Of a DNA stretch of 64,000 bases, positions 1 through 64,000 are shown piece after piece. The DNA comes from Protoeuglena noctilucae (lineage: Eukaryota > Chlorophyta > Pedinophyceae > Marsupiomonadales > Marsupiomonadaceae): contig OY253668.1 in assembly GCA_958009085.1 (NCBI GenBank), positions 2,084,295-2,148,294 on the forward strand, given 5' to 3'. The number at the start of each line of letters is the position of its first letter. The first letter of the stretch is position 1. Position numbers and translations under genes: made by a program. The notes below the pieces were generated by a model. The model worked only from the letters and a program-made list of their open reading frames with translations. It ran no database searches and had not been told where the DNA came from.

Positions 1-50
1 GAGGTGTAGAGGCGGGGGGGGCCGATGCGGGTGGCATCTGCCGTGGAGAG

Positions 51-163
51 GCGCACTGACACCAGCTCTGGGGGGGGAGTGGAGAGGAGAGGAAGGGTGA
101 ACAGTGGGAGTAACGATAAGTAGCTTCAGGATGGGAACGCGCACTGACACCAGCTCTGGGGGG
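51..163. repeat. Two direct copies of a 25-base unit in a GEP intron
   Basis: A unit beginning GCGCACTGACACCAGC occurs at 51-75 and again at 139-163, spaced 88 bases apart, with G-rich sequence between. It lies in what should be intron of the endopeptidase gene. It is a local duplication and no function is visible. Confidence 0.7.
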
Positions 164-298
164 AGAGCATGATTGGGAGGGGGTGAGAGTGGGAGTGGTT
201 TAGACTGAGTTGACGAAATGATAAGAGAAGGAGGGCGGGGGAGGGAAGCATGGCGCGCATGATGTGGACGCGGTGTGCATCTCGCCACACCCCCTCAC

Positions 299-1075
299 CT
301 GCCGTGCCGTAGTAGTCGAACAGCGCCTCGTCGTGCTCGTCTTTGAGCAGGTCCTGGTACGTCCTCGCCTGCGCCGTCTCCCCCCTCACGTTGCACTGCA
401 CCTTGGGACCCAGAGGCTCGCGGGGGCGCTCAGGGGGGGGGCCGCGGCCCTGGGGTGGCAGGGGAGATGCGGGGGATGAGAGAGGCGCGGGTGTGCGGTG
501 GGGAAGCCGGGCGGGCCGCATGATATTGCCCGCATCCACACCCCAACACTCGCACTCGCACCCACCATTCGCACCCACTCCAACCCTTCGACACGCATAG
601 AGCTACCATCCGCACCCACCATCCGCACCCATTCCAACCCCTGCACCCACTACGCACAACCCTCACCCATCCCCCCACCCCCTAATCCACCCACCTCCGG
701 AATGACGGCGGCCACGATGGTGTCCCCGTCCAGCCACAGGTAGTCCTCGAACACCACGTTGAGATTGCAGAGCAGCCGCTTGGCCTGGAGCGTCTCCACG
801 TCCGCCACCCACAGCTCCAGGGGCGCCCGGGGTGGGTCTGAAGGCCCTCCCGCCGACCGCAGCGTGAATGCCACGTGTCGCGAGTCGGGGGACCACGACA
901 CCATGTTCACCCAGCACCCGGGGGGGATGCCCTGGACGGACCTGGGGGGGGGAGAGAGGGGGGAGAGGGGGTCGTAGAGATGGGATGGTTACAGGAAGAC
1001 GTGGAGGGGCGAGGCTGTGTGTGCCTCATTAGTCAGAGCGGATGCGAGTCACAAGCTTCCCACTTGTTTGCTATC

Positions 1076-1129
<54 letters not shown>

Positions 1130-2021
1130 CCCCACACACCCTCCCCTCACCTGAGCCTCTCCCCCGGCTGCGCCGGCAGTGCCAGGTCCTCCCCCACCTC
1201 CACCACGTCGATGCTGACGTAGTGGGACATGCGGGACCGGGAGTTCTGCTCGGGATCGATGCGGAGACCCGCCAGGCGCACGTCCTTGCGCGCCAGCTCT
1301 GCGCGGGTCAACAACAAGGGTCAGACAGGTACCATCGATAGCTGTGCACGCACAGCTACGCATCGTGTGATGAGGCAAGTGAAATTAACATCGAAATTAA
1401 CATCGTTGCGAAGCAACGACCGTTGACATCCGACACGTGCCACGCGCTCCATGCAGTGTGTGCCTGGCTATCTGCTTAACCGCCATCTGGGATGGATGCC
1501 TCACCCGCGATGGGAGGGAGGGGCTCGGCGTTGTTCAGCTGCAGGACCCACTTGCGGTCGGGCGAGAAGCTCAGGGACGGCTCCAGGGGCATGTCGACGA
1601 TCTGGCGAATCTCGTCGGGCGGCATGCGGTAGCCGCTGCGGGCAGGGGAGCGGAGAGCAACAGGCGCGACGTGTGCTTCGAGGCAACGTGCTGCCATGGC
1701 GCGCGCGGGCAGAGATCCACCGTGGATAAAGGCGATGAACGAAAGGAAAGATGCAGCTGGCACGCAGCGCGGCGAGGAGGTCTCCTTCGCGGAGAGCACG
1801 CACCTCCGGGGAGCCTCGGCTCCCCCGGCATTGGGGGCCGCAGTGGGCGCCATGGCGATGCTCCTGGCGATGACGGAGACTCGTCCTGCGGCTGCCGCGG
1901 CAGCGCGATGCGCGGGGGAAGCCTCCGCGCCGGCTCGGTGGAGGGGGAGAGGGATGGAGCGCCCGACACGGGTGAGGGGAGCACTGCGCGCGGGGACGGG
2001 GCGCGTGCATAAGCACGACAT
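299..2021 (-). CDS. GEP: Glutamyl endopeptidase, plastid type (prolyl oligopeptidase family S9), 3' end outside window
   Basis: Exons on the minus strand are 2021-1804, 1635-1505, 1298-1151, 941-695 and 449-299, and all phases agree. The gene runs off the left edge, so the C-terminal alpha/beta-hydrolase domain with the catalytic Ser/Asp/His is missing. What remains is the start of the beta-propeller half: YRMPPDEIRQIVD, SFSPDRKWVL, ELARKDVRLAGLRIDPE, NMVSWSPDSRHVAFTLR, LWVADVET and YQDLLKDEHDEALFDYY, all signatures of chloroplast glutamyl endopeptidases. That family cleaves after Glu in the stroma. The chosen ATG (2021) opens a Ser/Arg/Ala-rich stretch that looks like a transit peptide; in-frame Met codons further upstream (to 2126) leave the start open. 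The intron at 450-694 is a degenerate CCATYCGCACCC repeat. All visible donors are GT. Confidence 0.85.
1077..1128. repeat. (CT)n(CA)n microsatellite
   Basis: A compound dinucleotide run, about 17 CT units followed by about 9 CA units. It sits in the GEP intron between the exons at 941-695 and 1298-1151, just before the acceptor of the former on the minus strand. On the minus strand it reads GT-rich then GA-rich, so it could affect splicing if its length varies. Confidence 0.9.
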
Positions 2022-2308
2022 ATGGGGTGGCAGATGGCACCGCGAATCCGACACGCGATTCGAGAAATCGGCGCTGGCGAGGCAGACGATTGGTGGGGCG
2101 ATGGTGCGACCCCTCGCGAGCGTCATCCGCGCGACAGGGCAGGGTCACCCGGGCAGGATCTGTCGCATGGGAGCGGTTAAACTCAGGCGGAGGAAGGCGG
2201 ACGGGAAAGCGGCTGCCCTGTGCATTCACCGCGCGGCTCGTCCGGCAAAGACTGTGCCGCGGGGCCCGATGTTATGCGATTCCCACAAGGTCGCCGCCAG
2301 CGAGACAA

Positions 2309-2336
2309 GTGGGGCAGACACAACTGTCTGCCCCAC
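2309..2336. other. Perfect 12-bp inverted repeat with a 4-base loop
   Basis: The arms GTGGGGCAGACA and TGTCTGCCCCAC are exact complements around the loop CAAC. This could be a cruciform or a dimeric transcription-factor site in the divergent promoter. It could also be the footprint of a small element. Confidence 0.75.
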
Positions 2337-2621
2337 GCTCAGACTTCGGTTACTTCTCCCGGTCCCCGTCTGACGCAGGGACCGACGCACCTGGGGTTTT
2401 CCACGCCCCAGTACACAGGTCAACTCGCCACGTGTTGTTCCGCATCCATCGCTCACAGCTATAAGTAAGACGCCTGTGTGACCAGGCTCGCAATCAGGCC
2501 CGCGATACCAAAGTATTTGGCACTTTCAGCTCCTTGGCTGTTTCTTCACCATCTGCTTTGCTCGCTGGCTCGTACTCATTTGAGTAGTTTGCATCTTTGG
2601 AGTGGGGCTTGAGCTGGAAGG

Positions 2622-2674
2622 ATAACCAGCTGGTGGAAGCGCCACCAACCAGCTGGTGGACGGAAGCGCCACCA
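2622..2674. repeat. Duplicated AACCAGCTGGTGGA...AGCGCCACCA unit before the carrier ATG
   Basis: Two near-identical copies abut, differing by a CGGA insertion in the second. Each contains CCAGCTGG (self-complementary) and GGTGG/CCACC arms, so the transcript could fold. The pair ends about 20 bases before the ATG at 2695 and is therefore likely 5' UTR. Confidence 0.7.
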
Positions 2675-2694
2675 AAGCGCTGTGGGAGCAACCC

Positions 2695-4523
2695 ATGCCG
2701 CCCAAGGCCGCGCCCGCGTCATCCGCGACCGCACCTTCCGCTGAATCAGACAAGGATGTCATGCGCGTCGTCCACGCGGCCGCATCGTGCCTCTCCGGCT
2801 TCGTAGGTCAGGGTTAGGGCGTTGACAAGGCCAGTTTCGTCGTTTGACCGGCCCTCACTGAGTCCACCAACGCGCCCTTATCCCCGCAGCGGGATCCAGT
2901 GCGGCCTCCCTGGTCCAGCCACTCGACGTGGTCCGCACGCGCATCCAGATCGAAGCGGCCAAGGGCGCCAAGGTCACTGCGGGCCAGGCCCTAGCAGCCG
3001 TCCTCAGGTGGCGTGGCGGCACTGATTGGGTGCAATTGGTTGCCGTCTGCTGTGGCAGCTTACTGGTGTGGGGGTGGGCGATGCCGGAGTGGGCTGCAAC
3101 AACGCCGACCCCATCCTCGCCACCCGCGCAGGGAGGGCCGGGTGGCGGGCAAGGGCACCCTGCAGACGCTGTGGCGCGGCGTGCGCCCCGCCATGGCCCG
3201 CCTGGGCACCGGGAACGCCTCGTACTTCCTCTGGCTGCAGCTCTGGCGACGCGTGTTCGGTGCGTGCTTGGCGTGGGTTGTGACGCTGACACGCAGTGAA
3301 AGCTGTCGTGGCTGCCGTCGTGGCTGGTCAGCGTAAAAGGCCTGCCAATCGCGCTGCCATTTCCGGGAGGGAGTCGTGACCCGCACGTCACACCTCCCTG
3401 CCCCACAGAACGCCGTGGCCCGGACGGCCGTCCCCGTCCAAGCGCGTGGAGCTCTTTCCTGGCCGGGGGCGCCTCGGGTCTCTGCACGAGCGTGGTGCTC
3501 ACCCCCTTCACGGTCGTCAAGACGCGCGCCGAGAGCGGCATGGTGGCCAGGTGACACTCATGTCATCGAACTCATGTTATTGCCACAGTGCAGGGTTGAT
3601 GGTCGTCTCTAGCTGAACCGCCGCTGTCCCTGCACCCATGCACCGCATCGAGACATTTGAACTCGCCCGTTCTCATTCGCAGCCAGGGTGTCTTCCACGC
3701 CATGGGCGGCGTGCTGAGGGAGGAGGGCGTCCGGGGTCTCTTCCGTGGCCTCGTCCCCACCATGGCCACCATCGGACCCTTCGCCGCACTCTTCCTGGCG
3801 GTATACACACAGGCGAGGATCAAGCAAAGTGCTCTGCGCTTCACTGCTCATGCATGGAGAGACATGGTGTCTTGACACATGGGCATGTCCAAGACCCTCA
3901 CACGTTCAATCCCGCACCTCCACTCATGGCTTCTTTGTACATAGACATGTCCAAGTCCCTCACATGTAGGTACCTGCATCGTTGCAACCCCACTCGCATC
4001 GTCGCTTCCCCCCAGGTCCGGTCGCGCCTCATAGACCGATGGGGCCACCGCGTGCCCTCCCCCGTCCTCAACTTCGCCTCGGGATGCGCCGCGGCTGCGG
4101 GGTCGACTCTCAGTGAGTGGCCATGCATAGATAGATAGCTGCCGTGCCCCTCACCTGTCAGCTGCTGCCATGGCGACCGTACATGTGACCCCGCTGCACA
4201 TGCTTGAACATGCTTGCACCTCCCGCCCCTCGCATGCACCCTTGTCCTCATCATCACCCTCATCCTCGTCGCCCCCCGCAGTTACCCAGCCCATGGACGT
4301 CCTACGCACGCGCGCCCAGATGGGCCTGTCGGGCCCCTCGGGCGTCCTGGCCCTGGCTGCCAGCATCGTGGCGCAGCAGGGCGTGGCGGGGCTCATGTCC
4401 GGGTTCGGACCCCGCGTCATGAAGCGCGGCCTGCAGACGGCTTTGGTGTTTTCGATCTTTGAGGAAGTGAGGCCGCGTGTGGATGGGTTGCTCGTCAACG
4501 CCGCTGCCCAGGTACTCCACTGA
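2695..4523 (+). CDS. SLC25A38: Mitochondrial glycine transporter, SLC25A38/Hem25 type carrier
   Basis: Seven exons (2695-2806, 2890-3007, 3132-3259, 3409-3550, 3683-3812, 4016-4112, 4282-4523) join in frame to 322 residues, the normal carrier size (human SLC25A38 is 304). Three carrier repeats are present: QPLDVVRTRIQ, LTPFTVVKTRAESG and TQPMDVLRTRAQ. The second repeat with TPFTVVKTRAESG and the FRGLVPTMATIGPFAALFLAVY segment match SLC25A38 rather than ADP/ATP or dicarboxylate carriers. In yeast and animals this protein imports glycine across the inner mitochondrial membrane for 5-aminolevulinate synthesis. Plants and algae normally make heme from glutamate, so the transported substrate here is an inference. 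The fifth intron has a GC donor (CAG|GCGAGG). Convergent with the next gene. Confidence 0.8.
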
Positions 4524-4856
4524 GTGAGTCGCGTCTCCCGACCCTTCGTCACGCTAGCTCCAACCCCTTGCCCCGACAGCGTGTGACTGTGGCTGTTGTG
4601 ACCGTGCCTTGTTCCTGAGCTAGACAGCCCCCCCATTCTCGCGACCTCTCACTGGTTTGAATCGCATCGTGGATGCCGCTGCGGTCGGACATGAGCGTGG
4701 CCATGACATGACGTGGTAATGGAGCGAACAACGCAAACGGGGGCAGGGACGGTGCCGCCCCGCCGCTGCCCTGCTGGACACTGAGTGACGGTCAAGCGCC
4801 ACACCAACACGCTGCGCCGAGGCGGCTATCCCATCCAAGCTGCGCGAGCAGTGACG
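4524..4856. other. Convergent spacer
   Basis: The 3' ends of the glycine carrier and the secreted repeat protein face each other across about 330 bases. Apart from 3' UTR I see nothing coding or structured. Confidence 0.5.
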
Positions 4857-7636
4857 TCAGGGCGTGGCGGGCGCTGCTGCCGGCGTGACGGCCGTGACGG
4901 GCGTGGTGGGAGTGGTGGCCGCGGCAGGGCCCGTGGCTGCCGCCGGGCCCGTCGCGGGCGTGGTGGGGCCCGTCGCGGCACCCGCCGGCTGCTTGTTGAG
5001 GAGGTAGATGGTGCACCTGGGATGGAGACGAAGCGCATAGCAGTGAGCCTCACGAGCGAGCTATGCCCCAACTGACGACTCTTCTTACTAAGAGGTGCTC
5101 TCAGTGACCCCTCCTGCGCCCTCACCTGAGCTGTGTGATGCCCTGTCCCTGCGTGGTGGGGTTGGCCAGGAGCTTCTGCTCCTCGGCAGACACGGGGATG
5201 GAGCCCGCGGGGCACGTGCAGGTGCCGTCCGTCGCGACCTTGCCGAGCACGATGGAAGCTCGGGAGGGAGAGACGAAGATGTGGTCAGAGATTAATGTAT
5301 ATGGGTTGACGATTGAATGCGGGAGGTCGCACTTTTTGGATGGGGTGCGTGGATGTGGAGATGGGTGGGTCAGTCGGCGCACTGAGCCACGCATGCAGGG
5401 AGCCAGGCATGCGCTAAGATAAGCATCCCCTGCCCCTCACCGCGGGAGGAAGACCCAGCCGCAGCTCCCGTGGGTGCCTGCCCAGCGGACGCCTGCACCA
5501 CGCCAGGGCCGACCTGCAGCGCAGGGCAGAGCACTTGGCTGTGAGCAGGGCTCATGTGTCAATGCAAGCCAAACAAGAGCGATGGCCCCTTGCAAACTCG
5601 CCTGGTTGACCTGGGACGTGCCTCCGCCCGTGGCCTGGTTGACTTGCGAGGAGCCGCCGCCCGTGCTGCTGACCTCTGAGACGGAGCTGCCACCGCCACT
5701 CGTGTTGACCTGCGAGGTCGGCCCCGCCCCTCCGCCGGTGGTGTTGACCTGGGACGTGCCCGGCACCGAGTTCACCTGCGAAGTCGTGCCCGCCGCGCCA
5801 CCCGCAGAGGGGCCAGCAGAGGTGCCGGCGGGGGTGCTCTGGGTGGCGATGCACACGCAGTTGCTGCCGGGCTGCGGGGGTGCAGCAGGGGCAGAGGTGT
5901 CGGCCATTGGTCGATGGGAACTTCGGCAGAGCAAGGCGCACAACCAACACCCTGTGGCTGCCATGCACTACCAGCCGTGCACTGAGCCTGCATATCCTGT
6001 CCCTGGCCGCGCGTCCCTCACCTGGGGCGTGCTGGTGGGGATCTCCTGGCCGTTGATGTAGACCTTGCCGTTGACGACCACCACGCTCTGCCCGCCCTGC
6101 GCCAGGTTGGGCGTGGCCGACACCCCGACGCCGCGCGTGGCCGTGGCCGAGGCCGGCTGCCCGTTGCAGAAGGTCTGCCCGTTCACCACCGTCACGGACG
6201 CGCCGGCCGGGCACGTGGCCACGCTGCCGCCGCCCGACACCGGCTGCCCGTTGCAGAAGGTCTGCCCGTTGATTTGCGTGATGGACGCGCCGGGGGGGCA
6301 CGTGGCGCTGCCGGAGACGTTGACGGACGAGCCTGGGGAGGGCAAGGCAGGCGGGCGCTGGCACCAGGCGCGATCGACAAGAACAACATGAGATGCGAGA
6401 CGGATGGGGCGTGGTGATGACATGTGACATGGCACACGTGGTTCATGACCTCAACGCCAGCTCCATTCTCACCTCCCTGATTGACCTGGGACACGGAGCC
6501 CCCACCGGTGCTGGTGTTGATGGAGGTGGTGCCGCCGCCCCCACCGGACACGACAGAGGAGACGTAGGGCCCCGCAGACCCACCGCCCGTCACGACCGTC
6601 GAAGTGCCGGTGCTGACCGCGGAGGGGGCGGTCGTCGGGGGCGGGGTGGCACCCGGCCTGAGCCGCAGAGTCGGCTGCGGGGGTGGCAAGGGCGGCCGTT
6701 GGCGTGTTGCCAGCAACGTGTCAGGCCGAAACTCGCAGCGACATCGCAGCCCAACAATCAACTACAGAATGCATTTGCAGTGCCTCACCCGTCCGTTCTC
6801 CGTGACGAGCTCGAAGGGCGCGCAGAGGGTCTCCAGGTCCTGGGTGCTGAAGTCCACCGTGACGCCCACCCCCGCGGGGCTGACGGGGGTCGCGGCGGCT
6901 CCCGGCGTGCCGCACCCTGAGAGATACGATGGAGGGGAGGGTCACGTGCTTGCCACAGATGGGCTGCGCCAATGGGACGGTGGGGCAGGGCACACCGCCC
7001 TCACGTACGCGTGTCGCAGCCGCGCTCACCGGTGGACGGGCACGGGACGCACTGGCGCAGGAGGATGGATCCCGTGCGGAGCTCGGAGACTTGCTGGCCG
7101 GGAGGACAGCCGCCCGGGGGGACGAGGTCGGTGCAGACGGACGTCCCCGCGCAGGGGCCCGTACCGCCACCGCCCACGGAGAGCATGGGCCCGCCCGCTC
7201 CGCCGGTGACGATGGTGCCCGAGGGCGATATCCCGACGAACTGGGAGAGGCGCCTGGGGCCCATCGCGCGCCACGCGTCGGGGCCTGCAGGGGCGCACAG
7301 CGACGTGCCTCAGTTGGCTACCGAGGCGCAGGGACGGGCGACCTGGCCTCGCCAGTGGAAACATCAGGGGCTCTTTAAGCAGTCGCGGGTGACAACGTGC
7401 CGGCCAACGGCCCCGGCGCGCCAGATGCGGGGATGGGCGAGGCGCGGGCCGCGGCCCCCGCCGTTCGGTCGCGCTTCCTGCGTTTGGCCCCCCACGCGCA
7501 TCTCGGCTAACATGTTTTCACTCGATTCGATGCACGGGCTCTCGAACTCGCCTGGGATGGCGCTGGCGGGTGCAACGAACGCGCCGAGCAGCACCGCGGC
7601 GCCGGCCGCGCTGAGGAGGGGGCGTCTCGGTGCCAT
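4857..7636 (-). CDS. Secreted Gly/Ser/Thr-rich protein with Cys repeats (cell-wall or surface candidate)
   Basis: The Met at 7636 opens a clear signal peptide (MAPRRPLLSAAGAAVLLGAF, cleavage likely after APASA). Further exons carry Cys-containing modules: CPPGASITQINGQTFCNGQP, then CPAGASVTVVNGQTFCNGQP, then VVVNGKVYINGQEIP without Cys (all 6022-6335). Exon 5590-5905 repeats a TSQVN/SSQVN motif about six times in Gly/Ser/Thr linkers. The last exon (about 4857-5016) is Ala/Thr/Pro-rich and mucin-like, and ends at TGA 4857-4859. I know no named family. Such composition usually means an O-glycosylated extracellular protein. Exon borders are approximate; the first junction is probably a GC donor after codon GAG (near 7496). 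An in-frame Met at 7678 lies upstream, but the hydrophobic start fits 7636 better. Confidence 0.6.
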
Positions 7637-7776
7637 GATGTTGGAAGAGGGCGAGAGGAATGCTTTGGGGCGAGGCATCGGCCGGCATCTTCAACGGGCG
7701 CGGGAATGACGCATTCATCTGACAACAAAACCACTGGCAGAATGACGCGGGCCCGCGTCCTCTCGTCCTCGGCCGT

Positions 7777-9283
7777 TCACACCAGGTCGACGCTGGGCAC
7801 GTCGGGCTCGTCCAGTCCCTGCGCCATGGCGTCCACCTCATCAATCTCGGGCAGGTCGAAGAGGACGTCCTCCGGCCGCTGGCCCAGGATGAAGCCCTTG
7901 ACGACCTGCTCGGGGTCCGGCCGCTTCGCCGCGTCCACGACCAGGAGCTGGTCCTTGGTGATGCGCAGGATGGGCTCCTTCATCGACGTGGGGTCGTCGG
8001 CCCACTCGATCGGCGGGCTCAAAACGGCCCCCTGCTCCCCGTCCGCCATCAGCGCGTGCTCGAAGCTCAGGCGGTACGGCTTCTGCGGCGAGGGCACATG
8101 GACGGGCGTCGAGAGTGCGCCCTGACACGCAGCGGCGCGTCGAAGTGTGCCGGCCCTAGGGTCTCGCCTGCGACTTGACGCGCAGGAAGACGACCTTGTG
8201 CGTGACGCGGATCTCTTCCAGCTTGCCCTTCATAATGTCGGATGACTTGATGGACATCCACGGCATCGCCTGGTAGCGGAAGAAGCCCCGATGCGCGGCG
8301 CCATCCACCTGGCACGGCGAGAACTCGGCGTCGCCCACCTTCTTCACAAACACCTCGGAGAAGTCCAGCTCCCCCGCCGAGTTGGTGCTGCGAGGCCAAG
8401 TGGGACGCAACCGTCACAGGGCACCCTTGCCCAGGCCGCCCCCGCCATCGTGGTTGACACCCCACCACACACCCCGCACACCCCGAGCGAGGCTGGAGCG
8501 CAAGTCACAGTGCCACCTACCCTCTGCTGATACGCATGTGTGTCCATACCAACGCCATTGTAAGCTAACGCAAAGGCGTCGCACCTGACGAGAAACTCGG
8601 CGTTCTCGGTGTTGACCTGGTGGTAGGCCTTTCGGTCCGTGCTCAGGGGTGATGAAGAAGGCGACGGGGAACCCTGGTTGCTGGCCGCCGCCGCCCCCTG
8701 CGCCTGGGCCTTCACTTTGCGACCCCAGGCATGCACTGCGGGCACGGCGCGAGGTTTGGAAGCTCCTCAGTCCTTCCAGCGATGCTGTATATGCCATGCT
8801 TCGATGGAGATGCGCCAGGGCCACTGTTGGCGGCGAGCGCGGGCCTGTGCGGGCTGCCCCGCGTCGCAACGCTTGTAGTGCTGGCCCTGGCCGCGCATGA
8901 GGATATACTCGCCCGCGCTCTTCTTCAGCGCCTGCGTCCATCCGCCCTTTACGTCATCCCGTGGCCGGCCGTCATGCAGGACGCCCCAGGAGGACGGAGA
9001 CCGAGGCCGCCATACCGGACGCGACGGGAGGGCGCAGACGCCGCAGGAAGTCGTCGCCGCCACGTGGCAGTACATTTCGACACCGGTGTTTGACGCGATG
9101 AGAGTCACGCAGCCTCTGAAAAACGCCCCACGGCCGCTGCCCAGCTTTAAATGGGGTTAGATTGGGGCTTGGCTTGGAGGAGGTTGTTAGAAGGACCGTC
9201 AGAAGCGGACGGGAGAGGCACAGGCGAGGGGACGCGAGCGCCACGACGGAAAGCGACTCCAGGCGCTGCGCCAGCCGCGCCAC
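7777..9283 (-). CDS. Conserved-looking protein of unknown function
   Basis: I do not recognise the family. The last exon (8096-7777, stop at 7777-7779) encodes a long acidic tail beginning KPYRLSFEHALMADGEQG and including EPILRITKDQLLVVDAAKRP and FILGQRPEDVLFDLPEIDEV. It is joined in phase to an exon with SAGELDFSEVFVKKVGDAEF and MPWMSIKSSDIMKGKLEEI through a GC donor (TCGCAG|GCGAGA near 8164). Earlier exons contain TENAEFLVR, WTQALKKSAGEYILMRGQG and a Cys/His segment GVEMYCHVAATTSCG. The most upstream candidate start (9283, MARLAQRLESLSVV) gives a basic, Ser-rich N-terminus that could be an organelle signal, but the link to it is not proven. The conserved reading frame across introns argues for a real gene. 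Confidence 0.5.
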
Positions 9284-9478
9284 TACACGCGTCAGTCCCA
9301 GGCGAGACTGATTGTGCGCGCTGATTCAACCCTGCAACGACATCTCTGCGAAGATGACGAACTCTTGCTGCATTCGCGGCACTTGGATAGCGCGGACGGC
9401 ACGAGGCACGCCCACACACCCATCGCTCGCTTGCTCAGAGAAGAATCCGAGGGTCTGAACTAACAACGCGACCCCTCC

Positions 9479-10274
9479 ATGGTGCTAGGGGGGCTGACCA
9501 AACCACTGAGGGGGATCCTGCAGGCAGGAAAGCAGTTCCTGGGCCTACGGGAGCTCGTGGGAACCGACAGCCTCGGCACCAAGTATTACAGGCAATTTCC
9601 GCGGCTGCGATGCTCCACTTCGTCTATCTAGCATCGCGTACGCTACTGGTCGCGAAGGGGCCGCGCTTTGCCGCGCCCTGCCACAGGTACAAGGAGAAGA
9701 ACGACTACGGGGACTATGTGGAGCGAAGGGAGTGCAAGCCGAGGGAGCCAGACGCATGGAACGTGAACATGGTGGGTGCATACACCAGTAGGTCTCTCGG
9801 CAGGCCAACCAACGCCACCTTGAGGCTCGATGCGCCTTCTGTCCTCTCGCGCAGGTGCCCCCCGCTTGGCGACAATGGCTCGGGGGCAATCGGGAGTCCC
9901 CACCCACCCAGGAGGAGCTCGCCAAGTCTGAGGAGCGGGTGGCGCTGGTGCGGGCCCGGGCTGCGGCCATACAGAAGGAGGAGGAGCGTCGGCGCTTGAG
10001 GTCCGGGGGTGGCCCCTCTGAACACTGAACGCTGCTGGAAGCATTTGCCAGTCCCGAGGGGCAATAGCGGTTTCATCGGGGTCTTGGTGCCGCTTGCAGG
10101 GGCCAGTTCGGGGCGTCGTCAGAGGAGAGTCCGTCGATGGAGCAGGTGCTGCGGCAGCTGCAGCAGGCGGGGCACGCACCCCCGGGGGACAAGTATGCGG
10201 TGCCTCCCCAGGCGGGGAAGGGGTCGGGCGAGACCTTCGAGGCGGAGCCGTGGCAGCCTGGCAAGCGAGCGTGA
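9479..10274 (+). CDS. NDUFAF2: Complex I assembly factor NDUFAF2 (B17.2L/mimitin-like)
   Basis: Four exons (9479-9591, 9687-9771, 9855-10000, 10100-10274) give 172 residues, close to the human length of 169. The N-terminal ELVGTDSLGTKYYR, the following YGDYVERR, and VPPAWRQWLGGNRESPPTQE are the NDUFA12/NDUFAF2 signature. The long charged tail (EEERRRLRGQ...) and the terminal FEAEPWQPGK favour the assembly factor over the structural subunit NDUFA12. It should act at the inner mitochondrial membrane late in complex I assembly. Intron 1 starts with GC (TACAG|GCAATT). The window also carries NDUFS3, another complex I gene. Convergent with cyclin B. Confidence 0.82.
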
Positions 10275-10585
10275 GCCGGGCCGGGCGAGCGCCGCCGTTC
10301 AATGGCGGGGCGCGGGCCGGCCACCCAGCGGCCGGGATGGAATGCGAGGATCACGGGCCCGGCACACACGGCGGGGGCCAGAGGGGCGGCGTGCAAGGGG
10401 CGCGCGCCTGGGGTAGGGCGGCGGGGATCGCGACGCGGCGTCACATCGGGGGTCGCGCGATCTCGGAAAGGGGTCCCCGGCTAAGGTCTAGATCGCTGAA
10501 CAGAGTGCGAGTCCGTAGGCAAGCCCGGCAGGCGCTAGCGGGCAGGGGGCAGCCACACGGAGCAGGCGTGGCCTCCGGTGCGGCC
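10275..10585. other. Convergent spacer between NDUFAF2 and cyclin B
   Basis: About 310 bases of GC-rich 3' flanks. No convincing coding exon, RNA gene or repeat is seen. Confidence 0.5.
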
Positions 10586-12895
10586 TCAGGCATGCAGCGC
10601 TGCGTCCGCCAAGTCCTGTGGCGCGGGCGTGTTGGCCACCTCGTTGAACTTCTGGCTCCCGTACTTCTTGTACACGGCCACGAGGTTGGCCCCGGGCGCC
10701 TTGGCCATGAGCCGGGTCAGGTCCTGGGGGAAGGCGGGGCAGGGGCCGCTCGTGTGTCCACCCCACCCGGCATGCCAAGCATTGCATGAGCGAAAAGGAT
10801 ATCAAACGCCCCGGGAGTCGCGACGCGTGTCCCACCTGGGCGCAGGGCAGCACCTCGGCCTCCGTGTGCCCCGAGTGGCGCTCGAGGGCGTAGGGGAGGC
10901 GGGGCGTGACGTGCATGGCGGCGTTGGCGACGTACATGGCCGCGCACGCCACCAGGGACGGCTGGTACTTGAGCATCGCGTAGTCCACCAGGGCCAGCTC
11001 CACCAGGTAGCCCGCGACCAGGCCCGTCTGCCGCTCCGCGTTGCTGGCCTGCGGGGGAGGGCGCGGGTGGGGGGTGTCGGGCGCGACGCTGGTTGGGTCA
11101 CGCCGTGCGGCTGGGTGCCGGCGCAGCGGCCGTCACCTTGATGAAGCGGTGGAGGAAGGGGTAGATGGTGGGGACGGTGAGGTGGAAGGCAAGCTCGTTG
11201 AGCATCAGCTTCTCCATCTGCAGAATCTGCTCCTTGGTGTAGGCACGGTCCGAAATGTACACGAAGTCCTTGACCTCGGGCGCCCAGATCTCCTCGTACT
11301 GCGCGCAGGGACGCCGGCAGGCGTCTAGGACGGCGGGCGGCCGCCCTGGTTGCCCGGCGCTCCCCACGCGGATGGGCGGGCTGCCAGCACTGCCCGCCGT
11401 CGGCGGCGAAGGGGCCCGGCGCCGCGGCTCGCCTTGGACGCGATGAGCATGGCAGTGACGCCGACGAGCTGGAGGTTCTTGCGCGTGACCTGCTTCTTGG
11501 CCAGGTACCGGTCGATGAGGTTGACGGTGAGGTAGAGGGTCTCGGGCATGAGCTTGAACTTCAGGTGCACCTCGACGAGCCAGTCGATGAGGATAGCGCG
11601 CATCTGCGGAGGGCGGGGGATCGGGGCGCGAGCGTCGCGACGCGTGGCCGGCAGGTGAGGGGCCGCCCGGGGCACGGGGCGTGGCGCGCGGGGCGTGCCT
11701 TCTCGTTGATGTCCGCCTGGGAGGTCATGTAGTCCGGGGCGACGTGGTAGCGGGACTGCACGCGCTTGTAATACGCGAAGATGTCCTGGACGTACTCGGT
11801 GGCCGCCAGGGGGTTGCTCTTGTCCTGGCTGTCGATGTCGGGGAGGGGGCTTGGGGGCGACACCACCGACGACCGCCGGCCTTCCTCGGCCCTGCGCAGG
11901 ACCGGAGGTGGGACGGGTCGAGGCACGCGTGCCGGCGCGAGGGGCGGGGCGGCGCGCGAGCCCCAGCGCGAGGGCGCACCTCCGCTCGAGCACTTGGCTC
12001 CACGACATGGCGCTGTCCTCGGACTGCTGCGCGCTGTGGGCGGTGCTGCCATCGCGCTGCGTCCTCAGCCCGTTGACGCGCGACCGGGTCGCGTAGTGGT
12101 GGCCCTGCGAGCGCGGGAGGGGCCCAAGCCTTGCCCCGGCCCGCTGCGAGCCCCCAGGGGGGCGCCTGGGACCCCGCCTCCCAGCGCGCGGGAGGCTACG
12201 CAGACATACGCGCTCGAGAAGCGCGTAGCGCGCGACGGCGGGGGCGAGAGGCGCTTCCCGCCCGGGAATACGAATTCCGACAGCTCCGAGTCCCGGCTTG
12301 TTAGCCGGCCCGGGGGCGCGGGGAAGGCGTCCCGCCATCGCCGAGCGGCAGTGAGGAGCGGTCAAAACACCATCGCGCAGAGCACCCTGGCTTCCGACGC
12401 GCCTCGGGCGCAGGGAGGGCGTCGCACCCCTCGGAGGGCCCCGCGCGTGGCGCCAGGCGCGCCCGCCCCACTCCGGGCGCGCCATCGGCTTCTGGGCACG
12501 GTTATCTACGCGAGGGCACTCACCGGCGCCTTAGAAGCGTCGGATGGCCGTGCCGGGGCCTTGCTCGCGAGTCGCCCTGCCCCCACGGGGTCCACCAGCT
12601 TGTTCGAGAAGTCCTGGAGTGGCCTGCGACCGTAATTCGACGCGGAGAGAGTCCTGCGGTACCCGCTTTGGCCGACAGCGCTGCGTGCGCGCTCCCCGGC
12701 GAGCCCGCCCCCGACCCCCAGTCAACAACCGAGACGGGGGCCGTCCTGGGCGGGCCCTCGAGGGCTTCCGCCGGCGCAACGCGCCGTTCACCTCCTCATG
12801 TTCCCGCTGACCCCCAGGACCCCGCCCATCTTCTTGGCGTTCGCGCCGAAGGACGTGTTCTCGTCCTGGACGCCCTGCCGTACGTGGGCGGCCAT
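10586..12895 (-). CDS. CYCB: Mitotic B-type cyclin
   Basis: Eight exons (12895-12792, 12623-12524, 12104-11980, 11828-11699, 11603-11433, 11298-11137, 11048-10836, 10723-10586) join in frame to 380 residues. The N-terminus carries a destruction box R34-R-P-L37 followed by QDFSN, as in anaphase-promoting-complex substrates. The cyclin box follows with [45 protein letters not shown] and [17 protein letters not shown]; the second cyclin fold includes [13 protein letters not shown]. It should activate a CDK at G2/M and be degraded in anaphase. Introns 4 (GAGAAG|GCACGC) and 5 (TCCAAG|GCGAGC) use GC donors. It is divergent from serine acetyltransferase. Confidence 0.93.
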
Positions 12896-13529
12896 CGCGC
12901 GCGCTGTTTGGGACGAGGGGGCCTCCCTTCTTGCGAACCGGACGAGCGACGCGGCATCAGCGCGAGCGGAGGAGGCCCCGTCGCCCTCGGGCGCCCCGCC
13001 CCGGGGATACCCTAGCTGCCAGAAGCGGTTTCCCGTCCCCCGCCCTCCTGCGCTGCGATGCGCCGCCAAATCGCTCCCTTTCCGTCTCCTGGTCGTAATC
13101 AAGCAGCAACCATGGATGCTCCGGTCGCCCGCTCGGCAGGGACGACCATGTTCGGGGTGGCGTCGTCCTCTCGGCCGGCCGGGGTCGTCCACAGGACCCG
13201 CCCTCGATATCCCGTGGCGATGCATCACTCCGGTGAGCCTCAGGCGCGCCCGGAGACCCCCCCTGTCGGCTGGCCCATCCCTTACAAATGAGAAGTCGGG
13301 GGATGGCCCGGATGGCCTCGCCCGTCCTCGGGGGCCTCGTACTCCTGTCTTGTTGTCGGGCGCCGTCGCCGTCTCGTCGCCAGACCGCGGCGCACCCCGC
13401 CCAAGCCCGGCCGAGCGCGAGAGCTGGATCGAACCCGCGGGCGGGGGCGACGGATGGGCAGACGGAGCAGACTTTTGCCATCGTTGCGTCGCAGGACGGG
13501 GGCATGCCGGACAGATCGGCGTGGGGGCC
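12896..13529. promoter_or_regulatory. Divergent promoter region, cyclin B / serine acetyltransferase
   Basis: About 630 bases lie between two outward-facing start codons. The long open frames that cross it on both strands are by-products of the GC content and show no family motif. A first non-coding or targeting exon of the acetyltransferase could be hidden here. Confidence 0.45.
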
Positions 13530-15230
13530 ATGGCCAAGGACCGAAGGGCGGACAGCACTGCTTTTCTGAACGCCCCGGCGCTGAAGGAGCTGATGGGCGG
13601 CGCTAGGGAGGCGAGCGAGGAGGAGTCGCTCGCGACGCGGGAATGGGCACTGCGGGACGAGCCCGCGACCCGCGAGCGGGAGGCAGCCGAGGCACGGAAC
13701 GGGCACCGGCATGGGGCGCCGAGCGCGGAGGCCGCCGCGCCGGCCGCGCCCGCCTCAGCGCCGGCGGAGGAGCAGAGGGAGCCCTGCGGCAAGATCCTCG
13801 AGCCCTTCTCGACCGCACAGGAGGGGATGAACAAGTGGAAGGCGACGATGGAGTGCCCGGACGCGCAGAAGGGCGTCGTAGCGCCCGACGGGGCCGTCGT
13901 GGTGAGACTTCGCGACGATTTGCTCCGCCCGGGTGGGGCGCGGCTGGCCCGGGCGACTCGCGCGACTCGGCCACCACCCGCGCACGTACAGGTTCCAGGG
14001 GATTGCCCGGAGGCGCTCGTCAGCCCGGCCATCAAGATCCACCGCCCGTCCGCGGGCTGGCTGCCGCAGCCCCACCACAAGTCCCCCACGGAGATTTGGG
14101 AAGTCATCTGCTCCGAAGCCAAGCTCGAGTCGGAGCGCGAGCCTGCCCTGGCGAGTGGCACTGCACGCGCAAGCACGTCCTCTGCTGCGCTTCTGGTGTG
14201 CGCCCACCAAGCCTTCGCCCCCTCGATCCCCCCAGGCCTCCTTCCTGTACGCGTCCATCCTGTCGCACAAGAGCCTCGAGCGGTCGATGGCCTTCGTGCT
14301 CGCCAACAAGGTCGCCAGCCCCACCCTCCTGAGCGTCCACCTCCTCAAGCTCTTTAACGAGGCCTACGACAGCGACCCCGTCCTGGGAGAGTGCCTGCGG
14401 TGAGGGGGGCGCCTGCACGTACCTGCCCGCGCAGGGTGCCTGCGGGGTGGGACGCCACGGCATGTTAGCTGGTGGTTCTTGCAAGGAATGCCGCTCGTTG
14501 TCTACGTAGCGCCCCTCATATGCACTCGCTGACACGCCGCTCGCTGATGCCCTTTGACCCCCTTTGCTCCCGCAGTGCGGACATGGAGGCGGTGCGGGAC
14601 CGTGACCCCGCCTGCCAGAGCTACACGCAGACGATGCTCTTCTTCAAGGGCTTCCAGGCGGTGCAGGCCTACCGCATCACGCACCAGCTGTGGGTGCAGG
14701 GCCGGCGCTCGCTGGCCGTGGCCCTGCAGAACCGCATTTCAGAGATCTTCCACGTCGACATCCACCCCGCCGCGCGCGTGGGCCGCGGCATTCTCGTCGA
14801 CCACGCCACGGGGGTCGTTATCGGGGAGACGGCCGTGGTGGGCGACAACGTGTCGATTCTCCACGGCGTCACCCTGGGGGGTTCAGGCACCGGCAAGGGA
14901 GTGCGGTGAGTGGGAGAGTAGGTGCAGAGCGCGACGAGCCGCGCCGCTGCTCGGCCAAGCGTGGTGGAAGCGACCGTCCGTGTCCGCCCCCGCAGCCACC
15001 CCCGCATCGGCCACGGCGTGCTGCTGGGCGCCGGGGTCTGCGTGCTGGGCCCCGTCTCGGTCGGCGACGGCGCCAAGATCGGGGCCGGGTCGGTGGTGGT
15101 GACCAACATCCCCGACCACTCGGTGGCAGTCGGGGTGCCGGCGCGCGTGGTGCGCGGGCCCAAGCCGTCCCAGGAGCCGGTCGCCGACATGGACCAGACG
15201 GAGGGGTACATCCTAGACTTTAGCATCTGA
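13530..15230 (+). CDS. SAT: Serine O-acetyltransferase (cysteine biosynthesis)
   Basis: Five exons (13530-13901, 13992-14150, 14236-14399, 14576-14905, 14996-15230) encode 419 residues. From about residue 150 it is a complete [39 protein letters not shown], then the left-handed beta-helix with [39 protein letters not shown] and [13 protein letters not shown]. The DIHP/HATG/HGVT elements hold the catalytic Asp and His residues. The enzyme makes O-acetylserine from serine and acetyl-CoA. It ends DFSI, and a C-terminal Ile is what docks into O-acetylserine(thiol)lyase in the cysteine synthase complex. The first 120 residues are charged and Ala/Glu-rich and do not resemble a transit peptide, so an upstream targeting exon may be missing. 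Intron 2 has a GC donor (CTG|GCGAGT). Confidence 0.93.
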
Positions 15231-15545
15231 GCGCCTCACTTCGACGGCAAGCGAGCCCTGCTTCCCGTTACGCGCTCCGCCCCTTTCTGCGCAATGAGTG
15301 CAGTCGCCGTTGCGCTGCATGCCAGGGCGCACGCCTGCTTGTTTCGACCAGCCAACTTCTCGGGTACCGTGTTTTTGGCACCAATATAGCGGCGGTCCAG
15401 CCAGTTCAATGCCTCGTGACGCGTTGCAAGGCCCAGGACGGGTGTTGGGGCCTCGCCACTAAGAGACCTGGCTGGCCACCATCCCTGGGAGCATTAGGGC
15501 GTTCTCGCGCAACAACGCTCGGGGACGAGGCGAATCTAGGGGTAA
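15231..15545. other. Convergent spacer between SAT and ACBP
   Basis: About 315 bases of 3' flanking sequence, slightly less GC-rich than the genes. Nothing recognisable. Confidence 0.5.
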
Positions 15546-16011
15546 TTACGCGTACTGCTCACGCATCTCCTCGACCTTCATGATATACTCCTCCATGGCC
15601 TGGTCCTGGCTCTTGCCCTGCAAGTTGTTCACAGGTAAGAAGACCGTTCGATGCAAAGAGGCCCCCCGTGGCCAACTGTGTCGCAGCGGGGCAGCACATG
15701 CTTACGCCGCACCTTCTGCGCGTTCCACGCGTCCCACTTGGCGCGGCCCGTGGGATCGAAAATCCCCGGCTTGTCGATGTTGCAGTCGCCAACCTGCAGT
15801 CCATCCGCACGCGTCCGCTCGTCGATGGCAGCGCGCGCTGTGGATCGCCCACTCTACCGGCCCTCGGGGGTTGCTCCTCGGGAAAGATCCTCGCCCTCAC
15901 CGTCGCCTGCTTGAAGAGACCGTACAGCGCGAGCTTGTCCTCGTTGGAGACGTTCGACGGCAGCGTCTTGGCCGCGGCCGCGGCAGCCTCGAAGTCCTCC
16001 TTCAAACCCAT
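15546..16011 (-). CDS. ACBP: Acyl-CoA-binding protein, small cytosolic type
   Basis: Three exons (16011-15901, 15793-15713, 15617-15546) give 87 residues, the standard single-domain size. The four-helix ACB domain is complete: [71 protein letters not shown]. The Tyr, Lys and Trp positions that bind the CoA ribose phosphate and acyl chain are present (Y in LYGLFKQ, K in GRAKWDAW). It should carry long-chain acyl-CoA in the cytosol. Both introns are GT-AG. The start lies 194 bases downstream of the CCDC39 stop, on the same strand. Confidence 0.95.
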
Positions 16012-16204
16012 GCTGTTTATGCTGAATGCAACGCGAGGAGTCCGGGACGAGGTGCAGGTGGGGGGATTGAATCACAGGGATGCGAGCATCGCTGCGATGT
16101 ATCGTTGTTGGGGCGAAAACCAACGTCGAGCCTGAGCGCTGTGCCGGAAGTGTGTTTCCAGTCCGTTTCAACCATGCTCATCGCGTTCCCAAGCAAGCAG
16201 ATCT

Positions 16205-19200
16205 CTACTGGCGCAAAGACGCGACGGGCCCCACGCGCTGCGCCCGCGGCGGCACTGCGCCCCGGCTGGCGCTGCGCCCCGATGCGGCCGAGTCGGGCCG
16301 CGAGGCCCGGCTGCTCCCCGGGAGCCTGAGCCCCGTGATGTCGACTTGCTCTTGGATCCCCGCCCTCGGGTACTGCATGGCCAGCCCCTTGAGCTCCAGC
16401 AGGATGGCGCGGTTCACCTCCCGCATGTCCGTCAAAGCGATGTCCATCTCCAGGGGCGTGTCCCCCTCCGACACCTGCGTGGGGAACGAGAGTGAATGAA
16501 GGCGCCTGCAGCCGTGCCGTGGCGGAGACCAGCAGCTTGCGCTTAGCAACTTGCGCTGCCACGTCGCGCACAACCATCGCTCGCGTCGCCCCCGCACCTG
16601 GATCCCGGCCTTGGACCTGAGGTCGGCCCTCAGCCTCTGCAGCCTCCTCTCCGCGCGCCCGATCTTCTCGCCCTGGTCGTGCACCGTGGCGTCCGCGTCG
16701 GCCTTCTCCCTCCCCATGGCCCCGATCAACGCATTCAGCCGCTGCTCCTCCGCCTGTAAGGAAGCCAGGCCCTCCTCGCCCTGCTCCACCTCCCGACGCA
16801 CGCCGCGCTCCGTGGCCCGCTTGACCTTGAGCTTGTCATAGGCCTTGTCCAGGCGCTCCCTGCGTGCGGGCGACGGGCACCGCCACAGGTGGGAGCGAGA
16901 GGACGTGCGCGAGGGCACATTGCAAGTGGCCCATAGTAAGTGCCTGCTTGATTCCCTCTGCTCCAATGATCCAGACGCACGCTTTTCGATCTCAAACGTT
17001 GAACCTCAGCGCCTGCCACAGTCCCTGTGACACCCTCACCTCAGCACATGCCACGCCCTCACCTCAGCGCATGCCGCACACCTCACAGTCCCATCCACTC
17101 CCTCACCTCAGCGCCTGCTTCTCCGCCGCCGCCGAGTCGTGGTCCACGTGTCGGAAGGAGCCCCGGTACCCGTTGTTGGTGTCGTTCAGGCGCGCGAGGG
17201 TCGCCTCCAGGGCACGGACCTCCTTCTCCGCCTTGCGGATCTGAGACGATGAGAAGGGAGATGAATGGTGCATGACTCACAAACGAGGTAAGCGAGAACA
17301 GACGTGGTTTGGACGGGCGACGATCGACTCTGCCCCTCCTCGCATGCGACATATGCACCTCCGCTCGCCCGGCGTGTGACGGCATCGACTGCCATCCCCC
17401 ACCCCATGGGGACCCTCGCCCACCTTGGCGTCCAGCTGGTCCCCCTCCCTCTGCAGCTCCTCCCTCTCCTGCGCCGCCTTGATCACGTAGTACGCCTGCG
17501 TGTGCTCCTCCCCGTCCTCCCCCGTGGCCCTCGACTTGGCCACCACCACCGCGTACTTGGCCTCTAAACGCTGTACCTTCAGCTCCCGCTCCTTCAGCTC
17601 CAACGTCAGCCGGTGCACGTCCTCCGACACCATCTGCGGGACCGACCGAGAGAGGCAGCTGGGGGTAACGTGGTGGTGCGGACCGACCAACGCGCCCCCG
17701 TGTCTACATGCGTGTGTACCCCTCGCGTGCCTCCCCTCACCTGCAGCTCCCTTCACAACATCTCCCATCACCTCTTCTCCCCTCACCTTGAGTTCCCCCC
17801 TCCGCGTCTCCTGGTGCACCTGCACCTCCTGCCTCCTCTCCTCCAGCGACAGCTGCAGCTGCTGCCGCCGGTTCTCCAGCGAGTACACCTCGTCCGCGCG
17901 CAGGCTCAGCGCGTCCTGCAGCTTCTTGACCTCCAAACGCATCACGTCGTGTGCCACCATGCGCTCCTCCTTGTCACGCACTGCCGCCTTCACCGCGCGA
18001 CCCGTCTCGGATATCTCCAAGAGCATCGCGCCCAGCGTCGAGTCCAGGCCGTCGCTCTCCCGCTCCAGCGACGCGTGGCGACGGCGGGCGCGCTGCAGGT
18101 CGTCCTCGGCGCGCTTGACCTGCCCCGTCAGCATCATGTGCTCGGCGTTCACTGCGAGAAGGTAGCGCCAGGCGAGGCAATGATGGCAGCAGAAGGCGGA
18201 AAGGTGATGAGGCATAGCACGAGGGTGCGGGCATCTCGCTTCCCACCACCCACCCCACCACGCACCCCATCACCTTCCTCACTCATCTACCCCACCACGC
18301 ACCCCATCCCCCTTTCACTCACCCGCCTCCAGCTCCGTCGTCAGCTTCCCGATGCGCTCGTTCAGCACCCGCTTCTCCTCGTCCGTCCGCTCCCCCTGGG
18401 CCCTCCCGACCTTGCGCTCCATCATCTGGACCTGGAAGTCGGCGTTGTAGAGCAGCTCCTCCTGCTTCATCACCTGGCCGTCCAGGCCGCGGATCTTGCT
18501 CTGTGGCGATGGCAGGGGCACGCGTGGGGCGGGGGCATGCCATGGAACACGACGTGTGCGAAGCATGGCACGTGTGGAGCAAGGCACGATTGCCGCCCAG
18601 CGACACCAGGCCCACCGCTCGTGCCGATCCATCCCCCTCACCTGCAGGTTCCTGCTCTGCCCCTGGCCCCCCGTGATCTCTGCAATCAGGTCCCTCTCCT
18701 TTCTCCTCAGCTCCCCCAGCGCCTCCGACCGCCGGAAGATGTGGTCCTTCAGCACCTGCACCTCGCGCTGCACGTCTGACAGCCGCTGCTCCTCCTGGGA
18801 CTGGAGGGCGTCCAGCTGGGCCGCGCGGGAGTCCAGAGAAGAAAGCAGGGCCACCTTATCGTTCAACTCCGCGGACTGGGGGGGAGGGAGAGTAGCCGTG
18901 GTGTCGTCACCGTCATCGCACTGCCCAGCGATGGGACAGATGGAGTGCCAGGGGTCCCCCGCCCTCACCCTCTGCTCGTACTTCTCCACCAGCCGCCGCA
19001 GCTTGTCCTCTTTGTCCCCCAGTGCTGCACGCAGCGTGCCGTTCTCTGCCCGCCGCTGCTGCAGGTCCCCCCGCACGCGCAGGATCGTGTTGCGCAGCAC
19101 CGTCAGCTCGTCCTCGAGCTCCCCCTCCTTCCCCACCTCCGCGGCGTGTGCCTCCCTGCGAGATAAGCGACAGAGATGGTCGGCGGGACTGGCACGCCCA

Positions 19201-20815
19201 GTCAGGGGAGCGTGCTTGCCGTGCTCGCCCCCTCACCGCAGCCCCGCCACCTCCCGATCCGCCAGCGCAATCTGCGCGTCCATCTCCCGGTTATTCGCCA
19301 CCTCCTGCTCTAGGAACTTCTCCTGCTGTGCCAGCTCCGTCTGCACCTCCCGCAAACGTGCCTTGCGCGACGCAAACTGCTCCGACGCGTCCTGGATGGC
19401 CTGCACGCGAAACAGGAGAGCGCCGCCGCATGTTCGAATCCATCATTTTCAACGCATCGGCGTCCGCGGGGAGCCAGGCGCCCGGCCGCGTCGCAGTGCC
19501 TTGCCTGGTCTCGCTGCCGGACCGTGTCCAGCGCGGCCTCCCACTGCCGCACGAGCTCCTGCCGGTCCGCATGCAGCTGACGGAAGTCCTCCGCCGTCTT
19601 GTCCAGCTGAATCTGAACCCCCTGCGTCTCCGTGACCTCCGCCTCGAGCGCGCCCGACGCCTCGGCCACCTGCCGTGTCACTTTCTCGATCGCCAGGCCG
19701 AGGTCGCGGACCTTCCCGTCATCCTGCTTCGTATACTGCGAACACAGAACCGACAGAAGGCTCCGCATCGCCTGGAAACGGCTTCGCGCGGGCAGGCGAA
19801 GGCGGAAAAGCGTCGCGAGGACAGGCGGGACGGCACGACGGCCCGGCGCGGCCACGCGCCTTCTCCAGCACGGCGTTGTCCTCTTCCTTTTGCCGGGACG
19901 CCATCGCCCACTGCTCCAGCTCCTCCTGGTTCCAGTTCATCTGCAACTTGAACTGGTCCATGCGCTCCGTGCCGCGCTGGATCTCGCTCTGCGCCGTCGT
20001 GGCCCTGCGAATGACGCAAAACGTACCAACGCTTGCGACGGGCAGGTGCGGGGATGCAGACGGCGCGCATGCGACCCGGCGCGGCGTGGCATCCCTGCGA
20101 GGCGCTGTGCAGACCCGCGCCGTCCCGACACAACGGGGGCGCCGCAGTCCCGTGCTGCAAGCGACGCGACATTATAGCGGCATCACTTGGTGGAGTACGC
20201 ACCGGCGGTACAGGTCCTCCTGCTCCTTCTGCAAGCGATTGATGTCGACCTCCATGCGGCCCACCTCCCGCTGCGACAGCGCCTTCAAATGCCTCTCCGT
20301 GTCGACCTCCTTCCGCTTTGTCTCCACGCGCGCCTGAGGACGTGGCGGTGTGTTCGAGAGATCACAGGACGCCCCGCGTGGACGCTCCTTCCGAGCAGGG
20401 GAGGCCGCCCGCGCGAGCTGCGGGCCGGCCCTCGGGGCGCGCCTCGCCTGGGTGTACTGAATTTCCGATTGCACGTTCTTCAGGTGGTCCGACATGATAT
20501 TGATGCGGTCCTTGTTCTCGTCCAAAGCGAGCCCTGGGGAACGCCGCGGACAGGAGCAGCTTGCGGGTCTTTCTCGGCCCGACAGTCCCCTCGGGATGAA
20601 TTAGAGGATTTATGTGTCCTGATAGTGCCCCTAACAGCGGCGCACGACAGCTCTTCGCGCAGCCAGGCTCGCCCACCTGTCTGTTCAAGCTGCTTCTCCA
20701 TATGGCGGACTTGCTCATTGAGTCGCTTGTTCTCCTCGTTCGCGAAGGGCGGGAGGAAGTTGTCCTCGGTCTCCGGGTCCGGCCCGGAGGCCGGAGGGCC
20801 TTGCTCTGGCTGCAT
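16205..20815 (-). CDS. CCDC39: Axonemal ruler protein CCDC39 (FAP59)
   Basis: A multi-exon, almost wholly coiled-coil protein. The start at 20815 leads quickly into FANEENKRLNEQV, the conserved ANEENK motif at the N-terminus of CCDC39. Further family blocks are QMNWNQEELEQWAMAS, QAYYVIKAAQEREELQ (near 17480) and, at the C-terminus, DTPLEMDIALTDMREVNRAI followed by a Ser/Arg-rich tail to the stop at 16205. CCDC39 and CCDC40 form the 96-nm ruler on doublet microtubules that places inner dynein arms and radial spokes. Its presence implies that the organism can build a motile flagellum, or did so recently. Exon limits were not all resolved. The intron near 17000-17100 contains repeated copies of its own 5' splice site. 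Divergent from the DUF445-like gene. Confidence 0.9.
16998..17118 (-). repeat. Repeated exon-end/splice-donor unit in a CCDC39 intron
   Basis: On the minus strand the real exon end GCGCTGAG|GTGAGGG (about 17100-17118) recurs in the intron at 17056-17075 and 17033-17052, with a partial copy at 17004-17017. Each copy has a full GTGAGG donor preceded by the same exon-like sequence. Confidence 0.7.
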
Positions 20816-21308
20816 GGCTCACTCCCAAGACATGTAGCGCGAGCGTCAATACTCCACTCGCTCGCTCAGGGCTGCCGCCAACGGAGCGGCGTCCCAGGTT
20901 TACGACAGAGCGCGGCCAGTGGCGCAGGGAAGGAGGGCCAGTACCTCTGGCAGGCCACTGGCGTCTGCTGCTCATCACGAAGGAGGGAACACGGCCAGGG
21001 GGACGTGGCACCTTGCGAGGATTTGAAATGCACCCGTGCTCCACTGAAGAGAAGAAGCGCAGGACTGCACGCGAGACGCTGCTGGCACTGTGAACAAGGA
21101 GCGGGCATTAAACCTGCCTGGCCACTACGCATTTCCATCGCTCTCGGCAGCGGCACGCGCTGTTAGGAAGGAGGCGGCCGGCGTGCCGGGCGGGCCGGGG
21201 AATTACATGGCGGGAACGTGAGAGGCGGCTGGACCGTAGGCTGCGAAATTTGCATCCGTCTCGATGCTTCCGGGTCCGACAGAGTGCGAGCCATATGCGA
21301 CCTTAGTG
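20816..21308. promoter_or_regulatory. Divergent region between CCDC39 and the DUF445-like gene
   Basis: About 490 bases upstream of the CCDC39 ATG. No TATA box or conserved element stands out. The first exon of the rightward gene may begin in or just after this stretch. Confidence 0.4.
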
Positions 21309-21767
21309 ATGAACGACCAAAACGCGCCGCTCCCCGCGATACTGCAGTGTGGACGCGCTAGAGGCTGGACTTCGGCATGGTGACGCCCCTGGCCCGGTGC
21401 CGCGTTCTCGTCCCGAATGGGACGGGGATGATGTTCGGGCCCGTAGTCGTGCCAGTGTCATCGACTGGATAGCTGGCGCAGGGGCCAAGCGGTCACGGTG
21501 GGGCACCCAGGCCACCCTGACCCACCTGGGCGTCGTGGCGACGACAGCAGTGGTCCTGGCCGTCTGCGCGCAAGGGGGTGGCATGGATGTGGACCTCATG
21601 CACGGCCCTGCGCACCGACGGGTGATGGGAGCGGCTTCGCCCACTCCTGGCGCCAAGAAGAAGGACTCATGGGTGAGGCAGCCAGCATCGGTATGCCGTG
21701 TGCTCCCTCCATACACCCCGCCGTGCGTTGCGTCGCATGTGTCCTGCCAGCTGCCCATCCCCCGCAG

Positions 21768-23577
21768 TGGGTGTACCTCCTCATCCCCATCGTCAGCGGC
21801 CTCGTCGGGTGGTTCACCAACTGGCTGGCCATCGTCATGACCTTCTATCCCATTGAAGTGAGGGTCGCATGTTCCGCAGCTGGCACTGGCTCAACGGGGC
21901 TGGCTGAGCCAAGAGTCCCGCACACGACACGTCGCGCTTTCGCTGCAGTTCTCGCCGTGGAAGGTATGGCAGGTTGACGGGTCGCCCTTCGGTCTGTTCG
22001 GCTGGCAGGGCATCATCCCCGCCAAGGCCGTCAAGATGACCACGAAGCTCACAGTCCTGTGCCGGGACAAGCTAGTGAGCGGGGATGGCGGGGGTGTGAG
22101 GGGCGGCATGATGCCGCGCGTGGCCTCGCTAGTACATCGACGCCCACCGAGGCACGCAGATCGACATGAAGGAGGTATTTGCGCGTCTGGACCCGGTCAA
22201 GATGGCGGAGCTTATGCTCCCCAAGATGCGCGTGGCCACCAGGGTGAGCATGCACGTCACTCAGCACCGGGTTGCGATCGTTGGGCTGGCTGCACCTGCC
22301 AGGGTCAGCCACGCAGTCGTCACCTGTGCCTGCCCCTTGCTGCCTTCCCCGCAGCGTGCCCTGGAGGAGTCCTTGAGCCAGGAGATGCCGGCGCTGTGGG
22401 GCTCGCTGCCCGGGGCGGTGAAGGAGGAGATTGCGCAGTTCGCGGGCAAGGACGCGGCGCACTTTGTGCGGATGCTGATTGAGGAGATCGGGGGCAGGCT
22501 GTACGACGTATTCGACATCCTCAACCTGACCGTCACCAAGGCGAGGGTCCTGACGCGTGGTGGGCGCGGCCTGCATATCACGCGCCATGCCACCTTCGAG
22601 GGCGCCCGCCCGCCCCCCTCCCCGCAGACCCGGGCCAACAAGCAGATCGTGGTGCACATGTTCCAGGAGGTGGGCAAGAAGGAGTTCCGCTTCCTCATCC
22701 ATTCGGGCCTCTTCTTCGGCGCCCTCCTGGGCGTGCCCCAGGCTGTCGTGTACCTCTACTACAAGGGCAATTGGGTGCTGCCCGTCGCCGGGTTCCTCGT
22801 CGGCTACCTCACCAACTGGATCGCCCTCGTCCTCATCTTCAACCCCGTCCGCCCCGTCCGGCTCCTGGGCGGGCGCGTCGTGCTGCAAGGGGTCTTCCTG
22901 GCGCGGCAGAGAGAGGCCGCGGCCAAGCTCGCCGAGCTCTCGGCCTTCTACTTTTTCAAGCCCCAGGACGTCTGGGCGGAGATCCTGAACGGGGCGTTCC
23001 GAGAGAACATGGACAGGCTGCTGGAAGAAGTCACGGGTGAGGGGGCGGCATGGGGCGGGACTGGGCAGCCAGGGTGCGTGGGTGGGTGGCGGTGCGCTGC
23101 ACCGCCTGCAATCCCCGCGCCCTCCTCCCGCCCAGAGCGCTTCATTGCCCGCCACGTGGTCGGCAGGGTCGGCGGCACGGCTGCGGCGTGGGTGCTGGGC
23201 AGGGATGCCCTCCGCAGGGTCCAGGAGCACGCGGCGCACGTGGCGAGGGAGGAGCTGCCGGCCATCCTGCCCCTGGGCTACGACTACATGGAGCAGGCCA
23301 TGGGGGCCGAGGAGACCCTGCGCATCAGCCTGCAGGTGCGCTGATGCCCAGTGCAGCCGGCCTCCGTCCGCTGCGTCGCTCGCGTGCACGCATCAGCACC
23401 CGCCCTCTTGTCTGAGCCCTCCTCCCCCGCCCTCAGAATCTCCCCCCGGAGGAGTTCGAGGGCGTCCTGCACCCGGTGTTCAAGGAGGACGAGATCAAAC
23501 TCATCCTCGTGGGGGGCGTACTGGGAGCGGTCGCAGGAGCCCTGCAAGTGCTGCTCTTCATCCACGTGGCCTTCTGA
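21768..23577 (+). CDS. DUF445-family membrane protein
   Basis: The first secure exon starts at 21768 with VYLLIPIVSGLVGWFTNWLA, the typical DUF445 membrane start with GW-TN. Later exons hold FGWQGIIPAKAVKMT, IDMKEVFARLDPVKMAELM, EIGGRLYDVFDILNLTVTK and a second hairpin GFLVGYLTNWIALVLIFNPV. The last exon ends in the hydrophobic IKLILVGGVLGAVAGALQVL and stops at 23575-23577. The twice-repeated GW/GYLTNW segment and IIPAKA are hallmarks of the family (bacterial YheB-like proteins and plant plastid homologues), whose function is unknown. An open frame at 21498-21680 with a hydrophobic stretch joins in phase (TCATGG|GTGAGG) but has no convincing ATG, so the start is unresolved. One intron (ACCAAG|GCGAGG near 22540) has a GC donor. 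Confidence 0.75.
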
Positions 23578-24166
23578 TGCACCGCCGCGGACGAGCGACG
23601 TCGTTGTTGAAGCTTGCAGCGACACATCGGCGACGCATCATGCCTTTACCGCGACTTGCAGCGACACGTCCAGTCAGCCTGCTGATGATCGGGCGTGATC
23701 CGCCCGCGAGAGCCCGCATCTGCATGCTTGCGTATCTGCAAAAAAACGCGCGGCATGTCCGGCGGGCACTGCGACGCGACAGCGGCGCCATGGTTTGAGT
23801 GCTGCGACCCGCAGACCTCGCGCGAGACGAGGCCCGCGACGGAGCGAGCGCGCACGAGTCCGGCACCCTCGATACCTCAGACATGCTGCAGGCGAGCTGC
23901 TTAGCGGCATTCCGAGGCGGGACGCAGGCGGCTGGAGCTGGGCTGTGCTCCCGCTAGGGCACAGCGCACCTATGACGGCGAGCGCGGATCTTGGGGCGCG
24001 CAGGACCCACCGCTGCGCTCGGAGGATACTGTCGGGGGTGGTGGACCCAGCGACGTGAGGGCTGCTGCTCGGAACAGAGGTGAGGTGCAGCGTGCTGTGC
24101 AGCGGTGGTTGGAAGTGCCGCCCGGCCCGCGACTTCACCCGACGCTGCTCCCGGCTTTGCTTGCAG
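23578..24166. other. Intergenic region plus unresolved 5' end of the F-box/ankyrin gene
   Basis: The stretch is GC-rich with no clear coding match. The acceptor at 24165-24166 implies at least one upstream exon of the next gene in here; I could not identify it. Confidence 0.35.
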
Positions 24167-25640
24167 GCATCCCACCGTGGGATGCGTTGCCGCAGGACCT
24201 GCAGCGGGAAATCTTGGACATGCTGCCGAGCCGGCATGCATGCGTGGTGCGGGCGGTGCGCAAGGACTGGTGTGAGATGGTCGACGAGTTGTGGGCGGAC
24301 CGCGACGACGACGACGACGACGACTGGCCGGAGGAGCGGATAGACCAGCAGCAAATGGGCATGCAGACTGCGTGCGGCTGCTGCTGCAGAGTGGTGCCTG
24401 TCTAGATGGGCCTCGTGGGATGGATGCAGCCTTGCAACTCGCTGCTCAGGGTGGGCATGCGGATGTCACCCGGCTGTTGCTCGAGGCAGGTGCTGATGCG
24501 AGTGGTGATGGGGGCAGCGATACAGCGCCATTGCAGGCAGCAGTAGGGGCAGGGCGCGGGAGCTGCGCGAAGCTGCTGGGAGCTTATGACGTGGATTTTG
24601 ATGTTGCGCTGGGAGAAGAGGCCAGGGTGGCGGGGGTGCCGTGTTCTCATGGCAGTGGGCACGTCGCGTGCATCACACACTTGCTGGAGCATGGAGCAAG
24701 CTGCAGCCTGGAGATGGCGCAGGAGGTGTTGCGCATCGCAGCGTGCACTGGTCATGGCGAGCTTGTGCGCCTCGCTTTGGAGCGGGGGGCTAGCGCGCAG
24801 GACAAAATGGCATTGCTCCGCGCTGCTGCCGGTGGCCATGCAGCGTGCCTGGGGCTGCTGCTGTCGCTGGGCTGTGACCCGGATGCGCGCGACGGGGTCG
24901 GGAGGACTGCGCTGCATCACGCAGCGCATGGAGGGCACGCAGAGTGCGCGAGCGTGCTGATCAACCACGGGGCGGATGTGCGAGCAGTGGACGGCGCTGG
25001 CGAGACAGCGCTGCATCTGGCGGCAGAGGGAGGGCACGGGGCTTGCGTGAGGGTGCTGCTGGACGTGGGAGCGAGCCCGGCTGCCACTGCCGAGGACGGC
25101 GTCACGCCGCTGCAGCTGGCCGTCCGCTGCGGCTTTGCAGACTGCGTTCGGCTGATGATGCGAGTCGAGCGAGGGACATATGCGATGGTGGAAGGGATGC
25201 TGGCCAGGGCTGGCGCAGCGCAAGCGCACTACGAGAAATGCTGTGTGGTCCTTCGGAGGGAGGGGGCGCGCCACAGTTTCACGAGGAATAAGCTCGTTGC
25301 AGCAGCGAGACAGGGTCACGTGCGGTGTGCCAGGATGCTACTGGCTAACGGAGTACCATGGGGTTGGACGTCCCCTTATAACTGGTACCGTATGCCGCCG
25401 CTGCACGTGGCGGCCTCTGAGGGGCACGCGCGGGTGGTCAGGATGCTGCTGAGCCGCGGTGCAGACTGGCAGAGGCACGATGGGAAGGGCAAGACTGCCC
25501 TGCAGGTCGCGAAGGGAGACGCGTGCCGAAAGCTGCTGCGAGAGCACCAGGCCAGAATGGAGGCCAAGGCTTCGAGTCGCCCGGCCACTGCGGCCATGCC
25601 TGGCCCCACCACCCGTGACGGCCAGCGCGGCCCTGCCTAG
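24167..25640 (+). CDS. F-box and ankyrin-repeat protein (5' end unresolved, one frame break)
   Basis: The exon beginning at 24167 reads PWDALPQDLQREILDMLP and CVVRAVRKDWCEMVDELW, an F-box-like start that would bind Skp1 in an SCF ubiquitin ligase. About 60 bases later the frame changes, and from about 24344 to the stop at 25638-25640 the protein is ankyrin repeats: AANGHADCVRLLLQSGACLD, AAQGGHADVTRLLLEAGADA, HAACLGLLLSLGCDPDARD, GRTALHHAAHGGHAECASVL, ETALHLAAEGGHGACVRVLL, LHVAASEGHARVVRMLLSRG and others. These would select the substrate. The break can be bridged by a 53-base GTGGGC...TAG intron (24291-24343), giving DEL|PAANGHAD, or it is a real or assembly frameshift at the (GAC)7 run. Substrate unknown. 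Confidence 0.6.
24309..24330 (+). repeat. (GAC)7 trinucleotide run
   Basis: A pure GAC tract coding Asp in the F-box frame. It lies exactly where the F-box and ankyrin frames disagree, and is a likely site for length variation. Confidence 0.85.
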
Positions 25641-25715
25641 CCCCAGCCAGTGGCCCTGCTTGTCCCCTGCTTGTCCACAGCACTCATGCCAGCCAGCGCG
25701 GCCCTGCCTAGCCCC
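25621..25715. repeat. 24-base direct repeat at the ankyrin stop codon
   Basis: GCCAGCGCGGCCCTGCCTAG plus CCCC occurs at 25621-25644 and 25692-25715. The first copy contains the TAG stop of the ankyrin gene. Confidence 0.8.
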
Positions 25716-26170
25716 GCAGCGCGGTGTCTTTGAAGCCGAAGCGAGCACAGCTTGCCTGGGCGAGTTGACAAAGGGCGTGGAGCCCAGCATGCCTCTACAC
25801 ATTGCTGCGCCATCGCCCTTCAACTGCCGTTCTGTGCCCGCCTGCCCTAGGCTGCCGCGGACACACCACCCCGGGCGGCCCCCCGACCGCCCGAGACGAG
25901 GTGTCCCTACCCATGGCACCCACACAGCGCTGGTCGCCGCCACCAGCCCCCCGACTGGCACGGCGCCCACACCCACGCACGCATCGCCCTCGCAGGTCAA
26001 GCACTTCCCCCACAGAGAGGGCGCCTCCCTTGCCCGGCCGCCCCCACGGCCACATACGGAGGCGCCCTCCTGGCGTACTCAGGCAACGACGGCCCAGCGT
26101 CACACATGCAGCCCCTATACCGGCACCTCTGCTATCGCATGGCAACGCTCACATCTCTCGCGGCCCCGCG
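25716..26170. other. Convergent spacer
   Basis: About 450 Pro/Thr/Arg-coding-looking but motif-free bases between the ankyrin gene and the coiled-coil gene. Open frames here are compositional. Confidence 0.45.
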
Positions 26171-29100
26171 TCACTTGGCCGCCGGGTACGGCCCCCTCTC
26201 CGCCAGCGCCAGGTGCAGCACCCGCAGGCCGACGGCTGCCACGGCCGCCACGCCCGTCAGCGCCAGCGACAGGGCCCCCAGCGACCGCGCCTCTCCCTTG
26301 CGCGCCGCCCTCCGCGCCGCGTCCGCCACCGCCCGCCGCACCTGCCCCACCGGCAGCGCCTCTGCCGCGTCACGCAGCGCCCGCAGCTCCGCGCGCAGGG
26401 CCACCACGTCCCGGTCACGCTGGCGGAGCGCCTGCAGGGGGAAGGACAACGCAGGGTATGCGTGACGTGACATGTGTAACAAGCAACGGCGCACAGGCCC
26501 CCCCAGGTACCGCCACCCTTGTCTCGACCCCCACGCACCCGCCGCAGCTTCTCGTCGGCTCCCGTGGCTGCTCCCGCGTTGGCCACGTGCTCGTCCCCCA
26601 GCTGGGCCCGCAGCTCCTCGATCTGGCGGATGAGGTCGGCGCGCTCCCGCTGCGGGCGGGGACGCGAGACGCAGGTTTGAATACATGGGGGTTGCAAGGC
26701 AGATGCTGAGGCAGGCACCCTGGCAGGTAGCCGTGACACACAGTGCCGCCAGCGCAGGTCGTCATCACTGCCCACGCACTCCTCGACCCTCTCACCTCAA
26801 CCACGGTCTGCTGTGCCCGCAGCCGCTCGGCCAGGCGGCCGTTCGCGTACCGCAGCGCCACCACCTCCTTCTCGAGGCACTGCGCGCGCAGCTCGGCGTC
26901 TGCAGGGGCAAAAGAGGTGCAGCGTTGTGCGCAATCGCCGGCCACTGCCGCGCGCATGCCACCCCAGCCGCTGACTGCCAGGGGCCACGCTCACCGACGA
27001 TGCGCGTCCGCACCGCCACCCGCTCCCTCCACGCCGCATCCAGGGCCTTCCCGTCGCCCTCCTCCTCGCTGTTCTCCGCCGTCGCGTCCGCCTCCTCCCG
27101 CACCCGCCCCAGCTCCTCCCGCACCGCGTCCAGGTCCCGCTGCCGCGCCTCCAGCGTCGCCAGTGCCGATGCACGCGCGCGCGCCGCCTCTTCGGCACGG
27201 GAGGCCAGCAGCGAGGCCTGCGGGGATGTGCGGCGATCCACGATGAGCGAAGAAGAGGCACACAGGAGGAGGACAAGGCTGGGATGGGGGCGCAAGGCAC
27301 GGCAGGCGTGCGGGTGCCGTAAGCCGTCGCAGCCCCGCCCCCTCTTTCCTGCGCCTCTGCCGCCTTAGCGCGGGTCTCGAGGTCCTCGGCGCGCCGCTCC
27401 GCCTCCTGCCCCTCCCTCTCCGCCTCGGCAACCCGTGCCTCCCACGCCGCGCGGTTGCGGGCGTGATCGGCACCCGCCGCATCCAGGGCCAGACGCAGCG
27501 CGGCAACCTGGGCGCAAGGACAGAGGTCGTTGGAGCGGGTGACGACGAACCGACCACGCCAGCCAGGCGCCGAGGCCGTGCTGCCTGCTCATCCTGCTCC
27601 TCCCGCTCGTGACCCTGTCACAGCCCCTCACCTCGTCGCGCAGGGCGTCCCGCACCGTCACCACGTCGCCCGCCTCGCGCCGCGCCTCGTCCGCCGCCCG
27701 CGCCGCCCGCGCCCCCTCGGCCTCCGCGTCCGCCGCGCGCCGCTCGGCTGCCTCAGCGCGTGACGCGTGCAGCGTCACCTCGGCCTGCACCTCGGCCAGG
27801 CGCGACAGGGCCGCGGACAGGCGCTGCTCCAGCGCACCTGCGGGCACCGGCGGGGTGCTGGTCCTGCACCATTGCAGCGCGTGGCATCCACGCTGACGGG
27901 CGGGGCCCCGACCCCACTCGCAAGACCGCTTTTACGCTCACATGACCACCCCTAACCCTCGCCCAGTCAAATCATCACTCACNNNNNNNNNNNNNNNNNN
28001 NNNNNNNNNNNNNNNNNNNNNNNNNNNNNNNNNNNNNNNNNNNNNNNNNNNNNNNNNNNNNNNNNNNNNNNNNNNNNNNNNNNNNNNNNNNNNNNNNNNN
28101 NNNNNNNNNNNNNNNNNNNNNNNNNNNNNNNNNNNNNNNNNNNNNNNNNNNNNNNNNNNNNNNNNNNNNNNNNNNNNNNNNNCTTGGCCATCCGCGCCTG
28201 CGACAAGGATGTCGACGTCCCTTCCCCCAGCGCCGCCGTGTCCACTGCCATGGGTGTCGGCCGCGACTGGCACAACAACAGTCAACCCCTCGCTCACCTC
28301 CAGCCTCGCCACCTCGGCCGCTGCGTCCCTCGCGCGCCCCTCGGCCTCCTCCGCGCGCGCCACGGCCCCCTTCGTGGCCTCGGACGCAGCGGCCATGTCC
28401 GCCTCGGCAGCCGCCGCCTTGGCACGGGCAGACTGGGCCTCCATGCGCATCTCGAAGGCCCTTGTCTCCGCCTCTTGGGCCCGGTCCGCCGCACGGATGG
28501 CCTCGGACCGCGCCGCTGCCATCGCCAGCTGCGCCACCACCGCCGACCGCCGCGCCTTCGCGTCGCCCGCCTGCGCCGCCTCCCTCTCCGCCGCCAGCTC
28601 CCGGGCCAGCGACGCCTCCCGCGCCGCCGACGCCTCCCCCGCCGCCCGCGCCTGCGACAGGAGACCCTCCAGGGACGCACACCGCGCCTCGGCCTCCTTG
28701 GCCCTGCAACGGCGATGCGAGACCTCGAGTTGATACACGCACAGCGCCAGATAGTCAGCGGAATGCTCGGCGACCGTGCCAGGACACTCGCCTCTGGTTG
28801 CACGCCGCCACCAGCCCCCGGGCCGCCTCAAGACCCCGCGTCGCGCGCCCAGCCTCGATCTCCGCCGCCGCAGCGCGCGCCTCCGCGTCTGTCGCCGCCG
28901 CCTTGGCGCGCTCGGCCTCCTCCCTCAGCTCCTCCGCATCCCGGGACGCCTTGCGGGCCTGCAGGTGTGACGGGGCTCTTGCCATGGGTCGCAAGAGCAC
29001 CAGGCGAGGCGACAGATGCGTCTAAGCGCGGACCCTCCGCCCTCACCGCCTCCGCCGCGCGTGCCGCCCGCTTCCCCGCGTCCTTCTGCGTGCGCTCCGC

Positions 29101-32100
29101 CTCGCCCGCCCGCGCCGCTTCGCCCTCTGCCGCCCGGGCGCGCTCCTCCGCACCCGCGACGTCCGAGCGCGCCGCCTCCAGAGCCGCAGCAAGCGACCGC
29201 GCCTCCTGCGGCCAGGGGCAGACGCATGGGTCACCTGAGGATGACATTCGATTCCCTGCACAGCCGAGAACGCATCTCTGCCAAAGGGCCCTCGCCTGCT
29301 CAGCCTCCTTCAGGGCCTCCTCCGCCCTCTCCGCGCGCCGCGCCGCCTCCCCCGCCCCCTCCTCCGCCGCTGCCAGACGCGCCCGCAGCGCCTCGGCCCC
29401 GGTCCGCGCCATCTCAGCTGCCTCGGCCGCCGCCGCCCGCAGCCGCGCCGCCTTCTCTGCGTGCGCCTCCTGCGCCTCCGCGAGCCTGCAAAAGCAACTC
29501 CCACAGCTGGATGACCGCTTGCCAGTCCACTCGTGTGAGACCGGCCATAAACATGGGGCTGCCCGTGCCCTGGCAATTGCACATCGCTCCCTCTGCGACG
29601 TCGCCACGCACCTCTCCCGCAGCTCCTGCGCCTCCTCCTTCGCCGCCTCGAGCATCGCCCGGGCGCCCTCCTCCGCCGCCGCCAGCCGCCCCCCCTCGGC
29701 CCGCGCCCGCTCCAGGGCCTCCTGCAGCTCCCGCACCCGCACCAGCGCGCGACGCATCACCTCCCGCGTCCCCGCGGAACGCTCGTCGCTCGCCTTCGCC
29801 GCCTCGTGCGCCGCGCGGAGGGACGCCTCCACCTGCGCCTTCTCCTCCGCCAGCGCCGCCTGCGCCTTGGCCGTCCGCGCGTCCGCCGCCGCCCTCGCCG
29901 CCTCGAGCTCCTCGCAGGCCGCGCGGAGAGAGACCACCTGGGGAGAGACAGCGGCGGGGTGTCGCGCGCAGGGGCGGCCATGGGACGGGACGGGTGGAAC
30001 CTGCTGCGCCTCCTCTCGCCTGCCCCTCCAGCTCCCGCACGGCCAGCCCCGCGCGCTCCCGCTCCCCCTCCACCCTCCGCCGCAGCTCCGCGGCCTCGCC
30101 CTCCGCGTCCGCCGCGCGCCCCGCCATCGACTCGAGCTCCTTCATCAGCTCCCCCACCCGGCCGACCAGGCCCGCCCCCTCCGCACGCGCCGCGGCCAGC
30201 TCCGACGCCACCTGGGCCCCTGCAGCGCCGACGCAGCCGGGTGCAACAGTCATGAGCACATCCACAGTCACGACTGGCTCAGGCACGCGAGCATAACAGC
30301 TGAGCAGAGTCCCCCGCCCTCACCCTGCTCCCGCGCCCGCTGGGCCTCAGCCCTGGCCTCTTCCACCGCCGCCTTGCATTTGGCCACCTCGTGCTGGTGC
30401 GCGTGCACCAGGGCCTCCAGGCGGGCGTGGAGCGTGCGGGCCGCCGCCTGGGCCTCGGACAGCTGCAGGGAGCGGGGGGAGCGACATGAGGCGTCGCAGC
30501 CATGCACGCCCAGACCAACGCGGAGACGCAACGACGGGCACCCGACGGACACGGGCAGCATAGCAAGCGGAACGGTCATTTCCATCGTCGCAGCCAGCCC
30601 GCCGCCCCCACCTGCGCCTCCGCGCTGGCCTTGTCGGCCTTGAGCTCCGCGTGCCGCCCCGCCAGCACCTGAAGCTCGGACTGGCGGCGGCGCAGCTGCG
30701 GCCAAGGATAGCAGGTGGGTTTGTGTTGAACAACGGTTGACGCAACCAGGCAAGGCTCACCCACCAAGGCCCTGCTACCCCTCGCAAGTTCCCCACCTGC
30801 TCCGCCTCCTCGTCCTTCGCCTCCCCCTGCCGCTGCAGGTCCTCCACCAGTCGCTGCAGGCCCAGCACCTGCGGGGAGCAACCCGGACCACGGTCGACAA
30901 CGTGGCTGACCCCAGCCTGGCCGACAAACCACCCCGACGCCCGCAGTCGACCCTGTCTACCCCCAGCCCCTCACCTCCTGCTCCAGCGAATCCCTCTCCG
31001 CCTGCGTCTCCTGTACCTCGGCACACAGCGCCCCGTCCCGCGCCTCCAGCTCCGCCACCCGCGCCATGGCCTCCGCCAGGCTCGCCGCCAGCGCCCCGCT
31101 CCGGGCCCCGAGCACGGCCGCCTCCTCCGCCGCACGCTCGGCGCGGGCCCGCGACTGCGACTCGCGCTCGTCCGCGGCCGCAGCGCGCGCCTCGGCCGCC
31201 TCCAGGCGCGACACCGCCTCGGCATGCGCGGCAGACACTGGGAGTGGGGGCGAGGAGCGAGACACCGTGACCCAGACGGCAGACGTAAGCCAGGCAGGCA
31301 AATCGCCTCCCCGCGGCCCGTGCGAGTCTGCCCTCACCGTGCTGCCTGGCTGCCTTGGCCTCCTCGACCGCCTCCTGCAGATCCGCGACCCGGGACTCCA
31401 GGACCGCCACGTCCGACTCCGTCACGCCGGGGCGCACGCTCTGGGGGTGTGACACAGACAGGGGGTGTGGCAAGGGAGGGACGCGGGGCGCGCCATGCAG
31501 GTGTAACTGTGTGATCGGGTTGCATGGCTCTGCGTCGCAAGGCATAAGGCTGCACCTGCAGTCGGTGGGCCTCCACCTCCCGGGCCAGCGCGGCTGCCCG
31601 CGCCTCCAGGGCCTCGTTGCAGGACTGCAGCGCCTCCCTCTGCGCGGCCAGGTCCGCCAGGGCCGCGTCCACCTCCTCCCGCTGACGGGCTGCGGGGAGG
31701 GCGACAGGCTGTCGCGGGGCGCAGGCTGGGGCATGGCGCAACCGAGTGCGCGTCCTGCAACCACGTTGTGTCTCCTCGCCTGCCTCCCCGGTCCACTCCT
31801 CCATGGCCTTCTGCAGCCGCGCCACCTGCGCCCGCGCCTCGTCCCGCTCCCGGAGCGCGGCGTCCAGCAGGGCCGACGCCCGAGCCGCCTCGTCCCGCGC
31901 GTCCTGAAGTCGGACAAGGAGCGCCAGGGTGTGTGCTGCTCTCCACGTGCAGGGCGATCGCATCACCCCGCTGCCCTCCCACCCCGGCCCTCACCTCCGC
32001 CCGGTCCGCCGCCGCCTCCGCTCCCGCCAGGCACCCCTCGGCACCCTCGGCCTGCCCCCGCGCCGCGTCAATCTGCGCCTGCAGGGCCTTGATCTTCTCG

Positions 32101-33220
32101 AATGCCAGGCGCACCACGCGCTGGGCACCCTCGCCCTTGCTCTGCTGCGCGCGGCTCTGGGACAGCGCTGCCTCCAGCTGGGACGCCTGGGGGTGCAAGG
32201 AGAGGCTCGTGTTGACGATCGACGGCGGCCAGCGATGCGCGGCCAAGAGCCCATTCCCCCACCCCTCCCCACCTTGTCCCTCTCCTCCGTCAGCTGCCTC
32301 TCCAGGTCCGCCACCCTCGCCCGGTGCGCGTCCCGTGCCACACGCTCCCGCTCCAGCGCCGCCGCCAGCCCCGCCAGACGCGCCGCCTCTCCGCGCGCCA
32401 CATCCGCCTGGGCCTGCGGATGGCAGATACTCAGGATGGCACATGAGGGGAGTAAACATGCCTTGATAACCTATGAAATGCGCGGGTCCCTGCGCCCAGA
32501 ACTCCAACCTGTCCCCCTCCCCATCTCACCATCAGCTCCCGCGCCCGCACCGTCCCATCCGCGTTCTCCTGCCCCTCCTGCGCCCTCCTCCGCAGCTCCG
32601 CCTCCTTCCCGCGCTCCGCCTCCGCCCGCGCGAGCAGCTGGGTGTGCAGTTCGCGAAGCTGCAGGGGGACAGCACTGCTGCATGATGACGCTCACCCCCG
32701 CTGCCGGCCATCGTCACCGGCGTGACATCGGAATGAGCCCTGCCCCGTCCATTCGCAGTCCTGTCACTGCCAGCCAGTCCTCACCTGCTCGTCGGACCGC
32801 CTGGGGGTGGCGGGGGTGTCCTCGAACAGCTGGTTGCGCTGCACCCGGAACGCCAGGCTGGGGGAGGCCGGGGTTCGGGGGACGGAGCGGGGGGTCGCGG
32901 CCAGGCGGGGGGTCCCGGCGTTGACGGCGCGGCCGCCCAGGGGGGAGAGGGGGCTGCGGCTGACGGGGGTCTTGCCGGACATGCCCAGGGGGGACCTGTG
33001 GGGCGGACGGACGGGGTGGCTTGGCGCGTGGCTGGGTGAGGGCGGCATAAGCGCATGCGGGGGCAGCAAAAGTCCCTGGCAAAAAACTCACTTGGGCGTG
33101 TGCAGCACGAGGGGGGTTAGGGCGCGGGGCCCCGGGGTGTTGGTGGCCTCCTGCAGCGGAGTGGCTGCAGGGGCGACAACGGGCGGGGATGGGGTGCCGG
33201 CGCTCTCAGGGACAGCCCAT
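26171..33220 (-). CDS. Giant Ala/Glu/Arg-rich coiled-coil protein with C-terminal membrane anchor
   Basis: More than 20 short exons, all coding heptad-rich helix (for example QLEAALSQSRAQQ, EQRLSAALSRLAEVQAEV, RERADLIRQIEELRAQLGDE). I do not recognise a named family. The N-terminal exons (33220 to about 32790) form a Ser/Thr-Pro-rich head with many CDK-type sites: TPLVLHTPK, GKTPVSRSPLSPLGG, AATPRSVPRTPASPS and DTPATPRR. The last exon ends with one hydrophobic segment (LGALSLALTGVAAVAAVGL) and a short tail, stop at 26171-26173. This is a tail-anchored layout like golgins or nuclear-envelope linkers. Total length should exceed 1,300 residues. The gene contains the 200-base N gap, so one or more exons are missing. 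The start codon is not resolved; an in-frame ATG lies at MSGKTP in the second exon. Confidence 0.65.
27983..28182. other. Assembly gap of exactly 200 N
   Basis: The uniform length suggests a placeholder and not a measured gap. It interrupts the coiled-coil gene between exons near 28310 and 27840. True missing length is unknown. Confidence 0.98.
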
Positions 33221-34121
33221 CTGGCAGTGAACGGTCGCGCACATGCAAACTCATTGATTCGATAGCAGCGGCGCGGATGCCGGAGGCGGGAACGGCGGCG
33301 CCTGTTTTGAAAGGCTGTCCACCAGCCGTCGGATCTACCCGCTCAGAAACCGACTCACCCATGGCTTTGAGATCAGGTCACCGACGCCGAAGCGCAAGTG
33401 ATCGTGCGGGCAAACCGCCTGTGTCGGTCGCCTCGCCTGCGTGCGCGGGTTGGGCACTCACGATCAGCATGCTGGGGTCGCCCCCGCGATCCAACCTTGC
33501 GCGGGTGACATTCCAGCTGATGCCCACTGAATCTAAGGCAGCACAGGAGCGCACCGCGGCGTGCGCGGTGCGCGTTGGGGGACGTCGTACGTAGAAAACC
33601 GGGCAGGAGGATCACACACTACACGCGGCCCTCTTCGAAACTGGGGGCTCGACAGCCGGCGCCCCCATGCCGGTCAGCAAGAAATCAGTAGCGAAAATGC
33701 AACGCGATGCAATGCCAATGCCGAAAGGCCCCAGGCTGCTGGAGAGACCAGCCGAGGGACGATGGCGAGCAAATGCGGGCGTGACCGCAAGCTCCCCGGC
33801 ACAAACAAAGATTGATTAGATCTGTCCCCCTGAGAGTGCCGAAGGCAGAGGTCGACACTCACCACAGCGAGAGCACACTTTCGCGAAGTGCGCTCAGATG
33901 CAGCTCTTCGCCGAACCAAGATGGCGATCTGTTCCGTGAAGTGCCACGCGCCGGCTGGAGAGTTGAGGGGCGGAACGGACGTCAGGGGCGGCGTTCTGGC
34001 AGGTTGTTGTCGGCATCGCCTGTTCACCCGGGCAGCCACTGCCAACCTCCCCGCCATTGCACCGTACGGTCATCGACCTCTCGCTCTTACGAATCCTGCG
34101 CCGCACTTCTCCATCGCCACC
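33221..34121. promoter_or_regulatory. Divergent region between the coiled-coil gene and Mn-SOD
   Basis: About 900 bases. The left part may contain the first exon of the coiled-coil gene, since an acceptor precedes 33220. The right part is the Mn-SOD promoter and 5' UTR. No other element is evident. Confidence 0.45.
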
Positions 34122-35348
34122 ATGTCCGTCCTTCGCGAGGCTGCCCGCACCGCGGCGCCTTCGCTCGCGCGCCACGCGCGGTGCATGACGTCGCTGACCA
34201 CCTTCACGCCCCCCACACTCCCGGACCTCCCTTACGACTACAACGCGCTGGAGCCCGTCATCAGCGCCGAGATCATGACGCTGCACCACAAGAAGCACCA
34301 CCAGGCGAGCCCCCGAGGCGCGATGCGGTATTCGCCCCGCGCTTTCTCCCTAGCGCACCTTGTCTACTTGCACGCATCTCCTGGTGCGCACGGGGAAGCG
34401 AGAGATGCCCCCCCGGCCGACCCCTTGCTGCGGACGTTGGCATAGCGGGACTGGCCCTCCCCTCGACGCGATGCCGTGCGTATCGGGGCCCTCGTGACCA
34501 ATCCAGCGAGCTCCGATACACTCTTGCGCCCTGCACGAGCCGCACCGGGCAGCAGCTCCCCGGGAGCGCGCCCGCAGTCGTAATGCAGTGGGCGCACCAT
34601 GCTTACATGCCACTGCCCCCGCTCGCAGGCCTACATCAACAGCTTCAACGCCGCGATGGACAAGTTCCTGACGGCGGAGGCCAGGGGCGATGTCTCCACG
34701 ATGATCTCTCTGGAGGCGGCGCTGCGGGTGAGGTCCCACGCTTCGCCACACGGCCTGGCACGGGCTGTGGCATAGCACCCCTCTCGCTGGCTGCCTTGAC
34801 AGGGATGCACCTAGTGCCTTCCTGTTTCCGTTCCAGTTCAACGGCGGCGGCCACGTCAACCACTCCATCTTCTGGACCAACCTCACGCCCCCCAGCAACT
34901 ACAAGGAGCCGTCGGGGGAGGTGGCCCAGATGATCGGTAAGCACTGGGGGTCCGTGGACAAGTTCGTGCAGGACTTCAACGCGCGCGCCGCGGGCGTCCA
35001 GGGGTCCGGGTGGTGCTGGCTGGGGTACGACAAGGCCATGGGGCGGCTGGTGATCGAGACGACGCCCAACCAGGACCCCCTGGTCACCAAGGCGAGAGGA
35101 GTGGACGGCATTCACAATGCCAGGCTGGCTGCTCTCATCAGCTCCGTGGCGCCTCCACCACCCACCCCTTCCCTCACCGCCCCTCGTGCCTCGGCTCGCA
35201 GGGCCTGATCCCCCTGCTGGGCGTGGATGTGTGGGAGCACGCGTACTACCTGCAGTACCGCAACGTCCGCCCCGACTACCTGAAGGAGATCTGGAAGGTG
35301 GTGAACTGGGCCAACGTCAACGAGCGCCTGGCTGCGGCCACCAAGTGA
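34122..35348 (+). CDS. SOD2: Manganese superoxide dismutase, mitochondrial
   Basis: Four exons (34122-34304, 34629-34727, 34837-35091, 35202-35348) give 227 residues. The first ~24 residues are Arg/Ala/Ser-rich without acids after residue 6, a mitochondrial presequence. Metal ligands are visible: H55 in [10 protein letters not shown]103 in [12 protein letters not shown]188 and H192 in [24 protein letters not shown] and TPNQDPL favour Mn over Fe. The enzyme dismutates superoxide in the matrix. The usual GSGWGW reads GSGWCW here (C154). Introns 1 (CACCAG|GCGAGC) and 3 (ACCAAG|GCGAGA) both have GC donors. The 3' end faces HMCES only 140 bases away. Confidence 0.95.
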
Positions 35349-35488
35349 AGACTAGACGCTGCCTGCGCTCGCATCCCACGAGGCGCAACTAGGAAGCGCG
35401 CCGCTCCCGCCGTTTTTCCGAATGACACCCTCGATCGTTTGAACCTGTCGATGGGCTCGGTTGTGACACCATGGTACCCCCGCCCCAC

Positions 35489-36942
35489 TCATCCCTGCCC
35501 CCGCGCCCTCTTGGCCAATGGCCCAGGGCTCCCTCCGCCCTCTGCCCCCTCGTCTCCCCTCCCGCGCCTCGTGGCCCCACTGCCACGCGCCCCCGGACCG
35601 GACACCACCACCACCACGTCATCATCATCCTCCGTCTGCCCCCTGCCCGCCACCCCTCCCTCGTCCTTCTGCATCCCCCGCTCTCCTCCTCCCACGTCTA
35701 ACACCCCGCTCTGCCCCCCTTCTCCCTTAACTGCCTTGCCCGCTTCCCTTACGCCCTCCTCCTCCTTCACTGCCCCACCCACATCCCTCACGCCCCCCTC
35801 CTCCTTCACTGCCTCACCCGCCTCTCCCCGCAACGTGGCAACCGGCGATGCCTCCCCCGCCGCCCCACCCTTCCTCGCATGCGCCGCGAACATGGCCGCC
35901 ACCGTCTTGTTCTTGCTCTTGAGTGGCGACACGCACTGCGGCCCCTCCAGCTCCCCCTGCTTGTTCAGCTGGGTCGTCACCCGGTGCCACGCCAGCCGCG
36001 GCGCTGCCTCGGGCGCCGACAGACGCCCCAGGGCCTTGGGGTCCAGGCGTGACGCCAGCCACGCATCGCAGTCACCCGGCCTGGCCAGCATCACCGGCAT
36101 GCGGTCGTGCAGGAACGCGACGTGCTTGCTGGCCTCCGTCGTCAAGACTGCGCGAAGGGCAAAGGTGCCAGGTGCTGCTGCCGTGCCACTGCCGCCCATG
36201 CACAGCGCACGCAACCACCCATGCACCCCCGCGCCTCCCCTCACTCGTGCATGTGCACAGGGGCTCCCCTCCCTCGCCCGTCCAAGTGTCCCACAGCCCC
36301 GCGAGCCACAGCACGGGCGCCTTGCCCCCCTCGACCGACGCGCCCTCGGGGTAGATGTAGTACGGCTGGCGGACCCTCTTGCTCCCCAGCTCTGCCTCGG
36401 ACCTCCACTCGTAGAAGCCATTGCTGAGGACAATGCAGCGGTGCGTGGACAGCAGCCGACCGAAGACGGGCTTGGCGTCTACCGTCTCGGAGCGGGCGTT
36501 GAACATGCGGTAGAAGTCGGGGCGCTCCCCTGGCTTGGTGAAGCTGCGGCAGAGGGCAGGGGTTGGTGGGGCATGCAGTGCTGGCAGTGCTCGTCGCCAT
36601 GAGGGGGCAGGCTACTGTTGTTCTGGTGCTGCTCACACCTGGGCACCAGACCCCATCGCATGGACTGGAGGCATCGCTGGCCGTCCTCAACCCTCACGAC
36701 GGGCACCCAGCCCCCCGGGCCCACGTTGTAACTCTCTGCGCTTCCACAGAGGTGGAACAAGAACGGATGGAGCCACACGAGTTGCATGGATGAGAGGAAA
36801 ACCAGCTTGTACACTCAACGGGAAAACTCGTCTCATCAGCTTTACCTCGATATCGTTCCGAGTCTCGCCACCTCGACGGATCGACGCCAGCGGCCTCGCA
36901 GGCCTCGGCGTGGCTCAGCGACACGCGCATACGCCCGCACAT
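35489..36942 (-). CDS. HMCES: HMCES / SRAP-domain DNA-protein crosslink enzyme
   Basis: Four exons (36942-36846, 36735-36639, 36543-36245, 36147-35489) give 383 residues. The start MCGR supplies the catalytic Cys2 exposed after Met removal. Other SRAP motifs follow: YNVGP, MRWGLVPSFTKPG, FNARSETVD, LSNGFYEWR (active-site Glu) and FLHDRMPVML (active-site His). The family caps abasic sites in single-stranded DNA by a thiazolidine crosslink at stalled forks. After the domain comes a poorly conserved tail of about 100 residues, with repeats of the type AVKEEGG/AVKEEEG and an acidic DDDDVVVVV followed by PLAKRARGQG, which may be a nuclear localisation signal. All three donors are GT. Divergent from NDUFS3 (323 bases). 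Confidence 0.93.
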
Positions 36943-37265
36943 GCTCCGAGAGGGTTTCTCGCACACTGCCGACGGCCCATCAAGGTACTTGACCCTCACG
37001 GGCAGCACCTGCTCGATGGAGGCGGGGCAAAGACGCGATTCAGAAGCAATCGTTCAGCGCCAGCCCAAGAGCTTCGATGTCAGCCGCCCCATGCGTCCTC
37101 CAAAAGACGCTTGCGTCTGCCCTGACCACCTTCACGTTCTGCTCGACTGAGCCTTAGCCTTGCTTGTCCGGCTGCCTGTGGCATCGCCCATCGAGGAGGC
37201 AACGGGCCTGCAACCGGCCCCCGCATCCCCGCCGCTGTCGTGGCCGCCCTGCATCTTGGCTGTTC
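36943..37265. promoter_or_regulatory. Divergent promoter, HMCES / NDUFS3
   Basis: A compact intergenic region of about 320 bases between two start codons. An Arg-rich open frame (37164-37265) runs into the NDUFS3 ATG and could be part of a presequence exon. Confidence 0.45.
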
Positions 37266-38420
37266 ATGTCTCAAAACACGATCGGCATGGCCAACTACTT
37301 GCGCAGGGTGTTCCCGGGGTTCCTCAGGAAGCTGGAAGTGAGGCGCGCCTTGCCCGGCGGCCATGTCGACTGCGTCGCGTCCTATCGTAACGTTTTCATG
37401 AGTATATCGTCTCCCTCTTTCTGCCTGTGTGGCTCTTTTGAGATGGCGGCCGCTGTCCGTCGAGCACGCGGCAGCGAACGTGGCGGGCTCCATCGCAAGG
37501 CCCCCCTGCCCGGTTAGAGCATCATGGGCCGTCCCGGGGCGCATCACGCAACTCTATTTTGACTCTCTTCTGACTCTACGCTTTCCAGCGCTGGTTTGCG
37601 GGTGGATCGCGGCGCGGCGAGCTTGTGCATCATTCCCCACCCCCTCCTCCTCGCCCAGGTCACCAAGCTCGGCGAGGTGACGGCGGAGGTCAAGTCGCCG
37701 GAGATGTTCCCGGCCTTCCTGACGGCCCTGCGCGACGACGCCAACCTGCAGTTCCGGACCTTCATCGACATGACGGGCGTGGACTGGCCGCACCGGGAGC
37801 GGCGCTTCGACGTCGTCGTCCACCTCCTTTCCACCTTTAACTCGCAGCGCATCTGGGTCAAGACCGACGCGGGCGAGTGGGCGCCCGGGGGCACGCACTC
37901 GGGAGTCCCTCCGGCGCCCCGTTCGCGCCCGCGACGCGTGCGCCTCCCTCCCCCGCAGACGAGGTCAGCCCCGTCCCTAGCGTCACTTCCATTTTCCCCG
38001 CCGCATTGTGGGCAGAGCGCGAGACCTACGACATGTTTGGCGTACGCTTCACGGGCAACCCCGACCTGCGCCGCATCCTGACGGACTACGGCTTCTCCGG
38101 GCATCCCCTTCGCAAGGACTTCCCTCTCTCGGGCTACACCGAGGTGAGGAGCGGCGGAGCAGACGCGGGCGTGGGTCCAGGGTCCCGCACTGTGCCGATC
38201 GACGGCGTGCCCCATCCGTTCCCGGCCCTCCCAGGTCCGCTATGACGACAGTGAGAAGCGCGTGGTCATCGAGCCGCTGGAGCTGACGCAGGCCTACCGC
38301 CAGTTCATGCTCTCGTCGCCGTGGGAAACGCGCATGGACGACAAGGTCCGCGTGGAGGCGGAGCCGGGGGCAGCGGGGGGAGCGGCCGCGCCGGCGGCGG
38401 AGGGGGCGAAGAAACCTTGA
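37266..38420 (+). CDS. NDUFS3: Complex I 30-kDa subunit NDUFS3 (Nad9 homologue), nuclear
   Basis: Exons 37266-37337, 37659-37872, 37959-38143 and 38235-38420 join in frame to 218 residues. Diagnostic blocks are [71 protein letters not shown], then [18 protein letters not shown] and FMLSSPWE. It forms part of the peripheral arm Q module of mitochondrial complex I. In many algae and in plants this subunit (nad9) is mitochondrial; here it lies among intron-containing nuclear genes near a telomere. The predicted N-terminus ([19 protein letters not shown]) is a poor presequence, so an upstream exon is likely. Intron 2 has a GC donor (GACGCGG|GCGAGT). The Ala/Glu/Gly tail after residue ~195 is not conserved. 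Confidence 0.93.
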
Positions 38421-38829
38421 TGGAAGGGCCGTGGGTGTGCTTTGCATCAGGGCATCAGTGTGTATGCCACTCGACAGCGAGCCCTGGCGACGCAGCAGGG
38501 GCGTAGTGCGGCGCCATGAGTATGCCGCGACTTCAAGACTGCATAGAGACTGCGCATGAATGATGAAAATGCCATTGTGACTTGCTTGCACCCCTGCGAC
38601 GCATGTTTCGTTGCACTGGCACCGAACCCGTCGCATGGAGGTGGCTGCAAGCTCAATCCCCCCTCGCATCTGCCCTTCCGCCACATCATTGCGCTGTTGT
38701 CCGCTTTGTCACGGCGCACGCGAGGCTCTGTCCCACGGTGTCACCACGTGGCACCGGGCTGAAGCTTGTGGCGCCTGGCATGGTCGAGCGGCGTGCGCCG
38801 TAGCACGGCTGAGGCTTTTAATAGTTGCC
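38421..38829. other. Intergenic region
   Basis: About 400 bases of tandem-gene spacer (both genes rightward). Only 3' and 5' flanks are expected and nothing else is seen. Confidence 0.45.
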
Positions 38830-41800
38830 ATGCTGTCGCCGCTGCTCACAACCTTGCTTCTGGCCTTGGTGGGATGCGGTTTTGCATGGGGCCTCTCTGC
38901 CACCACTGCAGCTGGCGGGGAGACTGGCCAGGGTCCCTACGATGTTGTTGGAAGAGCACTGTCGTCCTGTGAGTCTCGGATACGTGGCCCCCTTTCTTCT
39001 CGTGCCGCGGCTCGCGCCTTTCAGTGCCATTGCCCTTCGTGCGCGCTGCGACGCTTCGCGGCCCTCCTGCGGTTACGGTGCGCTGCGTTCGAGTGTAATT
39101 ATGCGAGTATCGCTTATTATTGCGGATGTCGACTTCCGAAAACGCTGGCGTGCCCCGCAGCGCTTGATGAGATGTCGCCCATCACGCCTACTCTTACCGC
39201 CGAGTACTCCGCGGCCTTCGCGTGGGGCGAGGAATGGCGCGTGATGCTAGACTTCCACCAAGTCGTGACAGGCAAGGGTCGAAAACAAGATGTGCTGTGC
39301 CTTTCAGGGATGCGCCTCGCGGCAGAGTCGCCATTCCCCGCTGTACCATGTCCGCAGCCACTGCCGAGAATCTGCCGAGCTTCCTGCACGCCCCCTCCGC
39401 CGGCGCCACCCCTGCCGACACCTCGACACCGACCTCCCACTACGTGGTGCCCGACGAGGTGCCCAGCGCGGTCCCCTCCCGCCGCTTGGCCGATGCCCAG
39501 GACCCTCAGACGACGAACGTGGCCTACGTCCGCGTGGTGTCGTACGACCCTTCGACGGGCGTGGCGCGGCTGGCCGTGGGCATCGCCTCGCCCGGCGACG
39601 TCGTGCTGCACCTCAGCAACCTGACGCAGGTCAAGATGGGGCAGATGCCGATCCCGCTGATGGACTCGCAGTGGAGGCGCGTGCCGACCGCCACCATCTG
39701 GGGCAACGCGGCGGGCGCGACGGGGATGATGAGCCAGCTGCAGCCGGCCGTGTCGGGGATGGCCATGACCAGCGCGGGCATGGCGGCGGGGGGACTGGCG
39801 GCCGGCGCGGTCGGGGCGGCGTCGGCGGGGTCCGTGATGGGAACCCTGTCGATGCTGTACGTGGTGCAGGTGAGGGCGACTTGTTCCGTCGCACCGCTGC
39901 ATGCACCACTGCGTCAACTCTCTCTATCAACAATCGCCTCCCCTGCCCGCAGCGACTCGGCGCGCTGGCCAACCTCACCCCACCCACGCTCGACTGGCGC
40001 GTCCGTGACGCCACCATGGCCCTGTCCGGCGTCTTCGACATGGGAAAGTGGCACACGCCCTTTGACGACCAGGTCTTCCGCCAGGCCATCGAGCGCGGCC
40101 TGGATCCGGGACTGACCGCCCAGGCCATGCCTGGCAACAGCGACCCCCAGATGCGCGCCACGCACGGCGCCATGACGGACGGCGACTGGGGCGATCTCAT
40201 CGACTCCTCCATGCTCGTCCAGACCGTCCGCCGTGTCTTCTGGTCAGCCATCGTCCTCGCCGCCGTCGCCCTCGCCCGCCCCGCCCTCCGCGCCTCCTGG
40301 GTCGCTCTCATGAGGCGCCGCGCCTCGGCTCCACCCGGCAAGACCCACCGCGCCCGGGCCGCCGCGCACGTGCCGGCGTTCCTGGAGGTGAGTGAGCATG
40401 CAGAGGAGAGTGAGAGCAAGAGAGTCGCTGTCTCGTGCGCCCCCTCAACCACACCGGCACTCGCACCGTGCGCAGTTTCCCACTCCTGAGGTGTTCACGG
40501 CCCTGGCGCTGCTCCCCTGCGTGGCGGGCGCGGCCGGGTACCTGACGCAGGGCGCGAGGGGGGAAGTGGCGGCGGCGGCGGTGCTGGAGCTGGCCCTCCT
40601 CGTCCTCCTCCTCCTCGCCGGCGTGTGGACCGTCCGGGGGCAGCTCCTCCTCTTCCCCGCCGAGCGCCACCTGGCCTTCGTGGTCGAACAACGCGACCTC
40701 TGCAGGCGAGAGGGACACCGTCGCTACTGGGACCCAGATGTGCTTTGATGAACCATCGCTTGATCCAACCATGCGACTTGCGCCGTGCTCCCCAGGTGGC
40801 TCCGGCGGCAGGAGGAGCGCTCGGCCTCGCGCCTCTCGTGGCTCACGGCCTGGCTCGGCGTGGGCCGCGTGCGCCCACCCGGCGAGTGGCGCCCGCAGAC
40901 GGACCGGGGACGCGCGGCCCTGGAGCACATGGGGGCGCTCTTCGACGGCATCGCGGGGCCACTGGCCGTGCGCCTGGGCGCCTCCTACGACGTCATCGGC
41001 TTCTGCCCCGTACCGGACGATTCCACTCATGCGGACCCCAAGCCCAGCACGGACGCCCTCTCCGACCGCACCGCACCCACCGCCCCCGTCCTCGGCCACG
41101 CACGCCCTCCCTCGGACCCCGAGGCACCCCCGCCCCGCACGCGCCGCCAGGTCTTCATCCCCCGCCTCAACCGCGGCGTCCTCGTCCCTGTCGCGGCCGT
41201 CGTGGGCACCAAGCTCCCCGCCCTGTCTCGGGCCAGGCGAGTTATCAGGGTGGATGGGCAGGGGACGGGGCATGGCATCTGTGTTACTCGCCGCGCTAGG
41301 TCGCAAAGCATCGCGTGTATGCACATGTCATACCAGGCAGTCAAACAGTCCATCCGCTGCCCTTCCCGCTCTCCCAGATGGCTCGTGTCTCAGTACCTGT
41401 CCGTGGCCGTCCCCACGACTCGCACGCTCCTCCTCGCGGCCATCATGTCGCTCACGGCCGCGCTCCCCATGGGCGCCGGCACGCGCACCAAGCTTGCCGT
41501 GACGGGCGCCGCCGCCTCCCTCCAGGCCCTGTCCTTCCTGACCGTCGTCGTCCTTGCGCCCTTCGCGTCACCCGCGCAGCAGGCCGTGGAAGCCCTCACC
41601 TCCCTCGGGGAGACCCTGTCCTACACGGTGAGGTCGCGCCCCAGGCGTCCTCATTGCACCCCGCCCCGCCGACGAGGCGGCTCGCGCCAGGCGGTGACGC
41701 CCACCGCCGTGACTCCCACCCATGGCGTCCCCGCAGGTCATGTTCGGTGGCTACCTGACGACGTGGCACGCCGAGCGCATGGGCGGCACGGCCCACGCCA

Positions 41801-42537
41801 TGCAGGCCATGAGCACCGGCCAGACCCTGGGATTCGTGTTCTCCGCCGCCCTCCTCTTCGCGCTGCTCGCCAACGGCGTCGGCCAGATCTACTCCCTCGT
41901 GTCCAGCTACCGCACCGCCCGCGAGCTCATTGCCCGCGCCCTCGAGCGCACCAAGTGAGAGGCGCCGCTGCACAGGTGGAGTGGCAGGCCCTGGAGAGCA
42001 CCATGCGTGGGGCTGAATGCACCTTGCTCTGCCGCACGCAGGCTGGCGGACCGTCTCTGGGCAGCAGCCAAAGGCGAGAGCCGCCGGAAGGCGCGGTGCC
42101 AGGGCGACACGACCCTGCTGGCCAAGAAGTACGCGAACCGGTGGCTGGGGCGTGCGCTGCGGAGGGAGCTCCCGGGGTGGCCGGGCATGTACGAGCTGGA
42201 CGGAGAGCAGGAGTCGGCCCTGCGCCTCTGGCACCTGACGCGAGCGGTGCAGGAGGCGGGGCTGGGGGCCGAGGGGACGCTGCTGCAGCGCCTGCGGATG
42301 GGGCGCAACGCGGACGACGGTGCTGCGGAGGGCACGGCGGTCGGGAAGGGGAGCTTCCTGCAGAGGGTCGTGCAGCGGGGGACCTCGCGACGGGTGGCAG
42401 ACTCGGGGAGCGAGGGCGTCCCAGATGCCTCCCGCCCACGGCGTGGGCCGAGCAAGGGTAATGGCATCCCCTCACGCGTGCGGTCCCAGGTACTGCTGAT
42501 GGCCAACAGCACGCGCGTGATGCGTGGAGATGAGTAG
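38830..42537 (+). CDS. Large multi-pass membrane protein with signal peptide (TRP/flavin-carrier-like layout, family uncertain)
   Basis: Nine exons (38830-38968, 39161-39271, 39358-39869, 39953-40387, 40476-40705, 40796-41236, 41378-41627, 41737-41954, 42042-42537) join in frame to 943 residues. A signal peptide (MLSPLLTTLLLALVGCGFAW) is followed by an ectodomain of about 150 residues with YSAAFAWGEEWRVMLDFHQ and NVAYVRVVSYDPSTGVA. About seven to eight hydrophobic segments follow, including a Gly/Ala/Met-rich one, VFWSAIVLAAVALARPAL, AAAAVLELALLVLLLLAGVW, LQALSFLTVVVLAPF and GFVFSAALLFALLANGVG. The cytosolic tail is basic. Ectodomain plus TM bundle resembles fungal/algal TRP-like or flavin-carrier proteins, but no diagnostic motif confirms it. 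Donors 2, 5 and 6 are GC. The eighth donor overlaps a stop (ACCAA|GTGAGA), so retention ends the protein at ERTK. Confidence 0.72.
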
Positions 42538-43526
42538 GTATTTTAGCGAGCTCCATCCATTCAGTATCCAGGCTTTGAGCAGGCTTCGAGCAGTGCAGTG
42601 AGCAGGAATAGCAGTACAGAACTAGTCATCGGGCTTCTGGCCTGCCAGTGACAGACGCCAGTGCGCCTTGTCCGTTGCGGAATGCTTGAATCCGGTTACA
42701 GATTGAGGTCTCTAGCATCTTGCAAAGCGTCGGCGCCTTAGGCAGGGGCATATCTGCTTTTCGGAGTCGCGGCGCGGCGGTTTTGGGGATCGGCGGGACG
42801 CTATGATGGGCGCTTCGTGCCTTGCGCACGCAAAATCGAGCGTAAGCTATCGGCTGGGATCGGCGGATTCGGCGCAGCCCAGGCGGGCGGGTGCGCGGCA
42901 AGGTGGGTCATGCCGCAGAGGGCCCGGCGCAGCGAGGAGCGAAATGGTGGCCCAAGCCTTCGTACGGCTGCTATCGGCGCGGCGCATCGCGACCCTCCGC
43001 TCGCCGCCATCGCTCTCGGCGGGTCCGCCAGGGGATGCTGAGGTGGAGTCCCTTCGGCAAAACGTGTCTTTCAGAATCGCTCCAGCGCCCAGGCCGCGTC
43101 CATGCTCTATATGTAATGCCGTTTTATCCGCCCGTTGCTCTCCTTGCGCCAACGGCTGGTCCAGCGCGCCCGTGGCAGCGAGGGTGTTGCCACAGCCATC
43201 AAGCTTTCCACGGCCCGTGCGCCTGTTTCCTTGGCTTTTCTCGCGCACCGTTGTTTTCCATCCATGCGTTGTCGGACCCTGACCTCGCCACCATCGACTT
43301 GCAGAGGTCAGGGAGGCCGCCGGCGCCGCGGGCACTTGCGCTCAGCATTGCGCGGCTTAAATCCATGCCACGGGCGCCCCGCACGCGTCCGCGGGGCGTG
43401 TTTATGGCTGCAGCCGCTCCTGTTATTCGCTAATTCGGCATTGCACTCGCCGTTGCGCCCTCCGGCGACGCAGCGCGGCGCGACGGCCCGCGTGACGCGC
43501 TGCCGCAACCCCCTCCGCGCCTGCAG
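42538..43526. promoter_or_regulatory. ZDS upstream region with an unresolved first exon
   Basis: Nearly 1 kb with no recognisable gene. The ZDS exon at 43527 is preceded by an acceptor (CTGCAG) and an in-frame TGA, so the true start and plastid-targeting exon must lie in this stretch. I could not choose among several ATG codons. Confidence 0.45.
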
Positions 43527-46341
43527 TGTCCGCCGCGGCCGTGGCATCTCCGTCCAAGCGCGCGACGGCCCAAGATGTGGCGGACGTGGGTCTGAAGGAC
43601 GTGCCCCTGCGGTCCCTGTTCCCGGATGAGCCCCCGCGCCCGGCCCCGGGATCCCCCAAGCTCCGGGTGGCCATCGTGGGCGGCGGCCTCGCAGGGCTGT
43701 CCACGGCCGTCGAGCTGCTCGACCAGGTGATCACTGACTCGCAGCTGCAGCGGCTGGACAGCACTAAATGGCCGTGCAGCACCAACCGCACTCGGCTCGC
43801 CCCCCCTCTGCCGCCCAGGGTCACGAGGTGGAGGTCTTTGAGCAGCGCCCCTTCCTGGGCGGCAAGGTGGCGTCGTACGTGGACAGGGACGGCAACCACG
43901 TGGAGATGGGCCTGCACGTCTTCTTTGGCTGCTACTTCAACCTCTTCCGGCTGATGGCCAAGGCGAGCCGCGACGGGACGCGTCGAGCGATGCAGGGACT
44001 CGCCCGCGCGATGTCACCAGTAGCCTGCTCGTGGGGACACCGGCACTCCGGCTAGATGTTCGCCCCGCGACTTCTGCCCCGCGCAGTGTGGGGTGCTGGA
44101 GAACCTGCTTCTCAAGGAGCACGTCCACACCTTCTGCAACAACAACGGCGACGTGCGGCCCCTCGACTTCCGCCTCTTCGTGGGCGGCACCAAGATCGGG
44201 GCGCCTCTGCACGGCATCAACGCCTTCCTCACCACGCCCCAGGTGTGAGATGGGGCAGAGACCTGGACTGGACTGGATGCATGCGTGCCTCCCCAGCTGA
44301 CCGCATCCCCTGCCCTGCCCCCTGTCGCAGCTCGAGCCCGTGGACAAGCTGGCCAACTCGGTGGCCCTGGCCACGTCCCCCATCGTGCGGGCGCTGGTGG
44401 ACCCCGAGGGCGGCATGCGCGACATCCGTGCCCTCGACAACATCTCCTTCACCGAGTGGTTCCTCAAGCAGGGGGGCACGCGGCAGTCCATCAAGTAAGC
44501 ATGTAACTATTCGTTCACCTGTGCCCACGACACGGCGCGTGCCACCCACGCCTCTGTCAAGAGCTCTCCAAACATCCACCCACCGTGACACTTCCCCCCA
44601 GGCGCATGTGGGACCCGATCGCCTACGCCCTGGGCTTCCTCAACTGCGACCAGATCTCCGCCCGGTGCATGCTCACCATCTTCCAGTTCTTCGCCACCAA
44701 GACGGACGCCTCCGTCCTGCGCATGCTGAACGGCGCGCCGGCCGAGAGGCTCGTCAAGCCCATCCTCGAGTACATCCAGGCGAGTCAGCGAGCAGTGCAC
44801 AGTGCACCCACGCTCAGCCATGTGAAGCCCTGCCTGACTGCCTCGTCTGCCATCTCGTGCAACTGCATGCTTCCACCGCTGCCCTGCAGTCCAAGGGTGG
44901 CAAGGTGCACACGCAGTGGGGCTGCAGGGAGGTGCTCTACCAGGACGGCCCCGAGGGGACGCCCGTGGTGACGGGGTTGCGGATGGGCAAGGGGTCGCAG
45001 GAGAAGGCGAGCGGGGAGCGGGGGTGCAAGGGCAACCAAGCCGCTCCTCGTCGCCCGCTGTCCTCCCTCATCCCCCGCGCCTCACTATTCTCAGATGGTC
45101 ACTGCCGACGCCTACGTGGCGGCCCTGGACGTGCCCGGCGCCAAGAAGCTCATCCCCCAGCCCTGGCGCCGCTTCCGGCAGTTCGACGACATCCACAAGC
45201 TCAAGGGGGTGCCCGTCATCACCGTCCAGCTGCGTTATGACGGATGGGTCACAGAGCTTCAGGCGAGAACAGCCACAGTCGTGCTGAAGCCATGCGCATG
45301 ACCCCACCACCCCACTCCGGCACCGCCCCTGCACCACCCTTGCCAAGCCGCCCTCCCCGCCCTCCCCGCAGGATTCTGCGGCCATGCGCAAGGTGGGCAA
45401 ACGCTCCGAGGCCCCCGCCCGTGGCCTGGACAACCTGCTCTACTCCGCCGACGTCGACTTCTCCTGCTTTGCCGACCTCGCCCTGGTGAGGCGGCGCAGC
45501 GCATGCCGCTACGATCGCAAAGGGCCACCGCGCCATCCACGAATCCATTCTTGAGTCCATCCAGGGTAATATGCTGTAGCACCCTTTGCAGTAACCTCTC
45601 TGTGTTCCATCAGACGCCTAAATACTGGACACTTCCCATCCCGGTCCCTTGGCAATCTCGCTCTCGATCCTCTGCCCCCCTCAGACGTCCCCCGAGGAGT
45701 ACTACCGCGACGGCCAGGGCTCCCTGCTCCAGTGCGTCATCACCCCCGCGGACGCCTACTTCCCCATGACAAACGAGGCCATTGCCGCCAAGATCCACGA
45801 GCAGGCCATGCGCCTGTTCCCCTCCGCGCGGGGGCTCAAGCTCACCTGGCACTCGGTCGTCAAGATCGCACAGTCGCTGTACGAGGAGGCGAGGGACGCG
45901 GGAGGGGCGCAAGAGGGGCACAGCGGCACGAGTGCGTGTCGTCGTGGCCCTTGCCTCTCACCCGCCTGCGTCTGCCATTCCCCCAGGCACCGGGCATGGA
46001 CCCCTACCGCCCCGACCAGCGCACGGTGGTTCCGAACTTCTACCTGGCCGGGTCGTACACCAAGCAGGACTACATCGACTCCATGGAGGGGGCCACGCTG
46101 TCGGGTGAGAGTTTGGAGTCGGCAGTTCCACACTGCTCTCACTGCCAGCAGTCATATCCAGGCCAGGCATAGCGCAATCCTCAACTCTTGCTGGTCTCTT
46201 TGCATCGCATCCCAGTGAGGCGCCCTGCCACCCACCCACCCCCTCCCTTCTCCCCTCCCAGGCCGCCAGTGCGCCTACTCCATCATCGAGGACGTCGCGC
46301 GGATCCAGGCCGCTGCCACCACTGCCACCGCCAAGGCCTGA
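43527..46341 (+). CDS. ZDS: Zeta-carotene desaturase, 5' exon unresolved
   Basis: Eleven exons from 43527 (43527-43726, 43819-43962, 44087-44242, 44331-44494, 44602-44779, 44890-45006, 45095-45262, 45372-45485, 45685-45888, 45987-46104, 46262-46341) keep frame throughout. The FAD-binding start [20 protein letters not shown] is followed by [56 protein letters not shown] and the C-terminal [20 protein letters not shown] plus EGATLSGRQCA. These distinguish ZDS from phytoene desaturase. It converts zeta-carotene to (pro)lycopene in the plastid, using plastoquinone. Half of its ten internal introns (2, 5, 6, 7, 9) have GCGAG donors, the densest cluster in the window. The first exon with the transit peptide is not identified. 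Confidence 0.95.
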
Positions 46342-46556
46342 GCCGTGACTCTGATGCTGCCGCCAGCGCACCGCGCATTCAAGGGCTGGCGCGGCAACGC
46401 AACGCCGTGGCAGTTGAGGGTTGAAGTGCAGCGAGCTAGCCGATCCCGCAAGGCTGCTTTCGATCCGCGACGCGTCTAGAGACAGGCACGCTCCCGCTTT
46501 CACGCGGCCCGCCCCTCCCTCGCGGCTGTAGGCAGCCAGCTCCCGTCGCCGCCCCA

Positions 46557-49500
46557 TCACCTGCCCCCACGCCCGCCCCTCTTGGTCCGCCGCCTCACCA
46601 TGCCCCCGCGCCCCGCACCCGCCTGCACCCCGCCCTCCCCGCTGGGGGCAATCTCCCCCTCCTCCTCCCCCGCCCCGGCCACCGTGAACCCCACCCCTGC
46701 CCCCGCCCCCTTGTCCTGTGCCTCCTCTCCCCCCTCCGACTCCGAATACTCCTCGTAAGGGTCCTGGTCCTCGTCCTCAAACATTTCCTCCTGCTCCTTG
46801 CGGAGGGCCTCCTGGGGAAGGAGAGGGCGAGAGGGTGGCACGGGGCACGCGGAGTGGGTGAGGATGGTACACAACACAGCGCACGCGGCAACCCCCTCGC
46901 CTGCAGCTTCTCCATGACTTCGGGCGAGTTCTGCTGCACCTCCATGACGATGGGCACGGCCACGTCGCACCCCAGCCACGACTGGGACAGCACGCGCACC
47001 GTGACACGCATGCGCCCCGCCTGCGCGATGGTGGGGGGACAAGGATGAGCGCGGACAAGGCGTGGAATGGATGCTTGTTCATGACCCCATCCTCGCCCCT
47101 CGCCTGGGGAGGCGCGAAAAACCTCAGGATGACCACCTCCCCGGGGATGTCGGCCACGTCCCCACCGCCCTCAGCCGCGTCCCGCGCCTTGTCCGCCACC
47201 AGCGACTGCGCCCGCGCCAGGAGGGGCGTCAGGGGGCCGTCCTCGGGGGGCACGTACCCGGGGGCGCTCTGCAGGAGGGGCGGGTGGGGAGACGAGAGGA
47301 TGGGGTAGCGAGCAACAAGAGCGTGTGATGGGGTCGGGGTGTACAGTCACGTGTCTACGGCCATGCCCCAGTTGACAACCACTCGCCTTGTCCCCCGCCG
47401 CCTCCGTCGCCTCCGCCAGTGCCGTGGCGGCCAGCCTGGCCCCCGCGCGCTCCGCCCCTGCCCACGCCTTGGAGGGCAGGAAGTCCAGGCGCGCCATGCA
47501 CACGTTCGCGTCGTCCAGGGACACGAGGGCCGTCCAGCGCTCCTCACGGTCGCCCAGGGGCCAGTGGGGGATCTGGGCCATGATCTGAGGGGCAGGAAGG
47601 GAGGGGCGTCGTGGCACCACCCACGGCCGCCCGCACTGGGACGAGCCATCGCCCTACCCCGACCACCCCGCTCGCCTTCTCGGGAGGTGACGCCGCTGCC
47701 GCCGCGCGCGTCCCCGGCGCCGGTGCCTCGACGGGCGCCGTCTGCCGGAAGTGCCTGGGCCGCACGATGGAGACGCGGATCTCGCAGGAGGTCATGTAGG
47801 TGGCCACGACGCCCACGGCGCGGTTAAGGGGCTCCAGGCGCGCATCCACCACCACGCGCGGCAGCCACTCGAGCATGTCCAGGGCCAGAGAGGCGTCCTC
47901 TGCGGGGTGCAGCGACAGCGATGGGGCGCGCACAGGCGGTGTGCTGAGCACGCATCGAGGGGCGCCGCGTGCGACAGAGCATCGCACACGCGTCGCTCCT
48001 CCTGCTGCCTCACCTTGGCTGACCCCCGCGGCCACCAGCGCCGGCGCGCGCCTGTCCCTGGGCAGGGCGAGGAGGTCGCTGGCGCTGAGGATCTTGGCAG
48101 CTTCGAGTCCCTTGATGACCGCGGGGTCCAGGCACCCGGGGAGCTGCAGGAGGTCCTGGGAGACGCGGACCTTGCACTCCACGGGCTGCACAGACCAGAA
48201 GGGGAGGGCAGGGTCGGTGGCGGCAGTCGTAGCCCTGTAAGCCTCGGTCCCTACAGAAGCCCCGCCTGTGTCGCACATCTTGCGCCGCCCTCACCTTGCC
48301 GGTGAGCTTGACGGAGGTCAGCTGTCGGAACATGGGGTGCACGGCTGCGTAGAGGGACTGGCTGAACTCGGCCGCCGCGATGAGGGAGGTGTTGAAGGAG
48401 TATTTGAAGGGCATGATGCGCTGCAGGGCCGCGACCTCGAACGCCGCGTCGAGGAGCGGGGGCATGCGGGAGAGCGTCTGGCGGAGCGTCTGGGGCAGGG
48501 GAAGGGAGAGCGACGCATGGCAAGAGTGGCACTGCTGGCATAGGCACGTCTCTGTCCAGGCCATCACGCGCGCTGCCTCGCCTCCGTGTAGGCCTTGGGA
48601 ACGAGGTCGGTGCGGCGGAGGAGGAAGGCCGCGAGGAGGGCCACGGCGCGGTGGGCGGGGATGGGGCGGTTGGAGCGGTCGCGGAGCTCCGGGGTGAAGG
48701 GCGCCAGGGCCTTCATCAGCTCCGAGACCAAAGCCACCTCTGCGTGCAAGGGAGGACGCGAGCAGTGCCGCGGACAGGGCCGCATGCGTGTGCCAGGCAA
48801 TGCACGGACGCATCACCCGCATATGGGGACCGGGTCAGCCAGGTCCACCCTGGCTGCGGCTCACCCTGGCTGCGGTCCTTGCCCGGCCCGCGGAGGGCGA
48901 GCAGCTCGGGCGACATGGCCAGCAGGTCGAGCATCTCCGCCGCGGTGGTCTGACTCTGGATGCCGCCCTGCTGCCCCTGGCCGGGCGCGGGGGCCGGCGC
49001 CTGCCCCTGCCCCTGCGGCTGGGGGGGGGGGCCCAGCAGCGCCTTGACCGTGTCAGGCGACACTGCGGAAAAGGCGAGGAGGGCAGGGATGGTGCAGGCC
49101 CCTGCTCCCCATGCCGCCCCTGGCACTCCGTGCACCGTCCCATCCCACGCCTCGCGTCCCATCCCACGCCTCGCCCCCTCACCCCGCTCCTCCTTGGGCG
49201 CCACGGGGTCTGCCGCGCGGTGGATGAGGTAGATGAGGAAGGCGAGGGGCGCCGTGATGCCCCCCAGCAGCAGCGCCGCCAGCACCAGGGGCTTGCGGGA
49301 GCGGTCCTTGGTCAGGAACCACTCGGGCAGGGCGATGCCCATGCGGAAGGCGCCGGGGCCGTCGGGGTGCCCGTACTTGTCCCAGTTGGCACGCGCGTCC
49401 GGGTCTGCGGGGCAGGGAGCGATAGGGGCCGTCCGTCGGTCACGCCCCAGCCGGCCAGAGCTATGACGAGGCAGGGACACGCGCCGCCCGCCCGCTGCCA

Positions 49501-50316
49501 CCCGCGCGTGCCCCACACCTGTGAGTGCGTTGAAGGCGCTCTGGATGCGGATCATCTGCGCGGCCGCCTCCTCGCGGCTGTCCGGGTTGCGGTCCGGGTG
49601 GTGCCTGAGCGCCAGGACGCGGAAGACGCGCTTGATGTCTGCCTCGGTGGCGGACCGGTCCACGCCGAGGATCTCGTAGGGGTCGAATCCGACGTGGACG
49701 GCCGTGTGGGCGTAGACGAAGTAGACCAGGAAGGCCAGGAGGCACCACCCGGCCACCAGGGCCACGTTTCCCAGGGAAAACAGAGAGGGACGGCGGGCGG
49801 CCTCTGCGCAGAGCGGGGTGGGGGGTCCCGGGGTTCGTGAGGCGGATGGGCGGGCAGAGACACTGCGCCGGCGCTCGCGAGAAGGCCAGCGGGACGAGGC
49901 GCAGAGCATCCCCTCCATGCTCCTTGCTGCCATGCGCCTCACCCTTCCCCTGCGCGTCGGCCTTGTCCGTCTCGAAGGCCCTCATGTCGACCCCACGCAG
50001 CGCCTTCTTGGGGGCGGCGCGGCTGGGCCTCTCCGGCTCATCCATGTCCCACGGGGCGCGCCATCCCATGACGCGGAAGAGCGTCACCGGCACGAGCGCG
50101 CATCCCAGCACCGTCAGCAGGAAGGTCGCGAATTGGGTCGTCGACCCCTGCGCGGGCGAGGGGGGCGGTCCTCCGCGGTCGCCGCCGCAGCAGGGCGATC
50201 GCGGCAATGGCGAACGCGATCGTGGAGGAACCGATCACGGCGTCAGGGAACGGCACCGTGGCCGGCGCGGCGCGGCTAAAGCCAGTTGCACTTCCCGAGG
50301 GTACCGGCACAGCCAT
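46557..50316 (-). CDS. SEC63: SEC63 / ERdj2, ER translocon J-protein
   Basis: The Sec63 plan is complete. N-terminal membrane segment TTQFATFLLTVLGCALVPVT is followed by a second, LVAGWCLLAFLVYFVYAH, then a J domain (DPYEILGVDRSATEADIKR, HPDRNPDS with intact HPD, NWDKYGHPDG) and a third segment LAFLIYLIHRA. The Brl/Sec63 domains follow (LRQTLSRMPPLLDAAFEVAA, LPGCLDPAVIKGLEAAKIL, ARLDFLPSKAW) with an acidic Glu/Asp tail. It recruits BiP to the Sec61 channel from the ER lumen side. First exons: 50316-50305, 50147-49943, 49803-49519, 49404-49183, 49062-48865. The start is an inference: a 12-base exon MAVP joins in phase to GSTTQF. At least three later donors are GC (near 48584, 47105 and 46904). 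It ends at 46557, 215 bases from the ZDS stop. Confidence 0.93.
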
Positions 50317-51175
50317 GGGTGGTAAGCGCGCGAAGGGCGGTTGCACAGCTCGGAGAAAGGTGCGCTGGACTACGGGCTGTGCATCCGCGGGCAAGGGAGG
50401 CACAGGCCGGCCTAGAAGGTGCGGGCCGCGGGTGCAGGGCGTCGCAGCGGACCAGCGGGAACGCAAGGGCCCCGCGGGCGCGCGGCCACTCCATGCAAGT
50501 TGTAAGCCCGTCATCTCGAACAACGAGGGGCAAGAGATTCGCAAAACAGGCCGCGATGGCGGATCCGAAACGCAGAACGCGGCCTTTGGCGCCGCGCTTG
50601 TCGCAAGGTGAACGGTCGCCCCCGCAGCTGGGAAGCCCAATCTGCCCGCCCCCGTGCAAAGCCCATGGACGCCAACGGCATCAACGATGCGCCTGCGGTC
50701 AGCGCGCACCTCCATATCCACGTCCGGCATCTTAGATCAAGGCGTTGCGCGAGCGACAGAGTCGCGAGGTTCCCGCGGCAGAGCCGCCGTTCCAGAGGCC
50801 CGGGAGGCAACCCCTGCTGCAATTCTCCAAGCAACGTGGCTGGACAGGATCTGCGAGACGCTCAAGCGGACGCTCCCTAAGATCTCGGGACCCAACAGGC
50901 GATGCGGTCGACGTCGCTGCGCCAGAGCTCCTTCACGCATCTGGCTCTGTGTGCTGGAGAAGGCCGTCAACTGCGTTGTCGCAGACGCGGCCTGTTGCAC
51001 CGACACGATTTCACTGGCGCGGCCGTCCTTCGTCAAACGCCGAGACAAACACGGTTCCAGCGCTGTCTCGGTGCAGAGTAAGCATCGGCGCTGGCGTGTT
51101 GTCCATCGCTGGACTGTCAAGAGATTTCTTAACCGAGGCGTGCACACTCGCCTGTTGAGCGGCGCGCAGGTCGCC
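50317..51175. promoter_or_regulatory. Divergent region between SEC63 and GatB
   Basis: About 860 bases. The GatB frame stays open upstream to 50654 without conserved motifs, so the GatB start could be further left than chosen. No other feature is seen. Confidence 0.4.
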
Positions 51176-53472
51176 ATGACGCTCGCGAAATTGTTGGCGG
51201 AGCAGCGCGGGATGCGCTTGGTGCCCATCCACGCTGGCGCCTGCCTGCGAGCCCTGCCGCATCATCCGTTCGGCGCGCGCTTTGCCAGCCGCGTCGCCCC
51301 GCGCGCGGGGCCTGACAGCGGCGTGCTGGAAAAGTACGAGGCTGTCATTGGAATCGAGACGCACGTCCAGCTCCAGACAGCGACGAAGGCATTCTGCTCC
51401 TGTCCCAACGAGGTGTGTTCCGACAGGAGACCTTCTCGACCCGCCGCGCGCCTCGCCGCTCTGCCAGGGCCACGCCTCGTTCTTCCCGCAGTACGGTGCG
51501 GAGGTCAACCGGCACGTCTGCCCCGTCTGCATGGGCCTCCCGGGCGCGCTCCCGGTGCTCAACCGTGCCGCCACCACCCTCGCCGTGCGTCTGGGCCTGG
51601 CGCTGGGCAGCTCCATCGCTTCGTCCTCCAAGTTCGACCGCAAGCACTACTTCTACCCCGACCTGCCCAAGGGGTACCAGATCAGCCAGTACGACGAGCC
51701 CGTGTGCTCGGGGGGGCGCGTGGAGGTGCTGCTGCCGGGGGGAGGGCGCAAACGGGTCGGCATCACGCGGGCGCACCTGGAGGAGGACGCGGGCAAGATA
51801 GTCCACGGGGGAGCGGACTCTCTGAGCGGGTCCAAGCATTCCAACGCCGACTACAACCGAGCGGGGGTGCCGCTGCTGGAGGCGAGGGGCGGGGTGGGGC
51901 GCGTGGATGGGAGCGTAGAGTGAGATGCAGCGTTGCGTCTGATGCGTTGGGACCCTTGACTGGCGCAGATCGTGTCGGAGCCGGACTTGCGTTCCGGCCA
52001 GGAGGCGGCAGAATACGGGGCGGAGCTGCGCCGCATCGTGAGGGCGCTGGGGATCAGCAACGGCAACATGCAGGAGGGGTCCATGCGATGCGACGTCAAC
52101 GTCTCGGGTGAGCCCTGGACAGGATGCATGACAGCGGGGTGCGCGTGGCCCGCGTGACGTGGGGGCCGAGGCCACCTCGTCCGGCTCTCGCCCGCAGTGC
52201 GCCCGCGGGGTCAGTCGGCCTTCGGGACCAAGGTGGAGATCAAGAACATGAACTCGTTCAGCGCCATGCAGAAGGCCATTGAGTTTGAGGTGGCACGGCA
52301 GGTGGGGCTGATTGAGGGGGGGCGCGGGGAGGAGATTGTGCAGGAGACGCGACTGTGGGACGAGGGGAGGCTCGAAACGTACACGATGAGGAAGAAGGAG
52401 GGGCTGGCGGACTACAGGTGACGGCGCACGCAGGGGATGCATGGGGGTTGACCGTCGATGGCAGTCGCGGCGTGGCAGTGGATGACGCCCTGCCCTCCCA
52501 TCCCTTGTGTGGTGCCCTGTCACATTCTCACGGCCACCAGCACGCCGCGTCGCCCCAGGTACTTCCCCGAGCCAGACCTGCCGCCCCTGACCATCACCGC
52601 GGAGGAGATCAAAGCGGTCCAGGCCTCCATGGGGGAGCTGCCCGACGCACAGCGCGAGCGGTACGTGGCCATGGGTGAGTGCCGCACGGCCAGAGGCGGG
52701 GCAGCCAGGCATGCAGTCGGGGCTCAGAGGCGGCAACAATGCGCCCCCCTGGTCCTGTCCCCACTCGCCCTGCGCGCCATCTGGACCCCAGGGCTCGCTC
52801 CCGGCGACGTGGCCTTCCTGGTGGACGACATGGACGCCGCCGCCTACCTGGACGCGTCGGTCGCGGCGGGGGCGGCCCCCAAGGCCGCCGCCAACTGGGT
52901 GATGGGGGACCTCGCCGCCCACTGCAAAGCCAGCAAGGTCGCTTTCGCTGACCTCGCGCTGACGCCGCCGCAGCTGGCGGAGCTGGTGACTCTGATCGAG
53001 CAGGACGTCATTTCGGGGAAGATCGCGAAGCAGGTGGGCGCCGAGGGGGGTCAAGTGCCACGGGACGATGCCCGGTGGGTGCCCAGAACCTCACTCCTTG
53101 CATACCCGCAGATCCTGCCCTCCCTGCTGACGGGCGCTGCGGGAAGCGCGGGGGGTGTGCGGAAGCTGGTGGAGGCGTCGGGGCTGGTGCAGCAGAGCGA
53201 CCCGGAGGCGATCCGCGCGCTGGTGCGCAAAGTCCTCCTCGACAGCCCCAAGGAGGTGGAGCAGTACAGGGGGGGAAAGACCAAGCTTATGGTGAGTCAG
53301 TGTAGAGCACAGCATGCAGCGTGCTGCAGCCGCACGCGTCACGTTAGGGCATGCGGCTCGCCGGTCGCAGGGCTTCTTCCAAGGCCAGTGCATGAAGGCG
53401 TCGGGCGGCAAGGTGAACCCGAAGATGCTCGCCGAGATCCTCAAGCCCATGCTGGATGGAACGGAGGAGTAG
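51176..53472 (+). CDS. GATB: Organellar Glu-tRNA(Gln) amidotransferase subunit B
   Basis: Eight exons (51176-51412, 51492-51881, 51969-52107, 52198-52417, 52559-52674, 52792-53033, 53112-53291, 53371-53472) give 541 residues with consistent phases. Motifs: [79 protein letters not shown] and [16 protein letters not shown]. The C-terminal YqeY-like tail has [20 protein letters not shown]. Within GatCAB it activates and amidates mischarged Glu-tRNA(Gln) in plastids and mitochondria. The first ~45 residues ([15 protein letters not shown]...) are basic and likely a targeting peptide. Intron 2 has a GC donor (CTGGAG|GCGAGG). RPB5 starts 188 bases downstream on the same strand. Confidence 0.95.
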
Positions 53473-53659
53473 AGGAACTGGCGTGCACGTCGTGCGGCAC
53501 ACCCTGCCTCCTAGTCCCTGGGGCACCGCGCCGTCCCTCCTTCGCTCTATAGCAGGCGTGCTCGGTCGGCGTGGCACTTTTGAATCCTGTGACGGCCGCG
53601 GCGCTCCCTGCGCACTGTAATTTTGCTTCCGGCTCTGCGGTCGCGCCTCGGGGGAGGGG

Positions 53660-54848
53660 ATGGAGCAAGGGGGGGAGGAAGCCACGCGGCTTTTTCGCGT
53701 GCGGAGGACGATCTGGCAGGCGCGCACTGGAGCGGGGGGCGTGGGCTGTGCAGACGCTTTGACGAAGTTTACGGGGTCTCGCGTCGCGCGCCGGCACCGT
53801 GCTGCAGCCCCCTTTCAGCGGACGCGCTGTCCTTGCATGAAGACAGCAGCGCAGTTGTCCGCCGCCGCTGGCAGTGGCCTCACTTGCCGCAGTCGGGGCT
53901 CGCCATGCGCCCCGCGGCACGACACGCCCGCACCGTCGCGCGCGTGCAGATGCTCCGTGACCGTGGGTACTTGGTGGGCCAGAAGGACCTCAACACGACG
54001 TTGGAGGAGTTTCGGGCGACGTTCGGGGACCATCCGGACCGCGCGCTGTTGTCGATCCAGACGAGCCTCCTGTCGAACGAGGAGGAGCAGGCGAGGGCGC
54101 CCGCGGCCCCAGCGAGGACCAATTCGTGCCATGAATGTCTGCGGGGCGCGTGGTAGCGTGGGGCACTTCGATGACGTCCCCCTGCATCCTGCATCATGCG
54201 CAGGTGCTGGTCTACTTCCCTTCCGAGGCCAAAGTGACGTTTCCGACGCTTCAAAGGGTTGTCCAGCTCATGAGGCAGCACAGCATCAGCCTCGCCATTC
54301 TGGTGAGCAGTGCGGAGGCCTGCGCGCGACCACCATGGGATGGTGTTGCTTGCCGATTCGGCAGACCTTCGTGCGCGTCGCCCACAGCGAGATGGCTCGA
54401 AAGCGTCTCGCGCCCTCAGGTGGCCGCTGAGCCCCTCTCGGGCCACACGGCACGTGCGGTGCAGGAGGGCCTGGTGGAGGGGTTTCGTTTCGAGTTCTTC
54501 TTGGAGAAGGAGCTGTTGGTGAACATCACCGAGCACGACCTGGTGCCCAAGCACACTCCCATGACGGAGGAGGAAAAGGAGGCGCTGTTGGAGCGGTACA
54601 AGGTGGGGTGACGCCCGCGCTGGGTGTTGGGTGCAGATAGGCCGTGCTGTTCCCACCCGTGCCTGCCCTGCGGACGCGAGGAGCAGCAAGGGAACGGCGC
54701 GCCGCAGGTCAAGGAGTCCCAGCTGCCGCGCATTCGCAAGGACGACCCGGTCGCCCGCTACCTGGGGCTGCGGCGTGGCCAGGTGGTGCGCATCGTGCGC
54801 AAGTCGGAGACGGCGGGGAGGTATGTGACGTACCGCATATGCCTGTGA
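53660..54848 (+). CDS. RPB5: RNA polymerase I/II/III shared subunit RPB5 (RPABC1)
   Basis: Five exons (53660-53719, 53950-54090, 54204-54302, 54420-54602, 54708-54848) give 207 residues, the usual size. The N-terminal jaw domain reads [28 protein letters not shown] and [13 protein letters not shown]. The C-terminal assembly domain has [40 protein letters not shown] and [20 protein letters not shown], close to invariant in eukaryotes. It is part of all three nuclear RNA polymerases. Introns 1 (TGGCAG|GCGCGC) and 2 (GAGCAG|GCGAGG) begin with GC; without the first the N-terminal domain cannot be assembled in frame. Confidence 0.95.
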
Positions 54849-55254
54849 CGGGTGCGGGGCAAGACGTGCGCTCTGGGCGTGCAGGGGGGGGGGGGGGGAA
54901 GCACCTAGCAAGAGCCCGCAGCCAGCGCGGGACGCGCGGGAGAGTGGCATTAAATTTTAAACGGGTGTCTTTGCGCTGCCTCGTCACCCCTTCTGGCGCA
55001 GACGCGACCTCGCCCGGCCTGTAACCGCCTGGCACCTCTGGCACCGTTTTTCGGCCCCGTCTCGACATCTGGGGCCCCGCGCGCCCGTTCGCGGATACAT
55101 GGACGCGCAAAAAAGTAGGAGCGTTGGTCGCGAACGATGCGCGACGCTCCAGTGCATCGCCAAGCCTGGGCCCTGAGAGGATCGTTCCGAGATGGCCGCG
55201 TCGCCGCAGTCGCCACCCTGGTGCGAAGATAATACCAATTCTGTTCATCCCACC
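54849..55254. other. Intergenic region with a 15-G homopolymer
   Basis: Tandem-gene spacer. A run of 15 G (54884-54898) lies just after the RPB5 stop, followed by an AT-rich patch near 54950 that may be the 3' processing region. Confidence 0.5.
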
Positions 55255-57923
55255 ATGTCGGACGAGACGGATGCGCCGCGGTTCTCGCTGGGCAAGAGGT
55301 GAGGCCTCCCCGCGCCGTGGGTGCTCCACGGGCCGCGCTAGCTGGACCTCGATCCTAAATTGCTCGTTCCGAAACGCCGGCGAGGACTGCGCCCGGCGCG
55401 CCATGCCTGGAACGCGGCTCGGGCCCGCCCCAAACGCGGCGCACGCTCCTGGCCCGTGAGCTATCGGGGCCGGCGTGATGCGGGCGCAGCGTATCGAATG
55501 ATGATCGTGGCGGCCATTTGCGTCCCGGCGCGTGATCGCTGGCCCCTCGCGACACTTTTGGGGACTCGGGGCTCGTTGGGGCCCACTTGTTCGCTATCCG
55601 CCGGGAATTCGGCACTTGTCGTTCCGACTTTCAAATCCTGGCTGCATGGCGCCTGTTTGACCCCCACGCGGCTGTTCTCCGGGCCTGGTCAACCCACACT
55701 GTCCTACCGAAGTGTGAGGGGGCATCGACGCGTTCCGAGCACGTTTCGGCGCCATAGACCGCCGCTGCGTGCTGTTGGGAGGGAATTATATTGTCGGGGG
55801 GATGGCGGGCCGGGCATCGCTTGCGAATTGGCAGGAATATCCACCATCTGTCGCACGAGCATGGGGGCACCCTCCTCGCACCCACCCAGGGACCTTAATT
55901 CCGCCGCATGCTGCTCCTGTGTGTTCACCGTCTGCGCCCGTCCATCCTGCCTGCAGGATATGGCAGGGCGAGTCGTGCCAGGTCTTCTTGGGGGCGGACG
56001 CGGCGACGGGCGCCCCCGTGGCCGTCAAACACTACCCCCGCGACCGCCTCGACCCGACCACGGAAGAGTACGTGCTGCAAGAAATCTCCCTCCACGCGTC
56101 GCTCGGTGAGGCCCCGGGGGGACCGCGGCGGGAAAGAGGGGCTGCCCTCGCGTGCCGCGTGGGCCCTCTGACCAGACCCCTCCTGCCCCGCCCAGACCAC
56201 CCTCACATTCTCCCCGTCCTGGCCGCCATGCGCAACGACTCGGGCATCTCCGTGGTGCTCCCCTTCGCCTCCAACGGCGACCTCTACGAGCGCTTCGCGG
56301 ACCTCGACCACTCGGAGCGCACCATCGCGCGCCATGTCCTGGCGCCCCTCCTCAGCGCCCTCGCCTACGTCCACGCCCGCGGCATCGTGCACCGCGACAT
56401 CAAGCTCGAGAACGTCCTCCTCGACGGCCGCGGGCGTGTCCTCCTCGCCGACTTTGGGTTCGCCCTCGACCTGCAACGCCGCCGGGCACTCACGCACGTC
56501 GGCACCCGCGTCGCCATGGCGCCCGAGGTGCTCCTGGGAGACCCGGCCGCGGGGCCCGACGCGCCCCTCCGCTGCGAGGTGCCCCGGGACGCGCGGCCCT
56601 CCTACGGAACGGCCGCCGACATCTGGGCCCTCGGGGTCCTCGCCTTCGAGCTTCTCACCGGCCGGGTACCCTTCGCCGGCAGCGACGACCGCGGCATCGC
56701 GCGCGCCATCTTCGCCAGCCACGCCGGCCTCCGCGCCGGCGTCTCCCCCCTGGCGCTCGACTTTCTCCGCCGGTGCCTCACCTTCGACGCCAGGGAACGC
56801 CCCACCGGTGAGCAGCGATGCCCTGCGACCACGTGGCTGCTGCCCGCCTGCCCGCCCGTCTCATGCGCAAGCCCCCCCTCCCGCGCCCAGCTCGCGATCT
56901 CCTGTCCCACCCCCTCCTCGTGGCGCACTGCGACCCCACGCGCCTGGCAGCCCTCGTGGATGCCGTCGCCGACAGCCGCCCCCTCGTCGACAACCGTCTC
57001 TTGACGACTCGCCTCGAGTCCCGCTCCCAAGCCGCCGAGGGCCCGTCCGAATCGGGCAAGACCTTCAGCCCCGCTGCGAGGCGAGACATGCCAGTTGTTC
57101 GGCCTCGCGAGCTCGACCCTGCCCTGAGCCCGGCCCCATCATCATGTTACCCATCCCTGCCCCTCCCCTCCCCCGCAGCATCATGGGCGGGACCGGGTTC
57201 CCCTCCCCCACGCGCCCCCGGCACCTGGCCGTGCAGGCCCCCAGCCTCGCCGGCGACCCCACCGGCGCTGCCCGGCCCGGGGTTCGGGTCCCTCGCCTCG
57301 ACCTCCCCCCGGTCGTCCCCGTCGGCAACAAGCCCACGCGCCACAGCTTCGATGGCCCTGCCCCAGCCACCCGCGGAAGATGTCCGCCGACTGCGCACGC
57401 GCCGCTGCGGGGGCGTGCGTGCCGCCCCCCGACCCCTCGGACGGCCAGGCAAGCCTCGCCTGCCCCTGCGCGCGTGCCGGCGGTCGATCTGCGACGATGC
57501 GTGACGGTAGAGCGCGCTGAGCGTGACGTGCCCTGCCCCGTCCCCGGAACTCTGCAGGGCCTCGGCACCGTGGTCAGCCTCGCCTACGCGGGCGCAGAGA
57601 CCAACGACAGGCGGGGCAGTCGCTGGGGCGGGATGCCGGGGGGCATGTCGGCCGCTTGCGGCGTCAAGGGCAGCGCCGACAACCTCGCCACGTGCCGCCC
57701 AGAGGGTGAGGCCGGTGCATGGTGCCACCACCACATGGATGGCCTGCCCTGGCCTCAGCCGCTGACTGACTCCCCTGGACCGTCAATCCCTGCAACAGTC
57801 GCAGGCCTACCGGCGCTCTCGTTGACTCGGCCCACGGAGTCGGGCCGCGCCTCCCGCACAAACAAGCACGACCCCCCTGGCCGGGTACGGGGGAGGGCCG
57901 CGCGCCTCCTCCACTGGTGGTGA
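55255..57923 (+). CDS. Serine/threonine protein kinase
   Basis: Exons 55255-55298, 55957-56105, 56196-56807, 56891-57080 and one from 57179 join in phase. The kinase domain fills residues ~12-290: VAVKHYPRD (ATP-anchoring Lys), HPHILPVLAAM, HRDIKLENVLLD (catalytic loop), DFGFALDLQ (DFG), GTRVAMAPEVLLG (APE) and DIWALGVLAFELLTG. It resembles the Aurora/CAMK-like group, but I cannot assign a subfamily. The Gly-rich loop is atypical (IWQGESCQVFLG, only one canonical Gly before the Val). The catalytic core is intact, so it should be active. The C-terminal part after residue ~330 is Pro/Arg-rich with no domain, and the stop at 57921-57923 is provisional. Intron 1 (658 bases) is long for this window; intron 4 has a GC donor (GCGAG|GCGAGA). 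Confidence 0.8.
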
Positions 57924-59002
57924 GGGGCGCACCCAGGCTCGAGTTTGACTGCAGAGCTGACCCCAGCGCCGATGCCTCGCGTCGACGCATGTTGCAGACC
58001 GCCTGCGCTGTGCTGTCTCCGCAGGTGCGGCCTGACCCCCCCTCACGTCGCCCCTGAGGGCGCCTGACAGTCTCAGCCCTGCCCTGGCGGCACTGCCCGC
58101 GCATCTACGCCTGCCTGTCTGACACTCCTCCTGCATGCTTCCTTGCCTCTCCGCCTCTCCGGGTGCAGTTCCCTCTAGCCATGCGGGCCCTGCCCGTGGT
58201 GGATCTCGTCTCCATCCTCTATGCCAGCGAGAGCGGTGCTAGTCTCGCTCCCTTTACACCCTTTCTCCCGGGACTCTGCTGTGAGGGTCACGCACGACGC
58301 AGACGCTGACCTGGGCCACTCCCGCATCCTCGGCAGAGTCCCTCCCTTCCCTACAGCGCCCCCGGCGCCCCGCTCCGTTCCCTGGCGTAGTCTAGCACCT
58401 TTCGTCGACGCAGCACTCCGTGCAAGCACTCTCTCGCGTCTAGAAGCGCGGCCCCAGCTGGAGCCGCGCTGCCCTGCCCGTGCATGGCCGGCCCGTGGCT
58501 GCGCTCCCTTGCCCCCACGGATGGAGGCATGCACGCAGCCAGAGTTTTATGCCCAGACTGTGTGGGCGTGATCCCATTTAGCGGACCTAGTATCTAGGCG
58601 ACGCCAGCGCTTTGGCCTTCGACCGTCTTGCGGCTGGTCTTCGCTGCTCGCCTCTTTCGGCGTGTTTGTTCCTACCAGCTCCTTGGTGTCATTGATTGCG
58701 GGCCGTTTCCCCCTAGCACGCTCCCGTGCCTCACCTCAGCTTCCTTGACTTCCCAAGTGCGCTGCCTTGCCCTGCTGTTTGCTCTGATCAGCCAGCTGCC
58801 CGGTGCCATGTCTGTGTTCCTAGGAGAAGCCGCAGCCTGTTCTCATGACATGTGTAGGCACCCGCGCCTCGCGCAAAGGCGCAGACGGTGTCGTTTCTAT
58901 GCCTGGTTTGCCTGGGCAAGTGGCGCACAGTACCGACTGCTTTGAACTGCGCAGAAGTGGCCAGCACTAGCCCCGCTCCCATGCAGCACAGCCCCCCCCC
59001 CG
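57924..59002. other. Long convergent intergenic region
   Basis: About 1.1 kb between the kinase and dynein light chain genes. It could hold further 3' exons or UTR of the kinase; no conserved peptide, RNA gene or repeat is visible. Confidence 0.4.
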
Positions 59003-59912
59003 TCACTCGCGGATCCTCGTCTCCGCCTTGGTCACCTCCCTCTGGACCGTCTGCGGGGGCGCACGGACCACGTTGTCTCTGCCCCCTCTCTCGGCGACCC
59101 CTGGCCCGACAGTCGCGCTGTTTGGCAGCTGAATTGACAGGGTCTGAGAGGCAGCGTCTCGTACGTGAATTCCAGCTCACCTTCTCCCCCTCGGCCTTCT
59201 TCTCCGCCTTCCCCTTCGGCTTGAAGTTGGGGTCGAATGGCAGGTCCTTGGACCTGCAGAGGCGATGACCGGAGGGTCGGGGTCTCCAGCCCAGCCCAGT
59301 GACGACGCTGAGCAGGACGACCGCTGCCCCGATCACGTCGCCGCATGTGGGCCCCCCTGGCCCTGCTCACCGGAAGATGACGATGTGAACTTGGCCTACG
59401 AGGAGGTGGATGTAGGAGCGCGTGTCGTGCGTGATGCAGCAGGCGAAGTGGTACCCCGCAATGCAGTGGTACACGCCCTCGAGCGCCGTCTGCGTCGGAA
59501 AGCGGTCGTCGAAAGCCTTCTTCACGTGCTCTGCGGGGAGGGCAGAGTGAATGTGGGTCAGTGCGCTTCGGGGAGGAGCGCGGCGAGTCTCTGCCCCTGC
59601 GCAACCACCAAGATGGGGTCCCAGGCCCACCTGCAATGGCTTTCAGCTGCTTGTGCTTCGTCACGGCCTCCTCCGCAATCTGGATTGCCGCCTCCTGGAC
59701 CTCCTGCGCCATGTACGACTGCAGGACCTGCGCAGAGATGGCACCGCGGACGGTTCGGGCCAGCACATGCGACGCTGAGGGAGCCGGGCAAGCTCCAGGC
59801 TGCGGCTGCGGGTCCCGTCGCCAACTGCCCGCTTCCAGCGCTGTCTTGCCTTTGCCTCCACCTCCTTCGGCACCGCCTCCTGCGTTCCCGGCTCGGGATC
59901 CGCGGACATCAT
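59003..59912 (-). CDS. LC8-type dynein light chain with N- and C-terminal extensions
   Basis: Five exons (59912-59850, 59727-59631, 59530-59371, 59253-59181, 59050-59003) give 146 residues. The middle ~85 residues are a DYNLL/LC8 domain: EVQEAAIQIAEEAVTKHKQL, EHVKKAFDDRFP, GVYHCIAGYHFACCITHDTR and SYIHLLVGQVHIVIFR. LC8 homodimers bind intermediate chains and many other partners; flagellar dyneins carry divergent relatives. Canonical LC8 is about 90 residues and ends right after the GQV-I-LF strand. Here a Lys/Glu-rich tail of ~38 residues follows (DPNFKPKGKAEKKAEGEK, then a helix VQREVTKAETRIRE), and ~27 residues precede the domain. The first donor is GC (GCAAAG|GCAAGA). The divergence suggests an axonemal or specialised light chain. 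Confidence 0.85.
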
Positions 59913-60597
59913 CGTGCCCGCTCTCCTCCTGCAGAAAGCGGCCGCACGTGCTGTCTCTACGCCGCGCGCGGTCAGCGGGGCTCACAGGGCGAGTACTGAT
60001 ACAAAAAGCCAGCGCTTCTCAGCGCAGCACACCTTGTCGGTGTCCGCACCCTCCGAGGCCCTCGATGCCGAGGCTAGATCCAATCCGGGGGCGTTAGAGA
60101 TGCCTGCCGAACGGGCGCGCCCAGGTTGTTCTGCAATGAGGGGAAAAGGCAAGGAAAGGAGCACTTTGCCCGAGCAGGGCTGGCCAAGACACACTAGTGC
60201 CTTGCATGTCGTGACCTTCGCATGCATCCGGGGGCGTCCTCGTCGAGAAAGGAACCCGGAGAGCGTCAAACATAGCAGATACATTCACGGACAGCAGGAA
60301 AGGCATCATTGTCGTCACCTCAATGCGAGGAAGCTCCAGCGCAAGCAAAGAAAGGGCGAATTCCTCCTGCGCAACACAGCGTGTCAGCGAGTAGTCACAG
60401 AATGATCCTCAGACCATTGACAGGCTGTGAATGCGAGGGGCCTCAAGCAGATGCGTGTTCCCTGGAGGCTTGCACGCGAACTGGCAGCTGCAAAACAGGC
60501 TGGCGGGGCTTCCTGCGGCAGTGGCGAGGCTTGGACTCTGCAAATCTCAAACTTCAAAACCTAAAAGCGTCACACTCCTTGGCTCAAGCCCCCGTTG
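59913..60597. promoter_or_regulatory. Divergent region between the dynein light chain and the aminotransferase
   Basis: About 690 bases, less GC-rich than the genes on either side. No conserved element recognised. Confidence 0.45.
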
Positions 60598-62279
60598 ATG
60601 ACGGGAGCGTCCCCATCCGCCCTCCTCGCCGCCTTCCCGGGCGGAGTGTACACGGCGAGGATCGCGAATGCAGCCCAAACTCGGCCTGTCGAGGCCATAA
60701 CTCCTTCACGACCACGAAGTTCGCGAAATGTTGCTTACTCCCGCAGGCGGGCGTCGTGGAGCGCCCCATTCCCGGCGTCACCCTGCAGTTGCGGCACGAA
60801 GCCCTCCACGTGGCGCGATTGGCGCAGGGCGTCGCTCTCCACGCCGCTGCGTTTCAACAGCTGCTGGCGGCCGCGGTCCTGGATTGCGATGGCGGCGATG
60901 CCTCGCTCACGGGGCTCCTGTGCCCGGGGGAGGAGGCGGTTATGGACGGGGCCGTGACGCGGGCGCTGGAAGAAGCAAGGGTGGGAGAAGGCTCTGAGTG
61001 GACGGCACGGGCGCTGGCTGCGACGGGGGCGGCTCTGCGGGCGGAGGTGCTTGCGGCGCTGTCGGAGGCGGTGCAAGCGTCTGAGGGCTCTGCCGCGTGG
61101 GAGACGGGGGCAGAGGCCATGGCGGTGGTGGTGGTGGGGCCGGAGGGGACCTCGAGGCCGTGCTCGTGTCCCTGCCGCGTCAGGGAGGGGGCGGTCGTGT
61201 GTGCGCTCGTCTGCCCGCTCCCCGCACCCTCTGCTGGGCTGGGGCAGCCGCCCTGGGCCGCGGTCCGCGAGGGCCGGCGCAGGGACGGGCCGCCGCTCTC
61301 CAAGGTGGGCTGCGACGCGCGCCTGGCCCCGGGCTGCTCCCTGCCTCGGTCCTGGTTGGGGGGGTTGCCCCCGCGACCACCGACCCAGCTCCTTGCTCTG
61401 TTGCCACCGCGCAGTACTGCGCATGGGTGACCGAGCGCGCCGCGATCACCACGGGCTTGGGACCGGGGTGCGTGGATGTGGTGATGGCGGCGCGGGACGG
61501 GGAGGATGGGGCGCGGGTGCTGGTTGAGGGAGCGGTCACATCGCTGTTTGTGGTGGCGGACGCACGAGCCGCGAGGGTGCAGGCGAGAGGGATGGGGCAG
61601 GGATGCGGCAGCGGCGTGGACGGCGTCGGGCGAGCTGAATTATTGCAGCCTGTGTCCGCGCTGTGTGCAGGCAGAGTCCGTGGCAGAGAGGGGTGCAGAG
61701 CCGGACAGGGTGCGAAGAGCGCGGGCATGGGCGAGGGCGCTGGAGGCGGCGCTGCCAGTCTCACCGACAGACTGGTCGGATGCGGTAAGTGGGGTCGCTG
61801 CGGCTGCGACACAGCCAGCGGTGCTCTTTGGCACAGCCGTGTGCCAGCACAGGACACCGATGCAATCGTCCAACAATGTGTCCTCCTCCACAGGGTGACC
61901 CTCCCGTAGTGCTGTGCACGGCCCCTCTTTCATTGGGAGCACTGCCCGGCATTGCGCGTGTTCGGGCGCTTCACGCTGCGGCAGACGTGGCCCTGCCAGT
62001 CCTGCTGGCCGCCCCGCCTGCCGAGCTGTGGGGTTGCCGGGAGGTGTTCCTGTGCAACGCCGTCCGGTGGGTGCGCCGGCTCCTCTACCTGGTCATGTCA
62101 GGCATGGCACGTCCCCTTCACTGACGCCCCTTGTTCCCAGCCCACCCGCGTGCAGGGGCATGCTTCCGTTGGCCGCGTTGCGGGACGGTGGCGAGGGCGG
62201 GGCTCTGCTCTGGGCCGCCCGCGCAGAGGATGGCTGCCCCGGCCCCGTCACCCGGGCCCTGGCCGCAAGGCTGGTGTGA
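60598..62279 (+). CDS. Class IV (D-amino-acid/branched-chain type) PLP aminotransferase-like protein
   Basis: Six exons (60598-60654, 60747-61304, 61415-61582, 61671-61784, 61894-62066, 62156-62279) give 397 residues. The order fits the plant 'D-aminoacid aminotransferase-like' family (At5g27410-like): ALLAAFPGGVYTA at the start, then PPLSKYCAWVTERA with the candidate PLP lysine, VLVEGAVTSLFVVAD (the EG-TSN phosphate-binding region, here EGAVTSLF), LSLGALPGIARVR and REVFLCNAVRWV, ending DGCPGPVTRALAARL. Members of this fold transaminate or lyse amino acids; the substrate of this subgroup is not established. The Asn of the usual TSN is replaced by Ser-Leu. Introns 1 (TACACG|GCGAGG) and 3 (GTGCAG|GCGAGA) have GC donors. 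Convergent with the MscS gene. Confidence 0.75.
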
Positions 62280-62557
62280 TGCCTTCAAGTGCTAGCCCGC
62301 GTCGACGGCATCCGCGGTCGCTAGCAACGTGTCGAAGATCCCTCTGCTAACGCTAAGGTTCGGAGAGACCTGGGGAGCCCAGGGCTGCTAGGGAGGCTGA
62401 GACTGGCCAAAGCTTCCCAACGCTAGTGTCATCTCGGCAGTCGAACTGGGCTCACTGTCTCGTTGCTATGATAGGAACAGTGGAAACGCGGTCACCATCA
62501 GTCGTTGGAAGCGGATCGAGAGTCAGTCACGCAGGGTCACCCGGGCAGCGAGGCCCA

Positions 62558-63607
62558 TCACAAAAGCGGGCGCACCGCGGCCGGCTTGGGCTGCGGAGCG
62601 GGCTTCGCCGGTGCCGCATGGGGCTGCAGGGCGGCTGCGGCGGCTGCGGCCGCGACGGTGGGGTGAGCCGCGGCCTCCTCCCCTTGAACCGTGCGCACGG
62701 TGACGACGCCCACTGCGGGGCGGGCATGGCGATGCGCGGCGGTGGGTGGGGGTCGAACAGAGCAGGCCACCGTTCCACGACCGTCGCGCGGGGTGCCTAC
62801 CCAGCCACTCACCGTTCTGTGTGGGCTTGACGCCCCACTCCGATAGCCTCGCCATGACGAACCCCACCAGCTTGTCCCGCGCGGCGCTCCCCATGCCCTT
62901 GACGTGCTCGTTGAAGGCCCACTCATAGTACACGGCTAGCCGCATTTTGAGGCCGTTCTCCGGGCACTGCTGCTTGCGCACCGACACGCCGCCCCCGAAG
63001 CTGGAGGGGTCCTGGGGGCGCGGGCAGAGGAGGCGATGGGCGAGACCTGCCTGGCCGGGGCACCACCCGCCCCTCCCCGCCCCCACCTGCGCCATTGCCC
63101 TGGCAGGACCGCATCTGCGCCCCGAAGCCCCCCTCACTGACCCCCCTCGCTGCCCGCACCTTGGCAGTGAATTCCTGCAGCGCCGCGAGCAGTCGGTCGA
63201 AGATGGCCGGGGGCGTGTCCACGTCCACCCAGATGGCGAACTCGTCCCACTTGTTGCCGCTGATGCTGCAGTTGATGACCACCTCCGAGAAGAGCACCAC
63301 GTTGGGCCAGAAGTAGAGCTGCTGCTGGGAGTCCTGGAGCACTTGGGACGAGAGGAGTGGCGCGCGGTGAGCGGGGGGCACGCATCGGGCGGGCGAACCC
63401 ACCCACCGATGCCGTCCATGGGCCCAGGCATTGCAGTCGTGGCACGTGCACGCGCGTCCCACCGGTGCTGAAGAGCCGCATCTCCTTGACCTTAAACCAC
63501 TGGCCTCTCACGATGATCGAGTCCTCAACGTCGAAGGGGTGGACCGTGAAGTGGACCAGCATGATCTCGAAGATGCGCTGTAAGGTGCCACCAAAGACGA
63601 ACGTGAA
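62558..63607 (-). pseudogene. MscS-like mechanosensitive channel, N-terminal part cut off at the telomere
   Basis: The coding strand enters from the right at TFVFGGTLQRIFEIM, matching the conserved SFVFG region near the end of the pore domain in plant MSL channels. It continues with VHPFDVEDSIIVRGQWFKV, EMRLFSTG, LYFWPNVVLFSEVVINC, DEFAIWVDVDTPPAIFDRL and RLAVYYEWAFNEHVKGMG. These form the MscS beta domain and the cytoplasmic alpha/beta domain. The protein ends in an Ala/Pro-rich tail, stop at 62558-62560. All N-terminal membrane helices and the pore helix are missing: coding homology runs to within about 10 bases of the first telomeric repeat. I call it a truncated gene. It may be intact in another allele or locus, or the end may be misassembled. 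Confidence 0.75.
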
Positions 63608-64000
63608 GGGTTAGGGTAAGGTAAGGTTAGGTTTTAGGTAGGGTTAGGCAGGTTTAGGTAGTTTTTTTTTGGGTAGGTTTTAGGTTTAGGGTTAGGTAGT
63701 TTTTTTGGTAGGGTCAGGCAGTTTTAGGGTTAGGGTCAGGCTCAGGGGTTAGGGTTAGATTAGTTTTTGGTTAGGTTAGGGTTAGGTTAGGGTTAGGGTA
63801 GGGTTAGGGTTAGGGTTAGGGTAAGGGTTAGGGTTAGGGTTAGGGTAGGGTTAGGGTAGGGTTAGGGTTAGGGTTAGGGTTAGGGTTAGGGTTAGGGTTA
63901 GGGTTAGGGTTAGGGTTAGGGTTAGGGTTAGGGTTAGGGTTAGGGTTAGGGTTAGGGTTAGGGTTAGGGTTAGGGTTAGGGTTAGGGTTAGGGTTAGGGT
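63608..64000 (+). repeat. Telomere, (TTAGGG)n, with a degenerate proximal zone
   Basis: From about 63790 to the window end the sequence is almost pure TTAGGG read toward the right, the correct orientation for a right chromosome end. The inner 180 bases are degenerate (TTAGG, TTTAGG, TAAGG and TAGGG variants) with T runs at 63661-63670 and 63697-63703. No subtelomeric satellite separates the array from the MscS exon. Confidence 0.97.

Follow-up and report, generated by a model that had tools for sequence, protein, structure and literature searches.

A telomere that begins inside an exon of an MscS-like channel gene at a chromosome end of the green alga Protoeuglena noctilucae

The window is the last 64 kb (C1:2084295-2148294) of C1, a contig that spans 2,148,294 bp and has TTAGGG repeats at either end. 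C1 is one of the 26 contigs (C1 to C26; 26,325,671 bases) of the assembly of the alga; L and R denote the left and right end of a contig, and the end of the window is C1R. There, the remainder of an MSL10-like gene abuts the telomere. The exons and introns of this fragment were placed by hand, and the positions are window coordinates:

62813-63011, minus strand: exon C, cytosolic domain, followed by a GTGAGT donor (hand splicing)
63012-63159, minus strand: intron B-C (GTGCGGGC...GCCCCCAG), GT-AG, hand-placed
63160-63341, minus strand: exon B, beta-domain (hand splicing, Pfam)
63342-63462, minus strand: intron A-B (GTGGGACG...GTCCCAAG), GT-AG, hand-placed
63463-63607, minus strand: exon A (FTFVFGGTLQRIFEIMLVHFTVHPFDVED...) of the MSL10-like gene, cut short, 5′ part missing (hand splicing, MSL10 match, paralog exon)
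63605-63611, no strand: breakpoint, where the last gene codon, Phe at 63605-63607, meets GGG/TTAGGG (sequence, hand splicing)
63611-63861, plus strand: degenerate proximal telomere zone with TTAGG, TAGGG, TAAGG, TCAGG and runs of T5 to T9 (sequence)
63862-64000, plus strand: near-perfect distal (TTAGGG)n up to the contig end (sequence)

Spliced, the three exons with their GT-AG introns removed encode 175 residues without a single stop codon. The GC content at codon positions 1, 2 and 3 is 0.57, 0.36 and 0.92 in the exons, compared to 0.73 and 0.78 in the introns, and therefore, the fragment is coding sequence. Arabidopsis MSL10 matches it with an E value of 4.5e-12, aligned from MSL10 residue 552, and the Pfam profile of the MscS beta-domain (PF00924) scores 22.8 bits against a cut-off of 20.2. 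The unspliced frames gave no Pfam match at all, and C1R is not listed in a six-frame search of the genome with PF00924 at E ≤ 1, which missed the fragment because an intron splits the domain. The upstream transmembrane helices are absent from the fragment and were found in the assembly only in a paralog on C13. Exon A, with FTFVFGGTLQRIFEIMLVHFTVHPFDVED, presumably keeps most of the pore-lining helix, judged by the helix limits of E. coli MscS. What is left at C1R is thus predicted to be a dead 3′ remnant that encodes no working channel, and its intact codons suggest no decay so far. None of 210 candidate relatives in a large protein database reached E ≤ 1e-5.

The fragment is single copy, in that no second copy at the DNA level was found in the 26.3-Mb assembly. 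At the protein level, the genome has nothing closer to it than the paralog on C13, with 42, 51, and 54% identity in three stretches and exon ends in common; three further MscS-domain loci lie on C19, C1, and C3. In the paralog, the counterpart of exon A extends about 41 codons upstream of FIFG. Because this longer exon has the same exon end, the C1R telomere would sit inside an exon, a placement for which the conserved exon end, and no intact allele, is the basis. A query of 318 residues from the paralog (5′ half and pore exon) gave seven matches at E ≤ 10, six on C13 and one the C1R fragment itself. A sequence-only reading of the window had already let the telomere begin inside a conserved MscS-like exon, and the cut at about 63607, the MSL10 match, and the longer paralog exon confirm this. 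It had further described a frame that is coding up to the telomere, which holds, but the 158-aa open frame at 63134-63610 runs through an intron, and the exon is 63463-63607. Its statement that all membrane helices are gone is right for the upstream helices but not for the pore-lining helix, most of which we take to be retained. The check it proposed, a genome search for the missing 5′ half or an intact allele, gave no match in the assembly except the diverged C13 paralog.

At the breakpoint, a telomere-compatible AGGG (63607-63610) precedes the repeat, and base 63607 doubles as a base of the last codon. Beyond this codon, the gene frame continues with CCC and meets a TAA within the telomere. 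AGGG is all that is visible of a possible microhomology at C1R. Both the tract and the degenerate zone are the longest among the 40 telomeric ends of C1 to C23, the variant zone measuring 255 nt if counted from 63607. A chance origin of the layout is ruled out by 390 nt of telomere-type repeat at the contig end and a 145-nt exon that matches MSL10. A retrotransposon was also considered as the cause and rejected: none of the 21 reverse-transcriptase matches in the genome lies near C1R, and two lie near other ends (C7L and C20R).

Inspection of both ends of C1 to C23 revealed a telomere at 40 of 46 ends, the six without one being C3R, C8L, C10R, C16L, C19L, and C20L; neither end of C24 nor the single inspected end of C25 and of C26 has a telomere. 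If the six telomere-free ends of C1 to C23 are unjoined pieces, there may be about 20 chromosomes. C26 (100,950 bp) carries an rbcL of the green type, as judged by eye, which points to a photosynthetic green alga. C24 (15,866 bp) is rich in a G-rich satellite with units like GGCGGTTGGGTGTGTGGAGTGG, found at both of its ends and alongside a long run of T near 4.3 kb. The reverse-transcriptase matches are spread over 13 contigs of the whole genome and are mostly internal (e.g., C5:898k, C6:399k, C15:499k, C15:691k, C17:497k, C20:483k, C19:124-149k, and C8:122-147k). By analogy to Chlorella, for which LINE-rich centromeres are described (PMC11005252), those on nuclear contigs could mark LINE-rich centromeres.

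All 40 telomeric ends are built on one plan, in which ordinary DNA is followed by a degenerate repeat zone (32 to 255 nt; median, 100.5) and then by nearly perfect TTAGGG, with tracts of 204 to 394 nt (median, 255). At 21 of the 40 ends, the 400 bp next to the telomere have no match to the other 39, in a comparison that covered telomeric ends only and in which the right ends of C3 to C18 were represented by 1.4 kb and the ends of C19 to C23 by 0.7 kb. A shared subtelomeric element is present at C4L, C4R, C6L, C11L, C12L, C12R, C14R, C15L, C16R, and C20R and absent from C1R. It looks retrotransposon-like by eye, with a possible zinc-knuckle frame at C14R, and has no Pfam match; the position at which the telomere cuts it differs from end to end, except for the pair C4R/C6L. 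A second subtelomeric repeat family, seemingly arranged in tandem, occurs at C5L, C6R, C13R, and C14L with 72 to 89% identity between and within ends. C4R and C6L have the same junction and, in the 370 bp leading up to it, a sequence identity of 99.2%, and their tracts are unrelated beyond the first ~15 nt (similarity rank 421 of 780 pairs). C3L and C23L, in turn, have the first 29 nt of their tracts in common next to unrelated flanking DNA, be it by copying or by chance.

C1R is not the only end at which a telomere starts inside a gene. The junction frames of 19 of the 40 ends were compared with Pfam, and matches above the cut-off were obtained at three only, C1R, C3L, and C5R; C1L had a WD40 match just under the cut-off, C9L a weaker one, and the others nothing usable. 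At C3L, the telomere starts inside an exon of a copy of V-ATPase subunit a (PF01496, positions 708 to 814 of 815). An almost full-length gene for this subunit (profile positions 2 to 814) is found at C18:6202-9201, about 6 kb from the C18L telomere, and the C3L copy (388-654) is 92% identical to it over 402 bp. One of the C18 matches spans a TGA, which is possibly intronic. At C5R, the telomere starts inside an MCU copy (profile positions 120 to 176 of 177; under the Pfam cut-off in the unspliced genome search), and a longer copy lies on C3.

The overlap between old sequence and telomere was scored wherever an uninterrupted copy of the cut DNA exists at another end, which gave 12 break events with C4R and C6L taken as a single event. 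The overlap is 5 nt at C5L, 4 nt at C15L, 3 nt at C3L, C14L, and C21R, 2 nt at C6R and C11L, and 0 nt at C12L, C12R, C16R, C20R, and C4R/C6L. Hence, 7 of 12 events have an overlap of at least 2 nt (range, 2 to 5). Random breaks in the same DNA at random phase have a mean overlap of 0.74 and reach at least 2 nt in 17.5% of cases, so that P = 0.0017 for the count of events with at least 2 nt and P = 0.002 for the summed overlap (22). The 5 nt at C5L were read by eye against an uninterrupted 31-bp copy at C12R, which agrees at 30 of 31 positions. C6R was retained despite an overall copy identity of 78 to 79%, on the grounds that its final 30 bases agree with C5L. If these least certain events are left out, the P value of the count is 0.006 without C5L (11 events), 0.0056 without C6R (11 events), and 0.020 without both (10 events), and that of the sum without both is 0.029. 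C4L and C13R were excluded from the count, their uninterrupted copies being only 77 to 78% identical, with mismatches at the junction. Five of the 12 measured breaks have no overlap, and three of these have 1, 2, or 7 unexplained bases; under a looser reading, with TGAGGG as a variant unit, the overlap at C16R becomes 3. In yeast, telomerase is stated to be capable of initiating with 3 to 6 bp annealed to its template (PMC5550746), and the overlap excess at the 12 breaks would fit priming by telomerase.

The proximal zone differs from the distal part in its content of canonical repeats: over the 40 ends, TTAGGG covers 33% of the former and 97% of the latter. In 20-nt steps from the junction, the canonical cover is 0.38, 0.24, 0.30, 0.40, 0.64, 0.77, and 0.91, rising to 0.99 at 180 to 200 nt. 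Of the 40 ends, 24 have T-runs of at least 5 nt in the proximal zone, and no end has such a run in the distal zone. The recurring odd units are TTAG-T(5-9)-GG, TCAGG, and TAAGG, and the repeats are near perfect beyond ~100 to 150 nt. The spectrum of odd units is common to all ends, and end-specific spectra are not supported (760 versus 776.8; P = 0.64). Adjacent identical odd units are no more frequent than after shuffling (31 versus 36.1), and repeated unit pairs (54 versus 45.5; P = 0.06) and triplets (9 versus 4.7; P = 0.03) within an end are slightly above expectation. Furthermore, the tracts of C4R and C6L are only typically alike next to near-identical flanks, which means that renewal of the zone outpaces the divergence of the DNA beside it.

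In Arabidopsis, degenerate repeats lie beside the chromosome and perfect ones at the tip, an arrangement attributed mainly to decay with slippage and local homogenisation (PMC11406999). The alga has the same arrangement, but it has neither an excess of adjacent identical odd units nor an end-specific unit spectrum. Of 709 Chlamydomonas telomere repeats, 636 (about 90%) are canonical, and variants are few (PMC6549138). On balance, the data favour low-fidelity synthesis at a new telomere over old decayed repeats as the origin of the telomere starts. Against this count the pair and triplet excess and the 29 nt that C3L and C23L have in common, and base-calling error would also give one spectrum at every end. 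It is imaginable, if on the doubtful side, that most ends are individually healed breaks and that the telomerase works in two modes, synthesizing the first ~100 nt with low fidelity (unit slippage, T-runs, TCAGG) and faithful TTAGGG thereafter. On that two-mode reading, it is the act of healing that the degenerate zone would document, and not the decay of an old telomere. Provided that the two-zone telomere is real, the 40 ends of one genome would show, in a natural setting, how telomerase begins its work on broken DNA.

For C1R itself, we consider it quite probable that the chromosome was truncated terminally and healed by de novo telomere addition within the gene. This best reading draws on the exon comparison with the paralog, on the missing 5′ half, and on the common layout together with the microhomology excess at other ends; the break, telomerase as the agent, and the extension to most ends are what we infer from them. 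A break or resection inside the MSL10-like gene would have removed the right terminal DNA of C1, telomerase would have paired with a few G-rich bases of the newly exposed 3′ terminus (...AAGG/GGG), and a new telomere would have been built directly on the exon. This would have left the dead 3′ fragment, with the C13 paralog and three other MscS loci remaining in the genome. Most ends of the alga were apparently made in this way, by loss and re-capping wherever telomerase can prime, at spare gene copies or at subtelomeric repeats. The sequence-only reading had also seen a break healed by a telomere within the gene, which agrees with our best reading, but this is not a lone case of an end without subtelomere: with 21 of 40 ends matching none of the others, such ends are common here.

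The broken end could instead have been joined to, or copied from, the telomere of another chromosome (telomere capture or break-induced replication). Whole ends are copied at times, as exemplified by the near-identity of C4R and C6L up to their junction (99.2% over 370 bp), and the 29-nt tract start common to C3L and C23L beside unrelated DNA points in the same direction, unless it arose by chance. However, a captured telomere should bring along the variant pattern of its donor, and from the junction onward, the C1R pattern matches none of the other 39. The longest strings common to the C1R zone and the other tracts (median, 35 nt; maximum, 45 nt, with C9R) are located far inside the zone, the eight longest starting at zone positions 171 to 178, among mostly canonical repeats. 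Nor is there unique DNA of other telomeric ends before the C1R junction, and we therefore regard capture as unlikely. About as unlikely is the insertion of the fragment at a subtelomere as an old, duplicated piece of a gene, so that no complete local gene was cut, a history that would be compatible with healing. Indeed, the fragments at C3L and C5R have longer copies elsewhere, and therefore, duplicated pieces do reach ends. The C1R fragment, by contrast, has no second copy at the DNA level, and since its closest relative is a 42 to 54% identical paralog with common exon ends, it is not a recent copy. In any case, duplicated piece or not, the telomere at C1R was added within an exon.

More improbable still is an assembly artefact, in which telomere reads were misjoined or the degenerate zone is a consensus error. 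One odd-unit spectrum at every end is what systematic base-calling error would produce, and since 6 of 46 ends are telomere-free, the assembly is unfinished. The layout, however, is identical at all 40 telomeric ends, and the junction overlaps are above chance. Moreover, the odd units are on the side of the junction (33% canonical) and not in the distal part (97%), where we would expect a consensus to be worst.

With healing as the preferred reading for C1R, the data suggest that a photosynthetic eukaryote loses and renews its chromosome ends so frequently that about half of them are without a common subtelomere. The cutting of genes may then be a side effect of end renewal where a paralog can stand in. 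In the literature searched, the coverage of which leaves many journals outside, we found no report of a green alga with most ends of this form. Telomere healing as such is already known from Plasmodium falciparum and Magnaporthe and has been proposed for Auxenochlorella B05; here, the layout is the ordinary form of an end.

In Magnaporthe oryzae, MoTeR truncation and de novo telomere formation are described, with one shown case seeded by a single T (PMC7367193). As in the alga, a terminal element is truncated and then re-capped, but the Magnaporthe case depends on a telomere-targeted retrotransposon, whereas here a shared element is present at some ends and not at C1R. In P. falciparum, 5 of 28 reference ends have hallmarks of healing, 4 of them inside truncated genes (PMC5550746). 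Both organisms have telomere repeats fused into the coding regions of truncated genes without telomere-associated repeats. In P. falciparum, however, healing departs from a standard subtelomere, whereas the last 400 bp of 21 of the 40 ends studied here have nothing in common with the others. For the trebouxiophyte Auxenochlorella UTEX 250-A, which has TTAGGG telomeres, a de novo telomere on part of chromosome B05 is proposed (PMC12636532). It resembles our case in that a green alga with TTAGGG telomeres would have received a new telomere at an internal break. In Auxenochlorella, this is one event on an extra chromosome copy that was found by coverage, whereas the ends of the alga studied here generally have this form.
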